This document shows, one piece after another, positions 1 to 64,000 of a stretch of DNA of 64,000 nt. The notes beneath the pieces were generated by a model. That model saw nothing but the letters and a program-made list of their open reading frames with translations. It searched no databases and was not told the origin of the DNA. The stretch comes from Pseudomonadota bacterium (GTDB taxonomy: Bacteria; Desulfobacterota; Syntrophorhabdia; Syntrophorhabdales; Syntrophorhabdaceae). Position numbers and translations under genes: made by a program. Positions within the stretch are counted from its first letter, which is position 1. Each line of letters opens with the position of its first letter. Location: the NCBI GenBank assembly GCA_026388275.1, contig JAPLKB010000063.1, positions 1-64,000 on the forward strand, given 5' to 3'.

Positions 1-53
1 ACCTTTCTTCTGGGTATTCTTTGATCCGCAATAGGGACAGTTTTTTTACCCAT
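1..53 (-). other. Possible start of a zinc-ribbon (transposase-like) gene, cut by the window edge
   Basis: Read on the minus strand, an ATG at 53 is preceded by an AAAAGGGG Shine-Dalgarno-like string. One reading frame beyond it encodes a zinc-ribbon-like CPYCGSKNTQKKG, as found at the N-terminus of some transposases and small Zn proteins. The ATG and the ribbon are not in the same frame: a run of seven A separates them, and one extra base would join them. This may be a decayed gene end, or chance. The gene continues off the left edge, so identity cannot be settled. Confidence 0.25.
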
Positions 54-245
54 TTTACAGCCCCTTTTATTTTTGATGGCATAAAGCGTTGATAGTATAG
101 CATTTAGGAGCTATTTTCGGCCCTAAAAAATCGTATTAAGCTATAAATTATTATAAAATTTTATTGAAAAAGTTTCTAAATAACTTATAATAATACAAAA
201 AGGTTAATTGATTGGTTTTACTTACAAAAATTAATTTTTAAAAAA

Positions 246-1139
246 ATGAAAAATAAAAACCCTTTAGGAAAATCACTAACTGAAATTATTGCAAAAACTA
301 AAATTTCATCAGATGCAGATCTTACAATAAATAACGATATAAAAATTGAATCGGTTATCCAAAATAAAGTTAGTGAAAGTAAAAAAATTAAACAGAACCT
401 AGTAAATCATACACATCCTCTGGAATTAAGTGCAATTGGACAATTACTTAAAAATAAAAGAGAAGAAAAACTGCTATCTGTTGAATTCATAGCAAGTAAT
501 CTTTGTCTGCAAAAATCCATTATTGAATCTATTGAACATGGAAATTGGGGAAACCTGCCTCATATAGTATATGTAAAAGGTTACGTGAGAAAATATGCTG
601 AATTTTTGGGAATTTATGACCAAATACTGCCGTATATAGTTGAAAACCAATTAGAAAAAAATGCTGAAAAATCAAATAATCAAAGAAGCAACAAAATTGA
701 GAACAAGATAAAATATTTTTCTACGCAGAAAAAAATGCCGAAGACTATATATATATATTCAGCCATTATTATTTTGATCTTAGGATTCTTTATTTTTGAA
801 AAGACACAAAAGGATATTTCGGAAATATCAAAACTCGAAACTGCAGTGCAGGTAGCTAACAATATTAATAATAATGATAATAAAAGAAGTATCCCTGATA
901 TTATTGATACAAAAAAACTTTTGATTACCTGTCATGAAAGGACTTGGATAAGTGCAATCATTGATGACACAGAAAAAAAAGAATTCATGCTTAAACCTCA
1001 AGAAGTTGTAATGTTCAACGCAAAAGAAAAATTTGATCTACTTATTGGCAATGCCGGTGGTGTAAAACTTATACTTAACGGAAAGGACATTGGTTTTACC
1101 GGTGAAAACGGCCAAGTAAAAAGGGTAACCTTACCCTGA
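246..1139 (+). CDS. rodZ: RodZ-like cell-shape protein (HTH, one membrane helix, DUF4115)
   Basis: The 297-residue protein has the RodZ layout. A Cro/CI-type helix-turn-helix of the HTH_25 class lies at about residues 62-122, with the typical IGQLLKNKREEK start and a YVKGYVRKYAEFLGI end. A single transmembrane helix follows at 167-185, then a C-terminal beta domain of the DUF4115 type at about 225-297. In RodZ the HTH binds MreB inside the cell and the C-terminal domain sits in the periplasm. The N-terminal 60 residues are a lysine-rich extension. Coding sequence is very AT-rich. It converges on ruvB with a 40-base gap and has no operon partner in the window. The family is well supported; a role in cell shape is inferred from it. 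Confidence 0.78.
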   Translation: MKNKNPLGKSLTEIIAKTKISSDADLTINNDIKIESVIQNKVSESKKIKQNLVNHTHPLELSAIGQLLKNKREEKLLSVEFIASNLCLQKSIIESIEHGNWGNLPHIVYVKGYVRKYAEFLGIYDQILPYIVENQLEKNAEKSNNQRSNKIENKIKYFSTQKKMPKTIYIYSAIIILILGFFIFEKTQKDISEISKLETAVQVANNINNNDNKRSIPDIIDTKKLLITCHERTWISAIIDDTEKKEFMLKPQEVVMFNAKEKFDLLIGNAGGVKLILNGKDIGFTGENGQVKRVTLP

Positions 1140-1179
1140 ATGTCGTATGCCCTTCATAGTTTAGATTCCTATTTTGTAG

Positions 1180-2217
1180 TTAAAATAAGGAAACTTCCGA
1201 CTTGCCGCTGTATGGAATGTTAAGGTGAAAATAAGCTTTCTCTGTGGCCCTTCTACCCTGCGATGTTCTTATTACAAAACCTGTTTTCAGCAAATATGGT
1301 TCGATCACTTCTATCAACACATCTGTTTCAATTTGAAGAGTTGCAGCAAGTGCTTCAATACCTGCCGGACCACCTTTATAGTTCAAAATAATTGTCTGCA
1401 ATAGTTTTCTATCCAATTCTCCAAGCCCGCATTTATCAATACCTTCTAATTCCAATGCATTTATTGCTACTTTTTTTGTTATAATTCCATCTGCCCTAAC
1501 TTGTGCATAATCACGAATCCTTTTTAAAAGCCTATTTGCAACCCTTGGTGTCCCTCTTGCTCTTTTTGCAGTCTCAAAGGCACCGTCATCATCTATAATA
1601 ATTTTTAATATTGAGGCAGAACGCTTAATAATACTAACAAGGTCATTTTCATTGTAAAAATCAAGGTCTCTTGTAATCCCAAATCGTTCTCTTAATGGAG
1701 AAGACAGGAGCCCAGCTCTTGTTGTGGCTCCAATTAAAGTAAAATTTTCCAATCTGTATCTGTGGGTCCTTGCGTGTACGCCTTTGTCAAAAATAAAATC
1801 TACTGCGAAATCTTCCATTGCCGGGTAGAGAAATTCTTCTACGATCTTTGGTATTCTATGAATTTCGTCAATAAAAAAGACGTCCCCATTCTCTAAATGT
1901 GTAAGGAGTCCCATTAAATCCCCACCTTTTTCAAGTGCCGGCCCTGAAGACGTAATTATTTTTGCACTCATCTCATTGGCTATGATATGTGAAAGTGTTG
2001 TTTTTCCTAAACCAGGCGGACCGTTAAATAGAATATGCTCTAAGGGTTCATTTCTTTTTAATGCTGCTTCAATAGCAATTTTAAGCGTATCAACAATTTT
2101 TTCCTGACCTATGTATTCTGAAAGCAGCTTGGGTCTTAAATTAATATTTTGATCAATATCAAGCGCGTCGTCTTTAAGAATTACCTCTGAATAACTGTTA
2201 ATTTCTTCGTCAATCAA
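1180..2217 (-). CDS. ruvB: Holliday junction branch-migration ATPase RuvB
   Basis: RuvB is the hexameric AAA+ motor that, with RuvA, drives branch migration of Holliday junctions in the cytoplasm. At 345 residues it has the family's usual length. Visible motifs are Walker A ([10 protein letters not shown], about 65-74), Walker B (FIDEIH, 115-120), the sensor GATTRAG and the arginine-finger region RERFG. The C-terminal winged-helix domain ends with [12 protein letters not shown], typical of RuvB. The start overlaps the ruvA stop by four bases, and the gene is last in a yebC-ruvC-ruvA-ruvB operon. Confidence 0.97.
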
Positions 2218-2828
2218 TATCTTTGACCCCTATATACTTCTTCAAATAATTCTTCGGAAGAAACTATGGATGGATTTTTTTTCATAGCATCGTCAATCAT
2301 TTTACGTGCCTCTGTTATTTTATGCCCTAATTGAGAAACCAGTACGCTTTCAACTTCTTTTCTGAAATCTTCTTTAATTTCAGTTGTTGTAGCTGTTTCC
2401 GGGATAAGCGCGTATTTAGCAGTTTTCCCTTTAAGAGTGGCAACAATTTTCTCTGCTTTTCTTTCACCTATTCCTTTGAGTTGTTTTAAGGTTTTTATAT
2501 CTTTATCTTCAATGGCTCGGGCAATTTCCCTGACTGGCCTTGTAATTGCCTTTATAGCAGCCGCAGGACCTATGTCCTCAACAGAAATAAACAACTCAAA
2601 AAAATCTTTATCTAGCTCGTTTTTAAAGCCAACAAGGATTGGTTTCGGTTGCCTCTCCGTTTGATTGTAAGATATGAACAGGTTTAATGCATCATCAGGT
2701 TCAGTTGTTTTTTTTATTTCATTTAATACATAAAACGGGATCATTATATCATACCCAACTCCATCAACGAGAAGAACAACGCGATCATCGTATATCTTTT
2801 TCAGCTTGCCTTCAAGATAAGATATCAT
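2214..2828 (-). CDS. ruvA: Holliday junction DNA helicase subunit RuvA
   Basis: RuvA tetramers bind four-way junctions and load RuvB. The 204-residue protein begins with the OB-fold ([14 protein letters not shown]) and carries the tandem helix-hairpin-helix region, including [18 protein letters not shown]-terminal RuvB-contacting three-helix domain follows ([20 protein letters not shown]). Four-base overlaps join it to ruvC upstream and ruvB downstream, so translation is probably coupled. Nothing is unusual. Confidence 0.95.
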
Positions 2829-3310
2829 TGGAGCCTCAAGGAACTATCTCTATAAAATGCAGTTAATGCTATTGCCAAAGCATCTGAAGCATGGAAAGAC
2901 TTGATTTCCCCAATATGTAGTATTTTTTGAATTGTTTCACTGACCTGTTTTTTGGTTGCGCTGCCATATCCAACTAATGCATTTTTTACTTCTTTTGGGG
3001 TAATTTCTATCATTTTTATTTTATTTTGCGAAACCAAAAGGTATATAATGCCAAGTACACTCCCTAATAGTATGCCTGCTCTGGGATACCTTACAAGAGA
3101 AAAAGCGTTCTCTATTGCAATAACGTTTGGTTCAATGATTTCGATAAGATGGCTCACATCATTGTATATCTGCAAAAGCCTTCCTGAAATGTGTGAATCT
3201 GGAAATGTTTTAATGGAACCACATTTCAAAAGGGAAGGAGATGGACTACTGCAATTAATCGCACCGAAGCCTGTACTTGCCAAACCTGGGTCAATGCCAA
3301 GTATGATCAC
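2825..3310 (-). CDS. ruvC: Crossover junction endodeoxyribonuclease RuvC
   Basis: RuvC is the resolvase that cuts Holliday junctions symmetrically. The 161-residue protein has the family's RNase H-like fold markers: GIDPGLASTGFG at the N-terminus carrying the first catalytic Asp, IAIENAF with the catalytic Glu, ITPKEVKNALVGYGSATKKQV, and the C-terminal HASDALAIAL with the last acidic residues. It lies five bases after yebC and overlaps ruvA by four bases. The arrangement yebC-ruvC-ruvA-ruvB is a common bacterial order. Confidence 0.95.
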   Translation of the reverse strand: MIILGIDPGLASTGFGAINCSSPSPSLLKCGSIKTFPDSHISGRLLQIYNDVSHLIEIIEPNVIAIENAFSLVRYPRAGILLGSVLGIIYLLVSQNKIKMIEITPKEVKNALVGYGSATKKQVSETIQKILHIGEIKSFHASDALAIALTAFYRDSSLRLQ

Positions 3311-3315
3311 TTAAT

Positions 3316-4074
3316 CTACTTGCCACCAGCTAATCTTTCCATTTCTTCAAAAGAGATATCGAAGTTTGCATATACTTTCTGCACATCTTCAGAATCTTCG
3401 AGCATCTCCATCAATTTTAACATTGTATCTGCAGTTTTCCCTTCAAGTTTAACGGATGTTTGTGGCACCATACTGATTTCTGCGACAGTATATTTTATAT
3501 TATTTGATTCAAACATTTTTCTTATGGTTTCATAACTTGCAACATCTGTTATTACTTCTATTTCGCTATCATCCGAGGTAACATCCTCTGCACCCGCCTC
3601 AAGGGCAAGCTCCATAATTTTATCTTCATCTACATTGCTTTTATCAAAAGATATATATCCTTTTTTACCGAATAACCATGATACACAACCTGTCTCACCA
3701 AGATTTCCACTATACTTCGTGAGCATATGACGGACATCGGCAGTTGTCCTTTTTTTGTTATCAGTGAGTACTTCCACGAGGATAGCTACACCTCCTGGAC
3801 CATACCCTTCATAAGTATACTCTTCGTAACTTACACCACCTTCAAGTGCACCAGCCCCTTTCTTTACTGCCCTTTCAATGTTGTCTCTTGGCATATTTTC
3901 AATTTTTGCTTGAGCTATAGCCGCTCGAAGTCTTGCATTTGATTCGGGATCGCCACCGCCAATCCTTGCTGCTGTAGTAATTTCTTTAATAAGTTTTGTG
4001 AATATTTTTCCGCGTTTTGCGTCAGCTGCACCTTTTTTATGCTTTATTGAACTCCACTTGCTATGTCCGGACAT
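3316..4074 (-). CDS. yebC: YebC/PmpR-family transcription/translation factor
   Basis: The 252-residue protein starts with the diagnostic [20 protein letters not shown] and keeps the three-domain YebC layout throughout (for example [21 protein letters not shown]). YebC proteins were first described as DNA-binding regulators; later work links some members to translation through difficult proline stretches. It is the first gene of the ruv operon, directly downstream of tRNA-Val, and might be cotranscribed with the tRNA. Which of the two proposed functions applies cannot be read from the sequence. Confidence 0.95.
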
Positions 4075-4094
4075 TGTGCCCCCTGGTTATTAAA

Positions 4095-4171
4095 TGGTGG
4101 GCAGTATAGGATTCGAACCTACGACCTCTGGTATGTGAGACCAGCGCTCTAACCACCTGAGCTAACCGCCC
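4095..4171 (-). tRNA. tRNA-Val, anticodon CAC
   Basis: On the minus strand a full cloverleaf can be folded. The acceptor stem GGGCGGT pairs with ACTGCCC (one G-U). The D arm begins TAGCTCAGGTGG, the anticodon stem is CTGGT/ACCAG with loop CTCACAT, and the T arm contains GGTTCGAATCC. The anticodon is CAC, reading the valine codon GUG. The discriminator A and a genomically encoded CCA end at 4095. It lies 20 bases upstream of yebC on the same strand. Confidence 0.94.
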
Positions 4172-4319
4172 ATTTTGCTTTTAATGTTACTATAAATAAA
4201 AAAATAAAATCAATGTTGACTATATTTTTAGCATAGGTTTCTATCAATTTGAAACCTTTTTTATCAGTTAATGCATAAATTATATTTAATTTTTTCTGCT
4301 AATCGTTTATTATCATTGC

Positions 4320-5246
4320 ATGGGAAAATTTACTTTTGGACCTGTTCCTTCCAGGAGGCTTGGGTTTTCGTTGGGTGTCGATATAATCCCAAGAAAAATT
4401 TGCACATTTGACTGCATATATTGCCAGATTGGAAAAACGACAAATCAGGAAATAAAAAGAAAAAGTTTCTTTAATGCAAATGAAATAGTTAAGGAAATAA
4501 TTACCAAGGCAAAACAGCTAAGTCATATTGACCATATAACATTTTCCGGGTCAGGAGAGCCCACACTAAACTCGGATATTGGTTCAATGATAGGAGAAAT
4601 TAAGAAAAGTATAGATATTCCTATAGCGGTTATAACAAACGGATCACTCTTGAATGATGAAGAGATAAGGAATGATCTTTGCTTGGCAGATGTTGTTTTA
4701 CCATCACTTGATGCGGCAAGCGAAGATATATTCCGATATATCAACAGGCCTCACTCCTTGATCGAAATCAATACAATCATTGAAGGTATGAAAAAATTTA
4801 GAGATACCTATAAAGGGAATATCTGGCTTGAAATTATGCTTATTAAGAATGTAAACGATAATCCTGAAGAGCTTGAAAGGCTAAAAAAGGTTGTTAAGTA
4901 TATTGGTGTTGAAAAAGTACAACTAAATACCGTTATCAGGCCCCCGGTTGACAGAACAACAGATGGTATTAGCAGTGCAGAGCTTGATCAAATTAGTAAA
5001 TTTTTTGGCCATGAATGTGAAGTTATATACAATTTTGAAAAAGAAATAAAAAAGAACGAGGAGGAAGATTGGTCGGAAATGGTATTAGATATATTAAAGA
5101 GAAGATCATTAACTGTGAATGATATAATGAAAATCACAGGAAAACCGGAAAACAGGGTGAAAAACAGCCTAAATATTATGGAAGCTGAAGGAAAAATAAA
5201 ACAGTTTATTTTTGAAGACAACATATTTTACATAATAAATTATTAA
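4320..5246 (+). CDS. Radical SAM protein with C-terminal winged-helix-like domain
   Basis: The 308-residue protein carries the radical SAM cluster motif CTFDCIYC (Cys28, Cys32, Cys35), which binds a [4Fe-4S] cluster and S-adenosylmethionine. The opening FGPVPSRRLGFSLGVDIIP is typical of a group of COG0731-type radical SAM proteins of unknown reaction. TFSGSGEPTL supplies the SAM-contacting GGE-like strand. After about residue 245 a helix-rich segment (VLDILKRRSLTVNDIMKITG, RVKNSLNIMEAEGKI) resembles a winged helix-turn-helix. The ATG at 4320 has no strong Shine-Dalgarno sequence. No neighbour suggests a substrate, so no reaction is assigned. Confidence 0.8.
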   Translation: MGKFTFGPVPSRRLGFSLGVDIIPRKICTFDCIYCQIGKTTNQEIKRKSFFNANEIVKEIITKAKQLSHIDHITFSGSGEPTLNSDIGSMIGEIKKSIDIPIAVITNGSLLNDEEIRNDLCLADVVLPSLDAASEDIFRYINRPHSLIEINTIIEGMKKFRDTYKGNIWLEIMLIKNVNDNPEELERLKKVVKYIGVEKVQLNTVIRPPVDRTTDGISSAELDQISKFFGHECEVIYNFEKEIKKNEEEDWSEMVLDILKRRSLTVNDIMKITGKPENRVKNSLNIMEAEGKIKQFIFEDNIFYIINY

Positions 5247-5298
5247 AAAATAAGTGCTTATATCATAACTATTTTTGGATATACAGAAAGGAGAGTTT

Positions 5299-5886
5299 AT
5301 GAAAATTAGAAGAGCAGTTGTCAGTGTATCGAATAAATCCGGTCTGTCGGAGTTAACACCTTTTTTAAAAAGCTATGACATAGAAATACTTTCGACAGGT
5401 GGTACAAAAAAATATCTCGATGGAATTGGCGTCAATCCAATAGAAATCAGTGCATATACCGGATTTCCTGAAATTATGGATGGAAGGGTAAAAACACTAC
5501 ATCCTAAAGTCCACGGAGGAATTCTGAACATCAGGGATAACGTTGATCATCAAAGATCGATGGATTCTCTAGGCATAAAAAATATAGATATGATTATCGT
5601 AAACCTCTATCCATTTAAGGAAGTTATAAGCAAGGGCTGTACATTCGATGAAGCCATAGAAAATATTGATATTGGCGGTCCTTCCATGATAAGGGCAGCA
5701 GCAAAAAATTACAAATACGTTACAGTTGTTGTAGATCCTGAAGATTACACAAAAGTAATGGACAATATGAAGCAAAATAACGGCGAGACTACAGAAGACA
5801 TAAGATTTTACCTTGCAAAGAAAGTTTTTTTCTTTACATCTGATTATGACAGCGCTATCTATACATATTTGTCTGGAATAAAATAG
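5299..5886 (+). CDS. purH: Stand-alone IMP cyclohydrolase (PurH N-terminal domain only)
   Basis: The product matches the MGS-like IMP cyclohydrolase half of PurH, which closes FAICAR to IMP in the last step of purine synthesis. Key motifs are SVSNKSGL near the start, LSTGGTKKYL and GRVKTLHPKVHGGIL. The protein ends at about 195 residues, where bifunctional PurH (about 515 residues) would continue into the AICAR formyltransferase domain; that domain is absent and the next gene is purD. The start was set at 5299 because GAAAGGAGAG lies just upstream; an earlier in-frame codon at 5275 is less likely. The organism presumably has a separate formyltransferase (PurP-type or free-standing domain) elsewhere. 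Confidence 0.85.
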   Translation: MKIRRAVVSVSNKSGLSELTPFLKSYDIEILSTGGTKKYLDGIGVNPIEISAYTGFPEIMDGRVKTLHPKVHGGILNIRDNVDHQRSMDSLGIKNIDMIIVNLYPFKEVISKGCTFDEAIENIDIGGPSMIRAAAKNYKYVTVVVDPEDYTKVMDNMKQNNGETTEDIRFYLAKKVFFFTSDYDSAIYTYLSGIK

Positions 5887-5908
5887 GTTATAAGAAGGAA
5901 AAAGATTT

Positions 5909-7210
5909 ATGAAAATTCTTGTAATAGGCAGTGGCGGTAGAGAACATGCCCTTGTTTGGAAATTATCACAATCACAATATTTAGATGCCATTTTCTGCAT
6001 TCCTGGAAATGGTGGGATTTCTGAAATTGCCGATTGCATTGATATGGATATAGCCAATATAGAGAATGTCATAACTTTTGCTAAAAAAGAAGGTATCGGG
6101 CTTGTTGTTGTTGGGCCAGAAAATCCCCTATCTATAGGCATAGTAGATGCCTTTGAAAAAATAGGTATACCAATATTCGGGCCTTGCCAAAAAGGGGCTA
6201 TGCTTGAGACAAGCAAGGTTTTTGCGAAAAAATTAATGGACAAATACAAAATATCAACCGCTCCCTTTAAAGTATTTTCAAGCTACACAGATGCACGAAC
6301 TTACCTTGATGGCTTAATGCCGCCTTTTGTTATAAAAGCGGATGGATTATGTGCGGGAAAGGGTGCTTATGTCATAACAGAAAAAGAAGAAGCGAAGAAG
6401 GTATTGAAAGATTTAATGGTCACTAATATTCATGGTAATGCAGGAAGTAAGGTTGTTATTGAAGAGTTTCTGCCTGGCATTGAAGCTTCATATATTGCCT
6501 TTACTGACGGTACATCTGTTCTTTCAATGCTACCTTCTCAAGACCATAAATCCTTATTTGATGATGATAAAGGACCCAATACAGGCGGTATGGGCGCATA
6601 TACCCCCATACCTTTTATAGACAGGAATCTGGAAGAAGAGATAGATAGAGAGATAATGAGCAAAACAGTTAATGCGTTGAGAGATGAGGGCATAAATTAC
6701 AAGGGTGTGCTGTATGGCGGTCTCATGTTGTCAGAAAACAACAATCCATATGTTCTTGAATTTAATGTGAGAATGGGAGACCCGGAAACACAGCCTATAT
6801 TATTCAAAATGAAAAGTGATATTCTCCCGATACTTCTTGCATGTGCGGAAGGCAGATTGAATACCATAAAAAATATTGAGTGGAGAGAAGGTGTATCAAT
6901 CTGTGTTGTAGTAGCGTCTCGAGGATATCCTGACAAACCTGAGATAGGGAAAATTATTGAAGGACTGGAAAAACTTAAATATAAAGAAGATATTATGGTG
7001 TTTCATGCAGGTACAAAAAGGGTAGGGAATGAGTTTTTAACATCAGGGGGAAGGGTTTTAGGAGTTACTGCTATCGGCAATACATATAAAGATGCAATAA
7101 GAAAAGTATATGATGCAGTATCATGCATAAACTTTGAAGGAATGCAATATAGAAAGGATATAGGCAAGAAAGCTTTAATAAGGAAACGGGAAAACGACAA
7201 TAAAGAATGA
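5909..7210 (+). CDS. purD: Phosphoribosylamine-glycine ligase (GARS)
   Basis: PurD joins 5-phosphoribosylamine and glycine with ATP, step two of purine synthesis. The 433-residue protein shows the ATP-grasp family features: N-terminal KILVIGSGGREHALVWKL, the GPENPLSIGIVDAF segment, FVIKADGLCAGKGAYV for ATP binding, PSQDHKSLFDDDKGPNTGGMG, and the metal-binding EFNVRMGDPETQ. Length is normal. It lies 22 bases after the IMP cyclohydrolase gene behind a GAAGGAAAAAG ribosome-binding site, so the two purine genes probably form one transcript. Confidence 0.96.
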   Translation: MKILVIGSGGREHALVWKLSQSQYLDAIFCIPGNGGISEIADCIDMDIANIENVITFAKKEGIGLVVVGPENPLSIGIVDAFEKIGIPIFGPCQKGAMLETSKVFAKKLMDKYKISTAPFKVFSSYTDARTYLDGLMPPFVIKADGLCAGKGAYVITEKEEAKKVLKDLMVTNIHGNAGSKVVIEEFLPGIEASYIAFTDGTSVLSMLPSQDHKSLFDDDKGPNTGGMGAYTPIPFIDRNLEEEIDREIMSKTVNALRDEGINYKGVLYGGLMLSENNNPYVLEFNVRMGDPETQPILFKMKSDILPILLACAEGRLNTIKNIEWREGVSICVVVASRGYPDKPEIGKIIEGLEKLKYKEDIMVFHAGTKRVGNEFLTSGGRVLGVTAIGNTYKDAIRKVYDAVSCINFEGMQYRKDIGKKALIRKRENDNKE

Positions 7211-7272
7211 AACGTTAAAAGCGCTTAATCTAAGTTTTTCATTTTAATATATTAATAAATCAGGAGGAATAG

Positions 7273-8337
7273 ATGTCTAAAGCATATAATATTGGTGTAA
7301 TCCCAGGTGATGGAACAGGCCCTGAGGTAGTGGCGGAAGGCATTAAAGTTTTAAACGCTGTATCCGACAAAATGGGATTTTTATTAAAGTATACTTATTA
7401 TGATATTGGTGGAGAAAGGTATTTAAAAACTGGTGAAACACTGCCTGATAGCATCCTCGGTGAAATGAAGCAGCATGATGCGCTGTTTCTTGGAGCAGTG
7501 GGGCACCCTGATGTAAAACCGGGAATATTAGAAAAAGATATTCTTTTAAGAATACGCTTTGAACTTGATCAATATATTAACTTACGACCTGTAAAATTGT
7601 ATGAAGGTGTCGATACACCGTTAAAAAATAAAGGACCGGAAGAAATTGATTTTATTGTTGTCAGGGAGAATACTGAAGGGCTGTATACAGGGTCGGGCGG
7701 GGTTTTGAAAAAGGGTACAAAAGATGAGGTTGCAATACAGGAATCCATAAATACAAGAAAAGGGGTTGAAAGATGTATTAGGTTTGCCTTTGCATACACA
7801 AAAAAGCGTAATAAAAATAATAAATTAACTTTATGCGGGAAAACAAATGTTCTTACATATGCATTCAACCTCTGGGATAGGACGTTCAATGAAGTAGCAA
7901 AAGAATATCCCGACATAAAAACAGACTATGCCCATGTGGATGCAACCTGTATGTGGATGGTTAAAAATCCTGAATGGTTCGATGTTATAGTCACCGATAA
8001 TATGTTTGGGGATATAATAACAGATCTTGGCGCAATTATTCAGGGTGGATTAGGTATAGCATGCGGCGGAAATATAAATCCTGAAGGTGTATCCATGTTC
8101 GAACCAATGGGTGGTTCTGCTCCAAAATATACTGGCAAAAATATAATCAATCCTTTTGCTGCCATACTTTCAGGTGGTATGATGCTTGAATTTATTGGAG
8201 AAGAAGAAAGCTCGAAATTAATAGATTTGGCGGTCCAAAGAGCACTTAAAAACGATATTAAATCCCTTGATGCAGGTAAAATGGGTATGGGCACAAAAGA
8301 AATAGGAGATCTTATCTCAAATTATATTAAAGATTAG
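7273..8337 (+). CDS. Isopropylmalate/isocitrate-type beta-decarboxylating dehydrogenase
   Basis: The 354-residue protein belongs to the isocitrate/isopropylmalate dehydrogenase family, which oxidises a 2-hydroxy acid and decarboxylates it using NAD(P) and Mg2+. Visible motifs are [14 protein letters not shown] at the N-terminus, LRPVKLYEG, the REN-TEG-YTG loop, [33 protein letters not shown] carrying the metal-binding acids, and [16 protein letters not shown] for the nucleotide. Overall it is closest in look to LeuB, but no other leucine gene is nearby, so homoisocitrate- or tartrate-type specificity is possible. An AGGAGG site lies before the start. A terminator-like hairpin follows. Confidence 0.84.
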
Positions 8338-8350
8338 AAAAATCAGTTAT

Positions 8351-8373
8351 GGCCTCTGACAAGATCGGAGGCC
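8351..8373 (+). terminator. Terminator-like hairpin after the dehydrogenase gene
   Basis: GGCCTCTGA and TCGGAGGCC form a nine-pair stem with one G-U and a five-base loop (CAAGA). It begins 13 bases after the stop codon. The downstream tract TGTATCATTT is only moderately T-rich, so termination may be partial. Confidence 0.45.
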
Positions 8374-8594
8374 TGTATCATTTGGGCGCTTTCATATTAC
8401 CTTAAAATAAATAAAAATACGAAAATCAGTCTTTTTTTTACTTCAATGTTATTTAGTTATACCTGCCAAGTCTGAACTAAACATAATCCCGAAAGTGTCA
8501 AAAGCTGTAAACCCCATACAGGATTGGGCTGCCTGATTGAGTTTTGTTCGGCCAGCCTTAAACTAACCGATATATTGGGTGATAGGTTAGTTAG

Positions 8595-8882
8595 TTAGAT
8601 ATCGGTTGCAGCCTTGAGTTCTTTGAGCTTTTTACTTAGTGTATTTCTGTTTATTCCAAGAAGTTTAGAGGCCTTTGAGATGTTGTTATTCGAAATTTTC
8701 ATGGCAGAAATTATAAACACTTTTTCAATAACAGCCTGAACGTTCATTAATACGTTGTCATTGTTATTTGTTTTTGAAAGCAAGAGGTTATCTGCTATAA
8801 ATTCAAGTTTTACCTCAAATAGATCATATAACTTATCAATATCATTATCTCTAACATTATTTATCATAAATAAACTGGTCAT
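8595..8882 (-). CDS. Small Fis-type helix-turn-helix protein
   Basis: The 95-residue protein ends in a Fis/NtrC-type DNA-binding helix-turn-helix (ISNNNISKASKLLGINRNTLSKKLKEL, about residues 62-89). Its N-terminal 55 residues match no family I recognise. It stands alone on the minus strand, divergent from the molybdenum hydroxylase operon, with 153 bases between them, so it may control that operon or itself. An inverted pair AACCGATAT / ATATCGGTT (about 8565-8605) spans its stop codon. It lacks the AAA+ domain of sigma-54 activators. It is called real for its complete HTH and position. Confidence 0.62.
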   Translation of the reverse strand: MTSLFMINNVRDNDIDKLYDLFEVKLEFIADNLLLSKTNNNDNVLMNVQAVIEKVFIISAMKISNNNISKASKLLGINRNTLSKKLKELKAATDI

Positions 8883-8892
8883 AAATATTTTG

Positions 8893-8919
8893 TTGACAAA
8901 AAAAATAATAAAATATAGT
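8893..8919 (+). promoter_or_regulatory. Candidate sigma-70 promoter for the molybdenum hydroxylase operon
   Basis: TTGACA (8893-8898) is followed after 15 bases by TATAGT (8914-8919). The spacer is shorter than the ideal 17. The site lies between the divergent Fis-type gene and the operon starting at 9036. Confidence 0.3.
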
Positions 8920-9035
8920 TTTAGACATATTGTATACGATTTATACTAATATTATTTGTTTAAGTATATTCAATATTAATAGCTGATGTCAAGATGTATA
9001 AAAATATTAAGGAGCATTAAACAAGGAGGTCCCTT

Positions 9036-10034
9036 ATGAGACTGCCGCCTTTTAATATTTTAGAGCCAGGCACTAAAAAAAGTGCATTATCAATACTCGA
9101 AAACCATAGAAAAGAATTGAAAATTATTGCTGGGGGGATTGAAGTTGTTGTAATGATGAAGCTTGGCCTTTCAGCGCCATTATATTTAATGAGTTTGAAA
9201 AAAATAAAGGGCTTAAGGGGTATTAAAAAAAGAAATAATGAAGTTATCATTGGAAGTTCAACTACTATAAAAGAGATTCTGCAGTCTCCTTTAATAAATG
9301 ATAATTTTAAATGTATTGCACAAGCAGCTCAATTATTGGCAGCTCCTCCAATACAAAACAAAGCTACCATTGGAGGTAACATACTTCAAAATACACGTTG
9401 CTTATATTACAACCAGTCGGAGCTTTTCAGAAACGGACTTAAACCATGTTTCAAGGGCGGAGGCAACATTTGTCATGCAGTCAAGGGCGGAAAGCATTGT
9501 TCCAGTGTATATCAGGGTGATATGGCGCCTTCATTAATTTCCTTTGGTTCAATGGTGAAATTGGAAAAAAAAGATTCTTCTCGTACTGTTTTATTATTAG
9601 ATTTATTTACCGGTAAAGGCGAGAGTCCGTTTTCAATTCAGGATAATGAGCTTTTAACTCAAATCATTATACCGTTACCCGATGAAAATTACGGCTCTTC
9701 ATATGAAAAATTGAGAATTAGAAAAGGTTTGGAATATCCTCTGGTTTCAGCGGCTGTATTTCTTTCAGAAGACAATGATGGCAATTTAGATAATGCGAGA
9801 ATTGTTATCGGCGCTGCAGCTTCTGCTCCTAAAATAATTGAAAATGCATCATCATATATGAATAGGAGAAATCTTTCTACTGAATGCATAGATAAGGTTG
9901 TAAATCTTGCCGACAATCTGTCGAAAATGGTAAACAACCTATCCGTTCCGGCTGTATATCGACGAAAAATGGTTAAGGTTGTAATAAAGAGGTCCCTTCA
10001 AAATGCCTTTCAAGATTTAAAAAAGGGGGCTTAA
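9036..10034 (+). CDS. hcrB: 4-Hydroxybenzoyl-CoA reductase-like FAD/[4Fe-4S] subunit (beta)
   Basis: This is the FAD-binding medium subunit of a xanthine-oxidase-family enzyme. The FAD motifs are IAGGIEVVVMMK (about 31-42) and ATIGGNILQNTRC (110-122). An insert of about 40 residues carries Cys122, Cys138, Cys146 and Cys155. Such an insert is the hallmark of the 4-hydroxybenzoyl-CoA reductase beta subunit, where it binds an extra [4Fe-4S] cluster that lets electrons run towards the substrate; ordinary xanthine or CO dehydrogenases lack it. The enzyme removes the phenolic hydroxyl of 4-hydroxybenzoyl-CoA to give benzoyl-CoA. At 332 residues the length fits. An AAGGAGGT site precedes the start. 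The exact substrate here is inferred. Confidence 0.85.
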   Translation: MRLPPFNILEPGTKKSALSILENHRKELKIIAGGIEVVVMMKLGLSAPLYLMSLKKIKGLRGIKKRNNEVIIGSSTTIKEILQSPLINDNFKCIAQAAQLLAAPPIQNKATIGGNILQNTRCLYYNQSELFRNGLKPCFKGGGNICHAVKGGKHCSSVYQGDMAPSLISFGSMVKLEKKDSSRTVLLLDLFTGKGESPFSIQDNELLTQIIIPLPDENYGSSYEKLRIRKGLEYPLVSAAVFLSEDNDGNLDNARIVIGAAASAPKIIENASSYMNRRNLSTECIDKVVNLADNLSKMVNNLSVPAVYRRKMVKVVIKRSLQNAFQDLKKGA

Positions 10035-10035
10035 C

Positions 10036-10506
10036 ATGGATAAAAAGACCATTCTATTAAAAATTAATGATGAAGAATATAGCATAACAACTTGCCCAAA
10101 CCGCACTTTGCTTGAAATTCTACGAGATGATCTATCTCTCACAGGGGCAAAGGAAAGCTGTGGAGAGGGTGCATGTGGAGCCTGCACAGTTTTGTTGGAT
10201 GGCCTCCCTATGCGGTCATGTTTACTTCTTGTAACAGAGGCTGAAGGAAAAGAAATTACAACAATTGAAGGCTTATCCGGCAATGGGAAGCTTGATCCTA
10301 TTCAAGATGCTTTTATTGAATATCACGCCATACAATGTGGTTTTTGCAGCCCAGGAATGATATTGACTGCATATTCACTTTTGAAGAATAATCCTGATCC
10401 TGATGAAGAAGAAATAAGACATGCCATATCCGGCAATATTTGTCGTTGTACAGGATATGCAAAAATTGTTGAAGCCATACAAGCGATTTCTACAAAAGGG
10501 AGATAG
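10036..10506 (+). CDS. hcrC: 4-Hydroxybenzoyl-CoA reductase-like [2Fe-2S] subunit (gamma)
   Basis: The 156-residue small subunit carries two [2Fe-2S] clusters. The first is a plant-ferredoxin-type motif (CGEGACGACTVLLDG with a later Cys in MRSC), and the second is in the helical domain (QCGFCSPGM and NICRCTGY). These clusters relay electrons between the flavin subunit and the molybdenum site. It begins one base after the beta subunit stop and ends five bases before the alpha subunit start, so the three subunits are a tight operon in the order beta-gamma-alpha. Confidence 0.92.
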   Translation: MDKKTILLKINDEEYSITTCPNRTLLEILRDDLSLTGAKESCGEGACGACTVLLDGLPMRSCLLLVTEAEGKEITTIEGLSGNGKLDPIQDAFIEYHAIQCGFCSPGMILTAYSLLKNNPDPDEEEIRHAISGNICRCTGYAKIVEAIQAISTKGR

Positions 10507-10510
10507 AGCT

Positions 10511-12802
10511 ATGGAAAAATATTCTCTCATTGGAAAAAGTGTAAAAAGGATTGATGTAACTTCAAAAGCAACCGGTGAGGCAATTTTTTCGGCAGATATC
10601 AAACTTTCCCGGATGCTTGTGGGAAAAATATTGAGATCGCCATACCCACATGCCAGAATAATTCGCATTGATACATCCGAAGCTGAAAATATCTCAGGAG
10701 TAAGAGCTGTTGTTACTGCATCGGATACATCAGGTGATAAATGGGGTGTTTTTCGTTATACGCAAGATCAGCAATTTTTGCCGACAGATAAAGTAAGGTA
10801 TGTCGGTGAAGAAGTAGCTGCCGTGGCTGCAGTTGATGAAGATACTGCTATTAAGGCATTAAAGCTCATCAGAGTCGAATATGAAGAGCTTCCGGCTGTC
10901 TTTGATGTTGAATCCGCCCGTAAGCCTGGCGCTCCACTTATCCACGAACAATATCCTTCAAATATCAATATAAATATCAAAATAGATGTCGGTGACATAG
11001 AAAAAGGGTTCCAAGAATCTTATTATGTTCGTGAAGATACATTTATGGCTCCTGAGGATTCATACTTTCAGGGTGAGCCATATGCTGTAGCAGCGCATTT
11101 TGACCAGTCAGGCAATCTTGAGATATGGATGCCCAATGCAGGGCCTCATCTAAAAGCCAAACCGTTGTCGAATGTGCTGAAAATTCCTCTTAATAAAGTA
11201 AGAGTCCGTAAAGTAAGAATTGGCGGTGCATTTGGAGGCCGTTCAGAGATTTCTCCTGCTGATGTAATATGTGCGCTTCTTGCAAAAAAATCACAAAGAC
11301 CTGTAAAAATTGTTTATACACGCGAAGAAAATTCAATAGCAACCCGCCAGGCCCACTCTATGGTTGCTACAATTAAAACCGGTGTCGATAAAGAGGGTAG
11401 GGTATTAGCAAGGGATATTACATGCTACATGGATGGCGGTGCATATAGCAGCACAGGCCCGATTGCTGTCAGTGTTCCTTTTTTATGTATGGAACAGGCA
11501 TATCGTATGGATAATGTGCGCTATAATGGATACAGAATTTTTACGAACAAACCTGTCAGGGGCATGTTCCGTACACACGGAAGGGCTTTTGCATGCGGGA
11601 TTGATTTGCAGCTTGATATGATAGGAAAGGAACTTGGACTTGATCCTGTTCAGATGCGTCTTAATAACGTACGGAAGACAGGTGAATATACCTCAACAAA
11701 GTCATATATAACAAGCTGTGGTATGACAGAGACTGTACTGAAAACAACAGAAAAGGCAAAATGGAATGAAAAATGGGGAAAATTGCCTCCTTATCATGGA
11801 ATAGGCATAGGTTGTAATTCTGTTCAGACAGGATTCCCTATGGGGATAAGAGGAGGTTCTCAAGCATTTATTAAATTCAATGAAGAGGGGGGCATAAGTG
11901 TAATAACCGGCATAGTTGATAACGGTCAGGGCAATGACAGTATGATCGTACAGATTGCTGCCGAAGAATTGGGGCTTGATTTGAATAATGTTCAACTTAT
12001 AACGGCTGATACAGAGGTTACACCAAGTGACCCTGGATCTTATTCAATGTGTGAAACTTTTATCGGAGGAAATGCAGTAAGGCTCGCTGCCCGGGATGCA
12101 AAAAAGAAGCTTCTGAAGATTGCTTCAGAGGCGCTGAAGGTCAATGCAGATCGCCTTGACTTGCGAGATAAAAAGATATTTGTTGTTGACAATCCGGAGC
12201 AATCAATCTCAATGTCCAAAGTAGTCAGAATGGCTCTGGGCAGAGGCGAGTCTATAAGCGGTGAAGGTACTTACTGGCCGAAGGTAGACAGCAGACGTGA
12301 ATGGGTGGAAAATCCATCCGGGCAGCTTTCAGAGACATTTTCTTTTGGTTCAGTTGTTGCTGAGGTAAAGGTAGATCCTGAGACAGGCAAGGTTGATGTG
12401 CTCGAAGTTACAGCAGCACAGGATGTAGGATATGCCCTCAATCCGAAGGTTATTGAAGGTCAATTTGAAGGCGGGGTAGCGATGGGTGGTCAGGGCGGTA
12501 TGCTTAGCGAATATGTGCTTTGGTATAATGGCAGAGTATTAAATCCGAACCAGCTTGACTACATGGTTCCCCTGGCAACCGATATGCCAAAAATAAATAA
12601 TATAATAGTGGAAACAATTGATCCAAATGGACCTTATGGCGCAAAAGAAGCAGGTATGTCCGTTGCGATGAGTGCTGCCCAGGCTTATTGCAGTGCAGTT
12701 TGTAATGCCATTGGTGTGAATATAAAAGAATTTCCCCTTACACCCGACAAAATATTAACGGCTATTGAGGAGAAAGAAAAGTTTAAGCAAAATATTAAAT
12801 AG
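10511..12802 (+). CDS. hcrA: 4-Hydroxybenzoyl-CoA reductase-like molybdopterin subunit (alpha)
   Basis: The large subunit of the molybdenum hydroxylase holds the molybdopterin-cytosine-dinucleotide site. The start at 10511 (MEKYSLIGKSVKRIDVTSKA) gives 763 residues, near the length known for this family; an upstream in-frame start inside the gamma gene is rejected. Motifs include KATGEAIFSADI, KVRIGGAFGGRSE, VRGMFRTHGRAFA and, near the C-terminus, PYGAKEAGMSVA with the conserved catalytic-type Glu. The protein lacks a Tat signal, so it acts in the cytoplasm. Substrate is inferred as a (hydroxy)aroyl-CoA from the beta subunit's iron-sulfur insert, but a heteroaromatic substrate cannot be excluded. 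Confidence 0.88.
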   Translation: MEKYSLIGKSVKRIDVTSKATGEAIFSADIKLSRMLVGKILRSPYPHARIIRIDTSEAENISGVRAVVTASDTSGDKWGVFRYTQDQQFLPTDKVRYVGEEVAAVAAVDEDTAIKALKLIRVEYEELPAVFDVESARKPGAPLIHEQYPSNININIKIDVGDIEKGFQESYYVREDTFMAPEDSYFQGEPYAVAAHFDQSGNLEIWMPNAGPHLKAKPLSNVLKIPLNKVRVRKVRIGGAFGGRSEISPADVICALLAKKSQRPVKIVYTREENSIATRQAHSMVATIKTGVDKEGRVLARDITCYMDGGAYSSTGPIAVSVPFLCMEQAYRMDNVRYNGYRIFTNKPVRGMFRTHGRAFACGIDLQLDMIGKELGLDPVQMRLNNVRKTGEYTSTKSYITSCGMTETVLKTTEKAKWNEKWGKLPPYHGIGIGCNSVQTGFPMGIRGGSQAFIKFNEEGGISVITGIVDNGQGNDSMIVQIAAEELGLDLNNVQLITADTEVTPSDPGSYSMCETFIGGNAVRLAARDAKKKLLKIASEALKVNADRLDLRDKKIFVVDNPEQSISMSKVVRMALGRGESISGEGTYWPKVDSRREWVENPSGQLSETFSFGSVVAEVKVDPETGKVDVLEVTAAQDVGYALNPKVIEGQFEGGVAMGGQGGMLSEYVLWYNGRVLNPNQLDYMVPLATDMPKINNIIVETIDPNGPYGAKEAGMSVAMSAAQAYCSAVCNAIGVNIKEFPLTPDKILTAIEEKEKFKQNIK

Positions 12803-12848
12803 ACATACGATTAACAAGATACGGGTTTAAAAAGGAAAAGATGACGGA

Positions 12849-13271
12849 ATGAAGATAGAAAAGATCGATCATATATGTTTTGCAGTAAAAGATCTTGAAG
12901 AGACAAAAACGGTATACAAAGAAGACTTTGGGTTAATACCGGCATTTGAATATATTGCAGAATCAGAAAAGATCAAAGTAGCACGGTATTATATAGGAGA
13001 GGTAGCTGTAGAGTTTATGGAATCTACTTCGCCGGATGGAGAAGTTTCTAAATTCATAAATAGCAGAGGAGAGGGTGCATTTCTTATATCATACAAAGTT
13101 GATAATCTTGATAATGCACTAGATGAATTGAGAAAAAATGGCAAACAACTTATTGATGATAAACCAAGAGAGCTTTTCGGAAATAGGTATGCCTTTGTGC
13201 ATCATCCAAGTAAACTCCACGGCGTGCTTACCGAACTTCTAGAAGGGGATTTTGATATAAATAAGCGATGA
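12849..13271 (+). CDS. VOC-family protein (methylmalonyl-CoA-epimerase/glyoxalase-like)
   Basis: The 140-residue protein has the vicinal-oxygen-chelate fold: KIDHICFAVKDLEETKTVY with the first metal His at residue 8, a VEFMES strand, and a second beta-alpha-beta unit ending HGVLTELLE with a metal-binding His/Glu pair. The pattern is close to methylmalonyl-CoA epimerase (about 135-150 residues). Epimerisation of methylmalonyl-CoA is the likeliest reaction, yet the neighbours (molybdenum hydroxylase, saccharopine-dehydrogenase-like enzyme, aminotransferase) allow another isomerase or lyase role. The start codon at 12849 lacks a strong ribosome-binding site (AAAAGGAAAAG lies 9-19 bases upstream). 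Confidence 0.72.
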   Translation: MKIEKIDHICFAVKDLEETKTVYKEDFGLIPAFEYIAESEKIKVARYYIGEVAVEFMESTSPDGEVSKFINSRGEGAFLISYKVDNLDNALDELRKNGKQLIDDKPRELFGNRYAFVHHPSKLHGVLTELLEGDFDINKR

Positions 13272-13319
13272 AGACTATTTGAACATGTAAATCTATTAAA
13301 ATAAAAGTTAAAGGCGGGA

Positions 13320-14471
13320 ATGGGAATGCGAGTATTAGTAATAGGTGGAACTGGTGGGATGGGACAGGGAGTTGCCAGGGACCTTATTAAACAGGATCAA
13401 ATCAATGCAGTCATTCTTGGTGACATAAATATAAACCCGGATAGAGTTCAGGATAAACTGCGTGCCAGTAAAAAAATATCACTCATCAAGATTGATGTAA
13501 ACGATCATAAAGGCATGGTCGAAGCGATCAAGGGTGCAGATGTAGTTATCAACTGCGCAGGACCATTTTATAAAACGGCTGTTGCGGTAGCCAGAGCGGC
13601 TGTGGAAGCGAAGGTCAACTATATAGATATTTGTGATGACTATGAGGCGGTACCAATTCTTTTTTCATCTGCTGATATTGACCATGCTGCCAAAGAGGCG
13701 GGAATAACCGTTCTGACTGGCATGGGATCGGATCCGGGAACAAACAATGTTATAGTCAAATGGTTCGCAAATCAGCTGGATCGTGTTGATGAGATTCACT
13801 TATTCTGGGTTGTAAGTATTGCCGAACTCTCAGGTGCAGCTTGGGATCATAGCCTCCATATGGTTACAGGCAAAATCCCGCAATATCTGAATGGTAAGCT
13901 GGAATATGTAGATGGTGGTACCGGCGAGGAAATAGCTACATTCCTTGAACCTCTCGGTACTTGTAAGGTTCGTTATGTAGGACATCCGCAGCCAATAACA
14001 ATACCCCATTATATTGGAGGTTTAAAAAAGGTAGTTATTAAAGGTGCACTTATACCGGCATGGGTAGACGAACTCATTAAAGATCAGAAAGAGACAGGCT
14101 TTCTCGGCACAGAACAGGTGGAGGTGAGGGGGACAAAGGTAGTGCCTTATGATCTGACTTTGCAGCTTTGGGATTCAATTCCTAATAACAGAGATAAAGG
14201 TCCCCTTGCTTCGGGCTTGAAAGTCATTGTAAAAGGCGAGAGAGAAGGAAAACAGGTAACATACACAGCAGATATAGTGGGCAGGATGGCTCCAGGAACA
14301 GGACTACCCGCCTCGATTGCTGCACTTATGATGTTTGCCGGTGATGTAAAGGTAAAGGGAGTGGTAGCCCCTGAAGGTTGCATAGATCCGGAAAAGTTTC
14401 TTGCAGCATTACTACAAAGAGGTGCCAGGATACATCAAACAGAAACGATAATATCCATGTTGACACTTTAA
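13320..14471 (+). CDS. Saccharopine-dehydrogenase-like NAD(P)-binding oxidoreductase
   Basis: The 383-residue protein opens with a Rossmann fold (MRVLVIGGTGGMGQGVARDL; a second possible start is at 13326). It has the family markers INCAGPFYKTAVAVARAAVEAKVNYIDICDD and LTGMGSDPGTNNVI. Members reduce or oxidise C-N bonds of amino acids such as saccharopine, lysine, 3,5-diaminohexanoate or carboxynorspermidine. Directly after it comes a class III aminotransferase, which suggests the pair handles an amino group on an intermediate of the pathway served by the molybdenum hydroxylase. The substrate is unknown. Confidence 0.75.
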   Translation: MGMRVLVIGGTGGMGQGVARDLIKQDQINAVILGDININPDRVQDKLRASKKISLIKIDVNDHKGMVEAIKGADVVINCAGPFYKTAVAVARAAVEAKVNYIDICDDYEAVPILFSSADIDHAAKEAGITVLTGMGSDPGTNNVIVKWFANQLDRVDEIHLFWVVSIAELSGAAWDHSLHMVTGKIPQYLNGKLEYVDGGTGEEIATFLEPLGTCKVRYVGHPQPITIPHYIGGLKKVVIKGALIPAWVDELIKDQKETGFLGTEQVEVRGTKVVPYDLTLQLWDSIPNNRDKGPLASGLKVIVKGEREGKQVTYTADIVGRMAPGTGLPASIAALMMFAGDVKVKGVVAPEGCIDPEKFLAALLQRGARIHQTETIISMLTL

Positions 14472-14557
14472 TAAAATGTTTAAACCCTTCGGTCTATTGT
14501 TTATCATAAGTGGTATGAGAAGAAACTGACTATGATGGTTATATGAAAGGAGGATAT

Positions 14558-15817
14558 ATGAAAGATGTTCAAAAACTAAATATAACAAAAAGTCAGAAAC
14601 TTTTTGAAGAGGCAAAAACATTGATTCCCGGTGGTGTCCTTGGTGCAAGAAAACCCGGCGATTTTATTATTGGGGAGTATCCGATCTTTCTTGAGTACGG
14701 CAAGGGGTGCAGGCTCATCGACGTTGATGGCAATGAATTCATTGACTTTCTTTGCGGATACGGACCAATTATACTTGGTTACAGGGAAGAAGAGGTTGAT
14801 GATGCAGTTATTAAACAGATCAAGGATAAGGGTTTCTGCTTTTCTCTCACACAGCCTTATCAAAATGAACTTGCAGAAAAGTTGAATGCATTGATTCCAA
14901 GTTCTGAGTTGAGTATTTTTTTAAAAACAGGTTCTGATGCTACTTCGGCAAGTATCCGTATTGCAAGGGCTTATACAAACAGGATTAAGGTTATGCGATG
15001 TGGCTACCATGGCTGGCATGACTGGTGTGTTGAAATGAAAGGGGGCATCCCTGAAAAATTTTATGAGGATGTCTATGAATTCCATTATAATGGTCTTGAC
15101 CAGCTTACAGATCTCATGAAAAAACATGGTGACCAGACAGCCGCCATAATAATGACCCCTTTTGGGCATCCTCTCCATCAGAAGATGCAGATACCGAAGC
15201 CGGGATTTCTTGAAGGCGTGAGAGAACTGGCCGACAAATATGGATCAGTCCTTGTTTTTGATGAAGTGCGTACATGTTTTAGGCTAAGAATGGGTGGAGC
15301 ACAGGAACTTTATGGAGTAACGCCCGATTTGACGGTACTTGGAAAAGGCATGGCCAATGGATACGCGATCAGTGTTGTTACCGGGAAAAAAGACGTAATG
15401 ATGGCTGCAGCATCCAAGCTTTTTATCTCTTCCACTTTCTTCCCGAATAGCGATGGCTATATTGCTGCCCTGAAAACAATCGAAATTTTGGAACGCGACA
15501 AAGTCCTTGACAACATATGGGAAAAAGGCGGGAGGCTTTTAATAAAAATCCAGGACATTATAGACAAATATGATATCGGTGCAGAGTTGTCCGGTGTCGC
15601 GCCGATGTTTCTTATAACCTTCAAGAGAGATGAGGCAGACACACAGAAAGCCAGACGCGATGAATTTTATACCCAACTTATCCGCCGGGGCTTCTTTTTC
15701 ACCCCGCACCATCATGCTTATATTAGCTACAGACATAATGAAGAAGACCTGGACAAAACAGCTCGAGCAATAGACGAAGCTATGGCATATATAAACGAAA
15801 AATATCATCATATTTAG
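14558..15817 (+). CDS. Class III pyridoxal-phosphate aminotransferase (glutamate-1-semialdehyde-aminomutase-like)
   Basis: The protein belongs to fold-type I class III aminotransferases and looks most like glutamate-1-semialdehyde 2,1-aminomutase relatives. Motifs are KTGSDATSASIRIARAYTNR, GYHGWHD, LVFDEVRT and VLGKGMANGY, whose Lys should form the Schiff base with PLP. The start was set at 14558, right after AAAGGAGGATAT, giving 419 residues; an ATG at 14543 lies ahead of that ribosome-binding site. Placement in a catabolic operon, not with haem genes, argues against a hemL role. It may transaminate a semialdehyde formed with the preceding dehydrogenase. Confidence 0.8.
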   Translation: MKDVQKLNITKSQKLFEEAKTLIPGGVLGARKPGDFIIGEYPIFLEYGKGCRLIDVDGNEFIDFLCGYGPIILGYREEEVDDAVIKQIKDKGFCFSLTQPYQNELAEKLNALIPSSELSIFLKTGSDATSASIRIARAYTNRIKVMRCGYHGWHDWCVEMKGGIPEKFYEDVYEFHYNGLDQLTDLMKKHGDQTAAIIMTPFGHPLHQKMQIPKPGFLEGVRELADKYGSVLVFDEVRTCFRLRMGGAQELYGVTPDLTVLGKGMANGYAISVVTGKKDVMMAAASKLFISSTFFPNSDGYIAALKTIEILERDKVLDNIWEKGGRLLIKIQDIIDKYDIGAELSGVAPMFLITFKRDEADTQKARRDEFYTQLIRRGFFFTPHHHAYISYRHNEEDLDKTARAIDEAMAYINEKYHHI

Positions 15818-15909
15818 GATCAATGTGTTATAAATGCATGATATGTTTCTTCAAATAATAGTTTAAAAATGAATTTTAGTCCAACATTCTTATATAGGTT
15901 AAATCGTTA

Positions 15910-17400
15910 ATGAAATTTGATTCTCAGATAGATTTCAATATTGTGCAGTCCATCCTTAATTCTTTGCCCATGGGCGTCTATGTTCTGAACCGTGGACGGA
16001 AAATCCAGTGGAAGAACGAAAGATTAGCACTTCGGTCACAAGAAGAAGGTGTTATTCAATCCGGAAAAGCTTTCTGTTATGGTGAAATCTTTAAAAGGAG
16101 AATGCCATGTAGTAATTGTCCGGGTTTAAGAACACTTAAAAGTGGCCGAATGGAACATACAGAAATAAGTAGCATGTATAAGGGGGAATTAAGGCATTAC
16201 CTTATTACCTCGGCACCTCTCAGGAGTGGCATAGGAGAGGAAGAGACTTTTATCGTTGAGACAGTTCAGGACATTACGGATCAGAAAAGGGCAGAGGAAG
16301 CTTTACGACTCGTAAATGATTTTAATAAAGCTATTATTGATAATGCACCTGTAGCAATCTTTACTATAGACAGGAGTGGGAAGTTTATGAGCGTGAATCC
16401 TGCCTTGGCTACTCTTTCCGGTCTAGGGGTTGAGGCTGAAGAGAAACTCTTGCGTTTCAATTGGATTCAGAATCCTTACACGATCAGATGCGGCCTTGCA
16501 GAATACATAAAAAAAGGACTCGACGGTGAAGCGTTTGAGCTGCAGGACTTTCCTTTTACAACCTATCGGGGTGATCAGGGTCAATATATTCATTTCCGGG
16601 GAGTACCTCTGAAAGGTAAAAATGGTAAGGTAGAAGGGCTTTTATGTATTATTGAGGATAATACCGAAAAAGTGAAAGCTAAAATCCAGTCTATTCAGGA
16701 TGCAAAAATGTCGGTTACAGGAAGACTACTGACAGGTGTTGCGCACGAACTTAATAATCCTCTTGCTACAATAGCTGCTAATTCTGAGCTTGCTTCTGAA
16801 TTGATCCAGAGCTTTAAAGATTGCGATGCAAAAGAAGATGAAATTGATGATCTACGTGAATATATGGACGTCATACAGGAACAGGCATTTCGGTGCAAAA
16901 ATATTATAAAGGATATGATAGATCTTACAAAGAAAAAGGGATTTGAAGTTCAGGAAATTGACTTAAACAGCTGCCTTAATGAACTTCTGAAATTGATAAA
17001 TTTCAAAAAAATGAATATTCGGTTATTAAAGGATATTACACCGTACCTACCGCATGTCAAAGGAGATTTGAATGCTGTGAAACAGTCTTTCATGAATATT
17101 CTGCAGAATGCAGTGGACTCTGTTGAAGAAAGAGAAGGTGGCATAATAACGGTAAAGGCATATTCAACTGACAGTAAAGTGAGGGTAGAAATTGAAGATA
17201 ATGGAGTCGGTATTCACGACGGCCTGATAGACCGGATCTTTGAACCTTTTTTTTCGACTAAAGCCACGGGGAAAGGCGTTGGATTGGGTCTCACACTTTG
17301 TCATGAGTTTTTAAACAGAATGGGTGGTAGCATTGAAGTAGAGAGCAAACTGGGAATGGGTACCCTATTCAAGGTCGCATTGCCTATATATACAAAATAA
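15910..17400 (+). CDS. Cytoplasmic PAS-PAS sensor histidine kinase
   Basis: The 496-residue kinase has two PAS domains (about 10-125 and 135-255), a HisKA dimerisation domain with the phospho-acceptor His279 in GVAHELNNPLATIAA, and a HATPase domain (DNGVGIHDGLIDRIFEPFF, TGKGVGLGL). No signal peptide or membrane helix is seen, so it senses inside the cell. The first PAS domain carries Cys56, Cys67 and Cys70 in FCYGEIFKRRMPCSNCP, a pattern that recurs in PAS kinases of anaerobes and could bind a metal or iron-sulfur cluster. It lies 18 bases before its response regulator gene. The signal is probably redox- or substrate-linked (inference). Confidence 0.9.
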   Translation: MKFDSQIDFNIVQSILNSLPMGVYVLNRGRKIQWKNERLALRSQEEGVIQSGKAFCYGEIFKRRMPCSNCPGLRTLKSGRMEHTEISSMYKGELRHYLITSAPLRSGIGEEETFIVETVQDITDQKRAEEALRLVNDFNKAIIDNAPVAIFTIDRSGKFMSVNPALATLSGLGVEAEEKLLRFNWIQNPYTIRCGLAEYIKKGLDGEAFELQDFPFTTYRGDQGQYIHFRGVPLKGKNGKVEGLLCIIEDNTEKVKAKIQSIQDAKMSVTGRLLTGVAHELNNPLATIAANSELASELIQSFKDCDAKEDEIDDLREYMDVIQEQAFRCKNIIKDMIDLTKKKGFEVQEIDLNSCLNELLKLINFKKMNIRLLKDITPYLPHVKGDLNAVKQSFMNILQNAVDSVEEREGGIITVKAYSTDSKVRVEIEDNGVGIHDGLIDRIFEPFFSTKATGKGVGLGLTLCHEFLNRMGGSIEVESKLGMGTLFKVALPIYTK

Positions 17401-17418
17401 GGGGGCTGATAATAGACA

Positions 17419-18759
17419 ATGGTTCGAGTTCTTATTGTTGATGACGAAAAGCAGCTTGTGGAAGCTTTTAAGAAAAAACTTTCCAAGGAAGGAATGGAGG
17501 TTTTTACCGCATTAAATGGACATGAGGCTCTTTTAGTAATGAACCAGGAAATCCTTGATATCGGACTTTTTGATATAATGCTTCCTGATATAGACGGTAT
17601 TGAACTTCTCGGCAAGTTAAGAGAAATGCAACCCACAACAGAAGTTATTATGCTTACAGGCAATGCGTCAGTTGATACTGCCATAAGATCAATGAAGCTT
17701 GGTGCTTACGATTATCTTACAAAGCCTTGTAAACTTTCAGAATTGCATACAGTCATATTGAAAGCCTATGAAAAGAAACAATTGAAAGAAAAAAATATTG
17801 TTCTCGAGGAACATTTGCAACGGGTTGAACTCCATGACAAGTTTATAGGGGAGAGTAAAGAAATTAAGGAAGTAAAGAAATTTATTTCAATAGTCAGCGC
17901 TTCTACAGCACCTGTTTTAGTACTTGGAGAGACGGGTACGGGAAAAGAGCTGGTGGCAAGAGCAATTCATTCCCTTTCTGTGCGTTCTCCAAACCCATTT
18001 GTAGCGATTAACTCAAGTTGTCTACAGGAAAATATCCTTGAAAGCGAGTTGTTCGGATATAAAAAAGGTGCATTTACAGGTGCACAAACAGACAAAATGG
18101 GACTTTTACAGATTGCGGACAAGGGCACATTTTTTGTCGATGAAGTAGGAGATATGGGTACTTCTATCCAGGCGAAGCTTCTAAGGGTTCTTGAGACTTC
18201 CGTATTCAGGAAGCTTGGCGATACAAAAGAGACAAGAGTGGATGTACGTTTTATTTTTGCCACCAATAAAAGTATTGAAGAAGAAATTGAAACAAACAGA
18301 TTTCGGAAAGACCTTTTTTACCGGCTTAATACCTTTACCATACTTGTACCTCCTCTTCGGGAACGAAAAAACGATATACCTGTTCTAACCGAATATTTTA
18401 TGGAAAAACACACCAGAGGAAGTACAAAGAAAATCATTTCAAAACATGCTATGGACCTTCTTGTAGAATATCACTGGCCTGGAAATGTGAGAGAACTTGC
18501 AAATGTACTGGAGCGAGCCATATTGATTTCCGGGAACAGGATTGAAATTATCAGTGATGACTTTCCGAGAAGCATGACCCACAATTTATCCCCTGCTGCC
18601 GGAAGGGTAAAACAGGAATTGATTGAGAATAAACTACGGCTTGACAGTATGGAAAGGGAACATATTGAGAAGGTGCTGAAACATGCTGATGGCAATAAGA
18701 GCAAAGCCGCCAGACTTCTCGGCATAAGCCGCCGGAAGCTTTACAATATGCTTGAATAA
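17419..18759 (+). CDS. Sigma-54-dependent response regulator (NtrC family)
   Basis: The 446-residue protein has a receiver domain (phospho-acceptor Asp52 in LFDIMLPDIDG), a sigma-54 AAA+ domain with Walker A GETGTGKE, the sigma-54-contacting GAFTGA loop and Walker B GTFFVDEVGD, and a C-terminal Fis-type helix-turn-helix (NKSKAARLLGISRRKLYNM). It partners with the kinase just upstream. Such proteins bind enhancers about 100-200 bases upstream of GG-N10-GC promoters. Candidate sigma-54 promoters exist at 34.9, 36.2 and 45.7 kb, and a perfect palindrome lies 48 bases after this gene; whether it acts on any of these is unknown. Confidence 0.95.
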   Translation: MVRVLIVDDEKQLVEAFKKKLSKEGMEVFTALNGHEALLVMNQEILDIGLFDIMLPDIDGIELLGKLREMQPTTEVIMLTGNASVDTAIRSMKLGAYDYLTKPCKLSELHTVILKAYEKKQLKEKNIVLEEHLQRVELHDKFIGESKEIKEVKKFISIVSASTAPVLVLGETGTGKELVARAIHSLSVRSPNPFVAINSSCLQENILESELFGYKKGAFTGAQTDKMGLLQIADKGTFFVDEVGDMGTSIQAKLLRVLETSVFRKLGDTKETRVDVRFIFATNKSIEEEIETNRFRKDLFYRLNTFTILVPPLRERKNDIPVLTEYFMEKHTRGSTKKIISKHAMDLLVEYHWPGNVRELANVLERAILISGNRIEIISDDFPRSMTHNLSPAAGRVKQELIENKLRLDSMEREHIEKVLKHADGNKSKAARLLGISRRKLYNMLE

Positions 18760-18781
18760 GTGCAGATTAATATATTTCCCC

Positions 18782-18805
18782 TGAAAATAATTTTCATCTT
18801 TTTTT
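18782..18805 (+). terminator. Weak AT-rich terminator after the response regulator
   Basis: TGAAAA and TTTTCA form a six-pair stem with loop TAA, followed by ATCTTTTTTT. The stem is all A-T except one pair, so it is weak. It separates the two-component genes from the ABC transporter operon. Confidence 0.4.
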
Positions 18806-18806
18806 G

Positions 18807-18822
18807 TGCCGACAAGTCGGCA
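18807..18822. promoter_or_regulatory. Perfect palindrome, candidate operator
   Basis: TGCCGACAAGTCGGCA is two seven-base arms around AA. It lies in the 326-base gap before the ABC transporter operon and is GC-rich inside an AT-rich gap, as regulator sites often are. No GG-N10-GC promoter was found between it and the transporter gene at 19086. The rest of this gap shows nothing else recognisable. Confidence 0.4.
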
Positions 18823-19085
18823 TGTGTGTTTAATGTGGAGATGGAATCAGCTTTTTATTACCAATAAAAGGCCATATAATCCAAGATTTATTGTCTGAAA
18901 AAGTATCTAATTAATTTAATAAAAAAGATTATAGTAAAAAAGTACTTGGTTATGCCGGTAAAGATTAAGGATTCAGGCTATTATTATTTAATAATATGTT
19001 GCTTGGATTTAAGATAATCAGCTTCTCACAATACCATTGAGTTGGTGTTGTTGGAAGTTGTATTAAAACAAAGGGGAGGTTTGTT

Positions 19086-20252
19086 ATGAAAAAGATGTTA
19101 GCAATAAGTACTTTAATTTTTGTTATGTTTCTTCTAACCACAAATGTCGGCCTAACACAAGAGACTCCGAAAGCTGCAAAAGAACCTTATGTAATCGGTG
19201 GAGTCTTTCCGTTAACAGGAGGTTTATCGTGGTTGGGAGTATACAAACAGAAGGGATCTGAACTCAAAGTGGAGTTGATCAACAAGGCAGGCGGCGTCAA
19301 CGGTCACCCGCTGCAGTTAATCTCTTATGACGATCAGTCCTCTCCTGAACAGGGTGCCAAAGTAGCGCAAAGACTGATATCCAAGGATAAAGCCATTGCT
19401 ATAATAGGCACGGCAAGTGTCCCGGTCTCAGGCGCTGTTGCTTCCCTTGGCAATAAATACAAGATACCTGTCATCATAGGATCAGGCTATTCGGTAGACA
19501 CTCAGAAGGATAAGTTTATTTTTAATACAGCACACAAAACCGATTTTGCATGCGCCCGTCCTTTTCAGTACTTTAAAAGCAAGGGGATCACAAAGGTAGC
19601 ACTTCTTATGCCCATAGGCGCTCTCGGCGAGTTGGGAAGCACTCTGGCAAGGAAATATGCTCCGACATATGGCATAACTATTGTTGGTGAAGAAAAATTT
19701 GACATAAAAGCACCTGATGTAACATCACAGCTTGCCAAACTGCGTACGCTCAACCCCCAGGTAATCTTCTCTTTTTGTACAGGCGAGCCGGCGGCTCTTG
19801 TGGCAAGGAACATGTCTCAAATGAATATGAATATTCCTGTGCTCGTGTCCCACGGCAATGCAAATCCGGGATTTCTTAAGCTTGTATCCAATCTGTCCAT
19901 CCCGGTTATCGTGCCTGCAGGCAGAGCCGCAGCACCTGAGCAGGTCCCGGACAATGACCCTTGCAAAAAAGTAGTAGTGGAATTTAGCAAGGCCCATATG
20001 CAAAAGTACGGTGAACCGGCTAATTATTATTCGGCAGAAATGGTGGACGCCATTGACCTGATTGCAGCCGCTTTAAAAACTGCAGGATCTGCAGACGGAG
20101 AGAAACTGCGTGATGCCATTGAAAAAACTAAAGGCTTTGTCGGGATGAACGGGGTTTATAATTTTTCATCAACCGACCACCATGGTACCGTCCTCGATGA
20201 CATGATGGTTATTGGAATAAAGGATGGGAAATGGATAGTACTTCTTAAATAA
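19086..20252 (+). CDS. livJ: Periplasmic binding protein of a Liv-type ABC importer
   Basis: The 388-residue protein begins with a signal peptide (MKKMLAISTLIFVMFLLTTN) and belongs to the LivJ/LivK type I periplasmic binding proteins for branched-chain amino acids, amides or aromatic acids. The fold markers GGVFPLTGGLSW, INKAGGVNG, YDDQSSPEQGAKVAQRLI and YSAEMVDAIDLIAAAL are clear. A strong AAGGGGAGG site precedes the start. Its mature sequence is closely related to the N-terminal half of the AraC-fusion regulator at 24507. In anaerobic aromatic degraders Liv-type systems often import aromatic acids, so an amino acid is not the only possible ligand. Confidence 0.92.
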   Translation: MKKMLAISTLIFVMFLLTTNVGLTQETPKAAKEPYVIGGVFPLTGGLSWLGVYKQKGSELKVELINKAGGVNGHPLQLISYDDQSSPEQGAKVAQRLISKDKAIAIIGTASVPVSGAVASLGNKYKIPVIIGSGYSVDTQKDKFIFNTAHKTDFACARPFQYFKSKGITKVALLMPIGALGELGSTLARKYAPTYGITIVGEEKFDIKAPDVTSQLAKLRTLNPQVIFSFCTGEPAALVARNMSQMNMNIPVLVSHGNANPGFLKLVSNLSIPVIVPAGRAAAPEQVPDNDPCKKVVVEFSKAHMQKYGEPANYYSAEMVDAIDLIAAALKTAGSADGEKLRDAIEKTKGFVGMNGVYNFSSTDHHGTVLDDMMVIGIKDGKWIVLLK

Positions 20253-20314
20253 AGAGAAGCTTTTAATGTCACATGCAAGTAAAATCAAATATTTTCTGGA
20301 GCAAGGATACATAA

Positions 20315-21181
20315 ATGGGTGACATTTCACATCTCGTCCAATTTTTCTTTAGTGGACTAACTACGGGCAGTATTTACGCTCTGATAGCGGTCAGTCTGGT
20401 AATTGTTTACAAGGTATCGCAGCTAATCTGTTTCTCCCAGGGAGAATTCTTTATTTTCGGGGCACTTATTATGGTCACTCTAACATCAAAAGGGATCCCG
20501 ATGCCTCTTGCTTTTGTCCTTTCCATTCTTATTGCTATGGCCATCGGGGCGCTTATTCAACAGGCCCTGATAAGACCCATTCAGGGTTCCTCCATAGGGG
20601 CATTAATTGTTATGACTATTGCCATTTCCCTTGCACTAAGAGGGTTGGCAATGTTGATCTGGGGTAGGGAATCACATATTCTCCGTCCATTTACACAAGG
20701 CACACCATTACAGATTTTTGGTGCAACCCTTCAACTGCAGGTATTCTGGATTGTCGGGATAACCGCCGTTGTTTTGCTCCTTATATGGCTATTTTTTGAA
20801 AAGACCTCTCTTGGAATAGCCATGCGGGCATGTGCGGAAAATCCTCTTGGCGCAAGTCTGATGGGCATCAGTGTTCAGAAGACTGCGCTTTTTGCATGGG
20901 CTTGGGGGTCCGGAATAGGGGCATTGGCAGGTATTGCCGTTGCCCCTCTAATGTTCATGCAGTATACCAGTGGTGTAATGCCCATGGTGAAGGGATTTAT
21001 CGCTATGTCCATAGGGGGCTTGAGCAGTATTGTAGGGTCAGTGATCGCCGGTCTCCTGCTCGGGGTTATTGAGTCATATACAATCGGGGTTATTTCTTCC
21101 AAATTTTCTGACACTATCGTTTTTGCACTACTGATGGTGGTACTCATAGCAAGACCAAACGGGCTTTTCAGCAAGTCATAG
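20315..21181 (+). CDS. livH: Liv-type ABC transporter permease LivH
   Basis: The 288-residue inner-membrane protein is the LivH-type permease, with about eight hydrophobic helices and the family's opening FFSGLTTGSIYALIAVSLVIVYK. The cytoplasmic coupling segment is CAENPLGASLMGISVQKTALFAWAWGSGIGALAGI, typical of LivH. It pairs with the LivM permease that follows 11 bases downstream to form the channel for the ligand delivered by the binding protein. Confidence 0.95.
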   Translation: MGDISHLVQFFFSGLTTGSIYALIAVSLVIVYKVSQLICFSQGEFFIFGALIMVTLTSKGIPMPLAFVLSILIAMAIGALIQQALIRPIQGSSIGALIVMTIAISLALRGLAMLIWGRESHILRPFTQGTPLQIFGATLQLQVFWIVGITAVVLLLIWLFFEKTSLGIAMRACAENPLGASLMGISVQKTALFAWAWGSGIGALAGIAVAPLMFMQYTSGVMPMVKGFIAMSIGGLSSIVGSVIAGLLLGVIESYTIGVISSKFSDTIVFALLMVVLIARPNGLFSKS

Positions 21182-21192
21182 GCAGATGTGAT

Positions 21193-22149
21193 ATGGACAA
21201 GATAAAAAAAGTCTGGTGGTTGATCCCTGTAGTTATAATCTTTCTATATCCTGTAACCGTTGGCGGGAAATCGGCTTACTGGAGCGGTATACTTGTCTTC
21301 GCAGGCATCTATGTCATTTTGGCTGTTGGCCTTGATCTTCTGATGGGCTTTACAGGCCAGATATCCGTTGGCCATGCGGCGTTTTTTGCAGTGGGCGCTT
21401 ATACATCCGCTGTTCTGACAGTTAAATACGGTTTTTCACCTGTGCTTGCCATGTTCGCCGGTATGTTCTTAAGCGGAATCCTCGCATGGATGATTGGAAG
21501 ACCTGTTCTGGCTCTGAAAGAATACTACCTTGCTATGGCAACCCTTGCTTTTAATGAAATCATTATTACACTTATTGTCGGTTTCGAAAATATAACCGGC
21601 GGCGCCTCGGGACTTCGCGACATTCCGCCATTCAGCATATTCGGGCTTGTTCTTGATAATCATCTCCATTATTACTACTTTGTATGGGCAATTGTTCTCA
21701 TAGTTATTGCAAGTTCTGTACTCATTATACGTTCACCCTTCGGAAGAACTTTAGTCGCTATCCACAGCGACGAGGTAGCGGCCCGCACTTTCGGGGTTGA
21801 TTGTGCAAAATACAAGACCCGCGTTTTTGTACTTGCTAATGTTTTCGCTTCAATTGCAGGTTCTCTGTTTGCACATTCCATGGGATTTATTGCTCCCGAT
21901 GATTTTGGTGTTTCAACTTCTGTCAATATTCTTGTTATGCTCTTTCTGGGAGGGATAGGGACCATATACGGTCCGATTCTGGGGGCTATCTTTCTTAAGC
22001 TCCTTCCGGAGATAACCTATCTGGTACAGGATTACGAATTGCTGCTTAACGGTGTTATTCTCATTATAGTTCTTGTTTTCATGCCGAAAGGCATTTATGG
22101 CATCTTTACAACTTTGAGAAACAGGGTTTTTGAAAAGGCAGGTAAATGA
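21193..22149 (+). CDS. livM: Liv-type ABC transporter permease LivM
   Basis: The 318-residue second permease has the LivM hallmark LLMGFTGQISVGHAAFFAVGAY near the N-terminus and a coupling segment SDEVAARTFGVDCAKYKTRVF. Multiple hydrophobic helices span the length. Its stop overlaps the start of the LivG gene by four bases (ATGA), showing tight coupling to the ATPase. Confidence 0.95.
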   Translation: MDKIKKVWWLIPVVIIFLYPVTVGGKSAYWSGILVFAGIYVILAVGLDLLMGFTGQISVGHAAFFAVGAYTSAVLTVKYGFSPVLAMFAGMFLSGILAWMIGRPVLALKEYYLAMATLAFNEIIITLIVGFENITGGASGLRDIPPFSIFGLVLDNHLHYYYFVWAIVLIVIASSVLIIRSPFGRTLVAIHSDEVAARTFGVDCAKYKTRVFVLANVFASIAGSLFAHSMGFIAPDDFGVSTSVNILVMLFLGGIGTIYGPILGAIFLKLLPEITYLVQDYELLLNGVILIIVLVFMPKGIYGIFTTLRNRVFEKAGK

Positions 22150-22949
22150 CGGAACAGGACAGCACTATTTTAAAACTTGTTGATGTGCAAAAAAGTTTTG
22201 AAGGAGTACATGCGCTTGATCATGTGAGTTTTAGCATAAAGAAAGATCAAATCAAGGCATTGATAGGTCCGAACGGTGCAGGCAAAACCACGCTCCTCAA
22301 TGCAATAAACGGTATAATACCTCCTGACAGCGGTCAAATATTTTTACTCGGCCAAAACCTGGTCGGACTTAGAACTGACAAAGTTGCTTCCCTCGGCCTT
22401 TCAAGGACCTTTCAGCTTGTAAGAATGTTTACGATAAACAATGCCACAGTGCTAGATAATGTTATGCTGGGCGCCCATACAAAACTTAAGCCAAGTTTAC
22501 TCGAGTCAATCTTCCGTCGAGGTAAGGTAGAAAAAGAAGAGAAAGCGGCTCGCGAGAAAGCCTTACGGCTTCTGAAATTCGTGGGCCTTGAAAAAACAGC
22601 CGATGCTGTCCCAACAGCACTTTCTTTTGGCAACCAGCGTTTGGTTGAGCTTGCAAGGGCATTGATGACCGAGCCCCAAATACTTTTACTTGATGAACCG
22701 GCCTCCGGCCTGAATGACACCGAAGTGGAGGATTTTACAAAGCTTCTTCTATCTATCCGGGATAAGGGCATAACAATTCTTCTGGTAGAACACAATATGA
22801 AGCTTGTAATGAACATTGCTGATGATATCGTTGTTCTGGATTTCGGTAAAAAACTAGCAGAAGGCTCCCCGCAGGAGATCTGCGCCAATCCTGAGGTTAT
22901 TGAAGCGTACCTGGGGGTAAAAAATAAAGAGTGTGAAATTAAAATATGA
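22146..22949 (+). CDS. livG: Liv-type ABC transporter ATPase LivG
   Basis: The 267-residue ATPase has Walker A GPNGAGKTT, an LSFGNQRLVELARAL signature (with F-G in place of the usual S-G-G), Walker B LLLDEPASGL and switch His in LVEHNM. It powers import together with LivF. Overlaps of four bases on both sides tie it to LivM and LivF. Confidence 0.95.
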   Translation: MTEQDSTILKLVDVQKSFEGVHALDHVSFSIKKDQIKALIGPNGAGKTTLLNAINGIIPPDSGQIFLLGQNLVGLRTDKVASLGLSRTFQLVRMFTINNATVLDNVMLGAHTKLKPSLLESIFRRGKVEKEEKAAREKALRLLKFVGLEKTADAVPTALSFGNQRLVELARALMTEPQILLLDEPASGLNDTEVEDFTKLLLSIRDKGITILLVEHNMKLVMNIADDIVVLDFGKKLAEGSPQEICANPEVIEAYLGVKNKECEIKI

Positions 22950-23656
22950 TTCTGAATGTTGAACATATATCAGCAGGTTATGGCAAGGTTCAGGTCTTAA
23001 AAGAGATCAATCTGGAAGTGGGAAGCGGTGAAATAGTATGTCTTGTTGGAGCTAACGGCGCAGGAAAGACGACGCTTCTTAAAGTTATTTCCGGAATCAT
23101 ACCCTCAATACAGGGAAAATTATATTTTGACAGCCAGGACATAACCAATCGTAAACCTGATTACATAGTCAGGACGGGTCTGAGTCATGTCCCGGAAGGA
23201 CGACAGATATTTGCTGACCTTACAGTACGACAGAACCTAATACTTGGTGCATATGTACATAAATTGAAAAAAGAGGAAATGGAGAAGCTGTTCAATTTTG
23301 TTTTTGATCTTTTCCCGATCCTGAAAACAAGGTTGACACAGAAAGCCGGGACTATGAGCGGAGGGGAACAACAGATGCTCGCAATCGGGCGAGGCCTAAT
23401 GTCCCAGCCAAAGCTTCTTCTCCTTGATGAACCGTCTCTCGGCCTTGCGCCCCTTGTTGTTGAAATTATATTGAACGTTATCCAGAGTCTCCGGTCTGCC
23501 GGTATTGCAATATTATTAATTGAACAGAATGTCAACGCTGCTCTTCAAATAGCAGATCGGGCATACATCATGGAGACGGGCAGGATTGTCAGCCAGGGTA
23601 GTGCCAAAACACTGCTTGGAGACGATGAAGTACGAAAAAGGTATCTCGGCATGTAA
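22946..23656 (+). CDS. livF: Liv-type ABC transporter ATPase LivF
   Basis: The 236-residue second ATPase shows Walker A GANGAGKTT, the signature MSGGEQQMLAIGRGL, Walker B LLLDEPSLGLAPL and the switch His replaced by Gln in LIEQNV, which is normal in LivF. Its C-terminus ends in RKRYLGM, typical of the family. It completes a five-gene binding-protein-dependent importer. Confidence 0.95.
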   Translation: MILNVEHISAGYGKVQVLKEINLEVGSGEIVCLVGANGAGKTTLLKVISGIIPSIQGKLYFDSQDITNRKPDYIVRTGLSHVPEGRQIFADLTVRQNLILGAYVHKLKKEEMEKLFNFVFDLFPILKTRLTQKAGTMSGGEQQMLAIGRGLMSQPKLLLLDEPSLGLAPLVVEIILNVIQSLRSAGIAILLIEQNVNAALQIADRAYIMETGRIVSQGSAKTLLGDDEVRKRYLGM

Positions 23657-23680
23657 CAATTTTTAAAAAAAGGAGAAGCA

Positions 23681-24361
23681 ATGTATTATGATCCTGATAA
23701 AAACAACCACGGACTACCTCATAATCCTTTCAAGTCCTGCGTTGTACCAAGACCTATTGGATGGATATCGACTATAAGCCCTGACGGATTTCACAACCTT
23801 GCACCATACAGTCAGTTTCAGAACCTCACTTTTGATCCACCTTATGTGATGTTTGCAGCAAATCAGAATACACGTGGAACTCGGAAAGATTCTGCAATAA
23901 ATGCCGAGCAAACCGGTGATTTTGTCTACAATATGGCCACTTACGAACTTCGCGAGGCAGTAAACCGTTCTGCAGCAGAAGTACCGCCGGAGATCGATGA
24001 ATTTGAAATTGCCGGACTGACCAAAGTGCCGTCTGTTATGGTAAAACCTTGCCGGGTAGCAGAATCGCCTGTTCAATTCGAGTGCCGCTACTATCAGACT
24101 ATACGTCTGCCCGGTAACGGACTCATGGGCTCAGTAGATATCATAATAGGTCGTGTAGTTTTGATACATATTAAAGATAATGCAATCACCCCAGACGGAC
24201 GCATTGATATTTTAAAAATCCGTCCGTTGGCACGCCTGGGTTACTACGACTATACAACTGTGGATTCTATCTTCGAAATGGTAATTCCGGGCGAGAATGA
24301 GTCCCTGCTAATTGGTCTCGAGGGTGCCGCAGAGAGTGCTCCCGCCAAAGACAAAAAGTAG
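23681..24361 (+). CDS. Flavin-reductase-like FMN-binding split-barrel protein
   Basis: The 226-residue protein opens YYDPDKNNHGLPHNPFKSCVVPRPIGWISTISPDG, the hallmark of flavin-reductase-like (FMN-binding split-barrel) proteins, and continues NLAPYSQFQNLTFDPPYVMF. Members reduce flavin with NAD(P)H or use bound FMN for a redox step. It follows livF by 24 bases behind AAAGGAGAAG and is probably the last gene of the transporter operon. It might supply reduced flavin for the pathway or act directly on the imported substrate; neither can be told from sequence. Confidence 0.8.
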   Translation: MYYDPDKNNHGLPHNPFKSCVVPRPIGWISTISPDGFHNLAPYSQFQNLTFDPPYVMFAANQNTRGTRKDSAINAEQTGDFVYNMATYELREAVNRSAAEVPPEIDEFEIAGLTKVPSVMVKPCRVAESPVQFECRYYQTIRLPGNGLMGSVDIIIGRVVLIHIKDNAITPDGRIDILKIRPLARLGYYDYTTVDSIFEMVIPGENESLLIGLEGAAESAPAKDKK

Positions 24362-24443
24362 TTTTGCTCAAGGTCAACTACTTTTCATGGAATAAAACGA
24401 TTTAAATTGCCGAAACATTATCTTGCTTAAATGGCAAATATAT

Positions 24444-24471
24444 TTGACATATCACAAAAACATTGTAAAAT
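24444..24471 (+). promoter_or_regulatory. Candidate sigma-70 promoter for the binding-protein/AraC fusion gene
   Basis: TTGACA (24444-24449), a 16-base spacer and TAAAAT (24466-24471) make a good housekeeping promoter 35 bases before the start codon. The regulator therefore has its own promoter, separate from the transporter operon. Confidence 0.5.
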
Positions 24472-24506
24472 TGTGTTAAAACATACTAAGGGAGTTCACT
24501 GGCAGA

Positions 24507-26489
24507 ATGTATACACCCAAAGGGCACTTCAGGGATGAGGAATTTCGTATCGGAGGCATCTTCCCTTTAACGGGATATCTATCCTGGTCTGGAGAATATA
24601 AGCGGAAGGCAGCCGAACTGAAAACCAGAATGATAAATGAAGCCGGTGGTATAAACGGATACCGCCTCAGATTGATAGCGTACGACGATCAGTCTTCTTC
24701 CGAACGGGCAGCTAAAATAGCTGAGGCTTTGATTTTCAAACACAAGGTAATTGCCATGGTAGGCACAGGTTCGCTCCCGATTTCCGGCGCGGTGGCCCGC
24801 ATAGCCAACAAATATAAAATACCGGCATTTTTAAATTCCGGATATGCCATTGATCCCGTCAAAGACCTTTTTGTTTTTAACACCGCACACAAAACTGAAT
24901 TCGCAATAGCATGTTCTTTTCAGCATTTTAAAGAAGAAGATATAAACAGAATCGCCCTTTTAATGCCAACCGGACTTCTCGGAGATTTAGGGAGTTGGCT
25001 GGGCCGACGGCTTGCAAGCCGTTTGGGTATAAAAATCATCTGCGAGGAAAGATTCGACGTCAGGTCGCCGAACATGACATTACAGATAGAAAGGCTGCGT
25101 GGCTTAAACCCCCAAGCGCTTTTTTCATTTGTCACAGGAGAACCGGCCGCATGGGTAGCCAAAAAAATGGCCCAGATAGGTTTAAATATACCTTTGCTCG
25201 TATCCCACGGCAATGCGAACCCCGGATTTCTAAAACTGGTTTCTCATATACCTGTTCCACTTATAGTGCCTTCAGGGAAAAGCATGATCCTCGATTCCAT
25301 TCCGGAAAATGATCCATGTAAAAATGTCGTAATGAATTTTAATAAAAGACATATGCAGAACTATGGAGAACCTGCCAATTATTATTCTGCAGAACTGGCT
25401 GATGCTGTCGATCTGGTAGCTGAGGGTTTGAGGATTGCAGGGTCTGACCCTGAGGAACTGCGCGATGCTGTTGAAAACATAAGGGAATTCAGAGGAATGC
25501 AGGGAACCTATGATTTATCGCCGATTGACCACTATGGCACCCAGCTTGAGCATATGGTTCTGCTAACCATAAAAGAAGGTAAATGGTGCTTTGCTAAAGC
25601 GTTTTCCTCAATAGCGTTTTCCGAGAATATTCATATCAACCAAAAAATTGAGTTAATTAGCAAACTGGCTGACCTGTTGTCTGAACCCCATCCTAATGGC
25701 CTTGCCCAACCAAATCAGGCCCCTCTTTCTATAGGGCCGGAAATACCCTGGATCAATCCGAACCTTACGGATGCTGGTTCCGATACATATTTTGTCGCTA
25801 AACTTTACTGTCGGGATAAACACGACATGGTGCGCGCCGTTCAGAAAGAAGATAAACTCAAAGCCAGACAGATCCTTTATCGGCTGTTGACCGTCACCAT
25901 TTTACAGCATTTCGAAAGTCTTGAAAGTTTTAAAATTTCAGTGCTTGAACTCTTTCTTGCTCTCTTTGATGCTGCCGCAGATGAGGGAGTCGATCTTGAT
26001 AAACTGATAAAACTTAAACACAGATTTATCGTGGAGTGGAAAGGCACTAAAAACCAGGAGACGCTCTGCCTCTGGATTATCAGGGCTCTTGACAGAATAC
26101 TTGACAGCTTTTCCAAAAAAATGTTGGGAAGGGATCTCAATTTGTTGAAAAAGGTATTTCATTACATAGATAAAAATTATGCTGATGATCTGAACGTGGA
26201 CTGCATAGCGCGTGAAGTTTGCTTGAGCAAATCACGTCTGATCCACCGGATGAGAAGCCAGTATGGTTTAACGTTAAGCGATTGCATTGCAAAGATCAGG
26301 ATAGAAAAAGCAAAAGTATTACTCAAGCAAACGGACATGCCTATAAGCAAGATTGCCCACGAAGTAGGTTACGGAGATCAAAGTTATTTCACAAAGGTAT
26401 TTAAAAAAACTCTAAACTGTACCCCAAAGGATTTCAGATGCAGCGCATTGAAATTCTCAGCAGAATTTGAGAACTGGTGGGATGATTAA
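24507..26489 (+). CDS. Cytoplasmic regulator: Liv-type binding protein fused to an AraC DNA-binding domain
   Basis: The 660-residue protein has three parts. Residues 1-370 are a type I periplasmic-binding-protein domain without signal peptide, aligning end to end with the transporter's own binding protein (both share GKYGEPANYYSAE-like, VSHGNANPGFLKLVS and NTAHKTEFA/DFA strings). Residues about 400-540 form a helical region like that preceding the HTH in some PocR/YesN-type regulators. Residues about 545-645 are an AraC HTH pair (LNVDCIAREVCLSKSRLIHRM and ISKIAHEVGYGDQSYFTKVFKK). It most likely senses in the cytoplasm the ligand that the adjacent importer brings in, and controls that operon. 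Domain reading is direct; ligand and target genes are inferred. Confidence 0.88.
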   Translation: MYTPKGHFRDEEFRIGGIFPLTGYLSWSGEYKRKAAELKTRMINEAGGINGYRLRLIAYDDQSSSERAAKIAEALIFKHKVIAMVGTGSLPISGAVARIANKYKIPAFLNSGYAIDPVKDLFVFNTAHKTEFAIACSFQHFKEEDINRIALLMPTGLLGDLGSWLGRRLASRLGIKIICEERFDVRSPNMTLQIERLRGLNPQALFSFVTGEPAAWVAKKMAQIGLNIPLLVSHGNANPGFLKLVSHIPVPLIVPSGKSMILDSIPENDPCKNVVMNFNKRHMQNYGEPANYYSAELADAVDLVAEGLRIAGSDPEELRDAVENIREFRGMQGTYDLSPIDHYGTQLEHMVLLTIKEGKWCFAKAFSSIAFSENIHINQKIELISKLADLLSEPHPNGLAQPNQAPLSIGPEIPWINPNLTDAGSDTYFVAKLYCRDKHDMVRAVQKEDKLKARQILYRLLTVTILQHFESLESFKISVLELFLALFDAAADEGVDLDKLIKLKHRFIVEWKGTKNQETLCLWIIRALDRILDSFSKKMLGRDLNLLKKVFHYIDKNYADDLNVDCIAREVCLSKSRLIHRMRSQYGLTLSDCIAKIRIEKAKVLLKQTDMPISKIAHEVGYGDQSYFTKVFKKTLNCTPKDFRCSALKFSAEFENWWDD

Positions 26490-27026
26490 ACCTCATTCCG
26501 CCATTTGTAGGATTTGACTTTTTTACAATAAAACCGTTCTGTTCAAGTCTTTTGTTAGTATCCGTCATGTTTGTGCCCGGTATAAGCATGATCTGATTTA
26601 CATTTGAATTGCCGCAGGTTTAACAGATTTGACTGTTCAATGATGTTATGCCGATACATATTACAACTTTTAGCGAACCGAAAATGATAATTTATTTTGT
26701 TAAATTCATATTCTTAATAAAAATTTATGTCCTCCGAAATTATGTTTTATCTTTTATTTATTAAGATATGGGAAGTAATCCTAATGGCTTTTCAAGTGCT
26801 CATAAACCGTATATCGGCAATTTCAAAAAATATTTAAGTTCCCGGGATTATTCCACAGACTCTGAGAGATTACTGAAATTATTTTTTGACAAAAATATTT
26901 ATCTATTGTAATTATTATACCAAAGGCGGCGCTGAAATATATGTGTATTTAGCAGGCATTAGGGGCCTGCAATGATCAGTTGCATACTTCGGCGTCCTAT
27001 TAAAGACATGAACAAGGAGAATCCCT
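26490..27026. other. 537-base intergenic region before acyl-CoA ligase 1
   Basis: No gene is supported here. It holds a GCAGGC / GCCTGC hairpin near 26952, a weak GG-N10-GC match (TGGCTTTTCAAGTGCT, 26785-26800) and the promoter candidate listed separately. A short antisense reading frame near 26490-26650 overlaps the preceding gene and was not accepted. Confidence 0.5.
26886..26923 (+). promoter_or_regulatory. Candidate promoter and operator for acyl-CoA ligase 1
   Basis: TTGACA (26886-26891), 17 bases, then TAATTA (26909-26914), followed at once by ATTATACCAA (26914-26923). The same TTGACAAAA and ATTATACCAA blocks, 28 bases start to start, occur before ligase 2, next to the FadR/GntR regulator. 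The shared second block may be that regulator's site. Confidence 0.45.
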
Positions 27027-28556
27027 ATGAATCTTGCAACTAATTTAGAGGCGTCGGCACAATATTTTCCATCTCAACCTGCCATCCGACAGGGCGAACT
27101 CCAATGGACCTATGCGGAACTAAACGAAAGGGCAAACCTGGTTGCAGGAGGACTTGTTAAACTGGGGGTTAAACCAGGTGAATATGTGGGACTCTGTTCA
27201 CTAAACTCGGCTGACTGGATTGCCTTCTACTATGGTGTGCTTAAAACAGGAGCTGTGGCCGTAACTTTATCCGGGCTGTTAACAGAGGAGGAACTGGCTA
27301 ATCTAATCAACCACGCAAAACCTCGTATTCTCTTTACGTCGGAATCAAGACTTAATGATGTAATGAAACTAAAAAGCACTGATGGTCTCCAGACAGTTAT
27401 CTGCCCTGACGGAGATATGGACATTGCTCACCTGATGCAGATGGGGAAAGAATCGAGTGTTTTTAGGGCGATCAATAGAAATCGTATTGATACTGCTGCA
27501 ATCCTTTATACAGGAGGAACTACAGGCATTCCGAAAGGTGTTATGCTGACACATGAAGGAATGAACTTCTCCGCCCGGGCCATTGCATATTATGAGCACT
27601 CCAACCAGAACGATCAGGCCCTTTGCTTTCTACCATTTAACCATGTTTTTGGTCAGAATCACATAATGAACTCCACCATCATGAGCTCAGGCTGCTTGGA
27701 ATTACTCCCGACCTTTGATATGGATCTTATATTTGAAGCGATTGCAGCAGGCAGGGTTACAAAATTTTTTGCAGTGCCCACTGTTTATGTCCGTTTTCTT
27801 GGTATGCCTGACCTGGAAAAGAAGGTAGGGAAACTTCGGTATTGTTTTTCTGCAGCGGCAAGTATGGCAAGAGAAATTGTGAAACAATGGAAAGAGCGGA
27901 CAGGTATTACGATAGCAGAGTCCTATGGAATGACGGAGGTTATGCCGATAACATTCAATCATTTCTATCCCGAACAACATGCTGTGGGATCTGTAGGCCC
28001 GGTAGTCCACGGTGTTGAAGCACAGATCAGAGATGCTTCAGGCAATGAGGTACCTCAGGGCCATGAAGGTGAAATTTGTATCAGGGGAAGGAATGTAATG
28101 AAAGCCTATCTTAATAATCCCAAAGACACTGCAGAGGCTCTCTGGCAAGGAGAATGGCTTCGTTCCGGTGATATAGGTTATGTCGACGAGCGTGGTTACT
28201 TTTATATTGTAGACCGCCTGAAAGACCTTATAATCACAGGTGGAGAGAACGTATTTCCTCGTGAAATAGAGGAAGTCCTTTATACAAGACCGGAGGTGCA
28301 GGAATGTGCCGTCATCGGGCTCCCGGACAAAGAGTGGGGAGAGAAAGTTGCCGCATACGTGGTGCCCAAGGAAGGACAACAAATATCCACGGATGCACTA
28401 AAATCCTTTATGAAGTCTACGCTTTCACCTTTTAAAGTACCCAAACAGTTCTTTATAGTCAAGGATTTACCGAAAAGCCCGGCAGGTAAAATTTTGAAAC
28501 GAGAGCTCAAAAAACAGGTCCTTGAAAAACCCGATGATTCTGTAAAGAAAGGGTGA
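27027..28556 (+). CDS. AMP-forming acyl-CoA ligase 1
   Basis: The 509-residue adenylate-forming enzyme activates a carboxylic acid with ATP and CoA. The P-loop-like A3 motif is YTGGTTGIPKGV, A5 is ESYGMTE, A7 is LRSGDIGYVD and the catalytic Lys of A10 is in PKSPAGKILKRE. It resembles medium/long-chain acyl- and aryl-CoA ligases and is clearly paralogous to ligase 2 at 29527. It starts with MNLATNLEASA behind AAGGAG. Convergent to the FadR/GntR gene. The acid it activates is not evident. Confidence 0.9.
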   Translation: MNLATNLEASAQYFPSQPAIRQGELQWTYAELNERANLVAGGLVKLGVKPGEYVGLCSLNSADWIAFYYGVLKTGAVAVTLSGLLTEEELANLINHAKPRILFTSESRLNDVMKLKSTDGLQTVICPDGDMDIAHLMQMGKESSVFRAINRNRIDTAAILYTGGTTGIPKGVMLTHEGMNFSARAIAYYEHSNQNDQALCFLPFNHVFGQNHIMNSTIMSSGCLELLPTFDMDLIFEAIAAGRVTKFFAVPTVYVRFLGMPDLEKKVGKLRYCFSAAASMAREIVKQWKERTGITIAESYGMTEVMPITFNHFYPEQHAVGSVGPVVHGVEAQIRDASGNEVPQGHEGEICIRGRNVMKAYLNNPKDTAEALWQGEWLRSGDIGYVDERGYFYIVDRLKDLIITGGENVFPREIEEVLYTRPEVQECAVIGLPDKEWGEKVAAYVVPKEGQQISTDALKSFMKSTLSPFKVPKQFFIVKDLPKSPAGKILKRELKKQVLEKPDDSVKKG

Positions 28557-28613
28557 AATTTAATTTCTCATATATTAATTTTGTAGGACATATTATGTTT
28601 GGCAAAAAAAAAA

Positions 28614-29336
28614 TTACAAAGCTCTTTCTCTGAAGCTTTTTTCTAAATTGATCAGATTTTCTCCGAATTCTATTGTATGACGCCGCATTTCTGCAGCAGC
28701 TAAGTCAGGTTTTCGGGCAAGAACGGCCTCAACGACAGAGCGATGCATTCCCGCCGGATGGATAAAGGGTTGCCCAGAATTTACCGTTTGAACAACCTGC
28801 CTGGTCAAGGCCATGAGTGACCTCTCCAGTGCCTCAAGAAAATGGTTTCCACAAATCTCAGCAAGTATATAATGGACAGCAGTCTTTCTGTCCAGGTCTT
28901 CCGCTAAAGAACACACTGGTAGATCCTCGATTTCTAAAGCTTCTTTCAAAAGCTTCGCATGTTTTCGTCCTATACGTGTGGCTGACAGCCGTGCTATTTC
29001 AGGCTCTACAAGAAGTCTTACCTCTACAAGTTCCGGAACAGATATTTTTTCAGCTAAAAAAAGATCAACAAAAGCATTACTAAGATGTTCAAATGTCAGG
29101 TCTGTAACAAATGTGCCGCCTGTAACACCCTGACGGGTAGCGACAAATCCCGTATTCTCAAGTCGCCTCAAGGCCTCGCGGACAGCAATTCGGCTTACCT
29201 GGAACTGATCTGCAAGATCGCGCTCAGATGGCAATTTATCTCCTGCCTTGAAGGTGCTCAAAAGAATGGATTGCTTCAGTTGTTCAGCCACTTCCTCTGA
29301 TATTCTGGATTGTTTAATAGGTTTAAACGCAGACAT
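28614..29336 (-). CDS. FadR-type GntR-family transcriptional regulator
   Basis: The 240-residue protein has the GntR winged helix at the N-terminus (KLPSERDLADQFQVSRIAVREALRRLENTGFV) and an all-helical FCD ligand domain after residue 90, including the His-containing AVHYILAEICGNHFLEAL and HRSVVEAV that usually bind a metal and an organic acid. It sits between two paralogous acyl-CoA ligase genes and is divergent from ligase 2. Most likely it represses one or both ligases until an organic acid or acyl-CoA binds (inference from family and position). Confidence 0.92.
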   Translation of the reverse strand: MSAFKPIKQSRISEEVAEQLKQSILLSTFKAGDKLPSERDLADQFQVSRIAVREALRRLENTGFVATRQGVTGGTFVTDLTFEHLSNAFVDLFLAEKISVPELVEVRLLVEPEIARLSATRIGRKHAKLLKEALEIEDLPVCSLAEDLDRKTAVHYILAEICGNHFLEALERSLMALTRQVVQTVNSGQPFIHPAGMHRSVVEAVLARKPDLAAAEMRRHTIEFGENLINLEKSFRERAL

Positions 29337-29409
29337 TTTATTTTCCTTTTATGTTTTCTATAATATATACAAGGTAATCATTTTTGCAAGAATATTTTTA
29401 ACTATTTTC

Positions 29410-29447
29410 TTGACAAAATTAATTCATGGGATTAAATATTATACCAA
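29410..29447 (+). promoter_or_regulatory. Candidate promoter and operator for acyl-CoA ligase 2
   Basis: TTGACA (29410-29415), 17 bases, TAAATA (29433-29438), then ATTATACCAA (29438-29447). It lies between the divergent regulator and ligase 2 and matches the site before ligase 1 in both blocks and spacing. Confidence 0.5.
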
Positions 29448-29526
29448 TCATACATCGAACTCATCTTATAATGGAAAACATCGACTTTTCTAAGTATTTT
29501 TATTTTATATAGTGTGGAGGAAGTAT

Positions 29527-31026
29527 ATGAACGTTGCAAGGAACCTTGAAAGATCAGCCTTTTATTTTTCGGAACAGCCAGCGTTGGCTGAGGCTGGATC
29601 ACAAATCTCTTATGGAGAACTGAACGATCGTGTAGACCGTATTGCTACAGGCCTAATAAAAATGGGCCTACAGCCGGGAGAACATGTCGGCATCTGTGCA
29701 CCTAACTCATCTGATTGGATAACATTCTACTTCGCTGTTCTGAAAACAGGAGCCGTGGCAGTGACATACTCCAGCCTTTTGAGTAAAGATGAATTAAGAC
29801 TACTTGTAGACCATGCAAAACCAAAGTTCATATTTGCCTCAGAAGATAAGTTAAACGATCTTGAGGTGCTACGGAGTTCAGCAGGTATAGAAAGTATTAT
29901 ATGTGATGGGGGCGACACAACCTTGCAACGCATTATAAACGCAGGAACAAATCATTTTAAGGCAGTCGAGAGAGAGCGAACCGATACTGCTGCTGTCCTT
30001 TATACCGGTGGTACAACCGGTGTTCCAAAAGGGGTTATGCTTACCCATGAAAATATCAACACATCTGCCCATAATGTAGCTCATAATGAACATTCCAACC
30101 AGTATGATAGAGCCCTCTGCTTCCTTCCTTTTAACCACGTTTTTGGTCAAGCTCATATTATGAATGCAACAATTTATAGTGCAGGATGCCTTGAAATTCT
30201 TCCAATTTTTAATCTCGATCAGGTTTTGGAAGCAACAGCCAGCGGCAGAGTGACCAAACTTTTTGCGGTACCTACCGTGTACACCCGTTTGTTAAATATT
30301 GAAGGTATTAAGGAAAAACTGGGAAAGGTACGCTATTGCTTTTCGGCAGCAGCTTCTATGGCAGAAGAAATAGTCCGGCAGTGGAAGAATCATACAGGGC
30401 TGACAATATATGAAGGCTACGGTCTTACCGAATCAGCTTCCGCTGTTACCTTCAACCATTATTACCCTGAAAGGCATGTAGTGGGGTCAATCGGTACAGA
30501 AGTCCCCGGCGTAGAAGTACAGATCCGTGATATATCGGGGAACGTGCTTGAACAAGGGCAAGAGGGCGAGATCTGCATTTTAGGACACAATATCATGAAA
30601 GGGTACCTGGATAACCCCGAGGCAACCCGTGAAGCCTTCTGGGAGGGCGGATGGTTCAGATCAGGAGACATTGGTTTTTTTGATAAGGACGGTTACCTTT
30701 ACATAGTCGACCGCCTGAAGGATATGATTATTACCGGTGGAGAAAATGTCTATCCGCGCGAAGTGGAAGAAATAATTTATAAGAAGACTGAGGTCGAAGA
30801 ATGTGCTGTTGTGGGATTTCCCGACAAGGAGTGGGGAGAGAAAGTTATAGCCTTTGTCGTACCGAGACCTGGAAAAACTGTTGTAGCTGAAGACCTAAAA
30901 TCATTTCTGAAAGCCAGGCTTTCGCCTTTCAAAGTACCAAAGGAGTATGTTATATTGGAAGAAATGCCTAAGAGTCCTGCCGGTAAAATATTGAAACGTG
31001 AGCTGAAAAAAATATTTTCTCGGTGA
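29527..31026 (+). CDS. AMP-forming acyl-CoA ligase 2
   Basis: The start is placed at 29527, the ATG after GTGGAGGAAGTAT; an upstream GTG overlaps the ribosome-binding site. The 499-residue enzyme has A3 YTGGTTGVPKGV, A5 EGYGLTE, A7 FRSGDIGFFD and A10 PKSPAGKILKRE, all intact. It is a close paralogue of ligase 1 and lies 97 bases before TRAP system 1, so activation and uptake of the same acid may be linked. Specificity is unknown. Confidence 0.9.
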   Translation: MNVARNLERSAFYFSEQPALAEAGSQISYGELNDRVDRIATGLIKMGLQPGEHVGICAPNSSDWITFYFAVLKTGAVAVTYSSLLSKDELRLLVDHAKPKFIFASEDKLNDLEVLRSSAGIESIICDGGDTTLQRIINAGTNHFKAVERERTDTAAVLYTGGTTGVPKGVMLTHENINTSAHNVAHNEHSNQYDRALCFLPFNHVFGQAHIMNATIYSAGCLEILPIFNLDQVLEATASGRVTKLFAVPTVYTRLLNIEGIKEKLGKVRYCFSAAASMAEEIVRQWKNHTGLTIYEGYGLTESASAVTFNHYYPERHVVGSIGTEVPGVEVQIRDISGNVLEQGQEGEICILGHNIMKGYLDNPEATREAFWEGGWFRSGDIGFFDKDGYLYIVDRLKDMIITGGENVYPREVEEIIYKKTEVEECAVVGFPDKEWGEKVIAFVVPRPGKTVVAEDLKSFLKARLSPFKVPKEYVILEEMPKSPAGKILKRELKKIFSR

Positions 31027-31123
31027 AGCTTTTAGTGTGGTAATATGTAACATTGTAGGGGAGGTTGTTATTAAGTGCAAGCTAGCGGCAAATGCCGCAA
31101 AATTAACACAAGGAGGATTTATT

Positions 31124-32161
31124 ATGAGGAAAAACAGTTTTAAGCGAGTTTTTGTTGCGTCAATGGTGCTTTTATTCTTTGTCTGCACCGCCCTTGTAGT
31201 CGCAGGTCCTTTGCACGCCCAGGAGAAGGCTATGAAGCTCAGACTTTCAACTATGTGGCCGCCTACACACCCTCATTCAGTATTGTTCAACCAATGGGGC
31301 AAGGATGTTGAGAAGGCAACACAGGGAAGGGTAACAGTGACTTTATTTGCAGCCAGTACACTTTCACCTCCGATGCAGGTCTATGACAACACTGTAAAAG
31401 GTATTGTTGATGTCGGCACAAACTTATTGGCATACTCACCCGGCAGACTTCCGCTTTCTGAAGTTTTACAGCAGCCGCTTGGATACAGGAACGGATTGCA
31501 GGCAAGCAAGCTGGCAAATGCATTTTATAAGAAATTCAAACCTAAAGAATTTGATGACGTAAAGGTTATGTTTCTCCATGGCGCGGCACCGGGTTTCATT
31601 TTTACGAAGAAAGTTATAAAATCAACTGATGAGATCAAAGGACTCAGAATCAGGGCCAATGCAGAGAATGCGGACATTGTAAAGGCTCTCGGCGCTTCTC
31701 CTGTAACCATGCCTGTTACTGAAGCATACGATAGCCTTTCAAGGGGTGTTGTGGATGGGACTCTTTTCCCGATTGAAGCATTACGGGGATTCAAAATCGG
31801 TGAGGTTGTCAAGACGGTAATTGAGAACTATGGCTCATCCTATATGACATCCATGTATTGTATCATGAACAAGGATAAATGGAATGCAATATCCCCGGCT
31901 GATCAAAAAGCAATAGAAACAATCAATGACGAATACAGTGAAAAATTCGGTAATCAGTGGGTTAAATTGGATAAAGGTGCAGAAGAATTCGCCAAATCTA
32001 AAGGCGTAACTTTTGTGACGGTTTCTAAAGCTGAAGAAGCAGCAACCATTCAAAAGATGAAACCTATTTTAGCAGACTATGTTAAAACGACAAAAGCAAA
32101 AGGTCTTCCAGGCGATGAAGCATTGAAATTCTGCCAGGACTTTTTAAAGAACAATCCGTAA
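31124..32161 (+). CDS. dctP: TRAP transporter solute-binding protein 1 (DctP/TAXI-like DctP)
   Basis: The start at 31124 follows CAAGGAGGATTT and gives 345 residues; an earlier in-frame start would add a non-conserved tail. A signal peptide (FKRVFVASMVLLFFVCTALVVAGPLHAQ) precedes the mature protein. The DctP fold markers are GLRIRANAENADIVKALGASPVTMPVTEAYDSLSRGVVDG, in which the Arg of the LRIR segment normally salt-bridges a substrate carboxylate. It delivers an organic acid to the DctQM permease encoded next. Confidence 0.92.
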   Translation: MRKNSFKRVFVASMVLLFFVCTALVVAGPLHAQEKAMKLRLSTMWPPTHPHSVLFNQWGKDVEKATQGRVTVTLFAASTLSPPMQVYDNTVKGIVDVGTNLLAYSPGRLPLSEVLQQPLGYRNGLQASKLANAFYKKFKPKEFDDVKVMFLHGAAPGFIFTKKVIKSTDEIKGLRIRANAENADIVKALGASPVTMPVTEAYDSLSRGVVDGTLFPIEALRGFKIGEVVKTVIENYGSSYMTSMYCIMNKDKWNAISPADQKAIETINDEYSEKFGNQWVKLDKGAEEFAKSKGVTFVTVSKAEEAATIQKMKPILADYVKTTKAKGLPGDEALKFCQDFLKNNP

Positions 32162-32177
32162 AATTATTATTAGTAAA

Positions 32178-32203
32178 AGAGGGCTGTAGTAACACAGCCC
32201 TCT
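32178..32203 (+). terminator. Strong hairpin between dctP and dctQ of TRAP system 1
   Basis: AGAGGGCTGT and ACAGCCCTCT form a perfect ten-pair stem with loop AGTAAC, followed by TTGCATTT. The position, between the binding-protein gene and its permease genes, suggests partial termination or mRNA protection so that more binding protein than permease is made. Confidence 0.65.
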
Positions 32204-32274
32204 TTGCATTTAAACGATGATGATATAGAAAACGCAGACCCAAATCTCGTTTTTTTATAATATGGAGGCGAAAG

Positions 32275-32760
32275 ATGAAACGCTTTATAGCAGGCGTTGC
32301 CAGTATCGATAAATTGTTGTACATCATTGCTGGGAGTGTATTGGCCTGTATGATTATGTTAACCCTCTGTGATGTGATTTTAAGAAACTTCGGCCATCCG
32401 ATTACGGGATCCATGGAATTCATACAATACGGTGGGTGCATTGTATTCGGATTCTCAATTCCTTATGGGACAATGCTCGGGTGTCAGATAATTGTTGATA
32501 TAATAACAGAGAAGTTCAGTCCGGAAAAAAGACGAGTCATAGAAATAATTACCAGATGCATAGGTATTCTGATATTCTTATTTGTTGCCTACAATTTTTA
32601 TGTTTATGGGATAGATGTGAGAAAAACAGGTGAACGTACGGCCAGCTTTAAGATACCTTACTACCCGTTCAGTTTTGCCCTTTCATTCACTTTTCTGCTG
32701 CAGAGTTTAACGATATTTTGTGATCTGATAAAAAAAGTGAAAGGAGCAAATAATGAGTGA
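32275..32760 (+). CDS. dctQ: TRAP transporter small permease DctQ 1
   Basis: The 161-residue membrane protein has the four-helix DctQ pattern, including CDVILRNFGHPITGSMEFIQY and IPYGTMLGCQIIVDIITEKF, both typical of the family. It follows TATGGAGGCG and overlaps the dctM start by eight bases. DctQ forms the small membrane part of the Na+-driven importer. Confidence 0.92.
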   Translation: MKRFIAGVASIDKLLYIIAGSVLACMIMLTLCDVILRNFGHPITGSMEFIQYGGCIVFGFSIPYGTMLGCQIIVDIITEKFSPEKRRVIEIITRCIGILIFLFVAYNFYVYGIDVRKTGERTASFKIPYYPFSFALSFTFLLQSLTIFCDLIKKVKGANNE

Positions 32761-34060
32761 TGTCGCCGTTGGAACATATGGAATAATACTGCTGCTGTTT
32801 CTTTTTTTAACAGGGCTTGAAATGGCTTATTGCATGATACTGGTTGGATTTCTCGGATTTACGTTTCTTATGTCCTTTCCAGCAGCATCCAATCTCGTAA
32901 TTAAAGATTTCTTCGATAATTTTACAACATACAGCTACACGGTAATCCCCCTATTTATCGTTATGGGTGAGTTTGCCTCAAATTCAAATATCGCAAAGAG
33001 ACTTTACCAGGGGGCGTATAAATGGTTTGGCCATATACCGGGAGGTTTGGCCATGACTACGGTAGTCGGCGCGACAGCCTTTAAAGCGATGTGCGGCTCA
33101 ACCCTTGCTACGGTAGGCACCTTTTCAAACCTCGCACTGCCTGAAATGGACCGCTATGGGTATAAAAAGGAACTTTCTGCCGGCACGATTGCATCTGTCA
33201 GTACCATCGGTATGATCCTGCCTCCCAGCACAGTGCTTATTATCTATGGGCTTGAAGTTGAGCAATCCATAGGCAGGCTTTTCCTTGCAGGGATTATACC
33301 GGCGCTGATGATATCCTTTCTTTTTATGGTAGTTATAGCCGGGTGGGTAAGTTTGCAGCCTGGAATAGCTCCCAGGGCGGAAAAGGGAACATGGAAAGAA
33401 AGGTTCGCCGTAATCCCGGATGCATTGGTTGTTTTCATTATTTTCGGCATCGTAATAGGTGGGATGATAACCGGCTTTTTCAGCCCCACAGAGTCAGGCA
33501 CAATAGGTACGGCTGCAATTTTTCTTTTGGCTCTTGTGCGAAGAGAAGTCAACCCAGGTATGATTATCAGATCTTTTAAGGGAGCATTGAAAACCTCTAT
33601 TATGGTTCTTATGCTTATTGCCGGATCTGCTGTTTTTGGCCATTTTCTTGCTATAACGGAAATCCCGATGATTACAGCAAAGTGGGCTGCGGGGCTTCCC
33701 ATACCCGGCGCATTTGTTATGCTCTTAATAGTCGCTATATACCTGATAGGCGGTTCAATCATGGATGACCTGGCATTTATGGTACTTGCCACTCCGATCT
33801 TTTTCCCGACAGCTATTGAGCTCGGTTATGATCCGATATGGTTTGGTATCCTGATTTGCGTTACGCTTATGATCGGCGGTATTATTCCGCCCGTGGCGAT
33901 TTATGTGTTTATATTAGGGAACATAACGGGAATCCCTTTCAAAACGATTTATAAGGGTGTCGTTCCATTCCTTTCGGCCCTTGTCCTAGCTTTAATAATT
34001 CTGTTTGCCTTCCCGCAGGTTGCACTATGGCTGCCTAATTTAATGATGGGTAAAGGATAG
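32753..34060 (+). CDS. dctM: TRAP transporter large permease DctM 1
   Basis: The 435-residue protein is the 12-helix DctM channel subunit. Family strings include LFIVMGEFASNSNIAKRLYQGAYKWFGHIPGGLAMTTVVGATAFKAMCGS, split over helices, and PPSTVLIIYG and GGSIMDDLAFMVLATPIFFP. The start overlaps dctQ. It imports the ligand of the upstream binding protein with Na+. Terminated by a strong hairpin downstream. Confidence 0.94.
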   Translation: MSDVAVGTYGIILLLFLFLTGLEMAYCMILVGFLGFTFLMSFPAASNLVIKDFFDNFTTYSYTVIPLFIVMGEFASNSNIAKRLYQGAYKWFGHIPGGLAMTTVVGATAFKAMCGSTLATVGTFSNLALPEMDRYGYKKELSAGTIASVSTIGMILPPSTVLIIYGLEVEQSIGRLFLAGIIPALMISFLFMVVIAGWVSLQPGIAPRAEKGTWKERFAVIPDALVVFIIFGIVIGGMITGFFSPTESGTIGTAAIFLLALVRREVNPGMIIRSFKGALKTSIMVLMLIAGSAVFGHFLAITEIPMITAKWAAGLPIPGAFVMLLIVAIYLIGGSIMDDLAFMVLATPIFFPTAIELGYDPIWFGILICVTLMIGGIIPPVAIYVFILGNITGIPFKTIYKGVVPFLSALVLALIILFAFPQVALWLPNLMMGKG

Positions 34061-34094
34061 ACTTTATAAAAAATCATGATTATTTATAAAAGGT

Positions 34095-34131
34095 GAGCCT
34101 GCTGAATTTTATTTTTGGCAGGCTCTCTTAT
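34095..34131 (+). terminator. Intrinsic terminator of TRAP operon 1
   Basis: GAGCCTGC (34095-34102) and GCAGGCTC (34118-34125) pair perfectly, followed by TCTTATTTTA. It lies 34 bases after dctM and immediately before the PH-domain gene, whose possible early start codon would fall inside the hairpin. Confidence 0.72.
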
Positions 34132-34135
34132 TTTA

Positions 34136-34597
34136 ATGTATGAATATATGAATTCAACTAATGACAAACTAACCCAAGATGAAGCGGTTTTTTATCGTGC
34201 CAAATGTCACTGGGCTGTGCTTCTTGGTCCTGTATTGGTGATTATTATAGGAGGGCTGGCTCTGAGGTCTCAGGGGTATCATGCAATAGTGCTCATTGTC
34301 TTCGGTCTTTTTTGGGGAATATTTTCATATATAAGATTAAGCAGAACAGAAATAGGATTAACTCGAAATAAGGTTTTAATCAATGCCGGATTTCTACTGA
34401 ATAAGTCTTATGATATCGAGCTTAATGAGATCATATTTATTGATTATTATCAGCCCTCTCTGGGTTCAATGTTAAATTTTGGCAAAATTATGATTGTCTA
34501 TAAAGGAAAGAAGAAATGCACCTTACGGTTTGTTTCTTGCCCCGCAGAATTTGTAAGAGAAGTTCAGCAGCAAATAATAGCGCTTAGCACGTCTTAG
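34136..34597 (+). CDS. Small membrane protein with bacterial PH (bPH2-like) domain
   Basis: The start is set at 34136 because an in-frame TTG at 34115 lies inside the upstream terminator; an ATG at 34148 is also possible. The roughly 153-residue protein has two hydrophobic helices (WAVLLGPVLVIIIGGLAL and AIVLIVFGLFWGIFSYI) followed by a beta-rich domain with TRNKVLINAGFLLNKSYDIELNEIIFIDY, the pattern of bacterial PH/YdbT-like domains. No strong ribosome-binding site is visible. It is likely an inner-membrane protein with a cytoplasmic PH domain. Function unknown. Confidence 0.7.
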   Translation: MYEYMNSTNDKLTQDEAVFYRAKCHWAVLLGPVLVIIIGGLALRSQGYHAIVLIVFGLFWGIFSYIRLSRTEIGLTRNKVLINAGFLLNKSYDIELNEIIFIDYYQPSLGSMLNFGKIMIVYKGKKKCTLRFVSCPAEFVREVQQQIIALSTS

Positions 34598-34937
34598 ACA
34601 GCAAAATAATGATAATCACGCGAAATGAACTGCCCCGCAGCAAGTCACATGTCTCAAAGGCGAGACAAGAATATAAAACATTCGTGAAATAAGCTTACAG
34701 GGTATGGACAGCGGGGTAATCAATTAGGTAAACACACATGCTCGGAGTTTTACTTTTCCTTATAAGGACAGGCATACAATCACAGACCATGTACTGGCGA
34801 TTCAAAACATCCAGCATTTTTATTGGAGACCGGTTATCGTAACCCACAAGCTTATTGCGGGGCGTCTCTTTTTATGGCCTGATTATTGCATTTTGAAAAC
34901 TTCATATGATGCCATTATATAAAAGGGAGGCTGATAG
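34598..34937. other. 340-base intergenic region before the acyl-CoA dehydrogenase
   Basis: No gene is supported. TGCCCCGC (34631) and GCGGGGTA (34711) are short complementary blocks about 70 bases apart, and ATTGCGGGGCG recurs at 34854. The sigma-54-type promoter near the right end is listed separately. Confidence 0.5.
34875..34890 (+). promoter_or_regulatory. Candidate sigma-54 promoter for the acyl-CoA dehydrogenase gene
   Basis: TGGCCTGATTATTGCA has GG, exactly ten bases, then GC, with TGGC and TTGCA matching both halves of the -24/-12 consensus well. It is 48 bases before the start codon. Confidence 0.55.
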
Positions 34938-36080
34938 ATGTTTGAACTGACACCAGAGCAGAAAGACATAAGAAATGCAGCAAGAGAGTTTGCCGAAGGG
35001 GAACTGAAGGAAATTGCGCGGGAGCTGGATGAAAAACAAGAGTTCGACGAAAAACTTTGGAAAAAGGCTGCAGATTTAGGTTTTCTTGGGGTCTTTATAG
35101 ATGAAAAATATGGCGGTGCAGGTCTTGGGTATTTAGAACACAGCCTCATATGCGAAGAATTTTCCCGTATAGACTGCGGAATTGCTCATTCGATAACATC
35201 GTCATTTTTTGGTTCACAACTAATAAATCTCATAGGAACCGAAGAGCAAAAACTAAAATATCTCCCTTTAGTATGTACAGGTAAAGCCAAGATGGGTGTG
35301 GCCATAACGGAGCCGGACGCGGGAAGCGACGTATCTTCTGTGAAAACAATGGCAAAGAAAAATGACGACGGATATGTGATATCCGGCAACAAAACGTTCA
35401 TAACAAACGCTAATCGGGGAGATTTTTTAATCGTCCTTTGCATTACCAGCCCTGAAGAGAAAAAAAAGTACGATCGTTTTAGCACTATTATTGTAGAGAC
35501 TAACAGGCCGGGTTACGAAGCAAGCAAATTGAAAAACAAGCTTTCAATACGCTGCTCTGATACAGGAGAGGTTACCTTCAAAGACGTAACAGTTCCCAAA
35601 GAAAACCTCCTTGGCAAGGAGGGCAAGGGATTCTATAATATTATGGAATTTCTCAATCGTTCTCGCTTAGAAGCAGCAGGATTCGGGGTAGGAACAGCTC
35701 AGGGAGCATTAGAGAAAGCGATAGATCATGTGCGCAAAAGAAAACAGTTCGGGGTACCCCTTGCAGATTCACCGATAGTACAGTCAAAAATAGCCGAGAT
35801 GGCTACCTTAGTCGAAGCCGCAAGAAGCTTCCTTTATTGTACCAGCGCAAAATTGGATAAAGGTGAATTGGACCATGCGCTTATTGCCATGACGAAATGG
35901 TATGCCGCAGAGATAGCAGTAAAAGTTTCCGATGAAGCTATACAGCTCCACGGAGGGTATGGTATATTGGAAGAATATGATGTAGGTCATTATTGGCGTG
36001 ATGCAAAAGTCCTTGAGATTTTTGAAGGGACTAAAGAGGTTGAGAAATTGATTATAGGCAGGAGGTTGTTAGGGCGGTAA
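34938..36080 (+). CDS. Acyl-CoA dehydrogenase
   Basis: The 380-residue FAD flavoenzyme removes two hydrogens from an acyl-CoA and passes electrons to ETF. Motifs are AITEPDAGSDVSSVKTMA (flavin/substrate loop), GNKTFITNA, RKQFGVPLADSPIVQ, QLHGGYGILEEYDVGHYWRDAKVLEIFEGT, with Glu363 in IFEGT at the usual catalytic-base position. Length is standard. AAAAGGGAGG precedes the start. It lies between two TRAP systems and near three acyl-CoA ligases; the Etf-Hdr cluster at 46-57 kb is the natural electron acceptor in this window. Chain length or alicyclic specificity is not evident. Confidence 0.94.
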   Translation: MFELTPEQKDIRNAAREFAEGELKEIARELDEKQEFDEKLWKKAADLGFLGVFIDEKYGGAGLGYLEHSLICEEFSRIDCGIAHSITSSFFGSQLINLIGTEEQKLKYLPLVCTGKAKMGVAITEPDAGSDVSSVKTMAKKNDDGYVISGNKTFITNANRGDFLIVLCITSPEEKKKYDRFSTIIVETNRPGYEASKLKNKLSIRCSDTGEVTFKDVTVPKENLLGKEGKGFYNIMEFLNRSRLEAAGFGVGTAQGALEKAIDHVRKRKQFGVPLADSPIVQSKIAEMATLVEAARSFLYCTSAKLDKGELDHALIAMTKWYAAEIAVKVSDEAIQLHGGYGILEEYDVGHYWRDAKVLEIFEGTKEVEKLIIGRRLLGR

Positions 36081-36094
36081 GAGTGTGCTAATAT

Positions 36095-36109
36095 GATACA
36101 GACTGTATC
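36095..36109. promoter_or_regulatory. Perfect palindrome upstream of the TRAP 2 sigma-54 promoter
   Basis: GATACAGACTGTATC is two seven-base arms around A. It ends 62 bases before the -24 element at 36172, a position that suits an enhancer for a sigma-54 activator. Confidence 0.5.
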
Positions 36110-36171
36110 CGAGATGCACATTGTACGAATATGGTTCAGTTTTTAAATGTGAATTAACAGGTTTTTCAATG

Positions 36172-36187
36172 TGGCATTAAAATTGCT
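36172..36187 (+). promoter_or_regulatory. Sigma-54 promoter of TRAP operon 2
   Basis: TGGCATTAAAATTGCT shows TGGCA and TTGCT with GG and GC exactly ten bases apart, very close to consensus. It is 38 bases before the dctP start codon. Confidence 0.68.
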
Positions 36188-36225
36188 TGTTCCAAATAGT
36201 AAATAAAATTTTAGAAGGGGGTATT

Positions 36226-37254
36226 ATGAAACAGTTTCGCATTATTTGTTTGTTGGTCTTTGTTTTTTCCGTAGTGACATGTATGTCTGCAACAGTCAGT
36301 ATTGCACAGGAAAAGGTAATTACAATAAAGGTTGCCAACTGGTTCCCTGTAGGAAGCAAGCACGATCTCATTTTACAGGAATGGGGTAAAGATCTGGAAA
36401 AACGAGCCGGTGGTAAAGTCAAAGTAAATTACTATGCTGCGGGCACGCTTGTTCCTGCTGCACAGTCATATGATGCCGTTGTTAAGGGAATTGCAGATGT
36501 TGGCAATCATGTCCTCGGATACACAATGGGCAGATTCCCCTTTTCACAGGTTCTCGATCTTCCAATCGGGTGGCCGCAAGGACCTGAAGCAACTAAGATT
36601 GCAAACGACTTTTATAAGAAATTTAATCCGAAAGAGTTTGATGATGTGAAGGTATTGCTGTTCCATGGGCAGCCAGGCGGTTATCTCCATACAAAAACAA
36701 GGCCTGTTGAAAAACTTGAAGATGCAAAGGGCTTGAAACTGCGGTGCTTCGGATCAAATGCAAAGTTTGTCGGTTTGATAGGTGCTGCGCCTGTAGCAAT
36801 GCCTATGCCTGATGTTTATGATGCCCTTGCAAAAGGGGTTGTTGACGGGTTGATGTCGAGTTATGAAGCACTGCATAATTTCAGGACAGGGGAGCATGTA
36901 AAATATTCTACAGAGAACGTAAGCAGTGCATATTCAGCAGTATTTATCGTCATGATGAACAAGAAAAAATTTGCCTCACTTCCTCCTGATGTCCAGGCAA
37001 TAGTAGATAAAATGAGCGTTGAATATATAGATAAGTACGGCAAGTTGTGGGCAGATATTACAAGGGATGGAAAGGACTGGCTGGTAAAGAGGGGCGTCAA
37101 AGTTATTTCTCTAAGCAAGGAAGAACAAGCCCGTTGGTATGAAAAAGGCTCCAAACCCCTCGTTGAAGCGTATATAAAGGATGCGAAGGAAAAGGGATTA
37201 CCTGGTGATGAAGCGGTTAAGTTTCTTTTAGATTCTATCAGAAAGTATCACTAA
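36226..37254 (+). CDS. dctP: TRAP transporter solute-binding protein 2 (DctP)
   Basis: The start at 36226 follows AGAAGGGGGTATT and gives 342 residues with a clear signal peptide (FRIICLLVFVFSVVTCMSATVSIAQ). The mature part shows the DctP marker GLKLRCFGSNAKFVGLIGAAPVAMPMPDVYDALAKGVVDG; the Arg in KLRC is the usual carboxylate contact. It is a paralogue of binding protein 1, sharing NKMG/GPEATKIANDFYKKFNPKEFDDVKV-type stretches, so the two systems probably import related acids. Confidence 0.92.
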   Translation: MKQFRIICLLVFVFSVVTCMSATVSIAQEKVITIKVANWFPVGSKHDLILQEWGKDLEKRAGGKVKVNYYAAGTLVPAAQSYDAVVKGIADVGNHVLGYTMGRFPFSQVLDLPIGWPQGPEATKIANDFYKKFNPKEFDDVKVLLFHGQPGGYLHTKTRPVEKLEDAKGLKLRCFGSNAKFVGLIGAAPVAMPMPDVYDALAKGVVDGLMSSYEALHNFRTGEHVKYSTENVSSAYSAVFIVMMNKKKFASLPPDVQAIVDKMSVEYIDKYGKLWADITRDGKDWLVKRGVKVISLSKEEQARWYEKGSKPLVEAYIKDAKEKGLPGDEAVKFLLDSIRKYH

Positions 37255-37270
37255 TAGTTTAAAAACCCAC

Positions 37271-37301
37271 CCCGGGGAGTGTAATGTCCAAACTCCCCGG
37301 G
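37271..37301 (+). other. Perfect ten-pair hairpin between dctP and dctQ of TRAP system 2
   Basis: CCCGGGGAGT and ACTCCCCGGG pair perfectly around an 11-base loop. No T-run follows, so mRNA stabilisation or processing is likelier than termination. It has the same place in the operon as the hairpin in TRAP system 1. Confidence 0.6.
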
Positions 37302-37337
37302 CAATATACCCGAATACCGTAAAAGGAAGGTAAAAGA

Positions 37338-37826
37338 ATGCAAAAATTTCTCAGTGCCACCTTAAAGATAAGCAGGATCACAAATTCTCTCGGAGGGGTA
37401 ATACTTGCCCTGATGATGTTTTTCACGGTAGTTGATGTTGTTATGCGTTACATTGGAAAGCCTATTACAGGAACATTTGAGTTGGTAGCTTTTGCCGGAG
37501 CCCTGATTATAGGTATGTCACTTCCTCAGTCATCATTGGAAGGTGCGCACGTAAATGTTGATATACTTACAGAGTATCTCCCCGATTTTTGGAAAAGGAT
37601 ATTCTTAATTTTTACAAAACTATTAGGCTTTATTTTCTTCATCCTGCTCACATGGTCGTTTTTTTTAAAGGGGAACGACCTGTACAAAACCCATGAGGTT
37701 TCGCTTACCCTGCACGTACCTTATTATCCTGTAGCATACTTATTATCATTTTGCGGTCTTATAGAGTCTCTGGTACTCCTGTCCAACTTACTGAAGGCAA
37801 TTTTTGGAGGTGGTAAGCATGAATGA
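37338..37826 (+). CDS. dctQ: TRAP transporter small permease DctQ 2
   Basis: The 162-residue protein has the four-helix DctQ pattern: VVDVVMRYIGKPITGTFELVAFAGALIIG, split over two helices, and SLEGAHVNVDILTEYL. AAAAGGAAGG precedes the start. Its last bases overlap the dctM start, so translation is coupled. Confidence 0.92.
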   Translation: MQKFLSATLKISRITNSLGGVILALMMFFTVVDVVMRYIGKPITGTFELVAFAGALIIGMSLPQSSLEGAHVNVDILTEYLPDFWKRIFLIFTKLLGFIFFILLTWSFFLKGNDLYKTHEVSLTLHVPYYPVAYLLSFCGLIESLVLLSNLLKAIFGGGKHE

Positions 37827-39120
37827 GATTACATTCGGCATAATAGCGCTATTTTTGCTTTTATGTTTATTTCTTACAGGTATTGAACTTGCTTTTGGTA
37901 TGGCTATCGTCGGTTTCATAGGGTTTGCCATGCTCAACGACTTTGATACTGCTATTAGTCTCCTGGCAAATGATTATTTTGACTCTCTCGCGTCTTACAG
38001 CCTCACAGCCATACCCCTATTTGTACTTATGGGCCAGATTGCCTTTAATGCAGGCATTGCAAGACGCTTATTCGATACTACACATAAATTTATAGGACAT
38101 ATCCCGGGAGGGCTTGCCGTAGCAACAGTGGCAGGCGCAACCGTGTTCAAAGCTATATGCGGTTCCGTGGCTGCCACAGCCGCAACATTTGCAAGCGTTG
38201 CTGTTCCGGAGATGGACAGATATGGTTACAGCAAAAAACTTTCGACCGGAATAGTTGCTTCAGTGGGGACGCTTGGCATTCTGCTCCCTCCAAGCGTGAC
38301 CCTGATAGTTTTCGGTATCGTAACACAGCAGTCTATAGGGAAGCTTTTCATGGCCGGCGTAATACCGGGGCTTATTTTATCTTTCTTTTTTATGGTAGTA
38401 ATTTTCGGATGGTGCAGAATCAATCCGTCCATTGGACCAAAGAGCGAAAAATATGACTGGCCGGCAAGATGGAAGACCGTTCCCAATGTAATATGGCCTA
38501 TTGTCATATTTCTCGTATTGATAGGCGGCCTTATGTACGGGATTTTTACGCCCACAGAAGCAGGCAGCATCGGAGCATTCGCTGTGCTTGTTCTGTGTGC
38601 TCTAAAAAGGGATGTTAATTTCAAAGGCTTTATCAAATCGATTGAGGAATCTTTGCGCACCGCATGTATGGTGCTTATGCTTATTGCTTCATCAGCAATA
38701 CTGGGCCATTTTATCGCTATTACCCAAATCCCACAGGTAGCAGCCGACACGATTACCGCACTGCCGATACACCGAATATTTATAATGGTTATCATTTTCT
38801 TAGTATATCTTATAGGCGGTTCTTTTATAGATGACCTTGCATTTATGATCCTTGCAACCCCGATCTTTTTTCCTATTGTATTAAAACTCGGTTATGACCC
38901 TTTATGGGCGGGCATTATGATTGCTCTTACAGTATGTATTGGTTCGGTGATTCCACCGGTGGCCATCTGTGTTTTTATCGTTAAAAATATCACTAAAGTA
39001 CCCATGGGTATCATCTACAAGGGTGTTTATCCCTTTTTAATCTCAATGGTTCTTTGTGTAGTAATGCTGTTTATTTTTCCCCAACTGGTGACCTGGCTGC
39101 CCAACTTACTTATGAAATAA
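37819..39120 (+). CDS. dctM: TRAP transporter large permease DctM 2
   Basis: The start at 37819 lies just behind GGAGGTGGTAAGC; a slightly earlier in-frame codon would overlap that site. The 433-residue protein has the 12-helix DctM pattern, with FVLMGQIAFNAGIARRLF, HIPGGLAVATVAGATVFKAICGS, LPPSVTLIVFG and GGSFIDDLAFMILATPIFFP. It is clearly paralogous to DctM 1. The operon then continues into acyl-CoA ligase 3. Confidence 0.94.
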   Translation: MNEITFGIIALFLLLCLFLTGIELAFGMAIVGFIGFAMLNDFDTAISLLANDYFDSLASYSLTAIPLFVLMGQIAFNAGIARRLFDTTHKFIGHIPGGLAVATVAGATVFKAICGSVAATAATFASVAVPEMDRYGYSKKLSTGIVASVGTLGILLPPSVTLIVFGIVTQQSIGKLFMAGVIPGLILSFFFMVVIFGWCRINPSIGPKSEKYDWPARWKTVPNVIWPIVIFLVLIGGLMYGIFTPTEAGSIGAFAVLVLCALKRDVNFKGFIKSIEESLRTACMVLMLIASSAILGHFIAITQIPQVAADTITALPIHRIFIMVIIFLVYLIGGSFIDDLAFMILATPIFFPIVLKLGYDPLWAGIMIALTVCIGSVIPPVAICVFIVKNITKVPMGIIYKGVYPFLISMVLCVVMLFIFPQLVTWLPNLLMK

Positions 39121-39168
39121 TGGTCAGCATACCACATTTATATAAACAACAAGAGGAGGTCAATCATA

Positions 39169-40716
39169 ATGCTCATTGGTGATATGCTTGTAAGAAATTC
39201 AAACAAGTTCCCTGCAAAAACAGCCATTGTCTCCGAAGAGGCAACGATGGACTTCAAAACATTGAACGAAAGGGTCAATTGCCTGGCAAACGCCCTATTA
39301 GGAAAGGGATTAAATAAAGGTGACCGTATTGGAGTGCTTATTCACAATTGTCATCAATTCATAGAGATTTATTTTGCAGCAGCCAAAACTGGAGGGATTT
39401 TCTGTCCTTATAACAACCATCTAACAAAAGGAGAACTTGTTGATATTCTGAAGTACTCTACCCCGAAGTTTCTTTTTTTGGATGAGGACTACGCTGAGAT
39501 GATAGATATATCCAGGGCAGCTTTGAATTCAGTGAATCATTATATATGTCTCCAAACTGCGACGTTTCCTTATATGGAAGGCTACGAAAAAATTATTACC
39601 ACTGGAAGCAAATCTGAACCTAATATCAAAATATCTGAAAACGATGTGCAAAGCATCATTTTTACCGCAGGTACAACAGGCAAGGCAAAGGGCGCGATGA
39701 GGACACACAGACACCTCTTATCCGATGCTGTAGCAAGTACAATCGATTTGAGGGTTGAATATGACGAGCGTGTATTGATCACATTTCCCATGTATCATGT
39801 GGCCTGTGAAGACAATATAGTCAGGCATTCTTATATGCCCAACACATTTTACATCCGGCGGGAAGGGGGATTCAACCCTGAACAAGTTCTGGAATATATC
39901 TCGAAAGAACAAATTACGAGATGCCAGATGGTGCCTACCATGATCCATAGCCTTCTCCAGGTGCCGGACATAAAGAAATTTGATTTGAGCAGCTTGCGGC
40001 TTATTCTTTATGCCGGTGCACCTATGCATGTAGAGCTTTTGAAAAAAGCACTTGAAGTATTTCCATGCGGTTTTGCCCAACTGTATGGGCAGACTGAAAG
40101 CGGACCTTTTACAACAGTATTAAAACCTGAAGATCATATCCTTGACGGGACTGAGAAGAAGATCAAGAGACTTGCTTCTTCCGGCAAACCTGCACTTAAT
40201 TACGAGATCAGAATTGTAGATGAGAATGATAAAGACGTGGCTGTAGGCGAAGTAGGGGAGATAATAGGCAGAAGCGAGGCAGTTATGAAGGGGTACTGGC
40301 AGATGCCGGAGGAAACGGAAAAAAAGCTCAAAAACGGCTGGCTTCATACGGGCGATCTCGGTAAGCTTGATGAGGATGGATACGTCTATTTGGTGGAAAG
40401 AAAGAATGACATGATAATAAGCGGCGGTGTTAATATATATCCGAGAGAGATCGAGGAAATACTTTATAAACATCCGGCTGTACTTGAGGTATCGGTAATA
40501 GGCGTCCCTGATGAACACTGGGGTGAAGTGCCAAAGGCCGTTATTGTCCTGAAAGAAGGGGCCACTGTAACAGGAGAGGATATTATCAAATTTTGCGGTG
40601 AGCATCTGGCCGGATATAAAAAGCCTAAATCGGTTGATTTTTGGAAAGAACTGCCCAAGAGCCCGCAGGGAAAGATCCTGAAAAAGGAGATCCGCAAACA
40701 TCTGGTGTCACTATGA
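39169..40716 (+). CDS. AMP-forming acyl-CoA ligase 3
   Basis: The 515-residue enzyme has A3 FTAGTTGKAKGAM (Ala in place of the first Gly of the usual TSGTTG), A5 QLYGQTE, A7 LHTGDLGKLDEDGY and A10 PKSPQGKILKKE. It is less like ligases 1 and 2 than these are like each other, so it probably takes a different acid. It is preceded by AAGAGGAGG and lies 48 bases after TRAP operon 2, suggesting that uptake and CoA activation are coupled. Confidence 0.9.
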   Translation: MLIGDMLVRNSNKFPAKTAIVSEEATMDFKTLNERVNCLANALLGKGLNKGDRIGVLIHNCHQFIEIYFAAAKTGGIFCPYNNHLTKGELVDILKYSTPKFLFLDEDYAEMIDISRAALNSVNHYICLQTATFPYMEGYEKIITTGSKSEPNIKISENDVQSIIFTAGTTGKAKGAMRTHRHLLSDAVASTIDLRVEYDERVLITFPMYHVACEDNIVRHSYMPNTFYIRREGGFNPEQVLEYISKEQITRCQMVPTMIHSLLQVPDIKKFDLSSLRLILYAGAPMHVELLKKALEVFPCGFAQLYGQTESGPFTTVLKPEDHILDGTEKKIKRLASSGKPALNYEIRIVDENDKDVAVGEVGEIIGRSEAVMKGYWQMPEETEKKLKNGWLHTGDLGKLDEDGYVYLVERKNDMIISGGVNIYPREIEEILYKHPAVLEVSVIGVPDEHWGEVPKAVIVLKEGATVTGEDIIKFCGEHLAGYKKPKSVDFWKELPKSPQGKILKKEIRKHLVSL

Positions 40717-40794
40717 CGACATTGATAGAAAAAACTTTTGAAACATTGATGTATAGCCATAGACAGGTATGGCATCCAAGAGGAGGATTTTAAT

Positions 40795-41268
40795 ATGACA
40801 AAATCGATACTTGACGGAAAAAAGATTCTTGCTGTTGATGATGAACCGGATGTGTTGTCGCTACTGGAAGAAGAAATCAATGCCGAATGTTCAAGCTGCC
40901 AATTTGACAAAGCAACTACCTATGAGGAAGCTGCCAGAATGTTGAAAGAAAACGTCTATGATATTGTGGTCCTTGATATTATGGGAGTTAAAGGATTCGA
41001 TCTTCTGGAACTGGCAGTAAGCCGTAATTTCAAGACAGCCATGCTCACTGCACATGCTTTAAGTGCCGAAGCACTAAAAAAATCACATGACCTGGGAGCA
41101 AGAGCTTACTTGCCGAAAGAAAAACTTGGTGAGATAGTCCCTTTTCTCAAAGACGTTCTGCAGTACGATGCCAGGTCAGGTTGGAAACGTCTTCTGGAAA
41201 AACTTGAAAACTTTTATGACAATCGTCTTGAATCTGATTGGAAAAGTAAAATCGGATTTTGGTATTAG
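40795..41268 (+). CDS. Single-domain response regulator (receiver only)
   Basis: The 157-residue protein is a receiver domain with acidic pocket VDDEPD, phospho-acceptor Asp61 in VVLDIMG, the Thr of MLTAH and the Lys of YLPKEKL. After residue 130 there is a short helical tail (RSGWKRLLEKLENFYDNRLESDWK) but no output domain. It lies 78 bases after ligase 3 behind AGAGGAGG and ends in a clear terminator, so it may be the last gene of the TRAP 2/ligase operon. No cognate kinase is adjacent. Confidence 0.88.
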   Translation: MTKSILDGKKILAVDDEPDVLSLLEEEINAECSSCQFDKATTYEEAARMLKENVYDIVVLDIMGVKGFDLLELAVSRNFKTAMLTAHALSAEALKKSHDLGARAYLPKEKLGEIVPFLKDVLQYDARSGWKRLLEKLENFYDNRLESDWKSKIGFWY

Positions 41269-41274
41269 CTAAAC

Positions 41275-41297
41275 ACGCCCATCAAGGGCGTTTTTTT
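41275..41297 (+). terminator. Intrinsic terminator after the receiver gene
   Basis: ACGCCC and GGGCGT pair around ATCAA, followed by TTTTTT. It starts six bases after the stop codon. Confidence 0.85.
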
Positions 41298-41308
41298 ACT
41301 GAGCAACT

Positions 41309-41644
41309 CTAATGAAACAGGGTCTGGTGCATTCTTACAAGAATGCTCGCTTTCTTATGGTAATACATAAGAATCAGGGGTATCACCCCCGATTCTCTGT
41401 TTGATATCGGAGTCTCCTTCATACCCGGAATTGTCTTTGCCGGGAACCCAGCCATCTGTGCCCGGTTAATAACAACATTTGGACTGTAGGTGCCGTATCC
41501 GCATCCGCTGGTCATCCCCGGATCATAGAGATATTTTACATAGATGCAGAACCAGTCCGATCTTACCCAGTCCTGACGAATAAAGTGCTGTTCATCTACA
41601 CTAAAAGTTGTGTAAAATATCCCTTGACAGATGAGGAGAAACAT
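41309..41644 (-). pseudogene. Remnant of an S-layer-homology (SLH) domain protein
   Basis: A 111-codon minus-strand frame encodes, at about residues 31-72 (41554-41429), YVKYLYDPGMTSGCGYGTYSP and NRAQMAGF, the typical SLH-domain pattern (YIEYLY...GITSGCGNGNYCP...VTRAQMAVFL). The sequence before and after is not SLH-like, there is no signal peptide, and only one repeat survives, so this is probably the decayed end of a surface protein gene. It is divergent from the perR-like gene with 35 bases between starts. Confidence 0.45.
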
Positions 41645-41679
41645 CCTATAAAGTAATTATTAATAAGAATGGTTCCGAA

Positions 41680-42150
41680 TTGAACAGAATAACCAAGGAT
41701 TTTATAGCGCAACAGTTTAAAGCGAAGGGGTTGAGACTTACCCCTCAAAGGCTGGCTATCATAGAGGTGCTTATCGAAAAAGGGGATCTGCATCCTGGCA
41801 CCCGTTACGTGTATGAGGAAGCAAAGAAGAAAAAGAAAAGCCTGAGCTTGTCCACCGCCTATGCGGCACTGAATGAGTTCTCCCGCCTCGGCATCATTAA
41901 AACGCTGCAGTTTGATTCCATGGAGAACCGCTATGAAGGTAGCCTTGAAGAGCACCTCAATCTGGTCTGCGAGCGTTGTGGTAAGATCATTGACTATGAA
42001 GTACCTCCTGTTGCCGACCAGCAGGAGATAGCGAAAAAAACCGGATTCTCAGTGACGGATACGAGGCTGGAGTATTATGGGTATTGCAGGGACTGTCATG
42101 TAAAAACAAAAGAGGGCGGAGATAATAGTGTTGAGGAAGAGGATTCCTGA
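41680..42150 (+). CDS. Fur-family regulator, PerR-like
   Basis: The 156-residue protein has the Fur winged helix (LRLTPQRLAIIEVLIEKG, STAYAALNEFSRLGIIKTL) and a dimerisation domain with HLNLVCERCGKIIDYE and CRDC, the two Cys pairs of the structural zinc site. The metal-sensing His/Asp residues cannot be assigned for certain. A catalase-peroxidase gene lies 130 bases downstream on the same strand, which favours a peroxide-sensing PerR role over iron. The only in-frame start near the conserved region is TTG at 41680; a perfect TTATTAATAA palindrome lies just upstream and may be an autoregulatory site. Confidence 0.85.
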   Translation: MNRITKDFIAQQFKAKGLRLTPQRLAIIEVLIEKGDLHPGTRYVYEEAKKKKKSLSLSTAYAALNEFSRLGIIKTLQFDSMENRYEGSLEEHLNLVCERCGKIIDYEVPPVADQQEIAKKTGFSVTDTRLEYYGYCRDCHVKTKEGGDNSVEEEDS

Positions 42151-42241
42151 TGGACCTGTCACTTTGTCTTTTTTTGCGTTAGTTTCGTCCATTAATTTTT
42201 GGATGAATGGTCAGTAAGACACTGTTATTATTCAATAGTAG

Positions 42242-44464
<2,223 letters not shown>

Positions 44465-44518
44465 TTATGGCATAAACGTCTTCAATGGCTTATGACAGGC
44501 CGGTATAAAACGATCAGC

Positions 44519-44571
44519 TAACATTCCGGTTACAGTGGACGGTGTATCGCCGCCGCTGAACCGGAATGTTA
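44519..44571. other. Long near-perfect hairpin between katG and the broken parB-like gene
   Basis: TAACATTCCGGTT (44519-44531) and AACCGGAATGTTA (44559-44571) pair over 13 bases. Inner bases (CAGTGG/CCGCTG and CGGTG/CGCCG) add about 11 more pairs with small bulges. It sits between two convergent gene ends and may be a bidirectional terminator; no strong T-run follows on the plus strand, while the minus side has CGTTTTAT a few bases beyond. Confidence 0.6.
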
Positions 44572-44576
44572 ATGCT

Positions 44577-45434
44577 TCACTTCTGGCAGTTCATCAAGGA
44601 ATGTTTAAGTTCAGGTTTCGCATACATCCTGGTCTTTTTCTCAAAGTATGATTTTGCATTTTGTAAGACAGCAACTTTCTTTTTAATAGGCATAGGTTTA
44701 GATGTTGATTCCGGTTTTCTTCTTTTGTATGCGGTAAGTATCTTTTCTAATTTAACATTGGTTACAGGCGTCTCCATTATTTCATCAAATATGGTAAAAA
44801 AGTCAGGACTTCCAAGATTAGCGGCAAAGAGATATCCCTGGGAAACAGGGAGTTTTCCATTGGTACGGTTTAATCACGACAGCGGAGTGACAATTACGTC
44901 CTGAATTTTAGGAACCAGTTTTAAGAGTGAGATTACGTTAAACATTGTCGTTATTGACTTTCTGACGATTTTAAGAATTTCTTCAACAGTTGAAGAAAAA
45001 CTTTCTGATACATATTTGGGGGACCGATTGTAACTTACCAAATCGCTTATCACTCCATCCAAATTGTAGCCTTTGTCAGGATGTTTTGCCTGAATATATC
45101 CAAGTATGCCTTTGGCCTGATCTATGGGATTTAAGTCCTCTCTCTGGAGATTTTCTGTTAGCTGGATGGCAAGTATTTCATCCTTTTGGGTGACTGTATT
45201 AACAATTCTTGCCGGGATTGTTTCCATACCGAGTTTTTGGGCTGCCAAATAACGGCGTTCCCCGCAGAGAAGAAGATACTTGTCATCTTTTTGAGTTAAA
45301 AGTACAGGCTCTAATACACCTTTTTCTTTAATTGACGACATAAGAGCTTTAAATGACTCGCTTGTTGTGTCAACGGCTGAACGAATCTCGTAACCCATCA
45401 ATGTACTTGCTTTCAAAACATAATTCACGATCAA
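44577..45434 (-). pseudogene. ParB-like nuclease/partition-family gene interrupted by an in-frame TGA
   Basis: The first 186 codons give a ParB N-terminal domain (SIKEKGVLEPVLL, LCGERRYLAAQKLG, IQLTENLQREDLNPIDQA) and part of the HTH region. A TGA at 44876-44874 then stops the frame. Reading straight on in the same frame gives GKLPVSQGYLFAANLGSPD and PVTNVKLEKILTAYKRR, the normal next part of this ParB subfamily, ending at 44577. So a single nonsense codon splits the gene. The start is uncertain: TTG at 45434 or GTG at 45428. No parA is near, so it is an isolated, plasmid- or element-derived remnant. The TGA could also be a sequencing error; recoding is unlikely. Confidence 0.75.
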
Positions 45435-45636
45435 AGCTAAAAGGCCATATGCTCGAATTGTGAAATAGGAGTCATCCCAATAAGGACGGAAAGGGTAAAT
45501 TTCAATCGTAGTCTTTGCCTCTGGAAAACCACGCAGTGTGTGCAGCGGAACCTTCTGTCAGAATACCGCATTCGATACTGAGGATGTAGCGATACAGGCT
45601 CCGCGGCACAGTTTGTTGGATATGCACGGTGTACAA

Positions 45637-45670
45637 CAATGTGTCAGGTGTGCTATATTGGTACACATTG
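45637..45670. promoter_or_regulatory. Inverted repeat, candidate enhancer of the Etf-Hdr operon
   Basis: CAATGTGT (45637-45644) and ACACATTG (45663-45670) are perfect complements 18 bases apart. They lie about 70-100 bases upstream of the -24 element at 45739, which suits an activator site. Confidence 0.35.
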
Positions 45671-45738
45671 AAGCAGGGCATACTCATTTTTTCACTTTAT
45701 GCGCTTTGATTTGGTTAGGTTTTTTCTTTTGCACTTTA

Positions 45739-45754
45739 TGGTATATAAATTGCA
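45739..45754 (+). promoter_or_regulatory. Candidate sigma-54 promoter of the Etf-Hdr operon
   Basis: TGGTATATAAATTGCA has GG and GC ten bases apart and a perfect TTGCA, but TGGTA deviates from TGGCA. It is 97 bases before the first gene. Confidence 0.42.
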
Positions 45755-45850
45755 AAATCAATTTAGAAATATTGGTATAGGTTTATTTATGAATGACAAG
45801 AGAATAAGATACTCTATTATAAGAAAGCCTTCATAACGAGGTATAAGCAA

Positions 45851-46945
45851 ATGTCTATCCAGACTCAAACAAGGGTTTTAACATGCATCCAATGCGGAAA
45901 ATGTACGGGGAGCTGCCCTGAGGCAGGAAGAACGCCCTTCAACATACGTATGCTTGTAAGAAAACAACAGTTTCATCACCAGATAGAGGAGTCGATCCCA
46001 TGGTATTGTACATCATGCGGTGCATGTACCATAAGGTGTCCCAGAGATGTAAAGCCATCAGAAATGATTATTGAAGTAAGGTCTGTCATGGTTGAAGAAG
46101 GGGACATACCGGCAACCATTCAAAAAGCCCTTGAGAATACTTTTGTTCAGAGAAACCCATGGGGCCGTTCCCGCGCTAAAAGGGGAGCATGGTTCGAAAA
46201 ACTTGATATCGAGATCCCTCATGTAAGCGAAACCGTATCAAAGAGGCTCCTTTTTACCTGTTGTATTCAGGCATACGATCCACGTTGCATGGTCATACCG
46301 GTAAATGTAGCAAAAATGTTCAAGAAAGGTGGCCTGGAGTTCGGCGTTCTTGGAGAAGAGGAAGCATGCTGCGGCAATGAGATACGGAGGATAGGCGAGT
46401 CGGGTCTTTTTGAGGAGCTTCAGGAAGAAAATATTGCCGCTTTTAAAGAATACGGAGTTAAGGAGATTATAACCCTTTCCCCCCATTGTATGAACACGCT
46501 GAAAAAGGAATACGGCAATCTGGGCATCAAGGTATCACATTACACAGAAATACTTGCAACCATGATAAAAGATGGATACCTCGTGCCCAAAATACCTTAT
46601 AACAAGAAAGTAATTTACCACGATCCCTGTTTTCTCGGAAAGCAAAACGGCATCTTTGATGAACCAAGAGATATACTCAAAAGCATAGAAGGTCTGGAAC
46701 TCCTTGAGTTTTCCAGATCAAGAGAAACATCCCTCTGTTGCGAAGGCGGCGGCGGAAGGATGTTTTACGAGGCTGAGACGAACTACCAGCGTAATAGCGA
46801 AATAAGAGTTCTGGAAGCAGTAGAAAAAGGAGCGGAAGTAATGGCAACAAGCTGCCCCTTTTGTGTAATGACGCTTGAAGATCCTGCAACCGAAAAGGGG
46901 TTGGCAGTAAAAGAGATATCCGAGATACTCATGGAGGTTTTATAA
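45851..46945 (+). CDS. HdrD-like iron-sulfur protein (two 4Fe-4S, two CCG domains)
   Basis: The 364-residue protein begins with two ferredoxin-type [4Fe-4S] motifs (CIQCGKCTGSCPEAG and CTSCGACTIRCPRD). Two CCG domains follow: CCIQAYDPRCM with ACCGNEI and SPHCMNTL, then DPCFLGKQNG with CCEGGGGRMF and SCPFCVMTLED. CCG domains hold the non-cubane [4Fe-4S] clusters of heterodisulfide reductase HdrB/HdrD. No membrane helix is present, unlike the membrane-bound ETF-linked oxidoreductases of syntrophs, so it is soluble. It is one base from etfB and probably exchanges electrons with the ETF. Confidence 0.88.
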   Translation: MSIQTQTRVLTCIQCGKCTGSCPEAGRTPFNIRMLVRKQQFHHQIEESIPWYCTSCGACTIRCPRDVKPSEMIIEVRSVMVEEGDIPATIQKALENTFVQRNPWGRSRAKRGAWFEKLDIEIPHVSETVSKRLLFTCCIQAYDPRCMVIPVNVAKMFKKGGLEFGVLGEEEACCGNEIRRIGESGLFEELQEENIAAFKEYGVKEIITLSPHCMNTLKKEYGNLGIKVSHYTEILATMIKDGYLVPKIPYNKKVIYHDPCFLGKQNGIFDEPRDILKSIEGLELLEFSRSRETSLCCEGGGGRMFYEAETNYQRNSEIRVLEAVEKGAEVMATSCPFCVMTLEDPATEKGLAVKEISEILMEVL

Positions 46946-46946
46946 G

Positions 46947-47726
46947 ATGAATCTATTAGTTTTTACAAAAAGAGTACCGGCGACACAGGAAGAAGAACTG
47001 CGTATTGTTGAAGAGGGTAGGGGGGTTGACCTTTCAAAGGTTCCCTTCAAAGTGAATGACTGGGATAATTACGCAGTGGAAGAGGCTGTGCGGATTGTTG
47101 AGAAGACAGGCGGATCTGTGACGGCAATCTCAATGGGCGATGCAGAATCCGACGAGGTCTTGCGAAGAGCCATTGCTATGGGTGCGAAGGACGGTTTTCT
47201 CATCGAGACTGATCAAATACTCCACGATCCAGGTGCAAGGGCGAACGTTATACAGAATTTCCTGAAAAAAGAAAACGTCTCTTTTGATGCAATCTTAACG
47301 GGTGTACAGTCCGAGGACGATCAGTTCGGCGCAACAGGCGGTATTCTCGCGTCAAAAATGGGGCTTCCCTTCGTATCTATGGTTATCGGCATCGATGCCT
47401 TTGAAAGTGACCATGTTATAGCAAGAAGGGAACTCGAAGGCGGTCTGCAGGAGAGAGTAAAGGTTATGCTTCCATGCGTCATATCGATTCAGACAGGAAT
47501 CAACGAGCCAAGGTACGTTTCCATCATGGGAGTACGGAAGGCATCCAAGGTAGAACGTAAGATCTTTAAAGGAAAAGAGTACGAAGATAACGTAAACTCC
47601 AGTATAGAGCTTGTAAAATGGGTTTACCCGGTCAGGAAGGGCGAGGCAACCATGCTTACAGGAGAACTGGATGGTATATGTAAAGAACTTCTCGGAATTC
47701 TGAAGGAAAAGGGGGTGTACCAATGA
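46947..47726 (+). CDS. etfB: Electron transfer flavoprotein beta subunit
   Basis: The 259-residue protein is EtfB: NLLVFTKRVPATQEEELRI at the start, NDWDNYAVEEAVRI, SMGDAESDEVLRRAIAMGAKDGFLI, DAILTGVQSEDDQFGATGGILASKMGLP and an AMP/FAD-contacting region near CVISIQTGINEPRYVSIMG. With EtfA it accepts electrons from acyl-CoA dehydrogenases such as the one at 34938. Four-base overlap with etfA. Confidence 0.96.
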   Translation: MNLLVFTKRVPATQEEELRIVEEGRGVDLSKVPFKVNDWDNYAVEEAVRIVEKTGGSVTAISMGDAESDEVLRRAIAMGAKDGFLIETDQILHDPGARANVIQNFLKKENVSFDAILTGVQSEDDQFGATGGILASKMGLPFVSMVIGIDAFESDHVIARRELEGGLQERVKVMLPCVISIQTGINEPRYVSIMGVRKASKVERKIFKGKEYEDNVNSSIELVKWVYPVRKGEATMLTGELDGICKELLGILKEKGVYQ

Positions 47727-48658
47727 GCTATACACTTGTTGTTGCTGAGGTAAGACGCGGGGTCTTTGAGGAAAGAAATCTGGATTCCATAGGTATTGCA
47801 GCCCTCCTGCAAAAAGATATCGTCCTTCTTGTTCCGGATGTTGCCTATGAAATGAAGGGAAATTTTGTTGACACAATAATGAAAGTTAACGTGGAAGAGG
47901 CTTTATTTTTCAATCCACTGAATTTTATAAACATTTTTGAGAAAGTAAAAGGTGCCCGCGGCAATCCGGATATGATTGTCTTCACACATTCGTCATCAGG
48001 CACTGAGCTTGCATCATATACAGCAGGTTATTTCAATATGCCTCTTATTACTGATGTCAGCGGTTTTGAAAAGGAAGGAAATATTTTCTATAAAAGCTAC
48101 TATTCCGACAAGATTTTCGGTGAGTTCCGGCAGGCAGGGGAAGGACCATGCATCATTACTGTGAGGAGCGGCAGTTTTAAAGAAAATGCTGTTGAAAAAG
48201 GTCCTGCTGAAACCGTTACGCTTGAGGGTATTTCCCTTTCAGATATGAGAACCTTCGTTGAGTATGTTGAAGAAGAAAAGGGAGAGATAGATATCACAAA
48301 AGCAGATTTCCTCCTTTCCGTGGGAAGAGGGATTGGAAATAAAGATGAGATAGCTGATTACCAGGAGCTTGCCGGGCTGTTAAAGGCAACTATGTCCGGC
48401 TCTCGGCCGGTCATTGATAAGATGTGGCTTCCCAAGGCACAACAGGTCGGTACATCAGGCAAAACAGTCAAGCCTAAAGTATACCTTGCCATGGGCATAA
48501 GCGGGGCTTTTCAGCATATAGCCGGCATGAAAGATTCTGATTGTATTATAGCGGTCAACAAAGACCCGGAGGCGCCTATCTTTCAATATGCCCATTACGG
48601 CATAATCGGTGATGCAAACAAGCTAAGAGATAAGCTGAAGGATATTGCCAAGGGTTAA
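47723..48658 (+). CDS. etfA: Electron transfer flavoprotein alpha subunit
   Basis: The 311-residue EtfA carries the FAD-binding C-terminal domain: LSVGRGIGNKDEI, GSRPVIDKMWLP, QVGTSGKTVKPKVYLAMGISGAFQHIAGM and IIAVNKDPEAPIFQYAHYGIIGD. It lacks the N-terminal ferredoxin extension found in some bifurcating EtfAs. The small spacing to etfB and to the HdrA gene (27 bases) places ETF within an Hdr electron-transfer operon. Confidence 0.96.
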   Translation: MSYTLVVAEVRRGVFEERNLDSIGIAALLQKDIVLLVPDVAYEMKGNFVDTIMKVNVEEALFFNPLNFINIFEKVKGARGNPDMIVFTHSSSGTELASYTAGYFNMPLITDVSGFEKEGNIFYKSYYSDKIFGEFRQAGEGPCIITVRSGSFKENAVEKGPAETVTLEGISLSDMRTFVEYVEEEKGEIDITKADFLLSVGRGIGNKDEIADYQELAGLLKATMSGSRPVIDKMWLPKAQQVGTSGKTVKPKVYLAMGISGAFQHIAGMKDSDCIIAVNKDPEAPIFQYAHYGIIGDANKLRDKLKDIAKG

Positions 48659-48685
48659 TAATAGAACGAATTGTAAAGAATAGAA

Positions 48686-51397
48686 ATGGATGAGACATAT
48701 TCACAAGAAAAACACGTCCTTGTTGTAGGCGGTGGTATTGGCGGCATAACTGCTGCCCTTGAGCTTGCGGCCTGCGGCGTTCACGTAACCATGCTCGAGG
48801 AAGGCCCGTCCATAGGGGGACGGATGATTCAGCTCGATAAGACCTTCCCTACGCTTGATTGTTCCACATGCACCCTTTCACCCAAAATGGTTGAGGTAGC
48901 ACTCAATCGTAATATAGAGCTGCTCTCATGGGCAAAACCCATGGCAGTAAAAAAAGCGGGGCAGGGCTTTCAGGTATCGATCCTGAAAAAATCGCGATAT
49001 GTCGATATCCAGAAATGCACTGCCTGTGGATCCTGTTCACCGGCATGTCCTGTGGTAATGAAGAGTGAGTTCAACATGGGGACAGGACCGAGAAAAGCAA
49101 TCTATATTCCTTTTCCTCAGGCCATTCCCAACAAGGCAAGTATTGACAAGCGTGTAGACCGTCCGTGTAAAGCCGCTTGTGTTGATGCATGTCCAATTCA
49201 TACAAACGTTCTTGGATACCTCAAGCATATTAGTGAGGGAAGGTTTGCCGATGCCTACATGCTCATCAGGGCAACAAACCCATTCCCGTCGGTGTGCGGA
49301 AGGGTATGCTATGCACCCTGCGAAAAAGTTTGCAACAGAGGACAATTGGATGATCCATTGGCAATTCGTGACCTGAAAAGATTTGCGGTTGATCAATTTG
49401 ATGTGGATTCTCTTGAAGTGCCCCAAATAACAAAGACAGAAAAAAAGGTGGCTGTTATCGGAGCAGGGCCGGCCGGCCTTGCCTGTGCACACAACCTTGC
49501 CATAGAAGGCCATGAAGTAACAGTTTTTGAGGCCCTTCCAGAGCCGGGAGGCATGTTGCGGTATGCCATACCTGAATACCGGCTTCCCAAAGAAGAGCTG
49601 AGAAAAGAGATCGGTTATATTGAAAAACTTGGTGTTGACATTAAATGCGGCATAGAAATAGGCAAGGATATGACTATTAATGCTGTAAAGAATGATTTTG
49701 ATGCTATCTTCATCGGCGCAGGAGCCCCGAAGGGTTTGCTTCTTGGGGTGGAAGGGGAAGATACTGACGGTGTTATCGATGGTATACAATTTCTCCGTGC
49801 TGTCAATAGCGGTAAGTCCCTGGCAATAGGGAAGAATGTCACCGTCGTAGGCGGAGGAAACACTGCCGTCGACTGTGCGAGAACAGCAAAACGGCTCGGA
49901 AGCGAGAATGTAAAGCTCGTTTACCGGAGAACCCGTGATGAGATGCCAGCAGCCGGTGAAGAGATAGAGGCACTCATCCACGAGGGGATAGAAATACAGT
50001 TCCTTACAACACCGGTTCGCTTTTATGCAGAAAATGGAAGGCTCTCCGGGATGGAGTGCATCCGCATGGAACTCGGTGAGCCCGATGCAAGCGGCCGCAG
50101 GCGTCCGGTCCCCGTTGCAAACTCAAAATTTACACTCCCTGTCGATACGGTCATTACAGCCCTTGGTCAGGCAACCCAGACCTCTTTTGTCGAAGGGATA
50201 GGGGTGGTGTTGGCGAAAAACGGCACGATTGAAGTAGACCCTGCAACAGGCCAGACGAATATTGATGGCGTATTTGCCGGTGGTGATGTTTATACAGGAC
50301 CTGCCTATGTGGTTGATGCCATTGCAGCCGGTCAGAAGGCGGCTTTTTCCATAAACAACTATTTGAAGGGTGCAGCAATAACTGAGGTCAGGGAAGAAAA
50401 GAAACCTGAGCAGCTTACAGAGGTTGAAGTGGCCCAACTGGCTGAGAAAACTCCACGGGCAGAGCGTATTCGTATGCCTGAAGCAAATGTTGAAGAGAGA
50501 GTGACCAATTTCGGCGAAGTGGCCATCGGCTACAGTCCGGAAGAAGCAATGGCTGAGGCAACACGATGCCTTGCCGGTCGTATAGAAGGCTGCATTCAGT
50601 GCGGTGAGTGCGAGAGACAGTGTGAAGTAAGAGCTATTGATCATGCCATGCAGGATGAGATTGTGGAAAGAGAGTACGACAGCATAGTCCTTGCCCCTGG
50701 CTTTGATCTATATGACCCGACGGAAAAAAAGGAATACGGCTATGGCACCCTTGAAGGGGTTTTGACAGGCATCGAGTTCGAGCGGATCTGTTCAGTCACA
50801 GGACCGACCGGCGGCGATATTGTGTTGAACGGAAAAGTTCCGAAGCGATTTTATTTTATACAATGTGTGGGCTCCAGGGATCGGCAAAGCGGTGCCAGGT
50901 TCTGTTCACGGGTATGCTGCATGTATACGGCAAAACATGCCAGTATCGTCAAGGACAGGATTAAAGATGCTGAGATTTATGTTTCCTACATTGATGTCAG
51001 GGCTTATGGAAAGAGTTATGAAGAATTTTACAAGAGCACTCAGGAAAGCGGAACCTTTTACATACGGGGCATTCCCGGAGAAATTACGAAGACTGAAAAT
51101 GGCTTATTGGTAAGAGTGGAGGACATGCTAAGCAATGAAATGCTTGAGGTTGAAGTTGATCTGGTAATCCTCGCAACAGGGGTACGACCGCGTAAACAGA
51201 CTGAAGACCTTTGCAGAATCATGTCCATAAAAAGAGATGAGTATGGTTTTATCAGGGTGGACTCAATACAGCCGTCACGGACAAATGTTAATGGCATCTT
51301 TGTATGCGGCATGGCCTCGGGGCCTAAGGATGTACCCGATACTGTCGCATCCGGCGGAGAAGCGGCTGCGCGATGCATGGAGTACATAAATAAGTGA
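48686..51397 (+). CDS. hdrA: HdrA with an inserted GltD-type NAD(P)H:acceptor module
   Basis: The 903-residue protein is an HdrA split by an inserted flavoprotein. Residues 1-150 start an HdrA (FAD motif GGGIGG, LDCSTCTLSPKM, then a 4Fe-4S motif CTACGSCSPAC at 111-121). Residues about 155-640 are a GltD-type (glutamate synthase small chain) unit: Cys-rich CKAACVDACPIHTN and PCEKVCNRGQ, FAD motif GAGPAG at 260-265 and NAD(P) motif GGGNTA at 389-394. Residues 650-903 complete HdrA, with CVGSRD, the key ARFCSRVCC at 738-745 and an FAD-contacting end. It can plausibly pass electrons between NAD(P)H and the Hdr iron-sulfur chain. Confidence 0.85.
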   Translation: MDETYSQEKHVLVVGGGIGGITAALELAACGVHVTMLEEGPSIGGRMIQLDKTFPTLDCSTCTLSPKMVEVALNRNIELLSWAKPMAVKKAGQGFQVSILKKSRYVDIQKCTACGSCSPACPVVMKSEFNMGTGPRKAIYIPFPQAIPNKASIDKRVDRPCKAACVDACPIHTNVLGYLKHISEGRFADAYMLIRATNPFPSVCGRVCYAPCEKVCNRGQLDDPLAIRDLKRFAVDQFDVDSLEVPQITKTEKKVAVIGAGPAGLACAHNLAIEGHEVTVFEALPEPGGMLRYAIPEYRLPKEELRKEIGYIEKLGVDIKCGIEIGKDMTINAVKNDFDAIFIGAGAPKGLLLGVEGEDTDGVIDGIQFLRAVNSGKSLAIGKNVTVVGGGNTAVDCARTAKRLGSENVKLVYRRTRDEMPAAGEEIEALIHEGIEIQFLTTPVRFYAENGRLSGMECIRMELGEPDASGRRRPVPVANSKFTLPVDTVITALGQATQTSFVEGIGVVLAKNGTIEVDPATGQTNIDGVFAGGDVYTGPAYVVDAIAAGQKAAFSINNYLKGAAITEVREEKKPEQLTEVEVAQLAEKTPRAERIRMPEANVEERVTNFGEVAIGYSPEEAMAEATRCLAGRIEGCIQCGECERQCEVRAIDHAMQDEIVEREYDSIVLAPGFDLYDPTEKKEYGYGTLEGVLTGIEFERICSVTGPTGGDIVLNGKVPKRFYFIQCVGSRDRQSGARFCSRVCCMYTAKHASIVKDRIKDAEIYVSYIDVRAYGKSYEEFYKSTQESGTFYIRGIPGEITKTENGLLVRVEDMLSNEMLEVEVDLVILATGVRPRKQTEDLCRIMSIKRDEYGFIRVDSIQPSRTNVNGIFVCGMASGPKDVPDTVASGGEAAARCMEYINK

Positions 51398-51480
51398 AAA
51401 GTGAACGGTGCATAGTGAATAGTAGAAGATTTCTGAAATCTTGTTTGTGTCCCACGTCACACGTCTCACGTCCCACGGGG
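51394..51480. repeat. Short tandem repeats between the two hdrA genes
   Basis: GTGAAAAGTGAACGG and GCATAGTGAATAGTAG (51394-51426) are degenerate copies of a GTGAATA unit, followed by CACGTCACACGTCTCACGTCC (51453-51473), a run of CACGTC-type units. Between them AAGATTTCTGAAATCTT is a perfect small palindrome. The stretch fills the gap before the next start. Confidence 0.6.
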
Positions 51481-51488
51481 GTTTGGAT

Positions 51489-53162
51489 ATGAAGACCGGT
51501 ATATTCATCTGCCATTGCGGTCACAATATCAAACACACCATTGATGTGAAAAAGCTGAGCCAGTACTTCAAAAAATATCCCGGTGTAACCGTTGCAGAAG
51601 ACTATCCCTTTGTCTGTTCTGAGCCTGGTCAGGACATGATCAGGGACAGTATTGAAAAACAAGGACTTGATCGCGTGCTTATCGCATCTTGCACACCTTC
51701 ACTCCACGGAGAATTGTTCAAGGACCTCCTGAAAAAGTCAGACCTAAACCCCTTTCTTTTAAGAAGAGTCAGCATCAGAGAGCATTGTTCCTGGGTTGGC
51801 GATGACCTTGACATCAATACAGAAAAGGCAAGAAGACTGATCCTGGCAGGACTTTATTCGGCAGCTCATTACGTTCCCCTCGAAGAAAAGGTAGTGGAGG
51901 TCACCAAGTCGGCACTTATCGTAGGAGGCGGAGTCTCAGGCTTAAGCGCAGCAGCATTTCTTTCAAAAATGGGAATGCAGGTATATCTTGTAGAAAAAGA
52001 AGCTGAACTTGGCGGTCATGTTCGAGCCCTTAAGGACATCTGGCCTGCCAGAAGGGACGGCAAGGAAATTATCGATGAAATGGTGGAGGAACTAACCGGT
52101 AAAAGCAATGTTGAAATATTCACCTCAACAACGATCAGCGCCTTTGAAGGTTTTTTCGGCAACTACGAAGTAACGCTCAATACCCCGAAGGGAGAGAAAA
52201 AATTAACTGCAGGCGGAGTGATTGTGGCTGCAGGATTTTCACCTTTTGATCCCCGCATAAAGCCGGAGCTGGCCTACGGTAAAGATAAAAGGATTATTAC
52301 TACGCTCGATTTTGAAAGAGACAGTGACTCCCTCTCTCTTCCCGAGAATCCACGTATAGCTATACTCCACTGTGTAGGTTCAAGAGATGAACAGATAGGT
52401 AAACCATACTGTTCGAGGGTGTGCTGTATCAATGCGCTTCGTGTCGGTGATTCGATAAAAGAGAAATATAAGGATTCATACGTTGAATCATTTTATATGG
52501 ATGTAAGGGCGCATCCGCGAGGCGGAGAAGAATTCTTTGAAGATACTCAGGAAAAGGGTGTCCTGTTCACGAGAAGCAATATCGCTGAGATTGTTCCGGG
52601 TTCTAAGGGTGTACTTGTCCGGGGAGAAGATACATTATTTAATGAGTTCTTTGAGAGGGAGTTTGATCTTGTTGTCCTTTCAATAGGCATGTCTCCCCCT
52701 GTTGACAATAAGCTGATTGCCACGCTTTTCAAGATAACCCTTGATAAAGATAAATTCTTCCTTGAAGCACATATTAAACTGAGACCCTTTGACACGGCGG
52801 TAAAGGGAATTTTCATAGCAGGATCATGTTCAGGTCCAAAGGATATTGAGGAATCAATCAACCACGGAAGGGCCTCTGCGGTGAAGCTCTACGGATTCCT
52901 TAACCTCGGATATGCCTTTGTAGACCCCTTTATATCAATCGTTGATCCAAAGAGGTGCAGCGGCTGCAGGATGTGTGAACAGGCCTGTGTTGCAAAAGCA
53001 ATAAAGTATGATGAAACAAAGAGGATTGTCCATGTTGAGGAAGCCGCCTGCATGGGATGCGGCCTCTGTAACAGTACGTGCCCCTCATCGGCAGTAACCT
53101 TAAAAGGTTATGCGGACATGATTATTGATGATGAAATAAGCGCCCTCACGGAGGCAATATAA
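51489..53162 (+). CDS. hdrA: HdrA-type flavin iron-sulfur protein (second HdrA)
   Basis: The start at 51489 gives 557 residues; the frame is open from 51441 but MKTGIFICHCGHNI is the canonical HdrA N-terminus. It has an FAD motif GGGVSG at 146-151, CVGSRDEQIGKPYCSRVCC, the VYVDVRAHP-like YMDVRAHPRGGEEF and two C-terminal [4Fe-4S] motifs (CSGCRMCEQAC and CMGCGLCNSTC). HdrA bifurcates electrons at its FAD in methanogens. A Cys pair in CTPSLHG near residue 68 is also conserved in the family. Together with MvhD, HdrC and HdrB below it forms the core of a soluble Hdr complex. Confidence 0.92.
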   Translation: MKTGIFICHCGHNIKHTIDVKKLSQYFKKYPGVTVAEDYPFVCSEPGQDMIRDSIEKQGLDRVLIASCTPSLHGELFKDLLKKSDLNPFLLRRVSIREHCSWVGDDLDINTEKARRLILAGLYSAAHYVPLEEKVVEVTKSALIVGGGVSGLSAAAFLSKMGMQVYLVEKEAELGGHVRALKDIWPARRDGKEIIDEMVEELTGKSNVEIFTSTTISAFEGFFGNYEVTLNTPKGEKKLTAGGVIVAAGFSPFDPRIKPELAYGKDKRIITTLDFERDSDSLSLPENPRIAILHCVGSRDEQIGKPYCSRVCCINALRVGDSIKEKYKDSYVESFYMDVRAHPRGGEEFFEDTQEKGVLFTRSNIAEIVPGSKGVLVRGEDTLFNEFFEREFDLVVLSIGMSPPVDNKLIATLFKITLDKDKFFLEAHIKLRPFDTAVKGIFIAGSCSGPKDIEESINHGRASAVKLYGFLNLGYAFVDPFISIVDPKRCSGCRMCEQACVAKAIKYDETKRIVHVEEAACMGCGLCNSTCPSSAVTLKGYADMIIDDEISALTEAI

Positions 53163-53165
53163 ATC

Positions 53166-53275
53166 AGTGAATAGTGAATAGTATAAAAACAGTTTAAATT
53201 AGCAGGGACGTTTTGGTTGAATGGTATTAAACTATTCACTATTCACTATTCACTATTCACTAACGACTATTCACT
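53166..53275. repeat. Heptamer repeats forming a long inverted repeat
   Basis: AGTGAATAGTGAATAGT (53166-53182) is a perfect complement of ACTATTCACTATTCACT (53231-53247), which belongs to a run of about four ATTCACT units up to 53261, with one more unit after AACG up to 53275. The 17-base arms can fold into a hairpin. Related units occur at 51402-51424. The run lies between hdrA 2 and mvhD. Confidence 0.75.
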
Positions 53276-53287
53276 ACAGGAGGTACG

Positions 53288-53698
53288 ATGGTTGAAGTAA
53301 CAAACACCAAGAATACCGAGATCATCGGTTTCGCCTGCTCTTTTTGTACATTCAAGGCATCTGAGATGGCAGGAAGCCTGAGGATGAAATATCCGGACGG
53401 AGTGAAGCTCATTCAGGTGCCCTGTTCAAGCAGGGTGGACCCGGCATTTGTAATTAAGGCAATATTTGAGGGGGCAGATGGTGTCTTTGTGGCCGGATGT
53501 CATCCCGGTGATTGTCATTTTATTAAAGGGAATTATTTTACCAGGAGAAAGATGGCTGCCCTGAAAGAGATGTTCGACGTATTTTCCATTAAGGATAAAT
53601 TACGCCTTTTCTGGGTAAGCGCTGCTGAGGCAAGACGTTTTGTTGAAAAAGTTACAGGCATGCATAACGAGATAAAGGAAAAAAAAAATGCAGAGTAA
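53288..53698 (+). CDS. mvhD: MvhD/FlpD-type iron-sulfur subunit
   Basis: The 136-residue protein has the MvhD pattern IIGFACSFCTF (Cys17, Cys20), a VPCSSRVDP stretch with Cys46 and GVFVAGCHPGDCHFIKGN (Cys71, Cys76). MvhD is the [2Fe-2S] link between the electron donor and HdrA in heterodisulfide reductase complexes. An AGGAGG site precedes the start. Its end overlaps the next gene by 11 bases. Confidence 0.93.
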   Translation: MVEVTNTKNTEIIGFACSFCTFKASEMAGSLRMKYPDGVKLIQVPCSSRVDPAFVIKAIFEGADGVFVAGCHPGDCHFIKGNYFTRRKMAALKEMFDVFSIKDKLRLFWVSAAEARRFVEKVTGMHNEIKEKKNAE

Positions 53699-54698
53699 GC
53701 AGATTGAAAATGGCAATATCGAAAATGCTCTTAATCAGTTTTTGAAAGATGAGCAGCATCTGGTCCTTGGATTTGAAAAGGGCAAAGAAGGTTTAAATCA
53801 TGGGATATTTAAAACACATGTGGATAATCTTACGCTTTTGAATCCAGTGTTCAGTATAAACGGGGCCTTATATCTACGCCGTCTATTCTCCAAAGGAACA
53901 GGGATTATTCTCATGCTAAGACCTTGTGAAATAAGGGCATACAACGAATTAGTCAAATTGAACCAGATCGAAAGAGAAGATATCATTGCTGTGTCCATCG
54001 ATTGCCCGGGAACTGTGTCATCGAAACAGGGATTTGATGATATACCCGCAGAGGCATCAAAGATAGTAGAATATTTGCAGAACCCCGGCAAGATGCGATG
54101 GGCCTGCGAGGTATGCAGGGAAAAGAGGGGGGTTGTGGGAGATGCAGGCATCAGAATAGACAAAAACGGTATCTTCTGGGCATTTTCTTACACGGAAAAA
54201 GGAGAGACCCTTTTATCACTTATCGAAGGTGAGATCAAAGAAGCAACGGCAGAAATGCTCATCAGCGAAAGCAAGGAGCCCGTTAAATTTACCACCGATA
54301 TGGAAGAATTCTCCAAAGACTTCTCAAAGTGTATCATGTGCAAGAATTGCAGGGATATGTGTCCGGTTTGTTACTGCATTGATTGTGTGTTCAACGGTGA
54401 TGAGTACTTGCCCAAGGGCGATGCACTTATTAACAAAATATTTCGTATTGGCTCTTCAGCTATGCCCCAGGGTAAAGAGCTTTTTCATATGATCAGGATG
54501 TTCCATGTTTCACAGACCTGTGTGGGCTGTGGCGCATGCGAAGACGCATGTCCCCAGGGGATCCCCTTAACAAAGTACTTCAAGGGCACATCAGAAAGAC
54601 TCCAGGGCATGTTTTCATATATATCAGGACGGAGTCTTGATGAAGAAATACCCTACCTTACATTTCTTGAAGACGAGTTGGAAGATGCAGAAGACTGA
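53688..54698 (+). CDS. FrhB/FdhB-like flavin iron-sulfur protein
   Basis: The 336-residue protein resembles the beta subunits of coenzyme F420-reducing hydrogenase and of formate dehydrogenase: YLRRLFSKGTGIILMLRPCEIRAYNELVKLN and ISIDCPGT-like VSIDCPGTV. It has a mid-protein CACEVCREKRG-type Cys pair, and C-terminal iron-sulfur motifs KCIMCKNCRDMCPVCYC and CVGCGACEDACPQG. The N-terminal half may bind a flavin. In methanogens FdhB feeds electrons from formate into Hdr; here the partner is unknown because no formate dehydrogenase alpha gene is near. Overlaps hdrC by 14 bases. Confidence 0.82.
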   Translation: MQSKQIENGNIENALNQFLKDEQHLVLGFEKGKEGLNHGIFKTHVDNLTLLNPVFSINGALYLRRLFSKGTGIILMLRPCEIRAYNELVKLNQIEREDIIAVSIDCPGTVSSKQGFDDIPAEASKIVEYLQNPGKMRWACEVCREKRGVVGDAGIRIDKNGIFWAFSYTEKGETLLSLIEGEIKEATAEMLISESKEPVKFTTDMEEFSKDFSKCIMCKNCRDMCPVCYCIDCVFNGDEYLPKGDALINKIFRIGSSAMPQGKELFHMIRMFHVSQTCVGCGACEDACPQGIPLTKYFKGTSERLQGMFSYISGRSLDEEIPYLTFLEDELEDAED

Positions 54699-55185
54699 TC
54701 ACGTAATAGATTTAGCCGGATATAAAAAAGAAGACCTAACAGTCTGTCTGGGATGCAAAATCTGTGCATCTGTTTGCACGGTCAATGACCTTTCAATCAG
54801 CACGAGTCCTCAGGAACTACTCCAGACACTCTTTCTTGGAAAGGATATTTCTGCAGATAATCCGCTGGTGCGATACTGCACGGGTTGTTACCGGTGTACC
54901 CAGGCCTGTCCCTGGGATATACGAATCCCGGAAATAGTGAGGGCTCTCAGGGATGTGCTTGCCACGGGATCGCCTTTTGAAAAGGCATTCAAAGGTTCTT
55001 TAGATATATGGGGAAGGGTTTATGAGCCATATGTGCTTCTTAAGGCAGTACCTTTTCTTATTAAAGAAGGATACTTAAAACATATGAACAGATGGATTGA
55101 ATATATGGGCATTCATTTACCCCATAAAGTTAAAAAGATAAATCCTTCAAACAATTCAAACGGCCAAAAAGGCGGAACATTATGA
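54685..55185 (+). CDS. hdrC: Heterodisulfide reductase subunit HdrC-like
   Basis: The start at 54685 (MQKTDHVIDLAGYKK) gives 166 residues; the frame is open further upstream but inside the preceding gene. Two [4Fe-4S] motifs, CLGCKICASVCTV and CTGCYRCTQACPWD, pass electrons from HdrA to HdrB. The C-terminus is lysine-rich. The stop overlaps the hdrB start by four bases. Confidence 0.92.
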   Translation: MQKTDHVIDLAGYKKEDLTVCLGCKICASVCTVNDLSISTSPQELLQTLFLGKDISADNPLVRYCTGCYRCTQACPWDIRIPEIVRALRDVLATGSPFEKAFKGSLDIWGRVYEPYVLLKAVPFLIKEGYLKHMNRWIEYMGIHLPHKVKKINPSNNSNGQKGGTL

Positions 55186-55862
55186 ATTACGGTTATTACC
55201 CGGGTTGCTCGCTCACAGGATCAGCCCACAAGTTGGATAAAGGGGTAAGGAAGGTTTTAGAAAAACAGGGTCATGTCCTTAAGGAAATCCCTGATTGGAA
55301 CTGTTGTGGTGCATTTGAATATGGCGACAGGAATGAACTTACCAACTTTTCCAAAAGAAACCTGGAAAAGGCCAGGGGTCTCTTTTCTGAGATCATTGCT
55401 CCATGCCCGGCATGCTATAAAAATCTGAAAGAGGCAGACGAGAATAATGAATTTGAAATTCAGCACCCCCTCGATCTTTTTGGAGAAGCTTTTCTTTCTT
55501 CAATGAAACAGGTGCACGATCTGAAAGGTAACGTATTTACACCATATTACGGTTGTATCCTTTTAAGGCCACGGGAAACTGCAATCACAAATAAAACAGT
55601 GATGGAAGACACAATTTCCCGCTTTGGTGGAGAAATTGCTAGCGAAAAAGTAAAGGATAAATGCTGCGGAGGGAATCAGATTTTTATTAATAAGTTTGCC
55701 ACTGAGAAGCTTTCCAGGCTTATACTTGAAAAATCAAAAGGAACGTTGGTTGTGTTCTGCCCTCTCTGTCATATGGCTTTGAAAACATTTTCAGGGGACA
55801 GGAAGGTAATTTATTTCACTGACCTTTTGCTTTATATAATGGGAGAAAAGAACACGCTATGA
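55182..55862 (+). CDS. hdrB: Heterodisulfide reductase subunit HdrB-like (two CCG domains)
   Basis: The 226-residue protein is shorter than many HdrB subunits but has both CCG domains: DWNCCGAFEYG with APCPACYKN, and KCCGGNQI with FCPLCHMALKT. These bind non-cubane [4Fe-4S] clusters where a disulfide would be reduced. YYPGCSL at the start and YYGCILLRPRE in the middle are typical. Four-base overlaps join it to hdrC and to the third hdrA. The natural disulfide is unknown in a bacterium without coenzyme M and B genes in view. Confidence 0.92.
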   Translation: MNYGYYPGCSLTGSAHKLDKGVRKVLEKQGHVLKEIPDWNCCGAFEYGDRNELTNFSKRNLEKARGLFSEIIAPCPACYKNLKEADENNEFEIQHPLDLFGEAFLSSMKQVHDLKGNVFTPYYGCILLRPRETAITNKTVMEDTISRFGGEIASEKVKDKCCGGNQIFINKFATEKLSRLILEKSKGTLVVFCPLCHMALKTFSGDRKVIYFTDLLLYIMGEKNTL

Positions 55863-57598
55863 ACGTATTGATAGTAGGCGGTGGTATAAGCGGCATTTCT
55901 GCAGCAAAGGTTGCCCTGAAGGAACATCATAATGTTACAATCCTCGAGAAAACTGCTGAGCCGGGCGGACTCATGGCGCGTATAGCCAACTGCAGGGTAG
56001 GGTTCAAGACTTTCTTTGATGAGATCGTTAATGACAGCAATCTTCAAGTAATAACAGATACTAATATTATAAACGTTAATAAAATAGATGATAAATATAT
56101 TGTAACAACTGATAATAATAAGGTAATAAATGCTGATAGAGTTATAGTTGCCACTGGCCTGTCACCATATGATCCTGTTGAGTATAAAGGAAAGAGAATA
56201 CTTACAAGCCTTGAGTACGATGCTCTTATAGATCAGCGGAAAGGAGAACTTCCCAACGATTTTAATAAGATAGGATTTGTACTCTGTGTGGGTTCACGCT
56301 CAAAAGAGTATCCTCTTTGTTCATCGGTATGCTGTTCCTATACCATACGAGAGATTAAATGGACACTACAGAGGGCAAAACCGGAGATAAAGGTTTTTTA
56401 CAATGACCTTCGTTTTTTTGGCCAGGAATTTTATATGGAAAAGGCATACAGGGATGCTGGTGTTACATTCATACGTGCCAATTCACGCTATTTTGAAGAA
56501 GACGAAAAGGGCGTAACAATCCGCTATTTTACGGACGAAGAAATCAGAGAGGAACGCTTTGATTATATAGTTTTGGCAATAGGGCTGAGGCCTAACCCTG
56601 AACTTGCAGCTTTAAGTAAACTATTCGGTTTTTCCCTCAATGAGTATGGATTTGTGAAAGAGATTGAACCATTAACCACAGATATTGAAGGGGTTTATGT
56701 GTCTGGCGGTGCACTTGAACCTATGAATATAAAGGATTCTATTCTTACTGGATTCGGAGCAGGCATGCTTGCTCTCAGGGGTAAAAATTTATCTTCAGAA
56801 ATAATTAGGAATCAGGAAATGCTTTATAAAGAAACAGAACCTGATTTACCTAAAGTTGACGGTGATTTTTCATCGTATCTATTTTATCTTGGCACTGAAA
56901 ATATTGGCACGGGTATATTCTACGAGTTTATATCCTCAAAATTTATTGCCATGGCGAGAGATTTAAAAAGGGCCGGAAAAACAGTATATGTATTCACACA
57001 AAATATGGTTATGCCTTCATATGATGAAATTGTATATGAGGATGCACGACGTGAGGGTGTTTTATTTATACACCTTGAAGAAGGAGAAAAGTTTACATTT
57101 AATCATGGCAAAGCCATTATTATGGGTCTAAAAAGACAACTCGATTTTGCTGTTGAAAGGATTATATGTTTCGACGATTATACAGATCTGTTTAAGGACA
57201 GAGAATTCCTTTCTCTTTACAGATCCGAACCTCAGCTCAGATGGTCGCCAACAAAATGGAGCAGAAAAAGATACCATGTCGGATTCATCAGGCATCCGCG
57301 TGCAGAACGTTGGGAACCGAGAGAGATTCTCGGAGCTTTAGGTGAGATGCTTCTTGATATGCAGGAGGAGAGATTATTTCCTGTTATAAATGAAGAGCGA
57401 TGCAGTGGCTGCGGTTCATGCGAGGGGGCATGTCCCCATAGTGCCATTGAGATTGAAATGCGTGAAACGTCACTGGCTATTTTCGGGCCACTGGCATCAA
57501 CAGTCGTACCAATTGCACATGTAAAGGAAGATGCCTGCGTGGGTTGTGGTCTGTGCGCATCAACATGTCCCTCTGATGTGATCAGTTATAATCCCTAA
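55859..57598 (+). CDS. hdrA: HdrA-type flavin iron-sulfur protein (third HdrA)
   Basis: The 579-residue protein starts with an FAD motif (MNVLIVGGGISGISAAKVAL) and has no long N-terminal extension. CVGSRSKEYPLCSSVCCSYT carries HdrA-type cysteines, and two C-terminal [4Fe-4S] motifs (CSGCGSCEGAC and CVGCGLCASTC) end it. Residues about 345-475 appear to repeat the plan of 170-300: each has an LG/CVG start, a VFYNDLRFFGQEF- or VYVFTQNMVMPSYDE-type strand and a GVTFIR / GVLFIH pair, but the second copy lacks the cysteines. It is the last gene of the cluster, overlapping hdrB by four bases. Confidence 0.88.
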   Translation: MNVLIVGGGISGISAAKVALKEHHNVTILEKTAEPGGLMARIANCRVGFKTFFDEIVNDSNLQVITDTNIINVNKIDDKYIVTTDNNKVINADRVIVATGLSPYDPVEYKGKRILTSLEYDALIDQRKGELPNDFNKIGFVLCVGSRSKEYPLCSSVCCSYTIREIKWTLQRAKPEIKVFYNDLRFFGQEFYMEKAYRDAGVTFIRANSRYFEEDEKGVTIRYFTDEEIREERFDYIVLAIGLRPNPELAALSKLFGFSLNEYGFVKEIEPLTTDIEGVYVSGGALEPMNIKDSILTGFGAGMLALRGKNLSSEIIRNQEMLYKETEPDLPKVDGDFSSYLFYLGTENIGTGIFYEFISSKFIAMARDLKRAGKTVYVFTQNMVMPSYDEIVYEDARREGVLFIHLEEGEKFTFNHGKAIIMGLKRQLDFAVERIICFDDYTDLFKDREFLSLYRSEPQLRWSPTKWSRKRYHVGFIRHPRAERWEPREILGALGEMLLDMQEERLFPVINEERCSGCGSCEGACPHSAIEIEMRETSLAIFGPLASTVVPIAHVKEDACVGCGLCASTCPSDVISYNP

Positions 57599-57995
57599 CA
57601 AAAAATAAGTGCGTGCAATAAAGATCTAATTGTCAATTCTATAAAATAATTTTATTAGAAACATAGATCTAAACTAAAAGTCATTATAATTTCTTAATTT
57701 CAATAGGTGTTATGAAATCAGTTTTTAAATATGATGCATGCCTCTCAGAAATGCCACACAAATGCATTTTAATGGCTCTTTAATGGAAAATATTACACAT
57801 ACCATAAATCTTGTTGTACGTGCAAATTTGAAGGTCATTTTTTTGAGAAGTAGAGTAAACATATTTAAATGGTTAACAACAAATGATATATGAAAATATC
57901 AATATTAATATAAGTACTGATAAGAGATATTATGTTAACTTTTATTTATATCTAACATATATATTTTTAATTAAAAATAGAGCTAAAAAAGACAT
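57599..57995. other. 397-base AT-rich gap between convergent genes
   Basis: The third hdrA gene and the minus-strand receiver-HD gene converge here. The stretch is very AT-rich, with no reading frame, promoter or strong hairpin that I can support. Confidence 0.5.
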
Positions 57996-59189
57996 TCAAT
58001 TTATAAAAATGTAGACTCCCCCGATAATGGGATCTACTATGTCCCGCTGGATAATTATATTAAGCATCCAATCTTCAATCCTGACATTTCTGGGAAGAAT
58101 TTTTGCACCATTTGATGAATAAATATCTTCAGCAACTATCATTCCAGTTTTAAGGTCCTCAACGGGAATCTTCTCTTTATTATAAGACAGAATTTTATCA
58201 TTTTTAATAAGATAATCTACCAAATGTGTTGCGACTACAGTATCAAGAGTTTTATTCATAAAAAGTCTTATCTGTTCGATAGCTTGCTCATTAGAAAAAC
58301 CAGAATCAAAAAGTTCTTCCTGAAAATTTATAGTTCTTAAAATTTTCGCACCAATAGTGATTTCATCCTTCATAAGCCCTTCCGGCATTCCGGAACCATT
58401 ATAGTTTTCATACTGATGATATATATCATGGGCAGCTTCTTTAAAACCGGAAATCGTAGAAACAATAATAGAACCTATAAGCGGGTGCTGATGAAATACT
58501 TCCTTTTCCTGTGCAGATAGATCTTTATATTTCTTTTTAATTATAGTATCCGGCAGACCTATCTTTCCAATTTCATGCAAAATAGCACCAAAAACTATTT
58601 TTTTTGCTTCATCTTCATTTATATCCATATTTACAGAAATATGTTGCGATATTTCCCTTGCTAAATGAGCACGATCACTCGCACCAGGTATCTGTACTTC
58701 AAGTATCTTCAGCAGGATTGCAATTAATTCCTCAAAGTTTTTTTTAAGAAGTTGATTGGCATTTTCAAGCTTTTCTTTTTCTTCAATCAATTCGTTTTGA
58801 AGACCTTTTATCCTTAAAAAAGCCTTCACTTTACCAAGCAATACGCTTGCAGAAACAGTTTTTTCAATATAATCGTCAGCCCCTTCTTCAAGACCTGTCA
58901 CTTTTTTAATGATATCTGTTTCAGATGTAAGAAGAATAAAAATAGTCTTATTTAAATCAACATTTTTTTTAATATATCTGCAAAATTCAAATCCGTTTTT
59001 CCCTGGCATGTAATAATCACTTATGATGATGTCAGGCTTGTTTTCATGAGCAACAGCGATACCTTCATCAGCATCCTTAGCTTGTTTTATTTCATATAAC
59101 TGTTCTTTTGACAGTACAACTTCAAGTATTTTTAATGAGACAGGATCATCATCTACAATCAATATTTTTGGTTTGTTAAATGTATTCAT
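57996..59189 (-). CDS. Receiver domain fused to a degenerate HD-GYP-like domain
   Basis: The 397-residue protein has a receiver domain (acidic IVDDDP, phospho-acceptor Asp58 in IIISDYYMPG), a coiled coil at about 125-155 (NELIEEKEKLENANQLLKKN) and an HD-type domain. In HD-GYP enzymes the motif HDIGKIG is followed by a GYP triplet and the domain cleaves cyclic di-GMP. Here HD is HE in LHEIGKIGLPD and GYP is GMP in YNGSGMPEG. HHPLIG is kept. It may be a signal-binding rather than a hydrolysing domain, or the substitution may be tolerated. The start overlaps motB by four bases. Confidence 0.85.
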   Translation of the reverse strand: MNTFNKPKILIVDDDPVSLKILEVVLSKEQLYEIKQAKDADEGIAVAHENKPDIIISDYYMPGKNGFEFCRYIKKNVDLNKTIFILLTSETDIIKKVTGLEEGADDYIEKTVSASVLLGKVKAFLRIKGLQNELIEEKEKLENANQLLKKNFEELIAILLKILEVQIPGASDRAHLAREISQHISVNMDINEDEAKKIVFGAILHEIGKIGLPDTIIKKKYKDLSAQEKEVFHQHPLIGSIIVSTISGFKEAAHDIYHQYENYNGSGMPEGLMKDEITIGAKILRTINFQEELFDSGFSNEQAIEQIRLFMNKTLDTVVATHLVDYLIKNDKILSYNKEKIPVEDLKTGMIVAEDIYSSNGAKILPRNVRIEDWMLNIIIQRDIVDPIIGGVYIFIN

Positions 59190-60058
59190 TTTTTTTCATT
59201 TCCTGGATTGGGAGGTATATTCTGTGGTTTGTTTTCATTAAGTGGATTAGCAGGTGCATTCTGTGATTTACTTTCACTAACTGGTTGTTTTGCTATTGCG
59301 ACGATAATATTCACACGTCTATTTATATAATCCAAAGGCTTGTCAGGCTGTTTGAGATTACGATCTGCATATCCGCGTATTTCACTAACCTGATCTTTCC
59401 TTAGTCCGTTCTCATCCAGCAGTTTTCGTGCTGCATTTGCTCTATCAGCACTTAATTCCCAGTTTGAATAACCATGAGTTACATAGGGCCTTGCATCTGT
59501 ATACCCTTCAATAATTACTTTGTTTGGCAATTTTCCAATTTCCGTAGCCATCATTTTTAAAAGTTTTATTGTCTCAGGTTTTACTTTTGCGCTACCAACA
59601 TCAAAAAATAAACCTTTAGAATCTTCAATCAGTTCTATTTTCATACCATCTTTACTTACAGAAATTTGCATCTTGTCTATAAACTTTTCAAAAACAGGGG
59701 TTGAAGAAACTATGCCCTCAATCTTTTTCCCTTCGGCTGCCAGCATTTCCATTTCCAACTGAGTCTTATCCTTTTTAGCAACTTCAACTTTTGTTGATAA
59801 ATCCAGTTTTGATGATGTTCCTTCGGATCCGGGAAGGATACCTTTTCCACCGGTAAAAACATTCGGGTTTGTAAAATACATGGAAATAGCTTCTTTTACT
59901 GGATTACTCTGGCCGAGTATCCATAAAACAATAAACAATGCCATCATGGCAGTAACAAAATCAGCGTATGCAACTTTCCATGCACCACCATGGGCACCGC
60001 CATGTCCTTTTTTCTTTATTACTATCCTGATTGGAGCATTAGATTTTTCATCGCTCAT
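59186..60058 (-). CDS. motB: Flagellar motor stator protein MotB
   Basis: The 290-residue protein has the MotB pattern: one N-terminal membrane helix with the proton- or ion-binding Asp33 in KVAYADFVTAMMALFIVLWILG, a plug region and an OmpA-like peptidoglycan-binding domain (EGYTDARPYVTHGYSNWELSADRANAARKLL, near residues 175-265). The C-terminus is a Pro/Asn-rich tail (ENKPQNIPPNPGNEKK) that is unusually long. With MotA it forms the ion channel that drives flagellar rotation. Four-base overlaps join it to motA and to the receiver gene. Confidence 0.94.
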   Translation of the reverse strand: MSDEKSNAPIRIVIKKKGHGGAHGGAWKVAYADFVTAMMALFIVLWILGQSNPVKEAISMYFTNPNVFTGGKGILPGSEGTSSKLDLSTKVEVAKKDKTQLEMEMLAAEGKKIEGIVSSTPVFEKFIDKMQISVSKDGMKIELIEDSKGLFFDVGSAKVKPETIKLLKMMATEIGKLPNKVIIEGYTDARPYVTHGYSNWELSADRANAARKLLDENGLRKDQVSEIRGYADRNLKQPDKPLDYINRRVNIIVAIAKQPVSESKSQNAPANPLNENKPQNIPPNPGNEKK

Positions 60059-60909
60059 TTTACACCTTTAACATATTCTTCCATTTCCTGAAATGTAGGG
60101 CGAAAATCATTTGATATAGCACGTCGTGCAAATTCTACGGCAACAATAGGGTTTAATCCTTTTGCAGCACAGATTAATCCTGATTTTGCCACGTTAAAAA
60201 TACTTGATTCATCCTGGGTGGACAGTTCTATGTTCGTGGCAAGAGGTTGGATCAAACCATAAGATAAGAAAATGCCAAGGAATGTGCCGACAAGGGCTGC
60301 GGCAACTTTTTGTCCGATTATTTCAGGCGGTCCGTTAATTGCCTGCATTGTAATAACGATACCAAGGACTGCAGCAACAATACCCAAACCAGGAAGCGCA
60401 TCGCCTATTTTCTGCAGTATAGCGCTGGGCTTTAATCCTTCCTCATGGTGCAGTTCAATATCGGCATCCATAATCATCTCAATTTCATATGGGGCTACCC
60501 CACCCATAACGACAAGTCTCAGCGTATCTGTTATAAACAGTAAAAGGTGAAACTCGTTTAGAAACGCAATATATTTTGAAAATACAGCACTCTCAGCTGG
60601 CCGTTCGACATGTGATTCAAGGGCGATCAGACCCTCCTTTCTTATAATCATGGAAAGCTCATATAATAATTTCAAAAGTTCAAGAAATGTTTGTTTACTT
60701 ATTTTACTACCCTTTAATGTGCCTATAAGCTTTTTCACTATCAGGCTCAATAATTTTGACGGTGCTGAAATAAGAAGTGCACCTATTGCAGCCCCTCCAA
60801 TAATAATAAACTCAGAGGGCTGATATAAAACAAGAAGCGGGCCGTGATGCATCACATATCCACCTATTACTGAGCAAAAAACAACTGCTATGCCAATAAT
60901 TGCAAACAT
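60055..60909 (-). CDS. motA: Flagellar motor stator protein MotA
   Basis: The 284-residue membrane protein has four helices and the MotA markers: GGAAIGALLISAP, the cytoplasmic loop with LRLVVMGGVAPYEIEMIMDADIELHHEE (which holds the rotor-contacting charges), and DALPGLGIVAAVLGIVITM. The stator motor uses H+ or Na+. It follows the hybrid kinase gene by 16 bases and overlaps motB by four, so the three genes likely share a transcript. Confidence 0.95.
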   Translation of the reverse strand: MFAIIGIAVVFCSVIGGYVMHHGPLLVLYQPSEFIIIGGAAIGALLISAPSKLLSLIVKKLIGTLKGSKISKQTFLELLKLLYELSMIIRKEGLIALESHVERPAESAVFSKYIAFLNEFHLLLFITDTLRLVVMGGVAPYEIEMIMDADIELHHEEGLKPSAILQKIGDALPGLGIVAAVLGIVITMQAINGPPEIIGQKVAAALVGTFLGIFLSYGLIQPLATNIELSTQDESSIFNVAKSGLICAAKGLNPIVAVEFARRAISNDFRPTFQEMEEYVKGVK

Positions 60910-60925
60910 TAATCTCTCCTCACAT

Positions 60926-63709
60926 TCAGCTAAGTTTAACTTCTGTTAGAACATCCTTAAGTTCAATAAATTGATTCTCAATAGTATCAATAAGCGGCTT
61001 TATCATTTCAAGATTACTCTGTTTTGCGGCAAGTTCAATATCCTGGGCTGTTTTATTAATGGTTCCTACACAAAAATTTGCAGATGCTCCTTTAATAGAA
61101 TGTGCACATCTCTGAATTAAGATAATGTCACCTTTTTCAAAACATTCTCTTAGTCTTGATAGCTGGATAGGTGTGTCACTCAAATATACATCCATTATTT
61201 CCTTCACAAGTTTTTCATCAATGCCCAGACGTTTCATTAATGCATCCATATCAAAAACAGCATTATTGAATACAGGCATTTTTTCCATATGCTCTTCTTC
61301 TTTATTAAAAACCACTTTTTCGATTGCTTCAATAATTTTTTCCGGAAAAACAGGTTTTGATATATAATCGTCCATACCGGCCTTAATGCAGCGCTCTTTA
61401 TCTCCATACATTGCATCGGCTGTCATGGCAACTATATGGGTATGACGGCCGATGATCTTTTCTTTTTCACGTATTAATCTGGTAGCTTCAAACCCGTCCA
61501 TTTCCGGCATATGTACATCCATAAAGATAAGATCATATTTATGTTGCTGCGACGATTTAACGGCTTCTCTCCCGTTATTCACAATATCTGCTTCAAATCC
61601 CATTTTATTTAGCATCATTAAAAGCAGTTTTTGATTCGGTATATTGTCTTCTGCAACGAGAATATGTATGCTGCGCTTCTTATCTTCAGCAATAGTAAAG
61701 CGTGTAATAATTCGTCTTTGATCAGGCTCAATTTTGCCCTCATGTATTACTGAGAGTAAACAATCATAAAGTTGGGAGCCTTTTGCAGGTTTTGTAAGAA
61801 AAGCTGAAAAGCCTATTTCTTTCATCCTGTTTACATCACCTCTTTTGCCGAACGATGTGAGCATAATCAATATTGTTTCACTGAGATTTATATCATTTTT
61901 TATCATCCTCCCCAGAGTCTCTCCGTCTCTTTCTGGCATATTCATATCTAATATTGCAATTGTAAAAGGATCGTTTTGTTTTATGCCATGAAAAAGCATG
62001 TCTAATGCCTCTCCTGCTCCTCCAGCTTTATCATATTTAAATCCCCAAAAATCAAGCATTTTACTTAAGACATAACAATTTGTCTTATTGTCATCTACAA
62101 TGAGGATACGCTGATTGGTTTTGTCTATGGGCGTATGAAATGTTTCGGGTACGGTTTTTGATTGTTTTTCAAAAATAGCAGTGAACCAGAAGGTTGAACC
62201 TTTTCCATCCTCACTTTTTACGCCAATTTTGCCCCCCATCATCTCTACAAGGTTTTTTGATATTGCAAGACCAAGACCTGTGCCTCCATACTTCCGTGTT
62301 ATCGACGAATCTATTTGAGAAAAAGATTTAAAAAGTTTCTGCAACTTGTCTTCAGGTATACCGGGGCCCGTATCAGTTATTGAGAAACTGGGTGCTACAT
62401 TCACCTCATTTTCATATGCAAGGCCTACCATAACAGATACTGCACCTTTTTCTGTAAACTTTATAGAATTACCAATGATATTAAGTAAAATCTGTCGAAG
62501 CCTCCCAGGATCACCACGAAGCAAAGACGGGACATCAGGATTGATAAAACATACCAATTCCAGGCCTTTTTCATTTGCTTTAACTGCAAGTGTGTCTATT
62601 GTGTCCTCTATGGTAATATGTAAATCAAAATCAATTTTTTCAAAATCCATCTTTCCGGCTTCAATTTTAGAAAAATCCAATATATCATTAATAATATTAA
62701 GTAAGGCATTCGCAGATGTTTTTGTTATTTCAAGAAGTTCTCTCTGTCCCTGTGTAAGTTCGGTGTCCAGTATTAAATTTGTCATACCAATAATGGCATT
62801 CATGGGGGTTCGTATCTCATGACTCATATTAGCAAGAAAGTCTGATTTTGCCTTATTTGCAGCATTAGAATCTTCCATTGCTTTTTTCATTACCTCTTCA
62901 GCTTGTTTTTGCTCGGTAATATCAATTACAACCCCGACGATGCCTGCAAGCACACCATCTGAATTTGTAAATGTGGCTTTTTTTGTTATAATTTCTCTAT
63001 TTATTCCCTTTTGATCTGCATAATTCAACCTATAAGTTTTTTGTCCAGGATTGTTGATAAGTTCCATATCAGAGGCAAAATGTAGGGATACTTCTTCATA
63101 TGTATAATTTAGCTCCATTAATGTTTTGCCAATTAGTTCCTCTCTTGTAATACCCCTGTATTGCTCAAATGCTTTGTTGCAACCGAGATATAGACCATTT
63201 ATATCTTTGTAAAAGATAGGGTTCGGTACATCATCGATAAGGGTTTGCAGAAAGTTTATTTGTTCGCTTAATTTGTCTTCAGTCTTTTTCCTTTCAGTTA
63301 TATCTCTGAGAAAAGCAAGTGATGCCGGTTCGTTATTATATATAGTTTTTACTGCAGAAACTTCTATATATATAATTTTATCTTCTTTTGTAATTCCCTT
63401 AAATTCATAACTTAATGGAACTGAACGACCACTTTGCCACCGTCTGTTTAATGCCGAAACCCTTTCTCTGTCATCAGAGTGAATAGTTATGGCAATATCT
63501 TTGCCAATCACTTCTTCCGGTGAACCATATTCAAACATATCAAGATATTTTTTGTTTACATATTGCAGTCTGTCTCCCTTTACCAGGGCAATTCCATCAT
63601 TCGAATTTTCTATGGCTGTCTTGTACCATTTTTCCTCAATCCCCGTAGAGCTTTTATTATCCTGTTGAGCAATAAATTCTGAATAAGTATCTTGTTTGTT
63701 TTCGTCCAT
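60926..63709 (-). CDS. Hybrid sensor kinase: PAS-PAS-HisKA-HATPase-REC-REC-Hpt
   Basis: The 927-residue protein has two PAS domains (about 25-140 and 145-265), a HisKA domain with FLANMSHEIRTPMNAIIGM, a HATPase domain (DTGPGIPEDKLQKLFKSFSQID, GGTGLGLAISKNLV), two receiver domains (ILIVDDNKTNC with AILDMNMPERDG, then ILVAEDNIPNQ with LIFMDVHMPEMDG) and a C-terminal Hpt domain with AHSIKGASANF. It has no membrane helix. Phosphate can move to the receiver-HD protein in the same operon (inference). It is first in the operon kinase-motA-motB-receiver-HD, suggesting control of motor speed or motility. Confidence 0.95.
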   Translation of the reverse strand: MDENKQDTYSEFIAQQDNKSSTGIEEKWYKTAIENSNDGIALVKGDRLQYVNKKYLDMFEYGSPEEVIGKDIAITIHSDDRERVSALNRRWQSGRSVPLSYEFKGITKEDKIIYIEVSAVKTIYNNEPASLAFLRDITERKKTEDKLSEQINFLQTLIDDVPNPIFYKDINGLYLGCNKAFEQYRGITREELIGKTLMELNYTYEEVSLHFASDMELINNPGQKTYRLNYADQKGINREIITKKATFTNSDGVLAGIVGVVIDITEQKQAEEVMKKAMEDSNAANKAKSDFLANMSHEIRTPMNAIIGMTNLILDTELTQGQRELLEITKTSANALLNIINDILDFSKIEAGKMDFEKIDFDLHITIEDTIDTLAVKANEKGLELVCFINPDVPSLLRGDPGRLRQILLNIIGNSIKFTEKGAVSVMVGLAYENEVNVAPSFSITDTGPGIPEDKLQKLFKSFSQIDSSITRKYGGTGLGLAISKNLVEMMGGKIGVKSEDGKGSTFWFTAIFEKQSKTVPETFHTPIDKTNQRILIVDDNKTNCYVLSKMLDFWGFKYDKAGGAGEALDMLFHGIKQNDPFTIAILDMNMPERDGETLGRMIKNDINLSETILIMLTSFGKRGDVNRMKEIGFSAFLTKPAKGSQLYDCLLSVIHEGKIEPDQRRIITRFTIAEDKKRSIHILVAEDNIPNQKLLLMMLNKMGFEADIVNNGREAVKSSQQHKYDLIFMDVHMPEMDGFEATRLIREKEKIIGRHTHIVAMTADAMYGDKERCIKAGMDDYISKPVFPEKIIEAIEKVVFNKEEEHMEKMPVFNNAVFDMDALMKRLGIDEKLVKEIMDVYLSDTPIQLSRLRECFEKGDIILIQRCAHSIKGASANFCVGTINKTAQDIELAAKQSNLEMIKPLIDTIENQFIELKDVLTEVKLS

Positions 63710-64000
63710 ATCCTTATCCCGGAAGATAACAAATGTTTTCTTTTCTCATATAAACATTGATTTCATGAAATAAGTCCTATGGTTGGAAAACCTTATTGGA
63801 AGACTCATGTTTTGGTTAGATTCGGTTATATAAATTTTCATTCAATTGTGGTCCCCATATAACGTTAATGAAAATAAACACTGACCGATTTTATTACACG
63901 GCTTAGCAGGTTAAAAAATTATGGGGATATTGGGGAACAAATCGTTCCCCTATTTTAATTCACACCGTGATTTAAGGTTAGCCCACTCTTTTGTAACTCG
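63710..64000. other. 291-base region at the right edge, with one hairpin
   Basis: No complete gene is visible. GGGGAAC (63932-63938) and GTTCCCC (63944-63950) form a seven-pair hairpin with loop AAATC, followed by TATTTTAATT on the plus strand. Minus-strand frames that end near it could be the 3' end of a gene beyond the window, but none can be proven. Confidence 0.45.

Follow-up and report, generated by a model that had tools for sequence, protein, structure and literature searches.

A fusion of an importer-type solute-binding domain with a PocR-type linker and an AraC domain, encoded beside its related importer operon in Syntrophorhabdales

The importer locus and the fusion protein

The window, i.e., the whole stretch of DNA analyzed here (64,000 nucleotides of contig JAPLKB010000063.1 in assembly GCA_026388275.1, the Syntrophorhabdaceae genome hereafter called G000), carries a Liv-type importer operon that starts with the gene for a solute-binding protein (SBP) and ends with a flavin-reductase-like gene, next to which lies a gene encoding a second, signal-less SBP domain fused to an AraC-type DNA-binding domain (Table 1). 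The flavin-reductase-like gene has a counterpart at the matching position in six other genomes (G001, G014, G041, G006, G037, and G011). Immediately upstream of the importer SBP gene are genes for a PAS histidine kinase and an NtrC-type sigma-54 response regulator (window 15910-18759), and a terminator-like hairpin (18805-18824) was observed between the response regulator gene and the conserved element listed in Table 1. An Rfam match at the SBP intergenic region was sub-threshold (27 bits versus 81) and was taken as chance.

Table 1. Features of the importer-fusion locus (coordinates in the window)
Feature	Coordinates	Strand	Basis
Conserved ~65-bp element, candidate operator/promoter target of the fusion	18851..18915	+	Leave-one-out z 7.0-10.9; 1 copy per fusion genome
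Importer SBP with signal peptide, 388 aa	19086..20252	+	Pfam, hydropathy
Importer permease, LivH type	20315..21181	+	Position and sequence in conserved operon; name inferred
Importer permease, LivM type	21193..22149	+	Position and sequence in conserved operon; name inferred
Importer ATPase, LivG type	22146..22949	+	Position and sequence in conserved operon; name inferred
Importer ATPase, LivF type	22946..23656	+	Position and sequence in conserved operon; name inferred
Flavin-reductase-like protein, last gene of conserved operon	23681..24361	+	Pfam Flavin_Reduct
Sigma-70-like promoter of fusion gene, TTGACA-16-TAAAAT	24444..24471	+	TTGACT-16-TAAAAT at matching place in G001
Fusion gene, 660 aa: signal-less type I SBP domain, helical linker, AraC-type DNA-binding domain	24507..26489	+	Pfam, BLASTP, orthologues, AlphaFold
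SBP (Peripla_BP_6) domain, residues about 6-366	24522..25604	+	Pfam, structural similarity to R. palustris aromatic-acid SBPs (Z about 45), tree
Five-helix linker module, residues 426-541, homologous to PocR-AraC linker	25782..26129	+	AlphaFold, sequence comparison
AraC-type HTH domain, residues 546-645	26142..26441	+	Pfam HTH_18 / HTH_AraC

The fusion gene is one uninterrupted frame of 660 codons, running from the ATG to the stop codon that delimit it in Table 1. Pfam analysis assigned residues 13 to 346 to Peripla_BP_6 (E = 3e-33; 116 bits versus a cutoff of 31.7) and residues 567 to 644 to HTH_18 (E = 5e-21; 75.3 bits versus 33.6), with HTH_AraC matching in two stretches (65.5 bits versus 26.6). 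The protein thereby combines the AraC-type double helix-turn-helix (HTH) domain of the AraC/XylS family with the Peripla_BP_6 domain and two-lobed type I fold of HAAT/LivJ-kind SBPs. In a BLASTP alignment, residues 3 to 360 were identical to the importer SBP at 209 of 359 positions (58%; 3 gaps), and the earlier reading of this locus from its sequence alone, which equated the N-terminal 370 residues with the SBP of the neighboring importer, was correct to within a few residues. The remaining SBP matches within the same genome reached 23 to 31% identity and mostly covered part of the domain. An AlphaFold model based on 28 aligned sequences (mean pLDDT 83; an earlier model from 4 sequences, with a pLDDT of 54, was set aside) places the SBP domain at about residues 6 to 366, followed by a helix (375-391), a disordered stretch (394-425), a helical bundle (426-541), and the HTH domain (546-645). 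Together with the HTH_18 match, this layout agrees with the helical linker and AraC domain described in the sequence-only reading. No Pfam family was found for the five-helix linker.

As that reading had also held, no signal peptide was found at the N terminus of the fusion, where the SBP core begins after 14 residues and hydropathy over 12 residues peaks at −1.7, versus +2.7 in the importer SBP; upstream of the ATG, the frame stays open for only about 9 codons. Across the four complete fusions, a strongly hydrophobic N terminus was likewise absent (best 12-residue hydropathy, −1.7 to 0.5), while all compared unfused SBPs have one (2.4 to 3.4). The fusion thus lacks the export signal expected of an SBP that serves as an importer component.

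Orthologues, genomic linkage, and parentage

Besides G000, copies of the fusion gene were found in G001, G041, G014, G006, and G003. The orthologues in G001, G041, and G014 are full length (75%, 64%, and 51% identical, respectively), while the G006 copy is cut by the end of its contig, leaving the C-terminal 239 residues, and the G003 copy (L053:1522-3320) is a pseudogene with 8 stops. An importer SBP of the fusion-linked family was not found in G003, and the decayed fusion there lies near a gene that, by eye, resembles a phage-type integrase. A frame shift or assembly join between the two halves, for which the sequence-only reading had proposed a check, was not found; because intact full-length orthologues occur in three other genomes, an artifact joining two genes is ruled out for practical purposes and its probability is negligible. 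The dN/dS ratio between G000 and G001 was below 0.2 in all segments of the fusion, a value that is qualitative only, because synonymous sites are near saturation. Over the 366 codons of the SBP domain, dN was 0.10, and the motifs SHGNAxPxFLK and IVPSGKS are invariant across fusions. Along the cluster (window 22946-26489 versus L049 6361-9857), G000 and G001 diverge increasingly at synonymous sites, with values of 0.3-0.5 in the importer genes, 1.1 in the flavin reductase gene, and about 2.2 in the fusion gene, suggesting that the 3′ end was recombined or replaced in one of the two genomes.

The fusion gene adjoins the SBP-LivH-LivM-LivG-LivF-flavin reductase operon in all five genomes with an intact or contig-cut copy; it is found downstream of the operon in three of them (G000, G001, and G014) and upstream of the SBP gene in the other two (G041 and G006). 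Thus, the search for the same fusion beside Liv-type operons elsewhere, another check proposed at the outset, found it in four further genomes. This adjacency, kept despite the altered gene order, argues for a functional link between the fusion and the importer. The kinase/NtrC-type pair, on the other hand, does not adjoin the operon in either G001 or G014.

Phylogenetic analysis that used distantly related SBPs (about 33% identity) as the outgroup revealed that the fused SBP domains group in a single clade (support 100/100) that excludes every unfused SBP encoded in the operon; the G014 fusion sits on a long branch, and the fusion is present in two families of the order. This topology indicates that the fusion arose once and is old, with an SBP duplication that predates the genome of the window. 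The other parent is identifiable as well, since the region from about residue 370 to 650 matches the linker-HTH portion of AraC proteins that carry a PocR domain in other members of the phylum: the linker is ~30% identical over 116 residues to those of five such proteins (G050, G181, G153, G369, and G089), and the HTH is 48 to 56% identical to theirs. Because its C-terminal half matches a PocR-type AraC regulator in both linker and HTH, the chimera looks like a sensor-domain swap in which the SBP replaced the PocR sensor, and the helical linker may be a general module for signal transmission or dimerization. The origin initially suggested (duplication of the SBP gene, loss of the export signal, and fusion to an AraC domain) therefore needs revision: a signal-less SBP paralogue was indeed joined to an AraC domain, but the age of the fused clade and its presence in two families speak against a recent duplication in the genome of the window, and the matching linker and HTH speak against a bare AraC domain as the parent.

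Outside this group, a single-protein query against public genome contigs gave no match to the fusion, and an alignment-based scan of such contigs returned only the G014 and G041 records and one Paenibacillus AraC match. No plasmid record covered 80% of the query, and in 299 genomes of the Paenibacillus phylum the matches above the limit were to SBPs only. The apparent rarity of the fusion thus describes a sampled rather than an exhaustive set, and fusions assembled from other parents could escape these searches.

A conserved element upstream of the importer and control in relatives

Comparison of the regions upstream of the SBP genes revealed a conserved element of ~65 bp in all five fusion genomes, with leave-one-out scores of z 7.0 to 10.9 and 0 of 1,000 shuffles as high (G000 and G001 being removed together); these scores are somewhat favorable, since the element was picked from the same loci as tested. 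At the seven importer loci that lack the fusion, z did not exceed 1.9 and no such element was found. A 67-base profile, searched against 46 genomes of the order (a search of the class gave the same 46), had five strong matches, one per genome, which coincided exactly with the fusion genomes and all lay upstream of the SBP gene; their E values were 4e-12 or better, which follows by construction in the profile's own training genomes, and the next best was 0.008. The other 41 genomes of the class contained no strong match, and no second strong copy, e.g., before the fusion gene, was found elsewhere in the genome or window. The contrast extends to close relatives: of G041 and G037, which belong to one genus and have neighboring SBPs in the tree, the former has both fusion and element and the latter has neither. 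An association of 5/5 versus 0/7 would arise once in 792 arrangements if the loci were independent, a figure that is not used as a P value because the twelve loci are related. This co-occurrence supports the proposal, made in the sequence-only reading, that the fusion may control the importer operon.

In G041 and G006, the element lies between the fusion and the SBP gene. In G041, it ends about 21 bases before the SBP start codon and must therefore overlap or adjoin the promoter. The element contains CAA-containing repeats 20 to 21 bp apart, which recall AraC half-sites; their register differs among the five copies, and a self-shift test gave no clear common period. Alternatively, what is conserved could be the promoter of the importer itself, retained for a different factor, or the element may have moved together with the fusion as one block.

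Importers in relatives without the fusion appear to be controlled differently. At the importer loci of G021, G030, G032, G036, and G011, another gene lies upstream of the SBP gene; profile analysis identified it as a PAS-sigma54 activator in G021 and G011, and by eye it has a similar sequence and the same position in G030, G032, and G036. Moreover, a −24/−12 site with 0 or 1 mismatches occurs 49 to 57 bases before the SBP start in five of the seven fusion-less importers (G021, G030, G032, G036, and G012), while none was found at the SBP gene of the fusion genomes, including the SBP intergenic region of the window. The simplest reading is that related operons are run by different regulators. 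In G030 (L057:8482-8660), G032 (L056), and G036 (L058), the strong sigma-54 promoter is accompanied by a perfect CATGTCA-N4-TGACATG palindrome ~147 bases before the SBP start, a likely activator site.

Ligand, proposed mechanism, and comparison with known systems

The fold of the fusion sensor is closest to those of the Rhodopseudomonas palustris aromatic-acid SBPs (Z about 45) and IadK2, i.e., to structures that bind p-coumarate, caffeate, and, for IadK2, indole-acetate (PMC10374108); RPA1789 is a reported binder of p-coumaric, ferulic, and cinnamic acids (PMC3223731). The window also encodes acyl-CoA ligases, an acyl-CoA dehydrogenase, an ETF subunit, and a molybdopterin hydroxylase, and acyl-CoA-ligase-like open reading frames were seen by eye near the importer in several relatives. 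Taken together, the fold and these neighboring genes point to an organic acid, perhaps an aromatic one, as the probable ligand. Two similar acyl-CoA ligase genes (27027 and 29512) flank a divergent GntR/FCD regulator gene (28614) at window 27027-31026. When eight IadK2 pocket positions were mapped by alignment (offset 27, which reproduces seven of the eight IadK2 residues given in the paper, the exception being position 125, Ala in the chain and Thr in the paper [PMC10374108]), six were identical between the fusion and the importer SBP and two differed conservatively (L90/V112 and V185/I207), while the outgroup SBPs differed at seven or eight. Pocket regions were not significantly more conserved than the whole (62% versus 56% identity; P about 0.2), which allows the same ligand for both proteins. 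That the two read the same ligand, as originally proposed, is thus plausible judging from the pocket residues, but it gains no weight from extra pocket conservation, and SBPs as similar as IadK2 and IadK3 (~70% identical) bind different ligands (PMC10374108).

On balance, we consider it probable that the fusion is a cytoplasmic, ligand-responsive one-component activator dedicated to the adjacent importer operon, and we hold with somewhat greater confidence that it controls the importer, whatever the sign. In such a scheme, an ancient importer-SBP paralogue without an export signal would have taken the place of PocR in a PocR-linker-AraC regulator; the resulting protein would remain in the cytoplasm and hold the solute brought in by the importer, which is probably an aromatic acid or a similar organic acid, in its interlobe cleft, and lobe closure would be relayed via the helical bundle to the AraC domain. 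The latter would bind at the SBP promoter, on the ~65-bp element, most likely activating the operon and so giving positive feedback on uptake. The single-copy element and the fusion gene's own promoter fit a local regulator. More tentatively, it is possible that in one lineage a duplicate of the importer's own SBP stayed in the cytoplasm and displaced the PocR domain of an AraC regulator, that with a new operator it came to govern an importer which relatives run by a sigma-54 activator, and that the same ligand is thereby read outside by the SBP and inside by the regulator.

The fusion might regulate the importer and yet sense a different compound, e.g., a downstream intermediate rather than the transported solute; the overall identity of just 58%, the two pocket changes, and the precedent of IadK2 and IadK3 leave room for this, particularly as L90/V112 corresponds to IadK2 Ser104, which was part of a double change that abolished indole-acetate binding (PMC10374108). 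Given that both substitutions are conservative, that fusion and importer SBP agree at the remaining six mapped positions, and that outgroup SBPs differ at seven or eight of the eight, we regard a different ligand as rather unlikely. A domain that no longer binds any ligand and has a structural or protein-contact role is far harder to sustain: binding is so far predicted and the G014 lineage has a long branch, but the strong constraint on the SBP domain and its invariant motifs make this very improbable.

Returning to the proposed activator, its sign is not fixed by the sequence, and the fusion could instead repress the operon until relieved by ligand, the more so as a protein bound to the G041 element, so near the start codon, could block the promoter. 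However, AraC-family regulators are mostly activators, and the sister loci use a sigma-54 activator type, so repression appears unlikely. Control of the importer by the histidine kinase and NtrC-type regulator, with the fusion controlling something else, is suggested by the position of that pair directly upstream of the SBP gene and by the sigma-54 control indicated in relatives; this is quite improbable given that the SBP intergenic region of the window has no −24/−12 site, that the fusion rather than the pair accompanies the operon in G001 and G014, and that the importer locus has the sole strong copy of the element.

Several known systems share individual features with the fusion. Btr (YbbB) of Bacillus subtilis, an AraC-type regulator of the FeuABC siderophore importer (Gaballa and Helmann 2007, as cited in PMC9609785), follows the same principle in that its sensory domain is like the importer's own SBP (FeuA). 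In Btr, the HTH occupies positions 167 to 261 of the 531-position profile and the sensor is C-terminal, whereas the type I SBP of the fusion is N-terminal. The Btr sensor is a siderophore-type SBP of a different fold class, and the NCBIfam Btr model matched the fusion in the HTH region only (40.1 bits versus a cutoff of 900), which sets the fusion outside this family. XylR of Escherichia coli has an N-terminal domain with a two-lobed periplasmic-binding-protein fold; this sensor is LacI/GalR-like and, unlike that of the fusion, is not a paralogue of a LivJ-type importer SBP. A C-terminal AraC domain is common to both (PDB 4fe4 and 4fe7; HTH match at 289-384), but no LacI-type family was matched in the N terminus of the fusion at E 0.1, Peripla_BP_6 being found instead, and the fusion is not of the XylR type.

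Cytoplasmic, signal-less sensors of SBP fold are also known from NasS (NasS-NasT) and AmiC (AmiC-AmiR); NasS is a homologue of the nitrate importer SBP with ligand residues retained (PMC3795266), and AmiC has the same fold as the fusion sensor (Z 37.5). Both are separate proteins acting on an ANTAR partner, whereas the fusion combines sensor and DNA-binding domain in one chain and belongs with neither. The closest matches to the fusion sensor in fold and sequence, the type I SBPs of aromatic-acid importers (IadK2 [7YLT], R. palustris RPA1789 [4JB0/4JB2], and 4F8J), are exported importer components that are 22 to 23% identical to it and differ at most pocket letters. Thus, SBP-like sensors in AraC regulators (Btr and XylR) and signal-less importer-SBP homologues as cytoplasmic sensors (NasS, and AmiC for fold) are already known. 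The combination of a LivJ-type importer SBP paralogue, a PocR-type linker, and an AraC domain, encoded with its own importer, appears to be new, no published Peripla_BP_6-AraC regulator or other precedent having been found in the open-access literature searched.

The chimera would represent a clear natural case in which the regulator of an importer acquired its sensor from that importer's binding protein. Its two parents can be identified, it arose once, it has a candidate operator, and the sister operons carry a different regulator, so that regulator exchange and sensor-domain swapping become testable in one small group. The architecture also suggests a biosensor design in which an SBP is placed on a PocR-type AraC scaffold, and it shows that SBP genes without an export signal may carry a wrong annotation as importer components.

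The PocR-domain AraC regulators share linker and HTH with the fusion, whereas PF10114, the sensory domain PocR, is theirs only (profile-tested in two of the five regulators compared) and had no match in the fusion at E 0.1, which places the fusion outside that group. Their genes (L054, L065, L066, L067, and L068) lie in a conserved neighborhood that includes a short open reading frame with a conserved LACSVME motif near its start and a methyltransferase-like open reading frame.

Follow-up and report, generated by a model that had tools for sequence, protein, structure and literature searches.

The locus described here raises the question of whether a GltD-type flavoprotein domain truly interrupts an HdrA and, if so, which electron carriers the resulting protein could connect. 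The window is the whole stretch of 64,000 nucleotides that was analysed, positions 1-64,000 of the forward strand of contig JAPLKB010000063.1 (GCA_026388275.1), from a Pseudomonadota bacterium that GTDB places in the Desulfobacterota, family Syntrophorhabdaceae. A first-pass annotation of this DNA had placed a GltD-type domain at about residues 155-640 of a 903-residue protein, between the N-terminal iron-sulfur part of an HdrA and the remainder of that HdrA. This protein, here called HdrA-GltD, and its parts are encoded as follows:

48686..51397, forward strand: HdrA-GltD gene, 903 aa, ATG start; a short (split) HdrL or type III HdrA
48686..49150, forward strand: HdrA part 1, residues 1-155; FAD Rossmann half, C62 and the first half of the inserted ferredoxin domain
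49151..50584, forward strand: GltD/StnC-type insert, residues 156-633, 478 aa; Fer4_20, FAD and NADP(H) subdomains, tail
50585..51394, forward strand: HdrA part 2, residues 634-903; second ferredoxin-domain half and remainder of the thioredoxin-reductase-like domain

When the three segments are searched separately, both flanks match HdrA and the middle matches GltD-type proteins. In alignments to an HdrA structure, residues 10-155 match 145-290 of 5odc_A with no gaps (E 5.3e-48) and residues 634-897 to residues 291-561 of the same chain (E 6.7e-71), so that one HdrA family lies on both sides of the insert and the interruption of an HdrA is confirmed. Since the two segments match the same HdrA chains at consecutive residues, the insert sits inside the inserted ferredoxin domain, its 478 residues being placed exactly between HdrA residues 290 and 291 (5odc numbering). 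The first Cys motif of this ferredoxin domain (C111, C114, C117 and C121) precedes the insert, and the second (C636, C639, C642 and C646) follows directly after it. The insert itself aligns to the GltD-type domains of NfnABC, StnC, NfnB and the glutamate synthase small chain, with best matches to 9bov_A (E 2.3e-132), StnC 8oh5_C (3e-112) and NfnB 4ylf_B (1.7e-106), and Pfam places Fer4_20 at residues 161-238 and Pyr_redox_2 at 253-549. The annotated insert is therefore present, with exact limits of 156-633 from the segment alignments. The identity given to the part preceding it was wrong: this part is the FAD-binding first half of HdrA together with the first ferredoxin-domain Cys motif. Compared with 5odc, HdrA-GltD lacks both the N-terminal Fe-S domain and the C-terminal ferredoxin.

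A true insertion, as opposed to an end fusion, had been argued from the domain boundaries, and this view is borne out by the ungapped continuation of HdrA on either side and by a predicted model of the protein (mean pLDDT 80.6, pTM 0.66). The model, from residue 7 to 903, was aligned to residues 150..574 of the HdrA chain 8rvu_a over 398 of 427 residues (Z 39.4), and the structures closest to its middle part are NfnABC 9bov_A (Z 48.4) and StnC 8oh5_C (Z 47.1). The identity of the insert to solved NfnB-type chains is 41-44% over about 390-407 residues. Since pLDDT falls below 50 at residues 118-158 and 631-635, the model gives no reliable position for the rebuilt ferredoxin domain. An assembly or annotation artefact is ruled out by 30 further full-length homologs that contain all three segments (L008-L037) and by a junction search, run with a 95-residue query against 395 genomes from this phylum (matches listed to E ~1.5e-21), in which at least 115 genomes gave junction-spanning matches.

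Conservation of the cofactor sites was counted in an alignment of 51 homologs. Two insert features define the character of the GltD domain:

49376..49378, forward strand: K231, aligned with StnC K170; a cluster ligand by analogy with StnC
49850..49930, forward strand: NAD(P) site, G389xG391xxA394 and Y413-R414-R415; motif invariant in 31/31 alignment rows

A non-functional NAD(P) motif would have spoken against the annotation, but the motif is intact: the NADP-type pattern GxGxxA with YRR is found in 46/51 homologs and in 23/23 of the group to which the window belongs. The five exceptions are L103, L107 and L108, in which the subdomain is deleted, and L106 and L112, in which YRR is replaced by CLE, a pattern that we take to be NAD-like. 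The NAD(P) site of HdrA-GltD thus appears NADP-like, and the protein probably uses NADP in preference to NAD. At the K231 position, Lys is present in 50/51 homologs and His in L106. Among 53 GltD proteins outside HdrA, the same position holds Glu in 25 (mostly 465-507 aa, an NfnB-like size) and Lys in 28. In StnC, the Lys ligates the [4Fe-4S] cluster adjoining the FAD, and the flavin is non-bifurcating and binds NADPH, whereas the bifurcating NfnB uses Glu as a ligand of the corresponding cluster (PMC10482914). Because the insert carries the StnC-type Lys rather than the NfnB Glu, it is read as a non-bifurcating NADP(H) port.

The HdrA portion retains its own redox sites. The flavin residues of a bifurcating HdrA, E356 and K409 (E699 and K750 in the window protein), are kept in 51/51 homologs, their roles near the FAD being taken from PMC12054007. 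The eight Cys residues of the inserted ferredoxin domain are kept in 51/51, as are the cluster Cys residues 727/740/744/745. C62, at the position of Cys197 in HdrA, is Cys in 46/46 rows whose N-terminus is intact. Five rows are cut, and in four of these (L031, L095, L104 and L105) the codon at this position is an in-frame TGA, the pattern that a selenocysteine would give.

HdrA-GltD is the fourth of ten genes on the forward strand, in the order HdrD, EtfB, EtfA, HdrA-GltD, HdrA2, MvhD, FdhB-like, HdrC, HdrB and HdrA3. The nine other genes are:

45851..46945, forward strand: HdrD-like soluble Fe-S protein, 2x4Fe-4S and two CCG domains; proposed Etf partner
46947..47726, forward strand: EtfB, PF01012
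47723..48658, forward strand: EtfA, PF00766 and PF01012; FAD domain present
51489..53162, forward strand: HdrA2, its ORF listed from TTG 51441; N-terminal Fe-S domain and C-terminal ferredoxin
53288..53698, forward strand: MvhD, PF02662
53688..54698, forward strand: FdhB/ElpB-like iron-sulfur subunit; predicted model with best PDB matches 7bkb_E and 8rvu_E
54637..55185, forward strand: HdrC, true start probably 3' of the listed TTG
55182..55862, forward strand: HdrB, both CCG motifs
55859..57598, forward strand: HdrA3, a divergent HdrA with a C-terminal dicluster ferredoxin; K409 is replaced by Arg and E356 by Asp

EtfB matches the ETF structure 1o94 best (E 1.2e-32), followed by the bifurcating 5ol2 (1.5e-21) and 7qh2 (6.1e-21). 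The model of the FdhB-like subunit (pLDDT 80.1) matches 7bkb_E with E 2.1e-14 and 8rvu_E with E 1.0e-13, presumably the FdhB chain of the archaeal formate dehydrogenase-Hdr complex and the ElpB chain of the archaeal Elp-Hdr complex. The gene order is conserved. In the 20 loci L008-L027, EtfA lies directly 5' of HdrA-GltD in 20/20, EtfB is present in 19/20 and HdrD in 18/20, while HdrA2 and MvhD follow downstream in 19/20 and the last four genes in 18/20; a missing cluster gene always falls at a contig end. All ten genes are present in L102, from another family within the same taxonomic order, and in L113 from the same genus, so that EtfA directly precedes HdrA-GltD in all 22 loci of the window's group (L008-L027, L102 and L113). 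Outside this group and taxonomic order, the flanks searched of L028-L037 gave no Etf match in any of the 10 loci. The Etf is placed on the HdrD because this soluble HdrD resembles the electron-accepting part of the mycobacterial EtfD, where an HdrD-resembling part takes electrons from Etf (PMC13083937). Elsewhere, the same genome encodes a 760-aa GltD-containing protein (L001) with Glu at the NfnB position and one [FeFe] hydrogenase; no RnfC was found in it above the family cut-off.

The adjoining HdrA2 complements HdrA-GltD. It lacks the inserted ferredoxin domain, its match jumping from HdrA residue 234 to 321, and it has no Cys at the positions of Cys194 and Cys197 (Cys in 0/20 HdrA2 rows). 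A heterodimer was proposed for the tandem HdrA of ANME from such a complementary pattern of domains and Cys residues (PMC9012536). The two units are a single chain in the same order in L029 and L036, and likewise in 12/20 loci from other genomes (L095, L097-L101, L104-L106, L109, L110 and L112), with the C-terminal unit of L109 matched only in part. These fused chains are about 1,400-1,590 aa long and of the HdrL type. Since the two HdrA units are fused elsewhere in the same order, the window holds an HdrL split over two genes; the second HdrA unit, which long-form HdrL carries in the same polypeptide, is here an adjoining gene instead. Judged from its sequence, the window protein is a split variant of HdrL, not HdrL proper. 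The HdrA2 flavin may also bifurcate, since Lys is found at the K409 position in 3/20 HdrA2 rows, and the Arg at this position of HdrA2 is not proof that bifurcation has been lost.

The junction search also reveals how the forms are distributed. Among the matches listed, ORFs of at least 1,390 aa occur in 85 genomes, of 880-960 aa in 16 and of 740-790 aa in 10, with other or cut frames in 18 (a genome may count in several size classes). Within the window's own family, the short form with at least 81% junction identity is present in at least 11/14 genomes among the matches listed. The 740-790-aa form, represented by L103, L107 and L108, shows a clean deletion of the NADP subdomain (about 348-453 and 465-505 in the numbering of the window protein) and retains the Fe-S and FAD parts of the GltD domain. 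Its neighbours are EtfB, EtfA and an acyl-CoA dehydrogenase on the 5' side (the dehydrogenase confirmed by Pfam for L103) and a plain HdrA on the 3' side. Because this form keeps EtfBA nearby, the NADP site is not required for coupling to Etf, and its position beside Etf is the best independent hint that an HdrA of this kind deals with Etf.

The same observations invite the proposal that the GltD flavin is chiefly a docking or entry site for Etf rather than a site for NADP(H). The retained Fe-S and FAD parts of the NADP-less proteins next to EtfB, EtfA and acyl-CoA dehydrogenase would fit this proposal, as would the occurrence of ORFs of NADP-less size in 10 of the at least 115 junction-bearing genomes, among the matches listed. 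It nevertheless seems unlikely, given that the NADP motif is kept throughout the window's group (23/23) and that the window's Etf genes adjoin an HdrD of the type that takes electrons from Etf in EtfD (PMC13083937). A different role, that of an NfnB-like second bifurcation site that would give one protein two bifurcating flavins, was suggested for HdrA9-11 of ANME-1 (PMC9012536). It accords with the 41-44% identity of the insert to solved NfnB-type chains and with R299, the equivalent of NfnB R201, being kept in 51/51 homologs. We hold it to be quite improbable, as the proximal-cluster ligand is Lys and not Glu in 50/51, StnC with the same Arg does not bifurcate (PMC10482914) and none of the ten cluster genes encodes an NfnA-like partner.

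The choice of nicotinamide has also been read differently. A GXGXXG motif was the basis on which NAD specificity was claimed for type III HdrA of archaea (PMC12054007), and the two of 51 rows with CLE in place of YRR (L106 and L112) would agree with the use of NAD(H). However, it is with the FAD site that the GxGxxG stretch at 259-264 aligns, and residues 389-394, at the NAD(P) site, read GxGxxA, with YRR, both in the window and in the archaeal L030, L032, L033 and L037 (4/4). We infer that the FAD stretch was taken for the NAD(P) motif in the relevant part of PMC12054007, and we give NAD(H) use by the insert a very low probability. The family-wide residue data thus bear on two published readings, the second bifurcation site and the NAD preference.

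Our leading reading, in which we have moderate confidence, is that HdrA-GltD is part of a split HdrL with a StnC-type NADP(H) port, in which the HdrA FAD bifurcates and NADP(H) is coupled to Etf/HdrD, HdrBC and an MvhD/FdhB module. In ordinary HdrA, the inserted ferredoxin domain hands low-potential electrons to soluble ferredoxin; here the GltD domain would be seated between the two Cys motifs of that domain. Hydride would be exchanged between NADP(H) and the GltD FAD, and single electrons would then leave this FAD by way of both [4Fe-4S] clusters of the GltD domain and, next, the pair of clusters in the interrupted ferredoxin domain, reaching the FAD of HdrA, which would act as the bifurcating or confurcating site. 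In the predicted heterodimer, HdrA2 would contribute the N-terminal Fe-S domain and the C-terminal ferredoxin, while HdrA-GltD would supply the Cys197 ligand that HdrA2 is missing. The complex could thereby couple NADP(H) to an Etf/HdrD module that carries electrons from acyl-CoA dehydrogenase, to HdrBC and to the MvhD/FdhB module.

The potentials involved are about -370 mV for NADPH in cells, about -10 to -100 mV for acyl-CoA/Etf and -420 to -500 mV for ferredoxin. With these textbook values, NADPH-driven bifurcation toward Etf and ferredoxin would be favourable, and raising electrons from Etf to the level of H2 or formate, with NADPH as a co-donor, would lie close to the limit of feasibility and call for very low product levels. 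How acyl-CoA-derived electrons are re-oxidized in syntrophic bacteria is a long-standing question, for which a cluster of Etf, HdrD, an NADP(H)-reading HdrA, MvhD, an FdhB-like subunit and HdrBC offers a concrete soluble candidate. We propose more tentatively, as a possibility about which we remain doubtful, a soluble membrane-free complex in which NADP(H) enters via GltD and Etf via HdrD, the HdrA flavin couples the two, and GltD is a cassette that moved between different HdrA backbones at one fixed site and whose NADP half was lost in one lineage. If true, this would add a further energy-coupling route in syntrophic degraders of aromatic compounds and fatty acids.

The history of the insert was examined with separate trees for the HdrA parts (without L031, L034, L095, L104 and L105, in which the N-terminal part is cut) and for the GltD domain, the latter with a second tree without L103, L107 and L108. 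In the HdrA-part tree, the insert-bearing rows are scattered so that at least 3-4 changes are needed, and the AU test rejects a single clade of all 46 insert-bearing rows (p 0.010). The GltD tree places the 51 inserts in nearly one group (2 changes). A single vertical origin of all insert-bearing HdrA is thus unsupported. A single clade of the 17 rows of HdrL type is rejected by the GltD data (p 1.9e-9). The GltD domains of L028, L029, L094 and L095 group with those of the window's group (100/100), while the HdrA parts of L028, L029 and L094 group with HdrL, although joining these three to the window's group is not firmly rejected by the HdrA data (p 0.086). L017 and L018 are 25-74% identical to the window across segments of 201-633, and their flank segments are 77-98% identical with one exception at 68%. 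A single clade for the window's group (23 rows) is not rejected by the GltD data (p 0.296), and since this value is not significant, the apparent replacement of the insert in L017 and L018 may also be a local acceleration of rate. The simplest reading of the trees is that a GltD cassette may have passed between HdrA backbones at one site.

An HdrA with an inserted GltD domain is not new to science, having appeared in print as HdrL, HdrA9-11 and type III HdrA. HdrL of the sulfate reducer Desulfobacterium autotrophicum HRM2 received its name in 2009, as a fusion of heterodisulfide reductase and glutamate synthase (PMC2702500); here the HRM2 protein is known by description, and the comparison was made through HdrL-size homologs. 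These are one chain of about 1,400-1,590 aa, whereas the window has the same parts in two genes, together with EtfBA and a soluble HdrD. As in HdrL and type III HdrA, the window has one HdrA family on both sides, the GltD domain in the ferredoxin domain and mvhD nearby. HdrA9/10/11 of ANME-1 (PMC9012536, 2022) also have an NfnB-like insertion of about 500 aa that interrupts the inserted ferredoxin domain, and an NADPH link and a tandem HdrA heterodimer were likewise proposed there. In the ANME-1 loci L030, L033 and L037, however, the N- and C-terminal domains are in one chain of 1,162-1,177 aa, unlike in the window, and no Etf was found near them. Type III HdrA (PMC12054007, 2025) is described as GltD in a type I HdrA near the ferredoxin domain with a proposed NAD(P)H port, as here; that account concerns nine archaeal sequences and claims NAD specificity, unlike the window. 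The ten-gene Etf-HdrA-GltD cluster was not described in the open-licence papers reached by literature searches, nor in the available portions of PMC5736913, PMC5861303, PMC13101534, PMC10553843 and PMC5946492; it is this setting that was not found in print, the design of the insert being already known.

Among solved structures, the closest relatives of the insert are the GltD domains of StnC and NfnABC (8oh5_C, 9bov_A and 9n5u_A; Z 45-48), which have Lys at the cluster-ligand position. HdrA-GltD shares with StnC the Lys at the proximal cluster and the NADPH motif. In StnC, the partners of the GltD domain are NuoG/FdhF-like domains and a HydBC-type bifurcating module, whereas in the window this domain is joined to HdrA and the 903-aa protein has no fused NuoG/FdhF-like domain. 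NfnB differs in its Glu ligand, replaced here by K231, and in its NfnA-type partner, absent among the ten cluster genes. Canonical HdrA (5odc_A and 8rvu_a) has the flanks, flavin residues and cluster Cys residues in common with the window protein; it possesses the N-terminal Fe-S domain and C-terminal ferredoxin, both lacking in the window protein, which carries the insert. The natural variants, whether split, fused or without the NADP half, provide a ready series for assigning roles to the parts, and beside these known systems the main interest of the window lies in its conserved Etf-linked cluster and in this natural deletion series.

In three loci from other genomes, the NADP subdomain is absent from the GltD domain inserted into HdrA:

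L103:8589-10859, HdrA with GltD insert, NADP subdomain absent
L107:7266-9515, the same form
L108:8536-10785, the same form

The insertion site is that of the window's HdrA-GltD and the loss of the subdomain is clean. Genes for EtfB, EtfA, and acyl-CoA dehydrogenase lie ahead of this HdrA, and a plain HdrA is next after it. In two HdrL-type proteins, long single chains of HdrA-GltD plus a second HdrA unit, the NAD(P) site itself is altered:

L106:5111-9547, CLE replacing YRR (Y413-R414-R415)
L112:5144-9619, CLE replacing YRR

The sequences of both suggest a changed cofactor use; in L106, histidine occupies the position of K231, the lysine at the StnC-type cluster ligand position.

Two further homologs carry a distant insert:

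L017:4461-7196, HdrA-GltD
L018:1220-3976, HdrA-GltD

Their HdrA flanks are almost as near to the window's as those of other relatives, but the greater part of the GltD insert is much farther, reflecting either a replaced insert or local acceleration.

In L031, L095, L104, and L105, an in-frame TGA falls exactly at the Cys197-equivalent codon, just 5' of the listed HdrA-GltD ORFs, as expected for a putative selenocysteine cluster ligand.

On the window's contig, a further HdrA-type match (C63:83005-84327; frame of 1,035 aa) lies beyond the window, ~25 kb past the ten-gene cluster. The cluster is preceded, at a distance of a few kb, by a long ORF (42281-44464) whose sequence suggests a bifunctional catalase-peroxidase, in an otherwise anaerobic setting.

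Related GltD domains are C-terminal in two proteins of 950-1,018 aa:

L038:8274-11327
L041:711-3560

In the tree, both group among the HdrA-inserted GltD domains.
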